Shown: positions 1 through 45,655 of the stretch, piece after piece
How positions within the stretch are numbered: position 1 is the first letter of the stretch
Layout of the letters: every line of letters starts with the position of its first letter
Source of the DNA: Candidatus Zixiibacteriota bacterium
GTDB lineage: Bacteria; Zixibacteria; MSB-5A5; UBA10806
DNA length: 45,655 nt
Assembly (NCBI GenBank): GCA_024641335.1
Contig: JAHEDG010000021.1
Span: forward strand, 1-45,655
Direction of reading: 5' to 3'
The notes under the pieces: generated by a model
The model's database searches: none
The model's input: only the letters and a program-made list of their open reading frames with translations
What the model was told of the DNA's origin: nothing
Made by a program: the position numbers and the translations under genes

Positions 1-748
1 GAATGGCGGGGCCGCTCAATCCCCAATGAGTGATAAGCAGAGGCCCGGTCTGTTCAATCTTTTTCTTTCCCCTGCCCGATAAGGCAAGCCGCACAGCCTG
101 GAAACTGGTTCCGGCCAGACCATCGAGGCGACGGTCTTTTATATCGAAGGTAAACAGCGAGGGAACTCCCGCCACGATATTATGTCCGAGGGCCTTAGCC
201 AGCCGATGCCCCTGCGAGATGCCTCCGGAAGCTATCAGAACCCTGTCGTATTGTTCGCGGGTTTTGTCGTGGCTTTCGATCTCGAACAAGGGCGGGCCGG
301 ATTCCGCGGGGGAGGCTTTAATACGTTTTACCCTGGCCCCGAGCCGAATATTAATCCCCGAACGGGCCGCTGTCTCAAGCAGGCAGTCTACGATGGTCGA
401 TGAGCTATCGGTTGTCGGAAACATACGTCCGTCGCTCTCGGCTTTCAGACGGACATCGTGCCGCTCGAACCAGGCTATCGTGTCCCTGGGTTGAAAACGG
501 GAGAACGGACCGCGCAGCTCTTTGAATCCACGGGGGTAGTTTTTCACCAGCTCGGCCGGATCGAAACAATTGTGGGTGACGTTGCATCGTCCGCCGCCGG
601 AGATACTGACTTTATATAGCGGTTTGTCGGTGGCCTCGAATATCGTGATTTTCGCCGCTCGGTTATGCTCCGCCGTCGATATAGCCCCGAATATCCCGGC
701 CGGCCCCGCGCCGATCACGGCTATTCGTATTCCCGCCAGTTTGCTCAT
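1..748 (-). CDS. BaiN/HI0933-family NAD(P)/FAD-dependent oxidoreductase, 3' end cut by window edge
   Basis: The minus strand is open from an ATG at 748 to the window edge (about 249 codons), so the C-terminal part of the protein lies outside. It begins with a Rossmann FAD-binding fingerprint (GAGPAG, residues 13-18) and has the family signature SGGGRCNVTH at residues 50-59, typical of the HI0933/YhiN/BaiN flavoproteins. Members are about 400 aa long, so some 150 residues are missing. The family binds FAD; the physiological substrate of most members is unknown, and BaiN itself acts in bile-acid reduction, so substrate should not be inferred. An in-frame stop lies eight codons upstream of the chosen ATG. 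A second, divergent member of the same family sits at 23643-24941. Confidence 0.88.
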   Translation of the reverse strand, partial: MSKLAGIRIAVIGAGPAGIFGAISTAEHNRAAKITIFEATDKPLYKVSISGGGRCNVTHNCFDPAELVKNYPRGFKELRGPFSRFQPRDTIAWFERHDVRLKAESDGRMFPTTDSSSTIVDCLLETAARSGINIRLGARVKRIKASPAESGPPLFEIESHDKTREQYDRVLIASGGISQGHRLAKALGHNIVAGVPSLFTFDIKDRRLDGLAGTSFQAVRLALSGRGKKKIEQTGPLLITHWGLSGPAI

Positions 749-883
749 ACGGGATAATATGGATGCTTTAGATAAAAATGCCAGAGGTATCTTGGGGGGG
801 CCACCCGACTGTATAGGTAAATACGTGGTAGGATGAGAGAGTCCAACCGCACAGGCAACGTGCTTATTCCGATTATCATTGGT

Positions 884-899
884 AAAAGCATGCCGCCCG
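884..899 (-). repeat. Short intergenic repeat (family A), copy 1
   Basis: Read on the minus strand this is CGGGCGGCATGCTTTT, matching 15 of 16 bases of the plus-strand sequence at 17585-17600. Both copies are intergenic and in opposite orientations. The second copy continues into a 14-bp-arm hairpin, which this one does not keep. Confidence 0.5.
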
Positions 900-987
900 A
901 TTTAAATCAAGTCGGGGTTCAGGATGTCGCATCTCTCCCCCGTCGCTGCCCTCCAGGGGCGCGGCATCCTGGTCCATTAAAACATTT

Positions 988-1039
988 CCCGTCCCAGCCC
1001 CGCCCCTGGATTCCCGATTAGCAATTTCGGGAATGACAA
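988..1039 (-). repeat. dRS3-like hairpin repeat (family B), copy 1
   Basis: The core is an 8-bp stem, ATTCCCGA (1010-1017) and TCGGGAAT (1027-1034), with a 9-base loop. On the minus strand it reads CTTGTCATTCCC...GGGAATCCAGGGG and continues into a G-rich tail. The same layout occurs on the plus strand at 15135-15185 with a different but still complementary stem. The ATTCC-N-GGAAT form resembles widespread small repeats such as Neisseria dRS3; that similarity is from memory. Confidence 0.65.
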
Positions 1040-1047
1040 GGTTTTAA

Positions 1048-1518
1048 TCACCTCGTAAACCTATAACTGGCATTGCGACGGTAGTTGCCGTCCTTGCGGT
1101 ACATCATCTTCTCATCGACAAACTCGCAGCGCACCCGGCAGTAATCGTCGTGGAAGCCTGTGATGATCTCGTTGACCTCTTTTTCCGGATAGACTCGGTT
1201 GACCTCGAACTGACCCAGGATATGTTCGAGAATATAGGCCCGTTTTTTACGCTGCACCGGCAAGGCCTGGAATTTGCCATCCCGCATGAACCGTTCGATT
1301 ATCTTCTGCCCAGGTTCCATGGCGCTCTTATTTGAATGCTTTTCCAGCCACTCATTCAAATCGGAATCTTTGATCCGCCAGTCTTTGCCGATCTTGTAAC
1401 CGGGCAGTTCTCCAGCTTGAAGCTTGCGGGCGATCACCTGTACGTTCATCCTGAGCATCTCGGCGATCTCGTTGGTGGTGTAGAACTTAGGTGTCGAATT
1501 TTGAATTATTTCATCCAT
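1048..1518 (-). CDS. Excisionase/MerR-type HTH protein with C-terminal DUF2087-like domain
   Basis: I take the start at the ATG at 1518, because AAGGGA lies eight bases before it; the open frame extends 23 codons further up without a ribosome site. The product is 156 aa. Residues about 11-58 form a 'helix-turn-helix 17' excisionase-type DNA-binding domain (FYTTNEIAEML, then GYKIGKDWRI). Residues about 72-145 resemble DUF2087, a small domain often attached to such regulators (RAYILEHIL, then RVYPEKEVNEII, then YCRVRCEFVDE). It is probably a transcriptional regulator; target unknown. Tandem AATCCCTTA repeats just upstream suggest it may bind its own promoter. No phage genes are nearby, so a role as an excisionase is unlikely. 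Confidence 0.82.
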   Translation of the reverse strand: MDEIIQNSTPKFYTTNEIAEMLRMNVQVIARKLQAGELPGYKIGKDWRIKDSDLNEWLEKHSNKSAMEPGQKIIERFMRDGKFQALPVQRKKRAYILEHILGQFEVNRVYPEKEVNEIITGFHDDYCRVRCEFVDEKMMYRKDGNYRRNASYRFTR

Positions 1519-1521
1519 TTT

Positions 1522-1582
1522 ATTGTCCCTTATTTTTGTTATCGTCAATACTATACGGTAGTTTAAGGGATTATAAGGGATT
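1522..1582 (-). promoter_or_regulatory. Candidate operator: decamer repeats upstream of the HTH gene
   Basis: On the plus strand TTAAGGGATT (1563-1572) is followed directly by ATAAGGGATT (1573-1582), a tandem repeat with a 10-bp period, one helical turn. An inverted relative (ATTGTCCCTTAT, 1522-1533) lies next to the ribosome site. This arrangement in front of a small DNA-binding protein suggests autoregulation. A TATAAT-like hexamer is part of the tandem repeat on the minus strand. Regulatory role is inferred. Confidence 0.4.
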
Positions 1583-1626
1583 GTCAAGGAGATATTTCCC
1601 TAAATAATAGGAGAGTTGACACATTT

Positions 1627-1654
1627 GTCGCCAGCAAGATAGCGACCTACATTA
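1627..1654 (+). repeat. GTCG..CGAC-CTACATTA hairpin repeat (family C), solo copy
   Basis: This 28-base sequence matches 15060-15087 at 25 of 28 positions. Its stem GTCGC (1627-1631) pairs with GCGAC (1642-1646); the other copy has GTCGG pairing with CCGAC. Two of the three differences therefore compensate each other within the stem. It lies between the HTH gene and the 602-aa gene. Confidence 0.6.
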
Positions 1655-1679
1655 TATAATAATGAGTCAGAGTGTCCGA

Positions 1680-3488
1680 TTACGCGGTAGAAAGGACCAT
1701 CGCCGGCGAGGGTAGCAAAGCCTCGATCTCTTCCATCAGGGTGTCAAGTTCGCGCAGGAAACGCTCTTTCTGTTCCGCGCTGTATTCGTCGGCCAAACGA
1801 CGGTAATACTCGGCACCGCTTTCCATGTTTTCCTTGAAGGTCTGGAAATATTTGGAGGTTCTCTCTATCAGACCCTTCTTCGATTTCTGGAACTCGTCCT
1901 GAAAATGTTCTATATTGAGCTTGAGTTCTCTTATGAACATATGTGGACGTTCGGGGTTGGTTAGCAGGCTTAACCGTCCGTAAATATGAGAGACCATCTC
2001 CTCCAGCGAGGCGATTTTAGAGAAATTGACTATATTCGGCCCGGCGCAAACCGCGGGAACAGCGTCGGGATCGATATTGTTTTTGAGAGTTGCTCCGCCG
2101 GCCAGGTCGTGGCAAATGCAGGATTTGATCAGGACCCTTTCCTGGAATTCATCGCGGCGGAGTGACGCCGGATTGCCGTTATCCATCTGTTTGAGTTTCA
2201 ACTGCTGATATCCTCTCGAAGCGGTGCAGATCGGCACCCTTGTAAACTCGGTATCGATAGCGGCGTAACCTTTGGGGCATGGACTGCCCGGTCTGCCGTC
2301 GGCCAAGCGTTGCCGACGGGTCATTTCACTGGCAGATTCGCGCAGATTCCAGAACGGCACTCCCAGCGGGGATGAGTCGCTCAGGTAGATGTCGTCCTCG
2401 TTAGCGTCAAGGAGTTTACGCAGATGAGCGTCGTCAACATTGGTCACTTCCGGGACCAGCAGGAACGGAGTTCCCCAGCCGGTGCCGTCGACTTTGTAAT
2501 AATCCATCAGGAACTTATTTTCTTCGGCCGTGCCTATACCGCCCTGCACCGTGACTCTTACATCAAAAGGATCAGACACAGAAGGGCGATCCATTTTATT
2601 CAGAGCTCTGGAATACATCATATGAAGATTATCGATCAGGTTGGTTCTTTGACGTTTGAACTCTTCGAGAATCGGCCCCAGAACAATACCGCCAAGGGCG
2701 AAAGCGTGGCCGCCGCAGTTGAGTCCGGATTCGATCCTGTATTCGGAAACCCACAAGCCTCTTTTGGCCATGTATTTTCCCTGGATCAAGGCGGAGCGGA
2801 AATCGCTGACTTTGAGGATAATCTTTTTATTGATAACTCCATTATCGTCCGGAAAGAAATCGTCGCATTGAAGAAGATATTCGAAAAGACGAGGATTGAA
2901 ACCGGCCGAGAAAATTATAGAAGACCGCAAAGGGCTTCTGGCAAAGCCGCGTAAAGCGGCCGTCGCCTCGGAGAACTCCTTGGGAAGTTTTTTCCCGAGG
3001 TGATAGCGATCACGGTCGGCTTTGGTCATAATATTGACGTCTATATCTCCTGGTACCGCGTAGGTCCTGAGAGTATTCTGCATTCTGATTTTTTCAGCCT
3101 GATCGACAGTATCCAGCATTTCCAAATATGATTGTTTGACCGGAGAATCAGGGAGCATTTCGAAATAACGGGTAATTTCGCTGCCAGGTTCGAATCCGGA
3201 TGATCTGAGCGAATCGACCTGTCTCCGCACCAGTTCGTCCAGGAGCTCCAGATAAGCGGTTATTCTATTAGCCCGTGAGTCTTTATCATGGCTCCTAATC
3301 GGTTTGAACGGGAGTCCGTTTTTAAGGGAGTGGAATTTGCGCATCTGCTCTATCAGAACGTCGTCCAAAAGAGAAATAACCGACGATATACCGTAGCGGG
3401 CAACCTTTAACGGGGTATCGACCGTGAATCCGGTGCCCATTACAGGGATATGAAACAGGTGTGAACTTTTAATCGCCTTCTCTCGCAT
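1680..3488 (-). CDS. Conserved protein of unknown function, possible FMN/TIM-barrel-like enzyme rich in conserved-looking cysteines
   Basis: The 602-aa product looks like a long, highly conserved family that I recall from Bacteroidota genomes, where it carries no functional name. It has no signal peptide or membrane segment, so it is probably cytosolic. The N-terminus (HIPVMGTGFTVDTPLKVARYG, residues about 13-33) and a glycine-rich segment (VTVQGGIGTAEEN, 313-324) resemble the start and phosphate-binding loop of FMN-dependent TIM barrels such as nitronate monooxygenase; this is a weak resemblance. Cysteines lie at 208, 258 (NCGGHAF), 404 (SPCPKG), 421, 457, 459 (SCICHDL) and 481, a pattern that could bind metal or an Fe-S cluster. 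The last 100 residues are helical and charged. Substrate unknown. It stands alone between non-related genes; the ribosome site is weak. Confidence 0.75.
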   Translation of the reverse strand: MREKAIKSSHLFHIPVMGTGFTVDTPLKVARYGISSVISLLDDVLIEQMRKFHSLKNGLPFKPIRSHDKDSRANRITAYLELLDELVRRQVDSLRSSGFEPGSEITRYFEMLPDSPVKQSYLEMLDTVDQAEKIRMQNTLRTYAVPGDIDVNIMTKADRDRYHLGKKLPKEFSEATAALRGFARSPLRSSIIFSAGFNPRLFEYLLQCDDFFPDDNGVINKKIILKVSDFRSALIQGKYMAKRGLWVSEYRIESGLNCGGHAFALGGIVLGPILEEFKRQRTNLIDNLHMMYSRALNKMDRPSVSDPFDVRVTVQGGIGTAEENKFLMDYYKVDGTGWGTPFLLVPEVTNVDDAHLRKLLDANEDDIYLSDSSPLGVPFWNLRESASEMTRRQRLADGRPGSPCPKGYAAIDTEFTRVPICTASRGYQQLKLKQMDNGNPASLRRDEFQERVLIKSCICHDLAGGATLKNNIDPDAVPAVCAGPNIVNFSKIASLEEMVSHIYGRLSLLTNPERPHMFIRELKLNIEHFQDEFQKSKKGLIERTSKYFQTFKENMESGAEYYRRLADEYSAEQKERFLRELDTLMEEIEALLPSPAMVLSTA

Positions 3489-3623
3489 ATTGGAAATAAG
3501 GGGGAGTAGTGAAGTAATGTCAAGTGAATTGATGTTTAGACGTCCTTCGAATAAAATATGGTGAGGAATATCCTTGATCGGGAATATTCGATTTGATGGA
3601 TTATGGTTTCAGATACAGGCGGC

Positions 3624-3663
3624 AAAAAACGCTGTCCGAATTTTACTTCCGACAGCGTTTTTG
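3624..3663. terminator. Bidirectional intrinsic terminator
   Basis: A stem of ACGCTGTC (3629-3636) and GACAGCGT (3651-3658) is flanked by an A run on the left and a T run on the right, so it gives a U-tract in both directions. On the minus strand it follows the stop of the sorting-domain gene at 3690. Confidence 0.8.
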
Positions 3664-3689
3664 GAGGGAGCGCTCATAGACCATATCGA

Positions 3690-4651
3690 TTATTTAAGGT
3701 AGGTCATCTTCCTGGTTTCGGTCTGATCTCCCGCCCGCAGTTTGTAGAAATATGTTCCGCTGGGATTATCATCGGCTTGCCAGGTGTAGCTATGGTATCC
3801 GGGTTGTTGAACGGGCAGGCTGATATTATCGATCGAACGGCCCAGAATATCGTAGATTTCCAGTTTAACATCAGACGCGGCGGAGAGGCTGAAGGAGATA
3901 GTTGTCGAGCCGTTGAAAGGATTGGGATAATTTTGTGAAAGCTCGAACAATTCCGGTACAATAGAATCTGAAGGATCGTCCGCGCCGGTAGGGTTACCCT
4001 GACCGCCGCCGTATGCGTCGCCGTAGTAGCCCGCGATATTATCGGTGATCTGGTTTCCGATGATCATGGGCGAGGACGCCTGGCAGTATATCGCGCCGCC
4101 GTAATCGGCCGAGAAATTATTCCTGAATATGTTGTATTCTATGAGAGGGTCGGAACCATTTACAAGCTCTATCGCGCGCCGCCGATGCTTCCGGTGGGCG
4201 CGTCGCTATCTTCTATCAGGCAATTTCTGATAGTGATATCGGAGTTGTCAAGATGAATGCCCGATGTTAAAGCGTCAGTGATAATACAATGCTCCAGAAT
4301 CGACTGACTGGAAGCGTTATAAAAATCGAGACCGAGACTTCTATCGCCCTGTTGAAACGGGATGAATCTGATAGGCTCCGAATCTGTCCCGACAGCTTGC
4401 AGCTCCGCGTCGTTTAGTATCTCAAACTTAAAATAATCCAAAAACATGACATCTACGCCCGGCTCGATAATGAGGGTTTCTCCCGCAGGCACCCGAACCG
4501 AATCGGCCACTATAACACTATCCGCGCTCCAGGTTCCGGAAATATCGCCGAATACGAACATGACATCGGCCCGCGCCCGGCCGAACAGAACGATAGTCAG
4601 CGCGATAGCGATTGCCGCCGTCTTGCCGATTAACTTAATTGAAAACATCAT
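3690..4651 (-). pseudogene. Frameshifted secreted beta-helix protein with type IX C-terminal sorting domain
   Basis: Two open frames form one gene. The 5' part (from 4651, good AAGGAG site) encodes a signal peptide (about residues 1-28, ending ARA) and short parallel beta-helix repeats (ILEHCIITD, TIRNCLIED). It stops at 4169. The next frame continues the same fold at once (AIELVNGSDPLIEYNIF, then GGAIYC) and ends in a type A sorting domain: LSQNYPNPFN...GRSI...SGTYFYKLRAG...KMTYLK. The frames differ by two bases; the minus strand carries GGCGGCGCGCGATAGAG where GGCGGCGCGATAGAG would restore reading. The extra GC lies in the CGCGCGC run at 4173-4179. Intact, the product would be about 320 aa and exported to the cell surface. 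This is either a real inactivation, a slippage switch, or a sequencing error. Confidence 0.75.
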
Positions 4652-4756
4652 TTGACTACTCCTTGTAAACCATACAGACTATCTCCTTTCAATTCTTGTT
4701 GGTCCAACAACCTTCTGATAATTAAATACGAAGCAATTCGGACAGCGGTTTCCATA

Positions 4757-4783
4757 TTATGAAAATATTATTCATTTTCATAA
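4757..4783. repeat. AT-rich perfect inverted repeat
   Basis: TTATGAAAAT (4757-4766) and ATTTTCATAA (4774-4783) form a 10-bp stem with a 7-base loop, between the tspO stop and the start of the sorting-domain gene. There is no U-tract, so it may be an operator rather than a terminator. Confidence 0.45.
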
Positions 4784-4821
4784 TAAGTCGTTGGATGAAA
4801 AGATTTGTAAAATCAGATTTA

Positions 4822-5295
4822 TCAGTTCCGGTTCATTAACCAGATGGCCAAATTCAGAGCGGCGGCAAATGTTACCCAGGCGAGGTAAGGGGCGAACAGG
4901 GCTCCGGCCAGAGGACGAATTTGCCAGAACAACAACATAACAGCCAGAATCCCGGTCCACAAGACAACAATATCGATAAGAGCCAGTCCCGGTTTATTAA
5001 GTCCGAAAAAGAGCCACGACCATAAAGCGTTTAAGACAAGCTGCATTATGAAAAGAGCCAGAGGAAGTTTAGCCGACCATATTCCGGCCTCTTTCCATAC
5101 CAGCCAGGCGGAGATCCCCATCAATATGTAAAGCAGTGTCCAGACCGGCCCGAAAATCCAGCCCGGCGGTGTCCATGACGGTTTGGCCAGACTTAAATAC
5201 CAATCTCCCGGCATGAATCTCGAACCGATAAACCCGGCGGCCAGCGGCAAGGCAATCCAAGCAAACAATCCTATTATTTGATTTCGTAAGATCAT
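4822..5295 (-). CDS. tspO: TspO/MBR family tryptophan-rich membrane protein
   Basis: The 157-aa product has five predicted membrane helices and the normal family length. It shows the hallmark segment KPSWTPPGWIFGPVW (residues 38-52), ALWSWLFFG in the middle and APYLAWVTFAAALN near the end. TspO/translocator proteins sit in the outer or inner membrane of bacteria (mitochondrial outer membrane in animals), bind porphyrins and take part in tetrapyrrole and stress responses. No obvious ribosome site precedes the ATG. The neighbours (an O-methyltransferase upstream, a broken surface protein downstream) give no functional clue. Confidence 0.93.
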   Translation of the reverse strand: MILRNQIIGLFAWIALPLAAGFIGSRFMPGDWYLSLAKPSWTPPGWIFGPVWTLLYILMGISAWLVWKEAGIWSAKLPLALFIMQLVLNALWSWLFFGLNKPGLALIDIVVLWTGILAVMLLFWQIRPLAGALFAPYLAWVTFAAALNLAIWLMNRN

Positions 5296-5365
5296 ATTTC
5301 TATTTTGATAAACTTCAAAATACCAGTGAATCGTTCCTGCCGAAAGAGTAAGAAATCTCCTGTCT

Positions 5366-5956
5366 TTATAATTTTCTGCAAAATAATTCTCCTTTCCCGA
5401 TAGGTACGATCAGCGCGTCAACACGCCTGTCGCCAAGCGCATAGTCTGTAAACGGTTGAAGTTGATCGGCGTGGCTGATAACGTTATCGACAATCAGAAT
5501 ACCATCGGCGACCATGTTCGGAACTATCGACTCATAGCAGTCTCTATAGACATCCTTATCCGCGTCGAGAAAACAAAACGCGATATCCGAATAATCATCG
5601 AGATACTCCCGGGCGTCTCCGATCACCAGCTCGATTATATCGTCCACTCCGGCCAATCGAAATGTTTCTTTGGCCAGAGCGGCTTTGTCGATAGAATTTT
5701 CGAATGAAATCAGTTTGGTGTTTTTCGGCCGGCAGGCTAAGGAAAGATACAGGCTTGAATATCCGGCGCTTGTACCGATCTCGATAATTTTTCCGTCCGG
5801 CGCGATGGCCGCCATTAAGGCGATAAATTTCCCTGTTTCGGGCGGTATCTGCCTGAGCCGCTTTATATGAGAGGTGCCATCTATTCGATCTGCCGAATCG
5901 ATTTCTTCGAGCCGTCTCATCTGGCTCTGGATTTTATTCGGAATATCCCGAAACAT
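5366..5956 (-). CDS. Class I SAM-dependent O-methyltransferase (caffeoyl-CoA OMT/COMT family)
   Basis: The product (196 aa) matches the PF01596 O-methyltransferase family over its whole length. The SAM-binding motif I is EIGTSAGYSS (about residues 59-68), the metal-binding acidic segment is FLDADKDVY (about 129-137) and a second metal residue lies in IVDN (about 155-158). Such enzymes methylate catechol-type hydroxyls with a divalent cation; the substrate here is unknown. Two ATGs (5962 and 5956) are possible. The second is preferred because AGAGG lies six bases before it and too close to the first. A short remnant resembling the end of a LysE-type exporter ends 13 bases upstream on the same strand. 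Confidence 0.9.
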   Translation of the reverse strand: MFRDIPNKIQSQMRRLEEIDSADRIDGTSHIKRLRQIPPETGKFIALMAAIAPDGKIIEIGTSAGYSSLYLSLACRPKNTKLISFENSIDKAALAKETFRLAGVDDIIELVIGDAREYLDDYSDIAFCFLDADKDVYRDCYESIVPNMVADGILIVDNVISHADQLQPFTDYALGDRRVDALIVPIGKGELFCRKL

Positions 5957-5968
5957 CGTCATCCTCTT

Positions 5969-6103
5969 TCACGCGTAAGATACGATCAATACGATCCCGC
6001 ATAAGACTACGCTGAAATGCTCGACATAGTTTCGTAATCGGGCGTCGCTAAAAAAGGCGGCCCGGATAAGATAACCGAAAAGAGCGATATGGTGAATGTA
6101 ACT
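5969..6103 (-). pseudogene. Possible C-terminal remnant of a LysE/RhtB-type exporter
   Basis: A 44-codon frame with no start codon reads like the last two helices of a LysE-type amino-acid exporter: a hydrophobic stretch (IALFGYLIRAAFF), a short basic linker (DARLRNYVEHF) and a terminal hydrophobic helix (SVVLCGIVLIVSYA). Stop codons close all frames just upstream, so the rest of the gene is gone. The call rests on hydrophobicity pattern and position only and may be chance. Confidence 0.25.
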
Positions 6104-6119
6104 CTACTCAACCATATCG
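6085..6119. repeat. Inverted repeat CGATATGGT/ACCATATCG
   Basis: A perfect 9-bp inverted repeat with a 17-base loop (arms 6085-6093 and 6111-6119) lies 110 bases upstream of the radical SAM gene. There is no U-tract on either strand. It may be an operator or a processing site. Confidence 0.35.
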
Positions 6120-6228
6120 GAATAGATTGACACGATGAGGTCGTCGCGTTACTTTAAGTGTAAGGAAATAAAACAGGGCAGGGCATCTTCGGCCAGGCAA
6201 CATAATCAACGGTTAGCGGAGGTGTAGC

Positions 6229-7692
6229 TTGAAAATCATCGGCATAGAACCCAAAGCGCCCGGGCTTCATATCTTCAGCAGAATGTATATCCCCCGGCTG
6301 GGGCTGCCGCAAATTCTGACCATCGCCAGAAACATGGGGCATCAATGCTCGATATACTGCGAAGAGATCGCGCCTATTGCCTGGCAGAATATCGCGGACG
6401 CGGACATAATCCTGATCTCGTCGACAACATCCACCGCTCCGCGGGCCTTCTGGCTGATTAGAAAAATCAGGGAGACCAAATCTAACGTTCCGATCATAAT
6501 GGGAGGACCCCATGTGACATTCCTGCCGGAAGAAGCCCTGGATAACGGCGCCGATTTTGTTTTCCGCCACGAGGCGGACGATAGTTTTCCGAGGTTTTTG
6601 GAATGGTATTCTTCCGGTAAAGATCTCCAAAGCCTTAATCGAATACCCGGAATCTCGTTTAAAGCCGGGAACTCGATTTACAATACGCCGCAAAGCCCGA
6701 TTGTCGATCTCGACAAACTTCCGACGCCGGATTTCGATTTGATCGAGGGGTTCGGAAAGCCGTCATCTATTCCTTTGATTACATCCAGAGGCTGCCCCTG
6801 GGAATGCGAATTCTGCTCGGAAGTAGCCATGTTCGGCCGGCGGTATCGTTTCAGGAGCGAAGCAAATGTAATAGAGGATATTCGATATTATGATCGTCGG
6901 TACGGCAAACTGCCGATCTTTTTTGCCGAGGATAATTTTGGAGCCAACCGGCCCCGCCTGGAACGGTTATGCCGGACAATAATCGATAACGGTCTGATTC
7001 GTCCCATCGGGGGCCAGGTCCGGCTGGATCTGGCTAAATACCCCGAAACACTGAGGATAATGACCGGAGCGGGATTCCAGAGGGCTTATATCGGTTACGA
7101 ATCGATAAATCCGGACAGCTTGAAAGAGGCTGGCAAGGGCTTGAACGATGGGGAGATGGGGAATTTGACCAAACAATTTCATAAGCACGGCATCGCTATT
7201 CACGCTATGTGGGTGCTGGGATTCGATAATGACACAATCGATACGGTTAAAAGAACCATCAAATCCAGCATCAAATGGCGGATAGAAACTTCGCAATTTC
7301 TGATACTGGTACCTATCCCCGGCTCGAAACTATTTTATCGTTTGAAAGACGAAAACAGGATTTTCAACTGGGACTGGTCGCGGTACGACGGTCACCACGT
7401 GAATTTTTATCCCGGCGGCATGACCCCCCGTCAGCTGCAGATCGCTGTAATGCTCGACGCCATGCCGAAGATATACGGGTTATGGCTGACAATGAAAATA
7501 TTCATCCTCAATAATTTTCGTTTGAGCGGGACCATTTTCAAAGGATGGAGGCGGTTTGTAAGGGAATTTCGAGGTAACCTGGATACCCTGGCGGTTCGAG
7601 TTTGGGGCAAGGGCGCGGTCAGGAAAATGAAAAAAAACATCACAAAATATCTCGAACAGATGCCGTCGATTTCCCGCAAGTCCCGCGTATAA
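6229..7692 (+). CDS. B12-binding-domain radical SAM protein (BchE-like class)
   Basis: Translation starts on a TTG preceded by a strong GGAGG site; 487 aa. Residues about 1-160 have the Rossmann-like pattern of the cobalamin-binding domain found in this class (ILISSTTSTAPRAF, then PIIMGGPHVTFLPEEAL). I do not see the DxHxxG lower-ligand motif, which fits the base-off BchE/HpnP-like group. The radical SAM cluster is C189-x3-C193-x2-C196 (SRGCPWECEFCSE), followed by the usual barrel (FFAEDNFGAN, AYIGYESINPDSL, MWVLGFDNDT). The C-terminal 100 residues are basic and hydrophobic, perhaps a membrane contact. Such enzymes do methylations, cyclisations or rearrangements in lipid and cofactor pathways. 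It lies 112 bp upstream of hgcA on the same strand; the functional link is only inferred. Confidence 0.87.
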   Translation: MKIIGIEPKAPGLHIFSRMYIPRLGLPQILTIARNMGHQCSIYCEEIAPIAWQNIADADIILISSTTSTAPRAFWLIRKIRETKSNVPIIMGGPHVTFLPEEALDNGADFVFRHEADDSFPRFLEWYSSGKDLQSLNRIPGISFKAGNSIYNTPQSPIVDLDKLPTPDFDLIEGFGKPSSIPLITSRGCPWECEFCSEVAMFGRRYRFRSEANVIEDIRYYDRRYGKLPIFFAEDNFGANRPRLERLCRTIIDNGLIRPIGGQVRLDLAKYPETLRIMTGAGFQRAYIGYESINPDSLKEAGKGLNDGEMGNLTKQFHKHGIAIHAMWVLGFDNDTIDTVKRTIKSSIKWRIETSQFLILVPIPGSKLFYRLKDENRIFNWDWSRYDGHHVNFYPGGMTPRQLQIAVMLDAMPKIYGLWLTMKIFILNNFRLSGTIFKGWRRFVREFRGNLDTLAVRVWGKGAVRKMKKNITKYLEQMPSISRKSRV

Positions 7693-7731
7693 TATCAGGT
7701 TAAATTGCCATGAAAGGAAAAAATAAAGATC

Positions 7732-7761
7732 TTGCGGGATGATTAACAGAATTCGTATTAT
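7732..7761 (+). promoter_or_regulatory. Candidate sigma-70-type promoter for hgcAB
   Basis: TTGCGG (7732-7737), an 18-base spacer and TATTAT (7756-7761) lie about 44 bases before the hgcA ATG. The -10 is close to consensus and the -35 has two mismatches. If real, hgcAB can be transcribed apart from the radical SAM gene. Confidence 0.35.
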
Positions 7762-7804
7762 TTTTGTATTGTTTGCGTAAGCCTGACGAGGAGTAGACAG
7801 GATA

Positions 7805-15187: not shown

Positions 15188-15300
15188 ATGTAGGTGGGGA
15201 GGCTCGAAAGATTTATCCTTTTGACATATGTAGGGCGACAATGTCGAAACCATAAAGGTTTCGACCTACCTGACCTGACGAATGATCGTGTCGGGTCAGG
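15188..15300 (+). repeat. Diverged family C copy plus further hairpins
   Basis: ATGTAGGTGGGGAGGCTCG (15188-15206) matches 15025-15043 at 18 of 19 bases, then the similarity breaks off. Next comes a longer variant of the second hairpin, GTCGAAACC/GGTTTCGAC (15243-15251 and 15257-15265), again followed by CTAC, and then CCTGACC...GGTCAGG (15269-15300). The rest of the 389-bp gap between 14998 and 15388 holds no gene. Confidence 0.55.
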
Positions 15301-15387
15301 CCGTACTAAATTGTTGACATAGTCTTGGTATTTTTCTATAATTAATTTTGCTGATTGCGATAAATTGGACCTAGATATTTTAAATAG

Positions 15388-16038
15388 ATGAATACTAGTG
15401 AAGAAACAAATACGGTAATTAAATTTACAATGAGATGGAATCCTGTCATTACTTTTCTATCGATAATATTGGGCGTTTTAGTCGGTCTCTCAGTTCTTTT
15501 TGTATTCTATGGAAATTTTCGTGCAGATCAAAAGGAAAAAGAAATGAATATTCGACTTACTGACCTAATTGGTGAACGCGATAAAGCACAACAATTACAA
15601 ATAGCGGCCCAGGCCAATCTTGGCTCCCAAGTTAGGATAAATATAGATCTTCAAGAAAAACTCAATAACGGCTATAACGAAAATAAGACAATTATATCAA
15701 AGGTCGATTCTTTGACAAAGGAACTGCACCAGATTAACTCTAGAGCAAAGGAATTAGCGGAATATAGTGGGGTTGAATTGTTTGACAATCAGGTAATCTT
15801 ATGCCTTTACGAGATCATAACGGACTCTAGTTTAAATTGGTCGCCTGAATTAGTATATCGGGTTAATGCGGCTATTTATTATATAGAATCTGATGACCGC
15901 TATGATATTTATGAATCAGAGAATCTCCATCTCGGAGATGAATTAACAATTAAAAAGGGCTCAAAAATATATGCTGTGCGATTGATCTCAATTGACCATA
16001 TAAAAAGGAAAGCGATTTTTTCTCATTACTTAAAATAG
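15388..16038 (+). CDS. AT-rich orphan gene: membrane-anchored coiled-coil protein
   Basis: The 216-aa product has one N-terminal membrane helix (about residues 19-42; FLSIILGVLVGLSVLFVFY), a long charged coiled coil (about 48-125; EKEMNIRLTDLIGERDKAQQ) and a small C-terminal domain ending in beta strands (DELTIKKGSKIYAVRLISI). I do not recognise a family. There is no clear ribosome site before the ATG. Codon and base use are clearly more AT-rich than in the neighbouring genes, and the gene follows directly on a cluster of hairpin repeats, which suggests recent acquisition. The topology would place the coiled coil outside or inside one membrane; orientation cannot be decided. Confidence 0.6.
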   Translation: MNTSEETNTVIKFTMRWNPVITFLSIILGVLVGLSVLFVFYGNFRADQKEKEMNIRLTDLIGERDKAQQLQIAAQANLGSQVRINIDLQEKLNNGYNENKTIISKVDSLTKELHQINSRAKELAEYSGVELFDNQVILCLYEIITDSSLNWSPELVYRVNAAIYYIESDDRYDIYESENLHLGDELTIKKGSKIYAVRLISIDHIKRKAIFSHYLK

Positions 16039-16076
16039 CCTATCAAAATACAGTCGAATTTATCTATTCCCCCGTC

Positions 16077-17411
16077 CTACAACCCCATCCGCTGAAAATA
16101 ATCCTTGGTCACCGCCACCACCTTGCGCGATAACAGAAGGGTGCCGACTAATGTCGGGATGGCCATCAGGGCAAACGACGTATCGAGGATGTTGATCACC
16201 GTGTCCTGGCTCCAGATCGCCGCGAAGAACAGGGTGATAATATATACATAGACGTAATAACTGCCGAACTTGTGCCCGAACAGATAGCGCGAGCATTTGA
16301 GGCTGTAGTACGAGTACGAAAACATGGTGGAAATGGAAAACATGATAATGGCCAATGTCAGGATATACCGTCCCACACCCGGTATGGCATGCTCGAAGGC
16401 GGAGACTGTCATGATCACGCCGTCGTCGGCCGCCGGCACGCCGGTGGAGAGGATGACTAAGGCGGTCATGGTGCAGATGATGTTGGTATCCAAAAACGGG
16501 CCGAGCATGGCGATCAGCCCCTCGCGAACCGGTTCCTTGGTCTTGGCGGCGCCGTGGGCCATGGGAGCGGTGCCGATCCCGGCCTCGTTGGAGAAGGCCG
16601 CCCGCCTGATGCCGGTGATGAGTACTTCTTTGAAGACGACCCCGGTCGCTCCGCCGATCAACGCCTTCCCGCCGAAGGCGGAGGTGACGATCGAGAGCAG
16701 GATTCCGGGTATCTGGGCGAAATTACTTAGTATGATATACAGCGCGGCTCCAACATAAAGGATGACCATAGCCGGGACGATCTTGCTGGTGACCTGCCCG
16801 ACCCTGACAATGCCTCCCAAGATAACCACGCCGACCAGTATCATGCAGACGGTTCCGGTGATTCCGCGGCTGATACCATAGTCGTTGTCCATCAGTCCGG
16901 CCAGCTGGTTGACCTGAAAGAGGGCCAGGCATCCGACCATACCGCAGATAGCGAACATGATGGCCAGGGGCTTGAAGTATTTGCCCAGGCCGACCTCGAT
17001 GAAATACATCGGGCCTCCCTGCTCGACGCCGAATTCATCTTTCTTTCGGTAGAGAATGGCCAGGGTGCAGGTGAAGAACTTGGTGGACATCCCGACCAGC
17101 CCGGCGACCCACATCCAGAAGATAGCGCCTGGTCCGCCCATGGTCACGGCGATAGCCACGCCGGAAATGTTCCCCATGCCGATAGTGGCCGAGAGGGCCG
17201 ATGTCAGCGCCCGGAAATGGCTGATCTCGCCCGGATCGTCGGGGGAATCGTATTTGCCCCGCAGAATAGCGAGAGCGTGGCCGACCGCTCGAAACGGCAG
17301 AAACCTGCCGGCAAAAGTGAAGTAGATTCCCGCGCCGACCAGCAGAAAGACCAGGGGCAGTCCCCAGGCCAAATCGACCGCGGCCGCCCAGAAAGCGTCA
17401 AACCAGGCCAA
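16077..17411 (-). CDS. AGCS-family sodium:alanine/glycine symporter
   Basis: The 444-aa product has the length and about 10-11 helices of the alanine-or-glycine:cation symporter family. Family blocks are visible: FRALTSALSATIGMGNISGVAIA (about 66-88), GGPGAIFWMWVAGLVGM, EQGGPMYFIEVGLGK, and RRAAFSNEAGIGTAPMAHGAA (about 270-290). It imports alanine or glycine with Na+ across the inner membrane. The start is a TTG with GGAG seven bases upstream. It stands as a single transcription unit, convergent with the orphan gene at 15388. Confidence 0.95.
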   Translation of the reverse strand: MAWFDAFWAAAVDLAWGLPLVFLLVGAGIYFTFAGRFLPFRAVGHALAILRGKYDSPDDPGEISHFRALTSALSATIGMGNISGVAIAVTMGGPGAIFWMWVAGLVGMSTKFFTCTLAILYRKKDEFGVEQGGPMYFIEVGLGKYFKPLAIMFAICGMVGCLALFQVNQLAGLMDNDYGISRGITGTVCMILVGVVILGGIVRVGQVTSKIVPAMVILYVGAALYIILSNFAQIPGILLSIVTSAFGGKALIGGATGVVFKEVLITGIRRAAFSNEAGIGTAPMAHGAAKTKEPVREGLIAMLGPFLDTNIICTMTALVILSTGVPAADDGVIMTVSAFEHAIPGVGRYILTLAIIMFSISTMFSYSYYSLKCSRYLFGHKFGSYYVYVYIITLFFAAIWSQDTVINILDTSFALMAIPTLVGTLLLSRKVVAVTKDYFQRMGL

Positions 17412-17836
17412 TATGATTCTCCAGATCGAACGTGGTCGGTCCCGGTTTTGGCGGAATCCTCGTCTGCCTATGATGAGTTAGCGTTCCGAGAGATTCGTCA
17501 GCCACCGCAAGTTGATGTCTCATCGAGGGGAAATATAGCATGGGCGGAGGATTTATCAATGAAAATATGATCGGGTTGTTCCATCGGGTGGCATGCTTTT
17601 CCGCCGCAGGCGGATAAGCATGTAGCAGACCGTCGAAGAACATGCTTGTATCGAACTGGAGCCGGGAAGACATCCCTCTATCCGAAATACTCGCGATATA
17701 TTCCCGCAAACCTGAATTTGCCCGGTTTCGATAAAATCCGAAAAAATAACATCCGGCTTATCATGTAAACCGATATTCATCCGAATAGGAATATTGGGGA
17801 TATTCATTGCGTCAGGCCCGAAAGGGGAGGTGTCTA
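17412..17836. other. Intergenic region between divergent genes, with one hairpin repeat
   Basis: No gene is supported; the minus-strand open frames lack starts and domain patterns. The stretch separates the symporter (minus) from the sugar cassette (plus), so it should hold both promoters, which I cannot place with confidence. The only structured element is the repeat at 17585-17622. Confidence 0.5.
17585..17622 (+). repeat. GGCATGCTTTT hairpin repeat (family A), copy 2
   Basis: CATGCTTTTCCGCC (17592-17605) and GGCGGATAAGCATG (17609-17622) pair with one mismatch around a GCA loop. The first 16 bases of the element (17585-17600) recur on the opposite strand at 884-899. Confidence 0.6.
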
Positions 17837-19033
17837 TTGCTTAAATATAGTCCGGAGAAAATGAAGATCATGATGATTGTGGGGGCCCGTCCCAATTTCA
17901 TGAAGCTGGCCCCGGTGCTCGAAAGGATGAAACGGTATCATGATTTTCTCGAGCCGATAATAGTCCATACCGGACAGCATTACGACCATAATCTATCGGG
18001 GCAGTTTTTCGCCGATCTGGAAATATCTCAGCCCGATATCCATCTCGAAGTCGGCTCGGGAAGCCATGCGGAACAGACCGCGAAAATCATGATCGAATTC
18101 GAAAAAGTAATCAACGAGCATCCGCCGCACCTGGTAGTAGTAGTCGGGGATGTTAATTCCACATTGGCCTGCGCGTTAGTGGCGGCCAAATGCAAGATAC
18201 TGATCGCACATATCGAGGCGGGTCTTCGCTGCGGCGATATGGCCATGCCCGAGGAGATCAACAGGGTGCTGACCGACAGGATCTCCGATTATCTGTTTCC
18301 GTCGGAAAGCTCCGGCTACCAGAACCTGATAAACGAGGGAATGGGCGAGGAATCGGTCTTTTTCGTCGGTAATGTAATGATCGATTCGCTGATGACGAGT
18401 ATGGAAAAAGCGAGGGAAAGCCAGATTCTCGAGACCCATGGTTTGCAGGCTAAAAACTATATCCTCCTTACTCTGCATCGGCCGGAAAACGTGGACGACA
18501 TGAAAATATTGAAAAACATCCTGGTTTCCGTGGAAACCATAGCTAAAAAAACGCCAGTCGTGTTTGCCTGCCACCCGCGAACGAGATTAAATATTGATAA
18601 ATTCGGACTTACTTCATATCTTGCGGCTCCGGGGATCAGAATACTCGAACCGCTCGGATATCTCGATTTTCTCAAGCTGGAATCCGAGGCGGCCCTGGTC
18701 CTGACCGATTCCGGCGGTATCCAGGAAGAAACCACGGTGTTAAACGTGCCCTGCCTGACCTTGAGAACAAGCACCGAACGGCCCGTGACTGTTACCGAAG
18801 GCACTAACACTCTGGTAGGCTCGTTTCCCGAGAGAATAGCGGCCGAGACGGAGAAGATCCTGCGAGGTCATCAAAAGGCCGGATCGATACCGAAATACTG
18901 GGACGGTAAAGCCGGAGAGAGAATAGCGGAAGCCTTCCTGAAAATTCGCAAGAGCCTGTTTGAGCCGGAGACTATCAAAGAAGGCACCAGGAAAATCAAG
19001 ACTGTCAGAGAGACCTTAGCCGCTGGAGGATAA
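17837..19033 (+). CDS. wecB: UDP-N-acetylglucosamine 2-epimerase (non-hydrolysing)
   Basis: The product interconverts UDP-GlcNAc and UDP-ManNAc, feeding ManNAc-type sugars into surface polysaccharides. It shows the family start IMMIVGARPNFMKLAPV, the HTGQHYD block, VVGDVNSTLACALVA, HIEAGLR...MPEEINRVLTD and the C-terminal LTDSGGIQEE. Length (398 aa from the chosen start) is normal for the family, about 370-400. I choose the TTG at 17837 because a strong GGGGAGG lies six bases before it; an ATG at 17863 is an alternative. The next gene (SDR) begins immediately after the stop, so they are translationally linked. Confidence 0.94.
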   Translation: MLKYSPEKMKIMMIVGARPNFMKLAPVLERMKRYHDFLEPIIVHTGQHYDHNLSGQFFADLEISQPDIHLEVGSGSHAEQTAKIMIEFEKVINEHPPHLVVVVGDVNSTLACALVAAKCKILIAHIEAGLRCGDMAMPEEINRVLTDRISDYLFPSESSGYQNLINEGMGEESVFFVGNVMIDSLMTSMEKARESQILETHGLQAKNYILLTLHRPENVDDMKILKNILVSVETIAKKTPVVFACHPRTRLNIDKFGLTSYLAAPGIRILEPLGYLDFLKLESEAALVLTDSGGIQEETTVLNVPCLTLRTSTERPVTVTEGTNTLVGSFPERIAAETEKILRGHQKAGSIPKYWDGKAGERIAEAFLKIRKSLFEPETIKEGTRKIKTVRETLAAGG

Positions 19034-19034
19034 T

Positions 19035-20009
19035 ACGAAACCTGTCGCCCTGGTCACAGGAGGGGCCGGATTTATAGGCTCACATCTCTGTGAGGCGCTT
19101 TTACAGAAGGGCTACGCGGTCTGTTGCTACGACGATCTTTCCTTCGGATCGAAAAAAAATATAGAGGCGGCCGGGGGATATCCCGATTTTTCGTTTATTG
19201 AAAATGATGTCCGCGATCTGAAATCGCTGGAGCGGGCCGCCGCTGGAGCTTCGGTAATCTTTCACCTGGCCGCCCGGAAAATTCCCCGTTACGGCAACGC
19301 TCTTTCGACTCTTCAGGTCAACAATGAAGGCACCCGGAATGTCTTCGAGGCCGCGGCAAAACATGGATCCAAAGTAGTGCTGGCTTCCACATCTGACGTT
19401 TACGGCAAGGGAACTCCGCCGTTTAGAGAGGACGGCGATCTATTGATCGGCCGCTCTGACAGCCGGCGCTGGAGCTACGCGGTCAGCAAAGCGTTCGACG
19501 AGCACTTAGCGCTGGCCTATCATTCAGAGCAAAACGTCGCTACGGTAATTCTGCGGTTTTTCGGCACCTTTGGCCCCCGGCATCATCGCTCCTGGTGGGG
19601 CGGGCCGCAATCGGTCTTTATCGATCAGGTACTAAACGACGAGAGGATCAGTATCCACGGCGACGGTTTGCAAACCAGATCGTTTACCTATATCGATGAC
19701 CTGATTTCGGGGATAATAGCCTCAGCCGAATCCGAGAAAGCGATCGGGGAGATAATCAACCTCGGCTCCGACCAGGAAATCAGCATTCTCGATCTGGCCA
19801 AAACGATCAACGAGTTGATCCGTCCGGGGAAAAAGCCGAATTTAGAGCTGATACCGTACGAGAATTTCGGAGGCAATTACGAGGATGTCCGGCGGCGGAT
19901 ACCGGATCTGACCAAAGCCCGCGAACTGTTTGGCTACCGCTGGAGTATAAGCTTGGAAGACGGGCTTAAGAAGACAATCGAGTGGCACAGACAAAATCCG
20001 ATTAAGTAA
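19035..20009 (+). CDS. Extended SDR nucleotide-sugar epimerase/dehydratase, probable ACG start
   Basis: The frame opens at 19020 and has no ATG, GTG or TTG before 19377, which lies well inside the protein. The NAD-binding motif GGAGFIGS is encoded at about 19059, so translation must begin upstream of it. A perfect GGAGG (19025-19029) sits five bases before an ACG at 19035, overlapping the wecB stop. From there the product is 324 aa, full length for an extended SDR. Catalytic residues are the serine in LASTSDVYG and Y-x3-K in SYAVSK; FGPRH and SFTYIDDLISGI are typical of UDP-glucose 4-epimerase or dTDP-glucose 4,6-dehydratase relatives. Exact substrate unknown. A sequencing error (ATG read as ACG) is the main alternative for the start. 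Confidence 0.88.
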   Translation, partial: TKPVALVTGGAGFIGSHLCEALLQKGYAVCCYDDLSFGSKKNIEAAGGYPDFSFIENDVRDLKSLERAAAGASVIFHLAARKIPRYGNALSTLQVNNEGTRNVFEAAAKHGSKVVLASTSDVYGKGTPPFREDGDLLIGRSDSRRWSYAVSKAFDEHLALAYHSEQNVATVILRFFGTFGPRHHRSWWGGPQSVFIDQVLNDERISIHGDGLQTRSFTYIDDLISGIIASAESEKAIGEIINLGSDQEISILDLAKTINELIRPGKKPNLELIPYENFGGNYEDVRRRIPDLTKARELFGYRWSISLEDGLKKTIEWHRQNPIK

Positions 20010-20012
20010 TTT

Positions 20013-21995
20013 ATGTGCGGCATAGCGGGATATTTCCAGATGAACGGCGAGGCGCCGCCCGACCGCGAACTTCTCGGCCGGATGGTTAATATTATCCGCC
20101 ATCGTGGCCCGGATGAGTTCGGGGCTTATTTCGATAATAAATGCGTACTCGGACAGGCCCGGCTGTCGATCATAGATTTATCCGGAGGCTCTCAGCCTCT
20201 CGGCAACGAAGACGAAACGATCTGGATCACATTTAACGGCGAGATATTTAACTACATAGAACTACGCCCGGAACTGGAAAAGGCCGGTCATAAATTCAGA
20301 ACCAATTCCGATACCGAGGTCATAGTCCACGCCTACGAACAGTGGGGAAAAGACTGCCTTTCGCGTTTCAACGGCCAGTTCGCTTTCGCCATATATGATA
20401 AGAAAAACAGATCGCTCTTCATCGCCCGCGACAGGCTGGGGATCAGGCCGGTCTTTTACACTGTCCATAACGGCCGCTTCTATTTCGCCTCGGAGATAAA
20501 ATCGATTTTCTGCGATTCCTCCATTCCCAGAAAAATAGACTACAGGGGGCTCGACGAGATATTCACCTGGTGGACGACCTCGCCTCCGAGGACAGCGTTC
20601 GAGAATATCAGCGAGCTCGAGGCCGGTACGTATATTGAAATCGAAAACGGCCATTCGCAAATATCCCGCTACTGGAGTATGGAGTATCCCGAAGAGTTCG
20701 ACCGGAAAAGAAGCCTGAATAGCTGGGCGGAGGAGCTTCACGCCCTATTAGTCGATTCGGTCAGGCTCAGGCTGCGGGCTGACGTGCCTGTCGGGGCGTA
20801 TCTTTCCGGCGGGCTCGATTCGTCGGCCACGACCGCCCTGGTCAAACGATTTACCCAAAACCGGATAGAAACTTTCTCCATAGCTTTCCACGATAAAGCG
20901 TACGACGAATCGGATTACCAGAATCGCATGGCGGAATATCTGGGCACTAATCATCATCAGGTAAAATGCTCTTTCAAGGATATCGCCGAGAATTTCCCTA
21001 AAGTCATCTGGCACACGGAACGTCCCATTCTAAGGACCGCGCCGACGCCTCTTTATATGCTTTCGGCTCTGGTCAGACAGAATAAATTCAAAGTCGTACT
21101 GACCGGCGAAGGCTCGGACGAGATTCTGGGAGGATATGATATTTTCAAAGAGACTCTCATTCGGAAATTCTGGGCCAAAGATCCGGAATCGTCATGGAGG
21201 CCTTCGCTCCTTCGCAGGCTGTACCCGACCCTGCCCCTCTCCGGCTCGCGAGCCAAATTTTATCTGGAAACATTCTATAAGGCCGGCCTGGCCGATATAG
21301 ACAAGTTTCATTTCTCCCATATTCCGAGGATCAATACGACTGTCAAAATAAAGGAATACTTCACCGAAGAGGTCAAAGAGCTGATCGGGGATTATGATTC
21401 TCCCGGGGTTTTTGGACGGGATTTACCCGATAGTTTTTTCAGATGGCATCATCTGGCCCGGGCCCAGTATCTGGAAGCGGGATCGCTTCTTTCCGGCTAT
21501 TTGTTATCGTCGCAGGGAGACAGGGTTTCGGCGGCCAATTCTGTGGAAGGACGTTTTCCGTTTCTGGATCATCGTGTGGCGGAGTTTGGGGCCACTATAC
21601 CGCCTTGGCATAAGATACTCGGGCTCAAGGAAAAGCTGGTTCTGAAGAAAGCGATGCGGGCAGAGCTTCCGCCGGAAATAACCGGACGAGTCAAGCAGCC
21701 ATATATGGCCCCCGATTCCAATAGTTTCACTCAACCCGATTCCCCGGAGTATATCGGCCGGATGCTCTCCGAAAGCGTAATTCGCCGGGTTGGGATATTC
21801 AATCCGGACTACGTTTCCAAACTTCAGGCCAAATGCGGCCGTCTGGCGCACGCCCATTTATCATTTAAGGATAATATGTCGTTTATCGGGATATTATCTA
21901 CCCAGCTTTTAGTCGATTTTTATATCGATAATTTTCGTATCCCGGAATCTCTTTCGAAAGGGTCTTTTACGGTTTGGAAAGAGGATATCGGTTAA
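20013..21995 (+). CDS. asnB: Asparagine synthetase B-type glutamine amidotransferase
   Basis: The 660-aa product is a two-domain AsnB-like enzyme. The N-terminal class II glutaminase domain starts MCGIAGYF with the nucleophile Cys2, followed by RHRGPDE, ARLSIIDL and FNGEIFNY. The synthetase domain has the ATP-pyrophosphatase loop SGGLDSS at 265-271 and GEGSDEILGGYD. It transfers ammonia from glutamine to a carboxylate activated by ATP. The start lies three bases after the SDR stop with no ribosome site of its own, so it depends on coupling. In this sugar cassette the acceptor may be a uronic-acid-type sugar rather than aspartate, as known for several polysaccharide-locus AsnB proteins; this is inference. 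Confidence 0.93.
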   Translation: MCGIAGYFQMNGEAPPDRELLGRMVNIIRHRGPDEFGAYFDNKCVLGQARLSIIDLSGGSQPLGNEDETIWITFNGEIFNYIELRPELEKAGHKFRTNSDTEVIVHAYEQWGKDCLSRFNGQFAFAIYDKKNRSLFIARDRLGIRPVFYTVHNGRFYFASEIKSIFCDSSIPRKIDYRGLDEIFTWWTTSPPRTAFENISELEAGTYIEIENGHSQISRYWSMEYPEEFDRKRSLNSWAEELHALLVDSVRLRLRADVPVGAYLSGGLDSSATTALVKRFTQNRIETFSIAFHDKAYDESDYQNRMAEYLGTNHHQVKCSFKDIAENFPKVIWHTERPILRTAPTPLYMLSALVRQNKFKVVLTGEGSDEILGGYDIFKETLIRKFWAKDPESSWRPSLLRRLYPTLPLSGSRAKFYLETFYKAGLADIDKFHFSHIPRINTTVKIKEYFTEEVKELIGDYDSPGVFGRDLPDSFFRWHHLARAQYLEAGSLLSGYLLSSQGDRVSAANSVEGRFPFLDHRVAEFGATIPPWHKILGLKEKLVLKKAMRAELPPEITGRVKQPYMAPDSNSFTQPDSPEYIGRMLSESVIRRVGIFNPDYVSKLQAKCGRLAHAHLSFKDNMSFIGILSTQLLVDFYIDNFRIPESLSKGSFTVWKEDIG

Positions 21996-22077
21996 TCTAT
22001 TTTTGGCCCAATGTAAATAGTGTAATTATCACACGGCATTATATTTGTAATATATTCATACACTTTAGTTATTTTAC

Positions 22078-22106
22078 TTGACTTAATGTGGGTTTACATC
22101 TATTTA
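22078..22106 (+). promoter_or_regulatory. Candidate promoter of glnA (alpha type)
   Basis: TTGACT (22078-22083), a 17-base spacer and TATTTA (22101-22106) lie about 50 bases before the ATG. The 140-bp gap is strikingly AT-rich. A partly palindromic AGTGTAATTATCACA lies upstream near 22019-22033 and might be a regulator site. Confidence 0.5.
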
Positions 22107-22156
22107 TATGCTTTATTTTGTTAATTGAAAACCTGTTTTTGTAAAGGAGAATAAAT

Positions 22157-23488
22157 ATGATCGGTGTTCATGATGCCGAGACCGCGTTGAAGTGGATCGA
22201 TGACGAGGGGGTCAAATATATTCGTCTTTGGTTTACCGATGTTCTCGGCGTACTGCGTGGTATGACCATAACTCGTTCCGAGATCGAGGATGTTTTCGCC
22301 AACGGTCAGGGTTTTGACGGTTCATCGATCGAGGGTTTTGTTCGGATCGAAGAATCGGATCTTATGGCTCATCCTGATTTTTCCACCTTTACCATTTTCC
22401 CCTGGGCGATCAACGGCGAGCGGATAGCATCGGTATTTTGCGATATCAAGACTCCCTTCGGAGAGCCGTACGAAGGGGATCCGCGGTATGTCTTAAGGCG
22501 GATGGTGGATAGGCTGGCTGCGGACGGTTATACCGCTTATATGGGGCCGGAAATGGAATTTTTCTATTTCAAAAATTCATCCGCTCCGGAGATTATGGAT
22601 AAAGGCGGATACTTCGAATTTTCAACCGTGGAGGAAACCACTCACCTTCGTAAGGCCGCGGTCGGAGCCCTCGAGGGGATCGGGATCAGAGTGGAATGCT
22701 CTCATCACGAGGTAGCTCCCAGCCAGCATGAAATAGATCTGAAATACCAGGACGCTTTGAAGATGGCCGATTACTCCATGCTCTATCGTCTGGTGGTCAA
22801 GGAAAAGGCTTTGTCTATGGGGCATTACGCCACCTTTATGCCCAAGCCGCTTTACGGGGTTAACGGCTCCGGGATGCATGTTCATCAGTCATTGTTCAAA
22901 AGCGACAAGAATGCTTTCTATGAACAGGGCGATTCGTATCATCTTTCTGACCTGGCCCGGAGTTATCTGGCCGGAATATTGGTACATATCAATGAATTCA
23001 CATTGGTTACCAATCAGTGGGTGAATTCCTACAAGAGGCTTGTTCCCGGTTATGAGGCTCCCTGTTATATATCATGGGGACGACGCAACAGATCGTCGCT
23101 GGTCAGGGTTCCGATGTACCAACTGGGAAAAGAGAAATCCACCAGGATCGAGGTACGCAGCCCCGATCCAGCCTGCAATCCGTATCTGGCCTTCGCGGTT
23201 ATGCTGGGGGCAGGTTACGAGGGAGTGAAGAAGGGTTACCCGCTGCCGGATCCGATCGAGGAGAATATTTTCGATATGAACGATCGTCAAAGACGCAGAA
23301 GACGGATCAAAACTTTGCCGGAGTCTTTGTTCGAGGCTTTGGAAGAGTTTAAGAAATCGGATCTCATGAAAGAGATTTTAGGCGAGCATATTTTTGCGGC
23401 CCTGATCCAGAATAAGACCGTCGAATGGGACAAATTCAGAACGGCCGTGACCGACTACGAAGTGAAAAATTATCTTTCGATGCTTTAA
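22157..23488 (+). CDS. glnA: Glutamine synthetase type I (alpha-like, 443 aa)
   Basis: The enzyme makes glutamine from glutamate, ammonia and ATP. Length and motifs fit GSI-alpha: FDGSSIEGF near 53-61, GPEMEFF (metal-binding glutamate), ECSHHEVAPSQHEID, NGSGMHVHQS and the ATP/metal segment RIEVRSPDPACNPYLA. No NLYxLP adenylylation site is present; the corresponding place reads PIEENIFDMN, so covalent control as in enteric bacteria is unlikely. Feedback control is the usual mode for this subtype. A good AAAGGAG site precedes the ATG and an intrinsic terminator follows, so the gene is monocistronic. Confidence 0.96.
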   Translation: MIGVHDAETALKWIDDEGVKYIRLWFTDVLGVLRGMTITRSEIEDVFANGQGFDGSSIEGFVRIEESDLMAHPDFSTFTIFPWAINGERIASVFCDIKTPFGEPYEGDPRYVLRRMVDRLAADGYTAYMGPEMEFFYFKNSSAPEIMDKGGYFEFSTVEETTHLRKAAVGALEGIGIRVECSHHEVAPSQHEIDLKYQDALKMADYSMLYRLVVKEKALSMGHYATFMPKPLYGVNGSGMHVHQSLFKSDKNAFYEQGDSYHLSDLARSYLAGILVHINEFTLVTNQWVNSYKRLVPGYEAPCYISWGRRNRSSLVRVPMYQLGKEKSTRIEVRSPDPACNPYLAFAVMLGAGYEGVKKGYPLPDPIEENIFDMNDRQRRRRRIKTLPESLFEALEEFKKSDLMKEILGEHIFAALIQNKTVEWDKFRTAVTDYEVKNYLSML

Positions 23489-23513
23489 TACCTGATACAG
23501 ACGTTGTTTCGAG

Positions 23514-23545
23514 GGGGCTTATTTAATATAAGCCCCTTTTTATTA
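23514..23545 (+). terminator. Intrinsic terminator after glnA
   Basis: GGGGCTTAT (23514-23522) and ATAAGCCCC (23528-23536) form a 9-bp stem with loop TTAAT, followed by TTTTTATTAT. This is a classic rho-independent terminator. Confidence 0.92.
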
Positions 23546-23642
23546 TAGGCCCCTAAGTCGGGCAAAACCCGCGCGCCAATACCCGCGATACATAGGATAA
23601 TCATAGTTTGGTTTGGTAGATGATGATAATACTCCGGAAAGA

Positions 23643-24941
23643 TCAGGCTGTCCGGTTTATTTTCCCGCCGTTCAGAGCGGATGAGGCCGATATCCCGGCC
23701 AGATGCCCGGTAGAGAAGGCCATCTCGATGTTGTATCCTCCCCAGGGGCCGAGAAGATCCAGCACCTCGCCGGCGAAATATAGATTCTTGATTTTCTTAG
23801 AAGCCATAGTCCCGGGGTCTATGTCGTTGAGCGAGACCCCTCCCAGTACTCCCATAGTCTCGTTAAACGGTCTGGGCTTTTTGATAGTGAAGGCGAAATC
23901 TTTAAGCCAGAGAACCATATGTTTTTTCTCGAGCGTGGTCAGGTGAGAGACAGGCCGTCCCGAATGCACCCTGATGATCTTATCCATAACATCTAAAAGC
24001 CCATCGGGAAGATGCGGGTTCAGATGTTCGAACAGCGTGGTTCTGTCGGCATGCGGGAATTCATGGTCAAGATGTTTGCTGATTTCCATTTTGGTCATAT
24101 CCGGGACCTGATCGATATGAATCTCGACATTCCCTTTTTTTATCAGTTCGATAATCTGGGCGGAATGGTTCTGAATTAACTGGCCGTTAAGACCGTATTT
24201 GGTGAAAATCAAACTTCCCCTGTCGGTGATACGCAGTTCATCTTCGAGATAAACATCAATTCTGCAGTCGCGGACTGTTACGCCGTCGAGAAGCTTACCG
24301 TACTTCTCAACAGTTTCCAGGCCGACCATGGCCGCTTTCAACGGGATTATTTCGTGCCCCGCCTTGCGGGCGAATTCGTAGCCGTCGCGCGTGGAGCCTA
24401 TTTTAGGAGCGGAATAAGAACCACAGGCGACAATAACCGCCGATACCGGGTGCGAAATGCCATTGACCACTATCTCTTTAACCGAGCCGTGGCTTATAAT
24501 GAGATCGGTGACTCTGCATGATTTTTTGAATATTATTCCAGCGGACTCGGCGACCTTAACGAATCCTGTGGAGAGTTTGGAAATATCATCCGGAGATATC
24601 ATCAGCCGGTTGCCGCCGTTGGGCCCGACCTTGACTCCCATTTTTTTCAGTTGGGCGCTGATCTCCTTCCAGCCGAACGATTTCAGGGCCGGGGTAACAA
24701 AACTCTTTTTCGGCCCGAAGGCATCGGCGAAATTCTCCGCGGATACTTTTTCAGCCACGAACAGATATTCGGCGGTCCTCGATATCAATTTTCTTGCGGG
24801 GAAGGGATTCTTATCGAAAAGGAACACGTTTTTATAATTATCAGCCGCCGCTTCGGCCGCCGCCAAACCGGCCGGCCCTCCTCCGATTACGGCGATAGGA
24901 AGCTGCTTTTCACTTTTTTTAGACTTAATCGCTCGTGCCAT
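23643..24941 (-). CDS. Divergent BaiN/HI0933-family flavoprotein
   Basis: The 432-aa product has the family layout: FAD fingerprint GGGPAG (about 20-25), internal HI0933-type segments (GSTRDGYEFARKAGHEIIPLKAAMVGLE, and RGSLIFTKYGLNGQLI), and the C-terminal FAD-contact block GGVSLNDIDPGTMAS...NLYFAGEVLDLLGPWGGYNIEMAFSTG. The usual SGGGRCN motif after the first strand is replaced by RKLISRTAEYLFVAEK, so cofactor or substrate geometry may differ. Substrate unknown. It is a paralogue of the partial gene at 1-748, which keeps that motif. The gene has its own promoter and stands alone. Confidence 0.9.
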   Translation of the reverse strand: MARAIKSKKSEKQLPIAVIGGGPAGLAAAEAAADNYKNVFLFDKNPFPARKLISRTAEYLFVAEKVSAENFADAFGPKKSFVTPALKSFGWKEISAQLKKMGVKVGPNGGNRLMISPDDISKLSTGFVKVAESAGIIFKKSCRVTDLIISHGSVKEIVVNGISHPVSAVIVACGSYSAPKIGSTRDGYEFARKAGHEIIPLKAAMVGLETVEKYGKLLDGVTVRDCRIDVYLEDELRITDRGSLIFTKYGLNGQLIQNHSAQIIELIKKGNVEIHIDQVPDMTKMEISKHLDHEFPHADRTTLFEHLNPHLPDGLLDVMDKIIRVHSGRPVSHLTTLEKKHMVLWLKDFAFTIKKPRPFNETMGVLGGVSLNDIDPGTMASKKIKNLYFAGEVLDLLGPWGGYNIEMAFSTGHLAGISASSALNGGKINRTA

Positions 24942-25004
24942 TATAATAGTCTCTTACCTTTTTAAGCGCGGACAACTACTCTATAGTTGTGCTAAATCGT
25001 AATT

Positions 25005-25034
25005 ATAATATACGGTCTTTGTTTTTCATGTCAA
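25005..25034 (-). promoter_or_regulatory. Strong sigma-70-type promoter for the BaiN-like gene
   Basis: On the minus strand TTGACA (25034-25029), an 18-base spacer and TATTAT (25010-25005) match consensus closely. The leader of about 55 bases contains a small hairpin, ACAACTA/TAGTTGT (24972-24978 and 24984-24990), just after the likely start. Confidence 0.65.
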
Positions 25035-25087
25035 GCTATTTTGAAATAAAATAATTCGTTAAAGTCCGCGATTTTCTGAAAGAAAAC

Positions 25088-25948
25088 CTAATTTTTCTTT
25101 TTGATTGCCGCGACGATACTGTCTCTGACAAATTCCGCCGCTTTTCGGGACGCGGCGGGAAAACTTTTGCCGCTGTCAGCGTAAATTACTCCTCTGGCGA
25201 CATTTACAATAGCCATTCCGCCCAATGAATTGGAACCGGCGATTATCGAGTCTTCCGGATCGCCGCCCTGGGCTCCCACACCTGGTATGAGTATCGGCAT
25301 TTGATCGCCGACTATTTCCCGCACCTGACGAAGTTCGTCGGCGTGGGTACCTCCGACTACCAGTCCGATATTCTTATTAGTGTTCCACTCCGCGGAAAGC
25401 GAGGCGATATAGGTATATAGGCTCGATGAGTTTTTGCCGCCATCGGTCTTTTCCTTCGCTTCTTCGAGCAGAATTGTTTTTTTCTGTATCTGCGCGGAAG
25501 ATGGATTGGAGGTCAGGCATAGAATAAAAACACCCTTATCATCATATTCCAGGAACGGTTCCAGCGAATCATGCCCCATATAAGGATTGACCGTTACCGC
25601 GTCGGCTTTCAAATGTTCGAATGCCGATTTAGCGTACATAGAGGCGGTGTTGCCGATATCTCCCCGTTTGAAATCGAGGATCACCGGGATATGTTCGGGT
25701 ACCGCGCCGATAGTCGCCTTGAGCAGATGCCAGCCGTCAGGACCGAAACCCTCGTAAAACGCCGAGTTCGGTTTGTAGGCGCAGACCAGATCTGAAGTAG
25801 CCTCGATTATGGCCCGGTTGAATCTTAGTATGGCGTCGATATCGGTGCCGAGGTGTTCGGGGATCTTGGCCAAATCCGGATCGAGCCCGATACAGAGCCA
25901 GCTGTGGTTTTTTTCGGCTGCTTGCCGCAATTTTTCGTAAAATTTCAT
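25088..25948 (-). CDS. pyrF: Orotidine 5'-phosphate decarboxylase, type 2
   Basis: The 286-aa enzyme makes UMP from OMP, the last step of pyrimidine synthesis. Length and motifs are those of the longer type 2 family: CIGLDPDLAKIP near the start, AYKPNSAFYE, and the catalytic DFKRGDIGNT (D92, K94, D97). The C-terminal phosphate loop is PGVGAQGGDPEDS. Its ATG overlaps the pyrD stop (ATGA), so it is translated with pyrD. It ends the operon at 25088. Confidence 0.97.
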   Translation of the reverse strand: MKFYEKLRQAAEKNHSWLCIGLDPDLAKIPEHLGTDIDAILRFNRAIIEATSDLVCAYKPNSAFYEGFGPDGWHLLKATIGAVPEHIPVILDFKRGDIGNTASMYAKSAFEHLKADAVTVNPYMGHDSLEPFLEYDDKGVFILCLTSNPSSAQIQKKTILLEEAKEKTDGGKNSSSLYTYIASLSAEWNTNKNIGLVVGGTHADELRQVREIVGDQMPILIPGVGAQGGDPEDSIIAGSNSLGGMAIVNVARGVIYADSGKSFPAASRKAAEFVRDSIVAAIKKKN

Positions 25949-26868
25949 CTGTTCCCAACCGTTCCGATAATGTCATTAATATCATAAATTTTCTGATTTT
26001 GCATGTATTTTTTTAGTCCATCGATAATTTTCAAGGGAGCTTTGGGATCGATGAAACAGGCGGTACCCACCTGCACAGCGCTGGCGCCGGCCAGTAAAAA
26101 CTCCAAAGCGTCGGAGGTGGTCGAGATGCCGCCGATACCTATAACAGGGATATCGAGATTGGAGACAACCTTATAAACCATAGCCAACGCCACCGGTCGA
26201 ACCGCCGGGCCGGAGAGCCCTCCGAAGACATTCGAAATCTTAAAAGACCGGGTGTTGATATCAATGGCGGTTCCTACCAGGGTATTGATCAGGGATACAG
26301 CGTCGGCTCCCGAATCGGCCACGCTTTCGGCTATCTCGACGATATCTGTGACGTTGGGGGAGAGCTTGGCTATTACCGTTCGGGGGAATTCTTTTTTTAC
26401 CGCGGCGATTACCTTTCCCGCGGGGCCGGGTTCGGCTCCGAACTCCAGCCCGCCTTCATTGACATTGGGACAGGAAATATTGACTTCCAGGGCATGAACA
26501 GATTCATGCTCGGCCAGCTTTCGGGCCAGGCGGGCATATTCATCCATGGTGGAACCGGCAATACTGACTACACAGGCGGTGTCCAGTTTTTCAAGAAAAG
26601 GAAGTTTTTCGGCCAGGAAATTTACGATTCCAACATTGGAAAGCCCGATAGCGTTGAGCATACCGGCTTCGGTTTCACAGACTTTGGGAGGAGGGTGCCC
26701 TTCTCTGGGAAGATAGGTCAAAGATTTGGTAATAACCCCTCCCAAAAGAGACAGATCGAAGATCTCGGACGCTTCCTGACCGTAGGAGAAGCAACCGGAT
26801 GCGGTCATAATGGGATTTTTCAGTTTTAAACCGCCGATATTGACCGATAGATCTATATCTAATCCCAT
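25945..26868 (-). CDS. pyrD: Dihydroorotate dehydrogenase B, catalytic subunit
   Basis: The 307-aa product is a class 1B DHODH: an FMN TIM barrel that oxidises dihydroorotate to orotate in the cytosol. Visible motifs are NPIMTASGCFSYG, NAIGLSNVG and the active loop EVNISCPNVNEGG, in which C133 is the catalytic base flanked by N130 and N135. The C-terminal FMN phosphate site is IGIGGISTTSDALEFLLAGA. The adjacent pyrK gene (overlap 10 bp) supplies the NAD-linked electron-transfer subunit, which fixes the class as 1B. GAGAGG precedes the ATG. Confidence 0.97.
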   Translation of the reverse strand: MGLDIDLSVNIGGLKLKNPIMTASGCFSYGQEASEIFDLSLLGGVITKSLTYLPREGHPPPKVCETEAGMLNAIGLSNVGIVNFLAEKLPFLEKLDTACVVSIAGSTMDEYARLARKLAEHESVHALEVNISCPNVNEGGLEFGAEPGPAGKVIAAVKKEFPRTVIAKLSPNVTDIVEIAESVADSGADAVSLINTLVGTAIDINTRSFKISNVFGGLSGPAVRPVALAMVYKVVSNLDIPVIGIGGISTTSDALEFLLAGASAVQVGTACFIDPKAPLKIIDGLKKYMQNQKIYDINDIIGTVGNR

Positions 26869-27686
26869 ATTACCTCTCCGGAATTGAATACGGGTCCATC
26901 CACGCAGACTCTTTTCAGATGATAATCGCGATTATCATCCGTGGATCCTCTATTTTCGGCAGGACGGGTCTTCACGGCGCAGCCGCTACAGATTCCGTAA
27001 CCGCAGGGCATTAATTCCTCCAGCGATAAATAACCCCGAAGCCGTTTTGCCATGATTATCATATCGATTTTTTTAAGCATCCCGCCGGGGCCGCAGGCGT
27101 AAACTGTTCTTTCAGGATCGTCGGCCAGCTCGGATTGGAGAATATCGACGACAGTTCCTTTCGATCCGGCGCTCCCGTCGTCTGTGCAGGTAATCAATTT
27201 CATATTGAGTCCGGCCAGATTGCCGTCTTCGAAAAGCTCTTTTTTCGTTCTGGCGCCGGAGATGAACGTAATCATTTCGGCAGGATAACCGTTCTCGACC
27301 GATACGCGCGACAGGAAATAGAGCGGGGGAAGCCCCACGCCTCCGGCAGCCATGATCAGCTTGTTTTGTCCGGCGGGCGGATCGAAACCGTTGCCCAGAG
27401 GCCCTAATATATGAACCTTATCTGAAGTATCCGTGTTTGCCAGACGAGATGTCCCGCATCCGAAGATCTTGAATATGATTGAGAAATGTCCTTTCGGTTT
27501 ATCGGCATCATAGATGGAAAACGGTCTGGGCCAGAGGGGGAAATAATCATCGGATGTTCTGATTTGAACGAACTGTCCGGGGCGGGCCAAGCCGGCGATT
27601 TCGGGCGCTTCGAAAGTAAATTTCAAGATCCCCGGCGAGAGAATTTCTTTTTTAATGACCGGGTAATAATCTGAATATTTCCTCAA
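26859..27686 (-). CDS. pyrK: Dihydroorotate dehydrogenase electron-transfer subunit
   Basis: The 275-aa product joins PyrD's FMN to NAD+. It has a ferredoxin-reductase-type FAD domain (PGQFVQIRTS, then LWPRPFSIYD), an NAD domain (AAGGVGLPPLYFLS, then YACGPGGML) and a C-terminal [2Fe-2S] segment with the cysteines of MPCGYGICSGCAVKT and, further on, KRVCVDGPVF. The start is a TTG whose last bases overlap the stop of the upstream lipoprotein gene (TTGA), and it has only a weak ribosome site, so coupling is likely. A charged insert lies between the third and fourth cluster cysteines (PAENRGSTDDNRDYH). Confidence 0.95.
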   Translation of the reverse strand: MRKYSDYYPVIKKEILSPGILKFTFEAPEIAGLARPGQFVQIRTSDDYFPLWPRPFSIYDADKPKGHFSIIFKIFGCGTSRLANTDTSDKVHILGPLGNGFDPPAGQNKLIMAAGGVGLPPLYFLSRVSVENGYPAEMITFISGARTKKELFEDGNLAGLNMKLITCTDDGSAGSKGTVVDILQSELADDPERTVYACGPGGMLKKIDMIIMAKRLRGYLSLEELMPCGYGICSGCAVKTRPAENRGSTDDNRDYHLKRVCVDGPVFNSGEVIWD

Positions 27687-30328
27687 GGCCGTTCTCTGCG
27701 GTCTAAATATGGATTGTTATGGATATTCACTTCGGGTCTTTCGAACGGGATGCTATAGCGGAAATATGAATCGAGCATGGCGAAATCGAGTCTGGACGTA
27801 TCGAACTCTGTCTCCAGCAAGGCGGCGGTGGCCGATGAATCGATGGCTCTTTCACCGGACGGTCCGAGGATCTCGTAATCGGTAATTCTCCCCGAAATAT
27901 CGATCTTGATTTTGAACAGGACTTCACCTTTAAGATCTCTATAGAGAAGCTCTTCGGGATAAAGAAACTCTCCCAGCCGCAAAATAGAAGGGGCTTCGGG
28001 CATATCCATAGCCAGAGATTTCAATGAATCGGCTCTGAACTGATCTTCTTCGGGCCTTTTCTCATTTTCTCCGCGGTCTCGTCTCTGCGGTATTTTCTTT
28101 TCAGGTCTTGATTCCAGTCCTATTCGTATTTTGGCTGCCTTGGAAAACGGCGAATAGGGGTATTTTTTATTTACATTGGCATAAGCCAGGAAGGCCGAAC
28201 TATCGGTAACCCCGATAATCCGGTCGAGTGTCCAGGCTTTGGCGTAAGCCGCCTTGGGAGCGAGATCCGGAAAATTATCGGCTATAAAATCGAAGATGAC
28301 TATGGCCGATTCGGGATAATCGGCCAGGTATATCAGGCTTTCGGCCCTGGCGTAAAGCCCCATGGCGTTCTCCGAGAGATCAAGAGGGTAGTCGAGTATC
28401 TCCGATGCCTGGGCGGCCTGGGGAGATTTAGGATAATCATTTATAAGCCTTCTGAGATAGCGGTTGCCGGAACCGGTATCGTCGCGGCTGAATTCGATAT
28501 TGGCCGAAGCCAAAAGAGCCCTCGGAGAGTAGATCGATTTCGGATGCTCGTCAATCAGCAGTATATATTCCCGAAGAGCGGAATCCGGCCGGTTAAGTTC
28601 ATAGCCGTAAAGTTCAGCCAGGAGGAAGCGGGTCTCTATACCGGACTTGATGATCTCCTGCCTGATACTGTCGTCCCTGGCAATTCTGACAGCTTCCAAG
28701 GAATCCTTGTTGATCAAATTTTCCGCGGGTATCAAGCCTCCGGAGAGACTGTCGATTCGGGAACTGTCGGATTTCGAATTCGAAATATCGGTTATTGTTT
28801 TCAGCGAATCGGAAAGAGAATCAGATGGAACAGCAGGCAGTTCGGGCAAATCGCCTGGTAAAGGCATGGGCGAAACACCCGGCATGATTTCCTCTCCCGA
28901 TTCCGAGGCCAACAATGGATCTATCTCGCCTAAAGATTCGCCCCTTGATCCTCTCATATCTTCCGGGTTTATATTCACTGAGCTGTCCGTTTCGCTTAGG
29001 AGAGTATCTCGGGCTGTCGACGGTTGTTCGATCCGGTCCGGTGTAAAGAGGGTATCGGATGTGTCGGCGAGGACATCGACGCCGGACAATTTGGATTGTT
29101 CGGCGACCCTGGCCGAATCGGCTCTCTGCAGCTGAATGAGATAGGATTCGAGTTTGGCGATCTGGGCCGATTTGGCCAGGGCCAGATTTCTGTAATCCGA
29201 TTTCATATTTTCGGATTGAGCTTTGGAGAATGCGTTCTTGGCCGCCTCGATATCGAAAAGATTGTTCTGATAGATCAAGCCCAGACGATAATAAGCTTCC
29301 GCCGCCTCCTCGGATTTGGGGTTTTCCGAAGTTACCGTGTTATATTCGTCAATTGATTGTTCGATTTCCCCTTTGAGAAAATATCCCTCGGCGATTTTCA
29401 GACGAATCTTCGCCAGCGATGAAAAATATCTTTCGTTTCCGGCCAGATCGATCAGGATTCTCATTCCGGTATCGATGGAGTCGGTTTTCAAGGCCGAAGA
29501 TGCGGACGCCAGGGAAGCGTCGAAATAAAGTTCCATGGACGGTTTATATTTTTTTACCCGGTCGAACGTTTTATAAGCCTTGAGATGATCTCCCAGCCGT
29601 TCCTGGCAGATAGCTGTATAGTACATGGCGGCGGCCGAAGAATCGTTTTTTGGGAATTTCCGGAGATAAAGGGTGAAATGATCGATGGCGCTGGTATAGT
29701 TTTCGTTTTTCATGGCCACTGCGCCTCTGACAAAATAAACATCATCGATGTAGGGGCTTTTGGTATAGTTGTTTTCTATTTCGGAGAAAGCCAGGTTTCC
29801 GAGCTCGATATTACCCAGCTCCAGCTGGCATATTCCCGAATAGAAATAAGCGTCATCGGCATATTTGGAGGATGGATGGTTGATGACCAACTCCTTGAAT
29901 TTTCGGTCGGCCAGAAGATAATCTCCCATATTATAGTAGGATTTGCCGATCAGCCAGAGAGCGTCATCCACCCATTTCGATTCCGGATGGAATTTTAAGA
30001 CCTTGCTGGCCTTCTTAATGGCGTCTTCGTATAAAAGCCGTTCCTGGGCATTGACCTTGGAGATAGTGATATCGCTGCTCTTGATTCGACCTTGCCTGCC
30101 ACCCCCACGAGCGGGGTTGCGTTCGTCGAGCCGCCCGGGAGTTTGATTGCGGCCGCTCTGATTGTTACCGCCGGTCTTGCGATTTACTTCATTCTGTTCC
30201 TGGCTTTTCTCGGCCTGCTCGAATTTTTGTCTGGCCATAAAAAAGGTATTAAAATAGACGCATCCCGCGCCGAATAGGGCCAACAGAACCGCGGACAGCA
30301 AAATCCTCAAAATTCCTTTTCTCGGCAT
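27683..30328 (-). CDS. TPR-repeat lipoprotein with C-terminal TonB-like domain
   Basis: From the ATG at 30328 the product is 881 aa with a clear lipoprotein signal (ILRILLSAVLLALFGAGC, lipid Cys23); the open frame runs 13 codons further up from a TTG with no ribosome site. After a Gln/Asn-rich linker come many tetratricopeptide repeats of the BamD/YbgF style (YYNMGDYLLADRKFKELVINHPSSKYADDA), a low-complexity Ser/Asp-rich section, more repeats, and a C-terminal TonB_C-like domain (GEVLFKIKIDISGRITDYEIL). It is probably anchored to the outer membrane, facing the periplasm, as a scaffold. Its stop overlaps the pyrK start, which joins an envelope protein to the pyrimidine operon. I do not recognise a specific named member. 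Confidence 0.85.
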   Translation of the reverse strand: MPRKGILRILLSAVLLALFGAGCVYFNTFFMARQKFEQAEKSQEQNEVNRKTGGNNQSGRNQTPGRLDERNPARGGGRQGRIKSSDITISKVNAQERLLYEDAIKKASKVLKFHPESKWVDDALWLIGKSYYNMGDYLLADRKFKELVINHPSSKYADDAYFYSGICQLELGNIELGNLAFSEIENNYTKSPYIDDVYFVRGAVAMKNENYTSAIDHFTLYLRKFPKNDSSAAAMYYTAICQERLGDHLKAYKTFDRVKKYKPSMELYFDASLASASSALKTDSIDTGMRILIDLAGNERYFSSLAKIRLKIAEGYFLKGEIEQSIDEYNTVTSENPKSEEAAEAYYRLGLIYQNNLFDIEAAKNAFSKAQSENMKSDYRNLALAKSAQIAKLESYLIQLQRADSARVAEQSKLSGVDVLADTSDTLFTPDRIEQPSTARDTLLSETDSSVNINPEDMRGSRGESLGEIDPLLASESGEEIMPGVSPMPLPGDLPELPAVPSDSLSDSLKTITDISNSKSDSSRIDSLSGGLIPAENLINKDSLEAVRIARDDSIRQEIIKSGIETRFLLAELYGYELNRPDSALREYILLIDEHPKSIYSPRALLASANIEFSRDDTGSGNRYLRRLINDYPKSPQAAQASEILDYPLDLSENAMGLYARAESLIYLADYPESAIVIFDFIADNFPDLAPKAAYAKAWTLDRIIGVTDSSAFLAYANVNKKYPYSPFSKAAKIRIGLESRPEKKIPQRRDRGENEKRPEEDQFRADSLKSLAMDMPEAPSILRLGEFLYPEELLYRDLKGEVLFKIKIDISGRITDYEILGPSGERAIDSSATAALLETEFDTSRLDFAMLDSYFRYSIPFERPEVNIHNNPYLDRRERP

Positions 30329-30434
30329 CCTGAACATATATATATGTTTTCGGTCATTCGGTTCCAAACAATATTTTTTTCGAATGGATCTTTTGGCTGT
30401 CCGGAGCAGAAAAAAGGCGATTGTGTTTTAAGGC

Positions 30435-30471
30435 AAAAAATCAACGGGGGCCAGGCTTGCCGGACCCCCGT
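30435..30471 (-). terminator. Intrinsic terminator of the four-gene membrane operon
   Basis: ACGGGGG (30444-30450) pairs with CCCCCGT (30465-30471). On the minus strand the hairpin is followed by TTGATTTTTT. It ends the operon that starts near 33822. Confidence 0.8.
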
Positions 30472-30494
30472 AAAACATTAGCTCGATCGCCCGA

Positions 30495-31124
30495 TCAGGC
30501 GACAAAGTAATTTTTCAAGGCGATAAAGTAATCCTTCAGGAAAATCACTCTCTGGACAAGCAGAGCCACGCGTCCCATGACAGTCATGCCGAAACCGGCT
30601 CCGAATCCGATCATCAGGGTGTAGATTCCTATTTTAGAAATAACCCCGAACGTTCCGGTATGCTCCTTGGAGAAAAAGAAATAGAACAGGGCGCACAAAA
30701 CCGCGATAACCACGATGATGTTGTTGATTCCGGCGTAGGTGAGATCGAACGGTACCATAGTGGCGGAGATCTGCTTGAAAACAGAAGTGTACATGTAAAC
30801 CGGGATAGATACGCCGGTTGATATCCCGATATAGAAGGCGATGGGATATCTGGAAATCCAGGAATAATTTTTGGAAAACCTGGTCCACATGGCTAAGCCC
30901 AGCAGTATGGGGATTATATACGCCAATTGCCTGTTTTGCATGGTCAGAATAACTTTGTCAGTGAAGTTGGTGTGGTAAATCAGCATAGTCCAGTACCCGG
31001 CGGCCACCCCGGCGACCAGTCGTTCCGTGAACTTATAAAGCGGATTATCCTTGATCAGAAACGAAAAGACGCAAAGGGTCAAGATAGCCGCCAGTGTATT
31101 CCATAATATTTCAGCTGTCGTCAT
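30495..31124 (-). CDS. Six-helix membrane protein of unknown function (cluster gene 4)
   Basis: The 209-aa product is almost wholly membrane: helices near 8-25, 37-52, 68-82, 91-112, 133-152 and 162-195. Loops are short and no catalytic or binding motif is evident. GYWTMLIYHTNF and YTLMIGFGAGFGMTVMGR look like the conserved places. The start lies nine bases after the stop of the previous gene, with an AGGAGG site overlapping that stop. I do not recognise the family. With its three neighbours it probably builds a membrane complex. Gene order and spacing are the only evidence for this. Confidence 0.8.
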   Translation of the reverse strand: MTTAEILWNTLAAILTLCVFSFLIKDNPLYKFTERLVAGVAAGYWTMLIYHTNFTDKVILTMQNRQLAYIIPILLGLAMWTRFSKNYSWISRYPIAFYIGISTGVSIPVYMYTSVFKQISATMVPFDLTYAGINNIIVVIAVLCALFYFFFSKEHTGTFGVISKIGIYTLMIGFGAGFGMTVMGRVALLVQRVIFLKDYFIALKNYFVA

Positions 31125-31133
31125 GGCTTCCTC

Positions 31134-31976
31134 CTATCTTTTCTTTCGGCCGCGAGTAACGAAATAGCCTATGTTGGACATTACTATGAAAATGAGTATG
31201 ATGGCGTGAGTCAGGGTCTGGTACGGTATCGATGCCAATCCTGTCGTCTCGAATCCGGAAAGCTCCTCATATTCCGCGGCTCCCTTGATTCCGGAGATCA
31301 ATCCGAAAATCTGGCCCGATTGCAGATACTGGTAGTAGTCGGCGCTCATGACCCCTGTAACTCCCAAAGCCACCGGGAATCCGAAACGGCCGTTGCCGTA
31401 GGTGATCCAGAAATCCGCCACGTTGCCGGCTGTAATATCGACCACACCCTTGACATTCATCAGATTCTTGATCCCCTGCATAACCGGCAATGAATCCAGG
31501 GGAACCCCGTAGTAATCCAGCGGGAATGTCACCCTGAAATCAACTCCCATGGTCAGGATTACGATTGCCGGATAAGGACGGTATCCCAGGAAGCAATAGT
31601 CGATACCCGATTTTTTGTCGTATTTTTCGCTGAGTTCGGCCAGCCTGGTTTCGGCCATAGCGACCCCGAACTGAGAAAGACACCCGACGACCACCTTCAA
31701 ATCCTTGGAGAAGGCGTGATTCAGAATAGCGTAGGCCATAGGATCGAGCTCGGCCAAAGCCGACGGATCATAGTCGATCCCCAGGTAGAAATAATCTCCC
31801 GCTTCCATACGGTTGATAAAATTGAATACTTTTTTAACTTCTGGTGTGGTGGCCACAGGCACCTGGAAAGGAATCACGGTCGGAATTATGACCACGATGG
31901 CGATAGATAGATAAACCCATCGCCTGTCCAGATTCATTACTTTATCCCAAAAATCCACGGCGTTCTCCTTAATCAT
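31134..31976 (-). CDS. Membrane protein with large extracytoplasmic domain (cluster gene 3)
   Basis: The 280-aa product has one membrane helix near the start (about 19-38) and one at the end (about 252-272), with a soluble alpha/beta domain of about 210 residues between, most likely outside the cytoplasm. The domain has an ordered pattern (FYLGIDYDPSALAELDPMA, AILNHAFSKDLKVVVGC, IDYCFLGYRPYPAIVILTMG) that looks like a nucleotide- or ligand-binding-type fold without a P-loop. No known family is recognised. Its start overlaps the stop of the gene before it by eight bases (ATGATTAA), so the two are translated together. Confidence 0.8.
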   Translation of the reverse strand: MIKENAVDFWDKVMNLDRRWVYLSIAIVVIIPTVIPFQVPVATTPEVKKVFNFINRMEAGDYFYLGIDYDPSALAELDPMAYAILNHAFSKDLKVVVGCLSQFGVAMAETRLAELSEKYDKKSGIDYCFLGYRPYPAIVILTMGVDFRVTFPLDYYGVPLDSLPVMQGIKNLMNVKGVVDITAGNVADFWITYGNGRFGFPVALGVTGVMSADYYQYLQSGQIFGLISGIKGAAEYEELSGFETTGLASIPYQTLTHAIILIFIVMSNIGYFVTRGRKKR

Positions 31977-32586
31977 GACCCATATAGGTTCGTTCGATTC
32001 CCAGGATGATTTTAATGCAGGTAGCGATAGCCCCCAGACCGACCCCTATGGTTATAGCCCTCTTGGCCGCCATATTCGGCACCGCTAATATCCATCCGAC
32101 CGCTGTCTGGTTAACTTCGGAGATCGGGCCGAGAGGAATGAGCCGCAGCATAATGATAAAGGCGGTCAGCAAAAGGATTGTCGCCAGAGCGGTTCTGGCC
32201 CTGAAGGCTCTATAGGCGGCGCTGGCGACATAGAATGCCAGCAGCGCGAAGATCGTGGCTTGAATGGGGATCAGGATATTGTTGAAAAGATCCATATGCA
32301 GATGCCCCGCTTCCAGCCACTCTCTTTTCAATCCGGTGAAGACCATGATGAAATAGCCGAAAAGGAGTGTTCCGGCATAGAATGCCTCTTTCGGATTTTT
32401 CAGTTTCTTGAATTCCGTTCTGAGCAGGCTCCATATACCCAGGGCCAGGGCGAAGATCCCTACTACGATAACCCAGTCATTCGCGTATGTAAAAAGCCAC
32501 TCGGATTCCTCCGAGGGTACGAAGTACTGGATCAGCATTACAATGCCGGAAATCAGGACGAAATATATTGGAATTTGTTTTTTCAT
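31969..32586 (-). CDS. Six-helix membrane protein of unknown function (cluster gene 2)
   Basis: The 205-aa product has about six membrane helices (near 5-23, 38-56, 69-87, 104-128, 132-153 and 174-196). The central loop LKREWLEAGHLHMDLFNNI contains two histidines and acidic residues and may be functional. No family is recognised. It starts 16 bases after the previous stop and overlaps the next start. It resembles cluster gene 4 in size and helix number but shows no clear sequence identity to it by eye. Confidence 0.8.
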   Translation of the reverse strand: MKKQIPIYFVLISGIVMLIQYFVPSEESEWLFTYANDWVIVVGIFALALGIWSLLRTEFKKLKNPKEAFYAGTLLFGYFIMVFTGLKREWLEAGHLHMDLFNNILIPIQATIFALLAFYVASAAYRAFRARTALATILLLTAFIIMLRLIPLGPISEVNQTAVGWILAVPNMAAKRAITIGVGLGAIATCIKIILGIERTYMGHD

Positions 32587-32601
32587 AATCTGACTTCGCC
32601 T

Positions 32602-33822
32602 TTAAAGGTTTACGGTTACCATATCTTTAATGAAAGATACGTTCATCGAAATCAACACCGCTCCGATGAATAGAATGACCATCAATATCGCTTTGGCCCA
32701 GTCCTGGGCCTTGAGAGTGCCTACCTGTACCGGTTCTTTGGAAAGATAGGCGCTGGCGGCGTAAAGCTCTTCGCCGATCAGGGTATAATCGGTGGCGGCG
32801 ATGAAGAACGGAAGCTGAGAAATCTGGTCGGTGCCGGAGATCTGAATCGATCCGGCAATGTTTCCGGTTTCGGCCAGGATCAGCGATTCGGCGTGGAAGA
32901 CGCCCATATAGAAATTGGTGGCCGTTTTTTCACGAAGCATGATACCGTTAACAGCGGCCACATACGGAAATTGCATAGCCGTTTCGTAAGAGATATTATC
33001 GGGATTGTATATATCGGGTCGGCCGGCTTCGAGATACGCGGTGCGCACTGTTTCTTGAGCTACGGCGAACATTACCGGGTCGTTGACCGGAACCAAAACC
33101 CTGGTCTGGTATTCGGCGGTCAGTTTGGCCACTCGCGCGAGAATGGTAAACCCGGCGATAGTGGCGATATCTCCGGCCGTTCCTGTTCCCAGGACGAATA
33201 ATATCGGTCTGCCCATTTCCGTCGCCCGGCCGATGGCCTCGTCCACCGCGTTGATACCGGCCAGAGGACGAACATAATAATCGGTCCCTTTGCGGGCCAT
33301 GAATATAAAATAGACGACTAAAACCCAGAATATTATAACTCCGATCAAAATCGGAATTTTCCCGACATGAAACCAGTTTTCCATCGGCTGTCCCGATCCG
33401 GCCTCGGAGTACTCCGAATAAACGCCTCCTGAAGCCATGGCCCGAACCTTGTAGTAATAGGTTTTTTCCGTGATCAGGAATCCGGGATTGGGCAAATCGT
33501 TGATCCTGGGAGAATCATCCTTGTCCTCATACTGGCCGGTTCCCTTGACACTGAGACCGCGAAACACATATTCCCCGTCGGCCTGGTCGGCTCGATAAAC
33601 CTCATAAGCCAGCACGTTGTCTTTTCCCCCGCCGTCATCGGCAGAGAGAGCCCAATTGACCAGCACGCCATGGCCGGTATCGTTCGGTCTGTCGACAACC
33701 ACGATGTTTGTGGGAGGCGCCGGGGAAGGTGGTCCGATGGTATCCTGCACCGCTTCCTGAGCCCCGGCCGTTCCAAAAATCAGCAAAAGAACGAACAGGG
33801 ACATCAAAAGCTTCCTTGCCAT
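32602..33822 (-). CDS. FN3-domain membrane protein, DUF6754-like (cluster gene 1)
   Basis: I take the ATG at 33822, where GAAGGAG lies five bases before; the frame extends 14 codons further without support. The product is 406 aa: signal peptide (1-20, ending TAGA), a fibronectin type III domain (about 33-150; NIVVVDRPNDTGHGVLVNWALS, AYEVYRADQADGEY, YYYKVRAM), a membrane helix (about 160-182), a soluble domain (about 190-370) with RPILFVLGTGTAGDIATIAGF, and a C-terminal helix. The soluble part reminds me of the family labelled DUF6754; that is from memory. It is the first gene of four that share strand, tight spacing and membrane character. Confidence 0.82.
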   Translation of the reverse strand: MARKLLMSLFVLLLIFGTAGAQEAVQDTIGPPSPAPPTNIVVVDRPNDTGHGVLVNWALSADDGGGKDNVLAYEVYRADQADGEYVFRGLSVKGTGQYEDKDDSPRINDLPNPGFLITEKTYYYKVRAMASGGVYSEYSEAGSGQPMENWFHVGKIPILIGVIIFWVLVVYFIFMARKGTDYYVRPLAGINAVDEAIGRATEMGRPILFVLGTGTAGDIATIAGFTILARVAKLTAEYQTRVLVPVNDPVMFAVAQETVRTAYLEAGRPDIYNPDNISYETAMQFPYVAAVNGIMLREKTATNFYMGVFHAESLILAETGNIAGSIQISGTDQISQLPFFIAATDYTLIGEELYAASAYLSKEPVQVGTLKAQDWAKAILMVILFIGAVLISMNVSFIKDMVTVNL

Positions 33823-34002
33823 AATGACTCCTTCTCGAAATGAAATTGCTATCTTATCTGTCATTAATTATCCGGATTGATCTTTTTTGCGCAATCTGGC
33901 CTGAATACATAGGGCTAAAATATGTTATTGGCATTTAAATTGAAATATAAATTTTCACTCCATTAAAATCCGCGATCCTCTGGAATAATAGATCCATGTT
34001 AG

Positions 34003-34053
34003 AGCTATTGATTTTTTATTAGCTATTGACCCGAATCTCCGATAGAATATTTT
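34003..34053 (+). promoter_or_regulatory. Candidate promoter and repeat of the second glutamine synthetase gene
   Basis: TTGACC (34026-34031), a 16-base spacer and TATTTT (34048-34053) precede the ATG by about 41 bases. The nonamer AGCTATTGA occurs twice (34003-34011 and 34021-34029), the second overlapping the -35, so it may be an operator. Confidence 0.4.
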
Positions 34054-34094
34054 GTAATCCGGATGATAATCGAATTCGATAAGGATGGCGCGTG

Positions 34095-35492
34095 ATGATC
34101 GAGAAATTTCTGAAGATGGTCAAGGATAAGAAATACGAGCAGGTCGATTTCAAATTCACCGACATAAAAGGAGGCTGGAGACATCTGACCATTCCGGCCG
34201 AAAAACTCTCGGAGAAGACATTTACCGACGGTATCGGCATCGACGGTTCCTCGATAGGATTTCTCTCTGTAAAGGCCGGCGATATGATCATCATTCCGGA
34301 TATATCGTTCTATTTCGAAGATCCGTTCTGGGATGACCCTACGATTTCGATCGTGGCCAACGTATGCGAGGTCAACCCGACGGAGCCTCATGAACGGGAT
34401 CCCAGGTTCACTGCCCGAAAAGCGGTTGAAAGGTTGAGCAAAGCTCTGCCTGGTGTCGAGGCTTTCATGGGGCCGGAGTTCGAGTTTTATCTTTTTGACG
34501 AGGTTCGATACGATCAAGCTCCCAATCACGGTTTTTATTTTCTGGATGCTGAAGAGGCCGAATGGAATTCCGGTACGGAAACCGATTTGAGCCTCGGCCA
34601 TCAGATCCGTTATAAGGAGGGGTATCACGCCGCTCCTCCGCAGGATAAGACTTATGATATTCGAGCCAGGATCTGCAAGCATCTGAAGAACGTCGGTATC
34701 CAGGTGAAATATCATCATCACGAAGTCGGAGGAGCGTCGCAGCAGGAGATAGAAACATCGTTCGCCTCTCTCATGGAGATGGCCGATAAATCGCAGTTGG
34801 TCAAATATATAATCAAGAATACGGCCGCGCGCTATGGCAAGTCGGCCAGTTTCATGCCCAAGCCGCTTTTCATGGAGCCGGGTTCGGGTTTGCATGTGCA
34901 CCAGTTTCTGTCCCGCGACGGACGATCTATTTTTTATGATCTCGATAAACCGCTAAAGCTCTCCGACACCGGCCGTCATTATCTCGGGGGGATTCTAAAG
35001 CACGCCCCTTCTCTCTTGGCATTTACCAGCCCGTCGACCAATTCTTTCAAACGGCTGGTCCCCGGATTCGAGGCTCCGGTCGGGATAAATTATTCAGTGG
35101 GCAACCGGACTGCGGCGGTGCGGATACCGGGCTATATAAAAGATCCCGACGTCATGCGGATAGAGTTCCGGCCTCCTGACGGTACGGCTAATATCTATCT
35201 GGCTTTCGCCGCCATGCTGATGGCCGGTTTGGATGGTATTGAGAATAAAATCGATCCCGGTGAACCGTTGGAAGAAATCTCCGGTCAGACAGAAGCCGGC
35301 AAGCCCCGAATGCTCCCATATTCTCTGGCGCGGACTTTCGAGGCCCTGGAGGATGATAAGGAATTTTTAACCAGGGACGGCGTTTTCTCCGACGAGTTGA
35401 TAGATACCTGGACGAAACTCAAGAAAAGCGAGATGGACCAGGTCAAGGTTCGCCCTCATCCCTGGGAATTCAGATTGTATTATGACGCTTAA
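34095..35492 (+). CDS. glnA: Glutamine synthetase type I, second paralogue (466 aa)
   Basis: The product is a full-length GSI: IDGSSIGFLSVKAGDMI, the metal segment GPEFEFYLFD, the nucleotide-side YHHHEVGGASQQEIE, GSGLHVHQFLSRDG, and RIEFRPPDGTANIYLA. The C-terminal HPWEFRLYYDA matches the longer bacterial enzymes ending in HPYEF-x-LYY. I see no NLYxLP adenylylation site. I choose the ATG at 34095; a GTG directly before it (34092) is possible. It differs strongly from the 443-aa enzyme at 22157, so the cell has two isozymes. Roles cannot be separated from sequence. Confidence 0.95.
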   Translation: MIEKFLKMVKDKKYEQVDFKFTDIKGGWRHLTIPAEKLSEKTFTDGIGIDGSSIGFLSVKAGDMIIIPDISFYFEDPFWDDPTISIVANVCEVNPTEPHERDPRFTARKAVERLSKALPGVEAFMGPEFEFYLFDEVRYDQAPNHGFYFLDAEEAEWNSGTETDLSLGHQIRYKEGYHAAPPQDKTYDIRARICKHLKNVGIQVKYHHHEVGGASQQEIETSFASLMEMADKSQLVKYIIKNTAARYGKSASFMPKPLFMEPGSGLHVHQFLSRDGRSIFYDLDKPLKLSDTGRHYLGGILKHAPSLLAFTSPSTNSFKRLVPGFEAPVGINYSVGNRTAAVRIPGYIKDPDVMRIEFRPPDGTANIYLAFAAMLMAGLDGIENKIDPGEPLEEISGQTEAGKPRMLPYSLARTFEALEDDKEFLTRDGVFSDELIDTWTKLKKSEMDQVKVRPHPWEFRLYYDA

Positions 35493-35669
35493 GCGGTATT
35501 CGAAATCTATGGCAGGTTCATCTTTTTCATTTAATGACTTGAGATTATCTGACGATTATAATATTATGATTTCGAAAAAGCCGAGGGGGCCTGGAATTCT
35601 ATGGTTTTAGGCCGCGAGCTCCGGTGGGTCATTATATGACGCTATTTTCAGAGGGAGGAAAATAGAGCA

Positions 35670-36683
35670 ATGAAGATCTCAAAATATTTTATTTTGCTTT
35701 CTATACCGATTATTATCTGGAGCGGATGCGCCAAAAAACCGGCTACTATTCAGGGGCAGGTCATCAACGCCGAAGGTCAGCCATTGGGCGGAGCGGCGGT
35801 TTTCACTATCCCCAAGCAGATGTCGGTTCTGACCGATACTACCGGGTATTTTATTTTCAAGGACGTTACCCCCGGAGAGTACTCCATAATGGCCAAATTC
35901 GATAACGATTCCACAGTGAAGATAATCGGCGAAGTAGCTCCCGGAGCGACCGTCGCGGTCGACCTGGTAGTATTCAAATCGACACCCCCACCGCCTCCCC
36001 CTCCGCCTCCTCCGCCCAAGGAAGAGCCGAAACCGAAGCCAAAGCCCAAGGCCAAACCAAAACCCAAGCCGCCAATTACCGATCCGGCGTTGAAGAGCGG
36101 AACCAAGGTACTTCATCTGGGTACATCAAAATTCATTAAGAATTTCGAAGTAGAATCGTCGGACGGTTTGGTCTGGACATTGAAAAACGAGCAGGATTCC
36201 GAGCTGAAATTCAAGGGAGGCCGTCTGTTCGAGGGGTATTTCGCGGGGCCTTATCATAAATACTGGGAAACCGCCGCCAGAATGCTCGAATACGATAATA
36301 AGATCTGGATTTACGTACATGGCCCGGAAAAGGTCATTGATGTCAGAAGCCGGGCGATTACCATATCGGTGCCTCTGGCTTTGCCGGCCAACGCCGAGAT
36401 CGATTCCATCGTGATCGAATACGGTCTGCCGAAATTTACCGGCGACTATAGTTCCGGCTCTGTTCAATTAAGGTTGTTGGGTGAGACCGCTTCCGATATC
36501 ACCGTGCTGATGGACTGGCATAAGGTGGATCATGAAGAGAACGGTCTGATAAGAAAAGAGAACGTAGGGTTGAAGGGCGCCAACCGTAAACTGGAGTATG
36601 TTGATATCGAGGTCGATTCGGACGGCGACGCCTCCTGGGACGCTTTAATGATCCGGCCGCTGGTTTACTTTAGCTCGAGATAG
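35670..36683 (+). CDS. Lipoprotein with carboxypeptidase-regulatory-like domain and Pro/Lys-rich linker
   Basis: The 337-aa product has a lipoprotein signal (lipobox WSGC, Cys20), an immunoglobulin-like regulatory domain (about 26-102; TIQGQVINAEGQPLGGAAV), a run of eleven prolines, a KPKPKPK-type spacer (about 104-136) and a C-terminal beta-rich domain (about 140-335). The spacer is like those of TonB and Pal-anchored proteins that bridge the periplasm. The C-terminal domain is not recognised; VWTLKNEQDSELKFKGGRLFEG suggests a sheet sandwich. Likely a surface or periplasmic scaffold. A GAGGAAA site precedes the ATG and a hairpin follows the stop. Confidence 0.82.
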   Translation: MKISKYFILLSIPIIIWSGCAKKPATIQGQVINAEGQPLGGAAVFTIPKQMSVLTDTTGYFIFKDVTPGEYSIMAKFDNDSTVKIIGEVAPGATVAVDLVVFKSTPPPPPPPPPPPKEEPKPKPKPKAKPKPKPPITDPALKSGTKVLHLGTSKFIKNFEVESSDGLVWTLKNEQDSELKFKGGRLFEGYFAGPYHKYWETAARMLEYDNKIWIYVHGPEKVIDVRSRAITISVPLALPANAEIDSIVIEYGLPKFTGDYSSGSVQLRLLGETASDITVLMDWHKVDHEENGLIRKENVGLKGANRKLEYVDIEVDSDGDASWDALMIRPLVYFSSR

Positions 36684-36696
36684 ATTACCGATTTTC

Positions 36697-36717
36697 GGGC
36701 GGTGAAATACACCGCCC
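36697..36717 (+). terminator. GC-rich hairpin after the lipoprotein gene
   Basis: GGGCGGTG (36697-36704) and CACCGCCC (36710-36717) form an 8-bp stem with a 5-base loop, followed by TGAATATTAGG rather than a full U-tract. It probably ends transcription with reduced efficiency. Confidence 0.55.
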
Positions 36718-36772
36718 TGAATATTAGGAAAAATAAAACAGACACTTTTACTCAGGATGCGAGACAAGCCAA

Positions 36773-37123
36773 ATGTTTTGCCCGAAATGCAGAGTGGAAT
36801 ACCGAAAAGGCTTTACCGAATGTTCCGATTGCGGCTCGTTGCTGGTCGATGAACTTCCTCCTGAAGACGAAGTCGAATGGGTAGATCTGGTGACCGTCCT
36901 GACCACTGTCAATTCATCGACAGTAGCTCTGGCCAAGTCGATCCTGGAGCAGGCCGATATCAGGTATGTGGCCACCGGCCAGCTGCCCAGAGAGATGTTG
37001 GCTATCGGGGCGGTTCAGATTCAGGTCTCCAGAAATGATGAAGATGAAGCCCTGGAGCTTCTGGAGCATCTGGAGGACCTGGACGCGGACATATTGGGCG
37101 ATGAGGAAGAAGATGAGGAATGA
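36773..37123 (+). CDS. Zinc-ribbon protein with DUF2007-like signal-transducing domain
   Basis: The 116-aa product begins with a zinc ribbon (MFCPKCRVEYRKGFTECSDCG, four cysteines in two CxxC pairs), followed by a DUF2007-like domain (about 34-100; VTVLTTVNSSTVALAKSILEQADIRY, then AVQIQVSRNDEDEALELLE). It ends in an acidic tail. DUF2007 proteins are small, PII-like in outline and of unknown function. No strong ribosome site is visible. Confidence 0.82.
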   Translation: MFCPKCRVEYRKGFTECSDCGSLLVDELPPEDEVEWVDLVTVLTTVNSSTVALAKSILEQADIRYVATGQLPREMLAIGAVQIQVSRNDEDEALELLEHLEDLDADILGDEEEDEE

Positions 37124-37309
37124 ACATTCTCATCCGAAGATCGGGAATTAGGATCGATCGGGATTAGGTACTTTCGGAACTTGAATACAGCCTTATTACG
37201 GCCCGCCCGCGGTTAATTGATTTTTGATTAGCGGCGGCTTCAGCCTGTCGATTTCAATTTTTCTTGCCATTCAACGAACTTACCATTAGATTGCGCGGTT
37301 AAAGAAGCT

Positions 37310-37660
37310 ATGGAAATTACTCTTTTAAAATCCAAGATTCACCGGGCTACGGTAACCGGCGCGGACCTCAACTACGAAGGTTCGATATCCATTGATAGGA
37401 ATCTTCTAACTGCCGCGGGCATATTTACTTACGAAAAGGTTCAGGTCGTCAACCTGAACAATGGAGCCAGGTTCGAGACCTATGCGATCGAGGGTCGGGC
37501 GGGATCGGGGGAGGTTATGCTGAACGGTCCGGCCGCCAGGTTGGGGCAGGTTGGAGATTTGATCATCATTTTGAGTTACGCTTCGCTTCCGGCGGATAAG
37601 GCTTCAGAGGTCAAACCGAGAATTATAATGGTCGATTCTGAAAACAGGCCGGTCGATTAA
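37310..37660 (+). CDS. panD: Aspartate 1-decarboxylase proenzyme
   Basis: The 116-aa product makes beta-alanine from aspartate for pantothenate and CoA. The self-cleavage site is Gly24-Ser25 in NYEGSISID; Ser25 becomes the pyruvoyl group. Other family blocks are [16 protein letters not shown] at the start, [31 protein letters not shown] near the end. Length is normal. It stands without other pantothenate genes. The 186 bases upstream hold no gene; an imperfect inverted repeat (CCGCGGTTAAT...TGATTAGCGG) lies near 37209-37238. Confidence 0.97.
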
Positions 37661-37715
37661 TCCTCGAAACGATTCGAATAGTGCCGATATTTATAAGTGA
37701 AGAGAGGTGTTTTTC

Positions 37716-38462
37716 TTGAGCGATTTTCCGGATAAAATAGCGCTTATTTTGGCGGCTGGCAAAGGGAAGCGGATGAAATCGGATCTTCCCAAGGTGCTTC
37801 ATAAGCTAAATGGCAAATATGTAGTGGACCATGTCATTGATTCGGCGCGCCAAGCCGGTATTGATCGTCAGATACTGGTCATAGGCCATCAGGCTGATTC
37901 TGTGAGGGAGTCTCTGGCCGATAGAGAAGTGGAGTTTGTTCTGCAGGCAGAGCAATTGGGGACAGGCCATGCGGTTATGATGGCCGAAGCGCTCCTAAAA
38001 GGATTCGACGGCGATTTGGTGGTGCTTTGTGGAGATATGCCTTTGGTAAAAGCGCGGACAATCGAAAAATTGGTTGCTGAACGCGAAAGACTTAAGGCCG
38101 CGGCCGTGGTTCTGACCGTGGTTCTTGACGATCCGGCGGCGTACGGACGAGTGGTTCGCGACCAAAATGGCTTGCTTCGCCGGATAGTGGAGTTCAGAGA
38201 TGCCGATGATGAAATCAGGGGTATCAGGGAAGTAAATACGGCGACTTATTGCTTTGACTGGAAGCAGTTGCGTCCTGTTTTGAGCCGTCTGGATGCCAAT
38301 AACGATCAAAAGGAGTATTATCTGACCGACTCCATTTCCATATTAGTGGAGGAAGGCCGTACGGTGGGAGCGTTGATCGCCGATGATTGCTCGGAGGGTT
38401 TGGGGGTCAACTCGGCCGAAGAGCTTGCTGAGGCTGAAAAATTATTAGGATCTGGAACTTAA
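37716..38462 (+). CDS. GlmU-like UDP-GlcNAc pyrophosphorylase, uridylyltransferase domain only
   Basis: I take the TTG at 37716, since GAGAGGTG ends six bases before it. The 248-aa product is the nucleotidyltransferase half of GlmU: signature LILAAGKGKRMKSDLPKVLHKL, QAEQLGTGHAV, CGDMPLV, AYGRVVR and EVNTATYCF. It would join UTP and GlcNAc-1-P to give UDP-GlcNAc. The left-handed beta-helix acetyltransferase half is absent, so acetylation of glucosamine-1-P must be done by another protein. A GCC-type domain loss by frameshift is not seen; the stop is followed by non-homologous sequence. Confidence 0.9.
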   Translation: MSDFPDKIALILAAGKGKRMKSDLPKVLHKLNGKYVVDHVIDSARQAGIDRQILVIGHQADSVRESLADREVEFVLQAEQLGTGHAVMMAEALLKGFDGDLVVLCGDMPLVKARTIEKLVAERERLKAAAVVLTVVLDDPAAYGRVVRDQNGLLRRIVEFRDADDEIRGIREVNTATYCFDWKQLRPVLSRLDANNDQKEYYLTDSISILVEEGRTVGALIADDCSEGLGVNSAEELAEAEKLLGSGT

Positions 38463-38536
38463 CCGTCCATTCTTCTGTATTATAATTAAGGTTGACAAAC
38501 GTGCGCGGTGGAGATATACTTCACAAGGTGGGAAAT

Positions 38537-38989
38537 ATGAAAAAAATTTCGATATTGGTTTTGATCCTGATACCGTCACTGGCGGCGGCTCAAGTGATAT
38601 CGAACGGGAAGAACGAGTCTTATGTCAGAAAGGACTCGCATTCCTTTTTTGATCCGTCGAAGCTGATCATGCGTCAGAGTTACTCTTTCGGTTATTATTC
38701 CGGCGGCGGCAATAGCGGGAGTGTCGGGTATTATTTGAATTCTCTGGAATATTCTTTTTCAAGCCCTTTGAAGATCCGTCTGGATCTTGGTTATCTTCAT
38801 AGTCCGTCAGCCATGTTTTCCGGCGGTTCGGGATCTCTGAATTCCGGCGTGGTGGTTCCCGGGGTATCGCTAGACTGGCGTCCCAGCAAGAATTTCAATT
38901 TCAGATTGGATTATCGGCAGGTGCCGGTATCCGGTTTGGGACGGGACAATCGTTATTACAATCCTTATTATGGGGAGGATTATCGTTAA
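38537..38989 (+). CDS. Small secreted protein of unknown function
   Basis: The ATG at 38537 follows an AAGGTGG site; upstream codons in frame are not needed. The 150-aa product has a signal peptide (MKKISILVLILIPSLAAA, cut near residue 18). The rest is rich in Gly, Ser and Tyr, with alternating hydrophobic residues that suggest a small beta barrel (SLEYSFSSPLKIRLDLGYLHSP, then NFNFRLDYRQVP). The start of the mature part, with FDPSKLIMRQSYSFGY, is a pattern I have seen in FCB outer-membrane proteins, but I cannot name the family. Confidence 0.7.
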   Translation: MKKISILVLILIPSLAAAQVISNGKNESYVRKDSHSFFDPSKLIMRQSYSFGYYSGGGNSGSVGYYLNSLEYSFSSPLKIRLDLGYLHSPSAMFSGGSGSLNSGVVVPGVSLDWRPSKNFNFRLDYRQVPVSGLGRDNRYYNPYYGEDYR

Positions 38990-38992
38990 TCC

Positions 38993-39027
38993 AGGGATAT
39001 ACCCCGCAGGGTCTCCTTCCCTTTTTT
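38993..39027 (+). terminator. Probable intrinsic terminator
   Basis: AGGGA (38993-38997) pairs with TCCCT (39018-39022) around an inner ACCC/GGGT hairpin, followed by TTTTT. It lies between the secreted protein and the LytR_C gene. Confidence 0.45.
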
Positions 39028-39042
39028 GTTTATCTTGATCCG

Positions 39043-39570
39043 ATGAAAAATCATAGACGTTCCAGAGCGAACGCTCTGAGCAAAAAAACGGTATTTGCGT
39101 TATCCGGCCTGGGATTTTCCGGGTGGGCCATAGTAGTTTTGTCTGTCGCGATAGTGACATTTTTGGGTTCGATGTTTTTAAACAGGAAAGAATCGTATCA
39201 GGGACAGGGATCGTATTCTACGGTGACGCTTCAGATATTGAACGGATGCGGTCAGCGAGGGGCATCGGCCGGCATGGCGGACGCGTTATTGCCCGGGGAC
39301 GGCACCATTATCTACGACGTCATAGAGAAAACCGACGCCGAATTCGATTCCTTCGAGAAGACGGTGGTGGTGGACCGGCGGGGATCGCCGTCGGGATCGC
39401 CGTCGGAAATGTCACGGCACGTAGCTTCGAGAATGGGCATAGAGGATGAAGACATAGTGATATTGAGGCTGGCCGATAACATCCTGGATATAGATGTTAC
39501 GGTGATAGCCGGCGGTGATTATATGAAATATATCGATAAGCTCAATAGGTTAAAGGAGGCAGCGCTCTAA
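39043..39570 (+). CDS. Membrane-anchored LytR C-terminal-domain protein
   Basis: The 175-aa product has a basic N-terminus, one membrane helix (about 25-46) and a LytR_C domain (about 58-170; VTLQILNGCGQRGASAGMADAL, then EKTVVVDRRG, VASRMGIEDEDIVILRLADNILDIDVTVIAGGDY). It lacks the LytR-CpsA-Psr phosphotransferase domain, so it is the stand-alone form. This form commonly sits just before rsfS, as here. The domain probably lies outside the cytoplasm; its function is unknown. Confidence 0.85.
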   Translation: MKNHRRSRANALSKKTVFALSGLGFSGWAIVVLSVAIVTFLGSMFLNRKESYQGQGSYSTVTLQILNGCGQRGASAGMADALLPGDGTIIYDVIEKTDAEFDSFEKTVVVDRRGSPSGSPSEMSRHVASRMGIEDEDIVILRLADNILDIDVTVIAGGDYMKYIDKLNRLKEAAL

Positions 39571-39571
39571 T

Positions 39572-39913
39572 TTGACACCAAGGACTCTCGCCAGGGCGGT
39601 ATCGAAGTACGCCTTGGATAAAAACGGTATTGATATCAGGATACTTGATCTCAGAAAATGTTCCGACGTAGCTGATTTTTTTGTTATCTGCACCGGTTCG
39701 GTGGATGTTCATGTTAAGGCCATCGCCGATAATATTATTGACAAACTAACCGAAAGGGGCATAAAAGTCTGGCATAAGGAGGGATTGCAGGCGTTGAGCT
39801 GGGTGCTCTTGGACTATGTCAGTGTCGTGGTTCATATTTTTCGTCCTGAAATCAGGGAGAGATTTGCGTTGGAAAAACTCTGGGGCGATGCTCCGGTTGA
39901 TGTAGTCGAATAA
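39572..39913 (+). CDS. rsfS: Ribosomal silencing factor RsfS
   Basis: The 113-aa product binds ribosomal protein L14 and blocks subunit joining in stationary phase or starvation. The family blocks are ARAVSKYALDKNGIDIRILDLRKCSDVADFFVICTG, VHVKAIADNI, WHKEGLQALSWVLLDYVSVVVHIFRPEIRERFALEKLWGDAP. Translation starts on a TTG one base after the LytR_C stop; the AGGAGG near 39553 lies 13 bases before it, so coupling is likely. Confidence 0.95.
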   Translation: MTPRTLARAVSKYALDKNGIDIRILDLRKCSDVADFFVICTGSVDVHVKAIADNIIDKLTERGIKVWHKEGLQALSWVLLDYVSVVVHIFRPEIRERFALEKLWGDAPVDVVE

Positions 39914-39929
39914 AAATTCATTCAATTTT

Positions 39930-39976
39930 TCCGGACAAAAGCCGATTACTCGGTATAGAAAACAGCTCCGGACAAA
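39930..39976 (+). promoter_or_regulatory. Direct repeats in the rho leader
   Basis: TCCGGACAAA occurs at 39930-39939 and 39967-39976, 37 bases apart, in the 121-base gap before rho. Rho genes are often controlled through their leader; whether these repeats take part is unknown. Confidence 0.3.
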
Positions 39977-40034
39977 TCATTTATTCACAAAATCAAGATC
40001 GATTATTCAATAAATCTAAAGAGGTGAAGAAAAC

Positions 40035-41282
40035 ATGGATATAGTAGAACTAAAATCCAAAACCATAGCAGAGCTGACCTCTCTGGCGGAGGAGTTGAAG
40101 ATCCCCGGTATTTCCGGCCTTCGAAAGTCGGAGCTGATATTTAAAATCCTCGAGGGAAAGACCGAACAGGATGGCCTGATATTTGCCGAAGGAGTTCTGG
40201 AGATTCTGTCGGAGGGTTACGGCTTTCTCCGCAGCCCCGATTACAATTATCTCCCCGGCCCCGACGATATCTATGTCAGCCCGTCACAGATCAAACGTTT
40301 CGATCTTCGCAACGGCGACACCGTTTCCGGACAGGTTCGACCGCCCAAGGAAAACGAGCGTTACTTCGCTCTTCTGAGAATCGAGGCCATAAACTTCGAA
40401 AATCCCGAAATCGCCAAGCACAAGATACTTTTTGATAATCTCACTCCTCTCTATCCCGAACAGAAAATCATACTGGAGCATGATTATAAAGAGGTAACTA
40501 CCCGTGTGATGGATCTTCTGACCCCGATAGGCCGGGGACAGAGAGCCCTGATAACATCGCCGCCCAAAGCCGGCAAGACCATTATTCTGCAAAAAATAGC
40601 CAATGCCATAACCACCAATCATCCGGATATGAAACTAATCGTTCTGCTCATCGACGAGCGTCCGGAAGAGGTTACCGATATGAAAAGATCGGTACAGGCC
40701 GAAGTTATATCGTCGACCTTCGACGAGCCGGCCGACAGGCATGTCACGGTGGCCGAGATGGTGATCGATAAGGCCAAGAGGCTGGTGGAGCATAAGAACC
40801 ACGTAGTTATTCTTCTAGATTCCATTACCAGGCTGGCCAGGGCATACAACGCGGTCGTGCCTCATTCGGGCAAAATCCTGTCCGGCGGCGTCGATTCCAA
40901 CGCTTTGCAAAAACCGAAACGGTTTTTCGGTGCGGCCAGAAACGTGGAAGAGGGCGGATCCCTGACTATCGTGGCCACGGCTCTGGTCGAGACCGGCTCC
41001 CGTATGGACGATGTTATTTTCGAGGAGTTCAAGGGAACCGGTAATATGGAAATCGTTCTCGACAGGAGACTCTCCGACAGAAGAATATTCCCCGCCATGG
41101 ATATAAACCGTTCCGGCACCCGCAAGGAAGAGCTGCTCATGACCGCCGACGAGCTGAACAGGGTTTGGATATTGAGAAAATTCCTCAATGAGATGAGCCC
41201 GCTGGAAGCGATGGAGTTCTTGCTCGAGCGGATGATGAAGGCCAAGACCAACGGTAAATTCCTGGAAAGCATGAGCGGATAA
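40035..41282 (+). CDS. rho: Transcription termination factor Rho
   Basis: The 415-aa ATP-dependent RNA helicase ends transcription at unstructured C-rich RNA. The N-terminal Rho_N helices (about 1-40; [28 protein letters not shown]) are followed by the cold-shock-like RNA-binding domain (about 48-118; [37 protein letters not shown]). The ATPase core has Walker A SPPKAGKT (about 176-183), [13 protein letters not shown] and the Q-loop/R-loop region up to [15 protein letters not shown]. The length is minimal and free of insertions. GAGGTGA precedes the ATG. Confidence 0.98.
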
Positions 41283-41285
41283 ACA

Positions 41286-41336
41286 ACCGGACCCGATCCG
41301 GTTTCCCGGAATAAAATTATATATATAATTTTCCTG
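41286..41336 (+). terminator. Hairpins after rho
   Basis: AACCGGA (41286-41292) and TCCGGTT (41298-41304) form a compact stem, followed about 10 bases later by the palindromic AAATTATATATATAATTT. There is no long T run, so this may be a processing or rho-assisted site. The rest of the gap to 41540 holds no gene. Confidence 0.4.

Positions 41337-45655: not shown

Follow-up and report, generated by a model that had tools for sequence, protein, structure and literature searches.

Introduction

Among the families closest to the locus analysed here is DUF6754 (PF20539), of which its first gene, g1, is a clear member and for which Pfam names the domain only. Our search, largely of the open literature, found no paper on DUF6754/PF20539 and nothing relevant on PF13941, the GlmL/MutL family that includes a partner of the locus, or on the parts in combination. 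In ECF-type transporters, a cell has several membrane modules that draw on one common energising module. The present analysis goes beyond the PF20539 label and describes the cassette of four genes, the partners of the cassette and its predicted topology.

Results

A tightly packed four-gene locus

The window, by which we mean the whole stretch of 45,655 nucleotides analysed (contig JAHEDG010000021.1 of a Candidatus Zixiibacteriota bacterium), contains four genes on the minus strand between positions 30495 and 33822. All four open reading frames were confirmed in the sequence, and the features are as follows.

33828-33833, minus strand: Shine-Dalgarno sequence AAGGAG of g1, read from the sequence
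32602-33822, minus strand: g1, predicted by PF20539 match, model and hydropathy to start with a signal peptide and an FN3 domain outside the cytoplasm, followed by a TM helix, the alpha/beta DUF6754 domain in the cytoplasm and a second TM helix
31969-32586, minus strand: g2, predicted six-TM protein without a named family, N-in/C-in by family-averaged hydropathy
31134-31976, minus strand: g3, predicted TM helix, extracytoplasmic Rossmann-like domain and TM helix, N-in/C-in by model and hydropathy
30495-31124, minus strand: g4, predicted protein of six (perhaps seven) TM helices with invariant E34, Q118, R185 and R192
about 30444-30471, minus strand: intrinsic terminator, hairpin with a folding energy of -21.9 kcal/mol (z -2.0) and then the T-run TTTTTT

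The preliminary description had reported tight packing and an intrinsic terminator at the operon end, and both features were borne out: g1 and g2 are separated by 15 bases, g2 and g3 overlap by 8 bases, and g3 and g4 are separated by 9 bases, with the hairpin and T-run lying 3′ of g4. A simple terminator scan did not list this hairpin, probably because its stem has internal mismatches. We took ATG 33822 as the start of g1 in preference to an alternative in-frame ATG at 33864, because the Shine-Dalgarno sequence precedes the former.

Predicted folds and topologies of the membrane subunits

Topologies were predicted from family-averaged hydropathy and the positive-inside rule, and the folds are likewise predictions. 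The g1 sequence matched DUF6754 with an E value of 3.3e-111 and 371 bits, against a gathering cut-off of 27, and covered 255 of the 257 positions of the family. The layout given above, with the FN3 domain outside and DUF6754 inside, accords with a K/R-rich flank after the first TM helix. In the predicted model of g1 (pLDDT 89), residues 31-150 form an FN3 domain, for which the best match, at residues 31-147, was a neogenin FN3 (Z 13.3, rmsd 1.8 over 98 residues), and FN3 domains filled the match lists of the model in both Foldseek and VIA; the Pfam fn3 sequence model does not score on the g1 of the window. A weak match of g1 to YqiJ_N spans one TM helix only and was set aside. Among the homologs, the ectodomain of g1 is variable: it may be absent, contain one or two FN3 domains, or extend to ~700 residues without similarity to Pfam. 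In DUF6754, dozens of residues are invariant, including those of the stretches GRATEMG and AESLxLAETG. A single cysteine of g1 is near-invariant.

The g2 protein is predicted to have six TM helices with both ends inside; across 117 cassettes, S122, G181 and R199 are invariant, and R126, R176 and E198 are near-invariant. The g4 protein is predicted to start outside. Both ends of g3 are predicted to lie inside, with the soluble domain outside, and its model was confident (pLDDT 92.7). This domain is Rossmann-like in the model, with DUF1890 and the CODH epsilon subunit as the closest solved folds (best Z 10.1 in VIA, a middling value); Foldseek gave no match under E 0.001 for the g3 model, only general Rossmann folds, and neither search matched it to a transporter or secretion system. 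Rossmann-like folds such as that modelled for g3 are widespread and give little indication of function. In sequence-profile searches against PDB chains, g2 and g4 had zero matches and g3 nothing credible.

The earlier characterization of the individual proteins was confirmed. The FN3-containing anchored protein is g1, the protein with a large soluble domain between two helices is g3, and the DUF6754-like label is indeed the sole family that can be named, g2, g3 and g4 having neither a Pfam family nor a credible NCBIfam family. As for the two proteins described as six-helix, six helices were obtained for g2, while for g4 the hydropathy leaves room for a seventh. The models of g1 and g3 are alike in the order of strands and helices, which ends in a TM helix, and share a similar YLS...LLGxxKG stretch; profile comparison of their alpha/beta domains gave a probability of 4-8%, and homology is not claimed. 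No relation was detected between g2 and g4.

The cassette is an old unit inherited whole

A search of GTDB genomes identified at least 576 confirmed relatives, 80 of which were kept for study. By their MAG labels, these 80 represent Zixibacteria, WOR-3/Stahlbacteria, Cloacimonadota, Latescibacterota, Fermentibacteria, Eisenbacteria, Coatesbacteria, Edwardsbacteria, Poribacteria, Planctomycetota (including Scalindua), Armatimonadota, CSSED10-310, TA06 and Hyd24-12. We sought g2, g3 and g4 downstream of g1 with profiles built from the paralogues of the window, and found that they directly follow g1 nearly everywhere. Altogether, 130 complete g1-g2-g3-g4 cassettes were found, in Planctomycetota, Armatimonadota, Zixibacteria, WOR-3, Poribacteria, Cloacimonadota, Latescibacterota and other lineages; the median gaps between their genes are 12, 1 and 2 bases. 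Of the 123 g1 genes with enough sequence downstream, 112 belong to a complete cassette. One gene order is common to more than 12 mostly uncultured bacterial phyla. With the order and these short gaps recurring in 130 cassettes, the tight packing of g1-g4 is not a matter of chance.

The genome of the window itself has four complete paralogous cassettes, all in one order: the present locus, a tandem pair (contig 55) and a single cassette (contig 44). PF20539 is present in 58 of 58 relatives of its class, at 2-6 copies each, and in 0 of 14 control genomes. Tandem runs of two to four cassettes occur in many genomes, and the larger cassette families of Zixibacteria are each represented about once per locus.

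We compared the divergence of the subunits across 117 cassettes. Their distance matrices correlate with r of 0.71-0.90, whereas shuffling among paralogues of the same locus lowered the mean r to 0.25-0.35 and the maximum to 0.45-0.58. The cassette is a real and very old unit that is inherited whole. Such co-divergence is the pattern expected of subunits of separate, specific complexes, but taken alone it is not proof that the four proteins associate physically.

Two cytoplasmic partners, c1 and c0, recur upstream of g1

Clustering of neighbouring genes revealed two recurrent families, c1 and c0, directly upstream of g1. The c1 protein (~600 residues) matched PF13941 at 9e-129 over 470 residues and is, by family, an ASKHA ATPase of the MutL/GlmL superfamily, of the actin/Hsp70 type. 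Its ASKHA motifs are well kept (phosphate-1 in 26, phosphate-2 in 24 and adenosine in 26 of 27 sequences), and it carries an extra C-terminal stretch of ~120 residues. Its scores remained below the NCBIfam cut-offs for GlmL (NF040745; 234.6 against 475), Or-4 (225.6 against 600) and glmL_fam (176.7 against 204). The family search of c1 returned PF13941 and hydantoinase families, and no match to a PilM/GspL family. A weak similarity of c1 to hydantoinase/oxoprolinase was noted, and a few genomes have a second, distant c1-like gene.

The c0 protein (~375 residues) has no named family. Weak similarities suggest a barrel-sandwich-like part in its first 130 residues, an RraA-like middle and a KOW-like C-terminus; its N-terminus matched RnfC_N (E 0.09) and biotin_lipoyl (E 0.003) below the Pfam cut-off. 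No kinship of c0 to g1 or g3 was detected.

The order c1-c0-g1 is conserved in Planctomycetota, Zixibacteria, CSSED10-310 and Armatimonadota, and an uninterrupted c1-c0-g1-g2-g3-g4 is frequent in Planctomycetota (loci L152, L153, L160-L163 and L166), while c0 alone was seen upstream in Latescibacterota and Coatesbacteria. The genome of the window has one c0 and one c1, on other contigs and unlinked to any cassette; neither lies in the window. Both genes are nearly always single copy, whereas the cassettes are multiple. Median identity was 63% for c1, 50% for DUF6754 and 48% for c0, as compared with 33-38% for g2-g4. Other neighbours (pyruvate phosphate dikinase-like, 3-dehydroquinate synthase, MotA/ExbB-like, Wzi and transglutaminase-like) proved to be lineage-local, and none of the six proteins matched the PADLOC models of anti-phage defence at E 0.01.

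The partners also accompany the cassette at the level of whole genomes. Among 149 Planctomycetota genomes, g1 was found in 41, c0 in 37 and c1 in 39, with strong joint presence (g1/c0, phi 0.90, p 6e-28; g1/c1, phi 0.86; c0/c1, phi 0.93). The 121 Armatimonadota genomes comprised 101 with g1 and c0, 2 with g1 only, 7 with c0 only and 11 with neither (p 2e-9); since presence and absence follow lineages, the p-values in both phyla overstate independence. In the class of the window, g1, c0 and c1 are present in 58, 55 and 56 of the 58 genomes, respectively, and of 30 genomes from assorted phyla that carry the cassette, 28 gave a c0 match, which was strong and full-length in 27. The co-occurrence holds in separate phyla and for genes that are often unlinked, although kinship inflates its p-values. 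In a few genomes the cassettes are unaccompanied by c0 or c1; many of these exceptions and of the seven Armatimonadota with c0 only are probably incomplete assemblies.

Discussion

A proposed shared cytoplasmic module for exchangeable membrane modules

The multi-subunit membrane complex proposed in the preliminary description is strongly supported by the gene order kept across phyla, the inheritance as a unit and the complementary predicted topologies. With c0 and c1, which that description could not include, the picture shifts from membrane proteins alone to a complex that is probably coupled to a cytoplasmic ATPase. The reading that we prefer, to which we give slightly less than an even chance, is that g1-g4 make up an inner-membrane complex served by a shared, ATP-driven module of c1 and c0. 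The composition of this set of six is well supported; the physical complex, its coupling to ATP and its task, which may be transport or export or else envelope assembly, are what we infer from it.

In this mechanism, g2 and g4 would be the polytopic core of the complex and g3 would contribute its extracytoplasmic Rossmann-like domain, while g1 would span the membrane, with the variable FN3 ectodomain outside and the extremely conserved DUF6754 in the cytoplasm. The c1 and c0 proteins would be a single-copy cytoplasmic module common to the one to six versions of the cassette in a cell, and binding and hydrolysis of ATP by c1, passed via c0 to DUF6754, would drive or gate the membrane core. Paralogous cassettes with differing ectodomains may then serve different substrates or sites, as do modular transporters that share an energising unit. 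The conservation of the cytoplasmic face (c1, DUF6754 and c0) suggests that ATP-dependent coupling through DUF6754 is what all versions have in common, and that specificity lies in the ectodomains, which vary, and in the duplication of the cassettes. Points against this reading are that c0 and c1 are unlinked to any cassette in the genome of the window, that some genomes have the cassette without c0 or c1 or have c0 without g1, and that ASKHA proteins can also be chaperones, kinases or filament formers.

The six proteins could instead be a sensory or signalling complex, in which the FN3 and g3 Rossmann-like domains bind a ligand or surface and DUF6754 signals to the ASKHA/adaptor pair. A g1 ectodomain that varies beside a nearly invariant cytoplasmic domain would suit a receptor, and a DUF4388 protein directly follows the cassette in WOR-3. 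We nevertheless regard this as unlikely: among the neighbours we saw no recurrent partner of the kinase, cyclase, chemotaxis or DNA-binding kind, and a receptor needs less than two polytopic subunits of fixed architecture.

Rather less probable is that the proteins serve as a platform on which a surface structure is assembled or exported, comparable to the PilM/GspL side of type IV pili and type II secretion. The layout is alike, with a cytoplasmic ASKHA protein and bitopic and polytopic membrane subunits, and several cassettes per genome would fit; c1, however, matched PF13941 and no PilM/GspL family, and no secretion ATPase, pilin or secretin was seen to recur beside the cassettes. We consider it improbable, and a little more so, that c0 and c1 act in metabolism, either as an enzyme or as a chaperone that reactivates one (the presumed role of GlmL for B12 mutases), with g1-g4 importing the substrate. 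The kinship of c1 to GlmL and, weakly, to hydantoinase/oxoprolinase speaks for this possibility; against it are the sub-threshold NCBIfam scores of c1, the fact that no mutase subunit gene was seen to recur nearby, and the pairing of one c0/c1 with up to six divergent cassettes, which would be odd for one substrate. It is very improbable that the proteins form an ion pump driven by redox reactions like Rnf/Nqr, in which c0 would correspond to RnfC/NqrA. The six-TM subunits and the weak likeness of c0 to RnfC_N and biotin_lipoyl speak for it; against it, g2, g3 and g4 have no conserved cysteine, g1 has just the one noted above, and no component matched an Fe-S or flavin family.

Returning to the ATP-driven module with its membrane complex, the order kept in more than 12 phyla, the presence in every genome examined of the class and the ~50-63% identity of the cytoplasmic parts between phyla together argue for a basic role. 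A broader statement, which we make a shade more tentatively, is that these genes encode an undescribed, ancient, ATP-driven envelope machine in which an ASKHA ATPase and an adaptor of the barrel-sandwich kind work with membrane modules that have four subunits each and can be interchanged, found throughout the Zixibacteria class of the window and widely in Planctomycetota and Armatimonadota as well as in many uncultured phyla. The set c1-c0-g1-g4 would then be an envelope machine that a large part of the uncultured bacteria have in common. One copy each of c1 and c0 beside one to six cassettes predicts a common ATPase with exchangeable membrane modules, and genomes of Planctomycetota and Armatimonadota that consist of one or few large contigs carry the system, which makes it testable in bacteria that are perhaps cultivable.

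Comparison with known systems

No known system combining these parts was found in Pfam, NCBIfam, PADLOC, PDB or the literature searched, the structure models in this comparison covering g1 and g3. With GlmL/MutL (PF13941), c1 shares the 470-residue match and the ATP-binding motifs of ASKHA proteins; it differs in falling below the GlmL cut-off, in its C-terminal extension and in travelling with c0 and the cassette. No recurrent GlmS/GlmE cluster was seen among the clustered neighbours of c1, not all of which carry names; the recurrent ones were c0 and g1-g4. Within its first 130 residues, c0 has parts that weakly resemble the barrel-sandwich domains of RnfC/NqrA and of the RNA polymerase beta-prime subunit, but no Fe-S or SLBB domain was found in c0. 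The g3 domain and its nearest solved folds, CODH epsilon and DUF1890 (Z ~10, rmsd 3.1 over 138-146 residues), are 7-8% identical; the latter are soluble proteins of methanogens, and the likeness is one of arrangement only. The resemblance to ECF-type transporters comes from general knowledge, with an ASKHA ATPase in the place of an ABC one and no claim of a sequence relation. Our confidence in the mechanism is moderate. The parts touch on what is known of DUF6754, FN3, MutL/ASKHA and barrel-sandwich proteins; what is new, and unnamed in the families and literature searched, is their combination into a set of six.

Variants of g1 and of the partner genes

The ectodomain of the DUF6754 protein g1 varied among the loci retrieved from relatives and other phyla. 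At two loci (L044, 7605-8471; L057, 6100-7017), g1 lacks the FN3 domain, is about 290-305 amino acids long and is not followed by g2-g4. A separate family of full cassettes is also headed by an FN3-less g1 (L039, L040, L047, L049, L051, L053 and L056). The g1 proteins of L124 (3859-6783) and L111 (418-3153) consist of 974 and 911 amino acids, respectively, and their ectodomains of about 650-700 residues matched no Pfam family. In an armatimonad locus (L112, 4052-7236), a single g2-g3-g4 set is preceded by two DUF6754 genes in succession; similar pairs were seen in the search of Armatimonadota genomes.

The Fermentibacteria genomes G062 and G063 contain additional matches to the barrel-sandwich-like partner c0, which lie within long open reading frames, each about 930 residues in length. 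Genomes G005 (contig C159), G020 (C50) and G033 (C284) carry, as a second copy, a distant gene resembling the ATPase partner c1; the identity is 43-46%, and the frames that hold these genes span some 870-950 residues.

Genes neighboring the cassettes and c1

In the window, the cassette is followed by a large TPR-repeat, lipoprotein-like gene (27683-30367) with a TonB-like C-terminus, beyond which lies a pyrimidine cluster (pyrK, pyrD and pyrF-like). The window also contains two different glutamine synthetase-like genes (22157-23488 and 34092-35492), the latter divergent from the cassette. Elsewhere in this genome, a gene encoding a two-CBS-domain protein is placed between the two tandem cassettes (L006, 9003-9452), and its relatives were found close to cassettes at L038 and L070. 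The surroundings of c1 in the window's genome (L140, 2528-9521) include genes of the cytochrome c oxidase type and others resembling haem A synthase.

At the WOR-3 loci L072, L073, L083 and L095, a DUF4388 gene directly follows g4. Beside it are two genes judged by eye to be roadblock-like, for which a Pfam search returned no match, and two small membrane proteins come next. These downstream genes raise the possibility that the cassette is linked to GTPase-type regulation.
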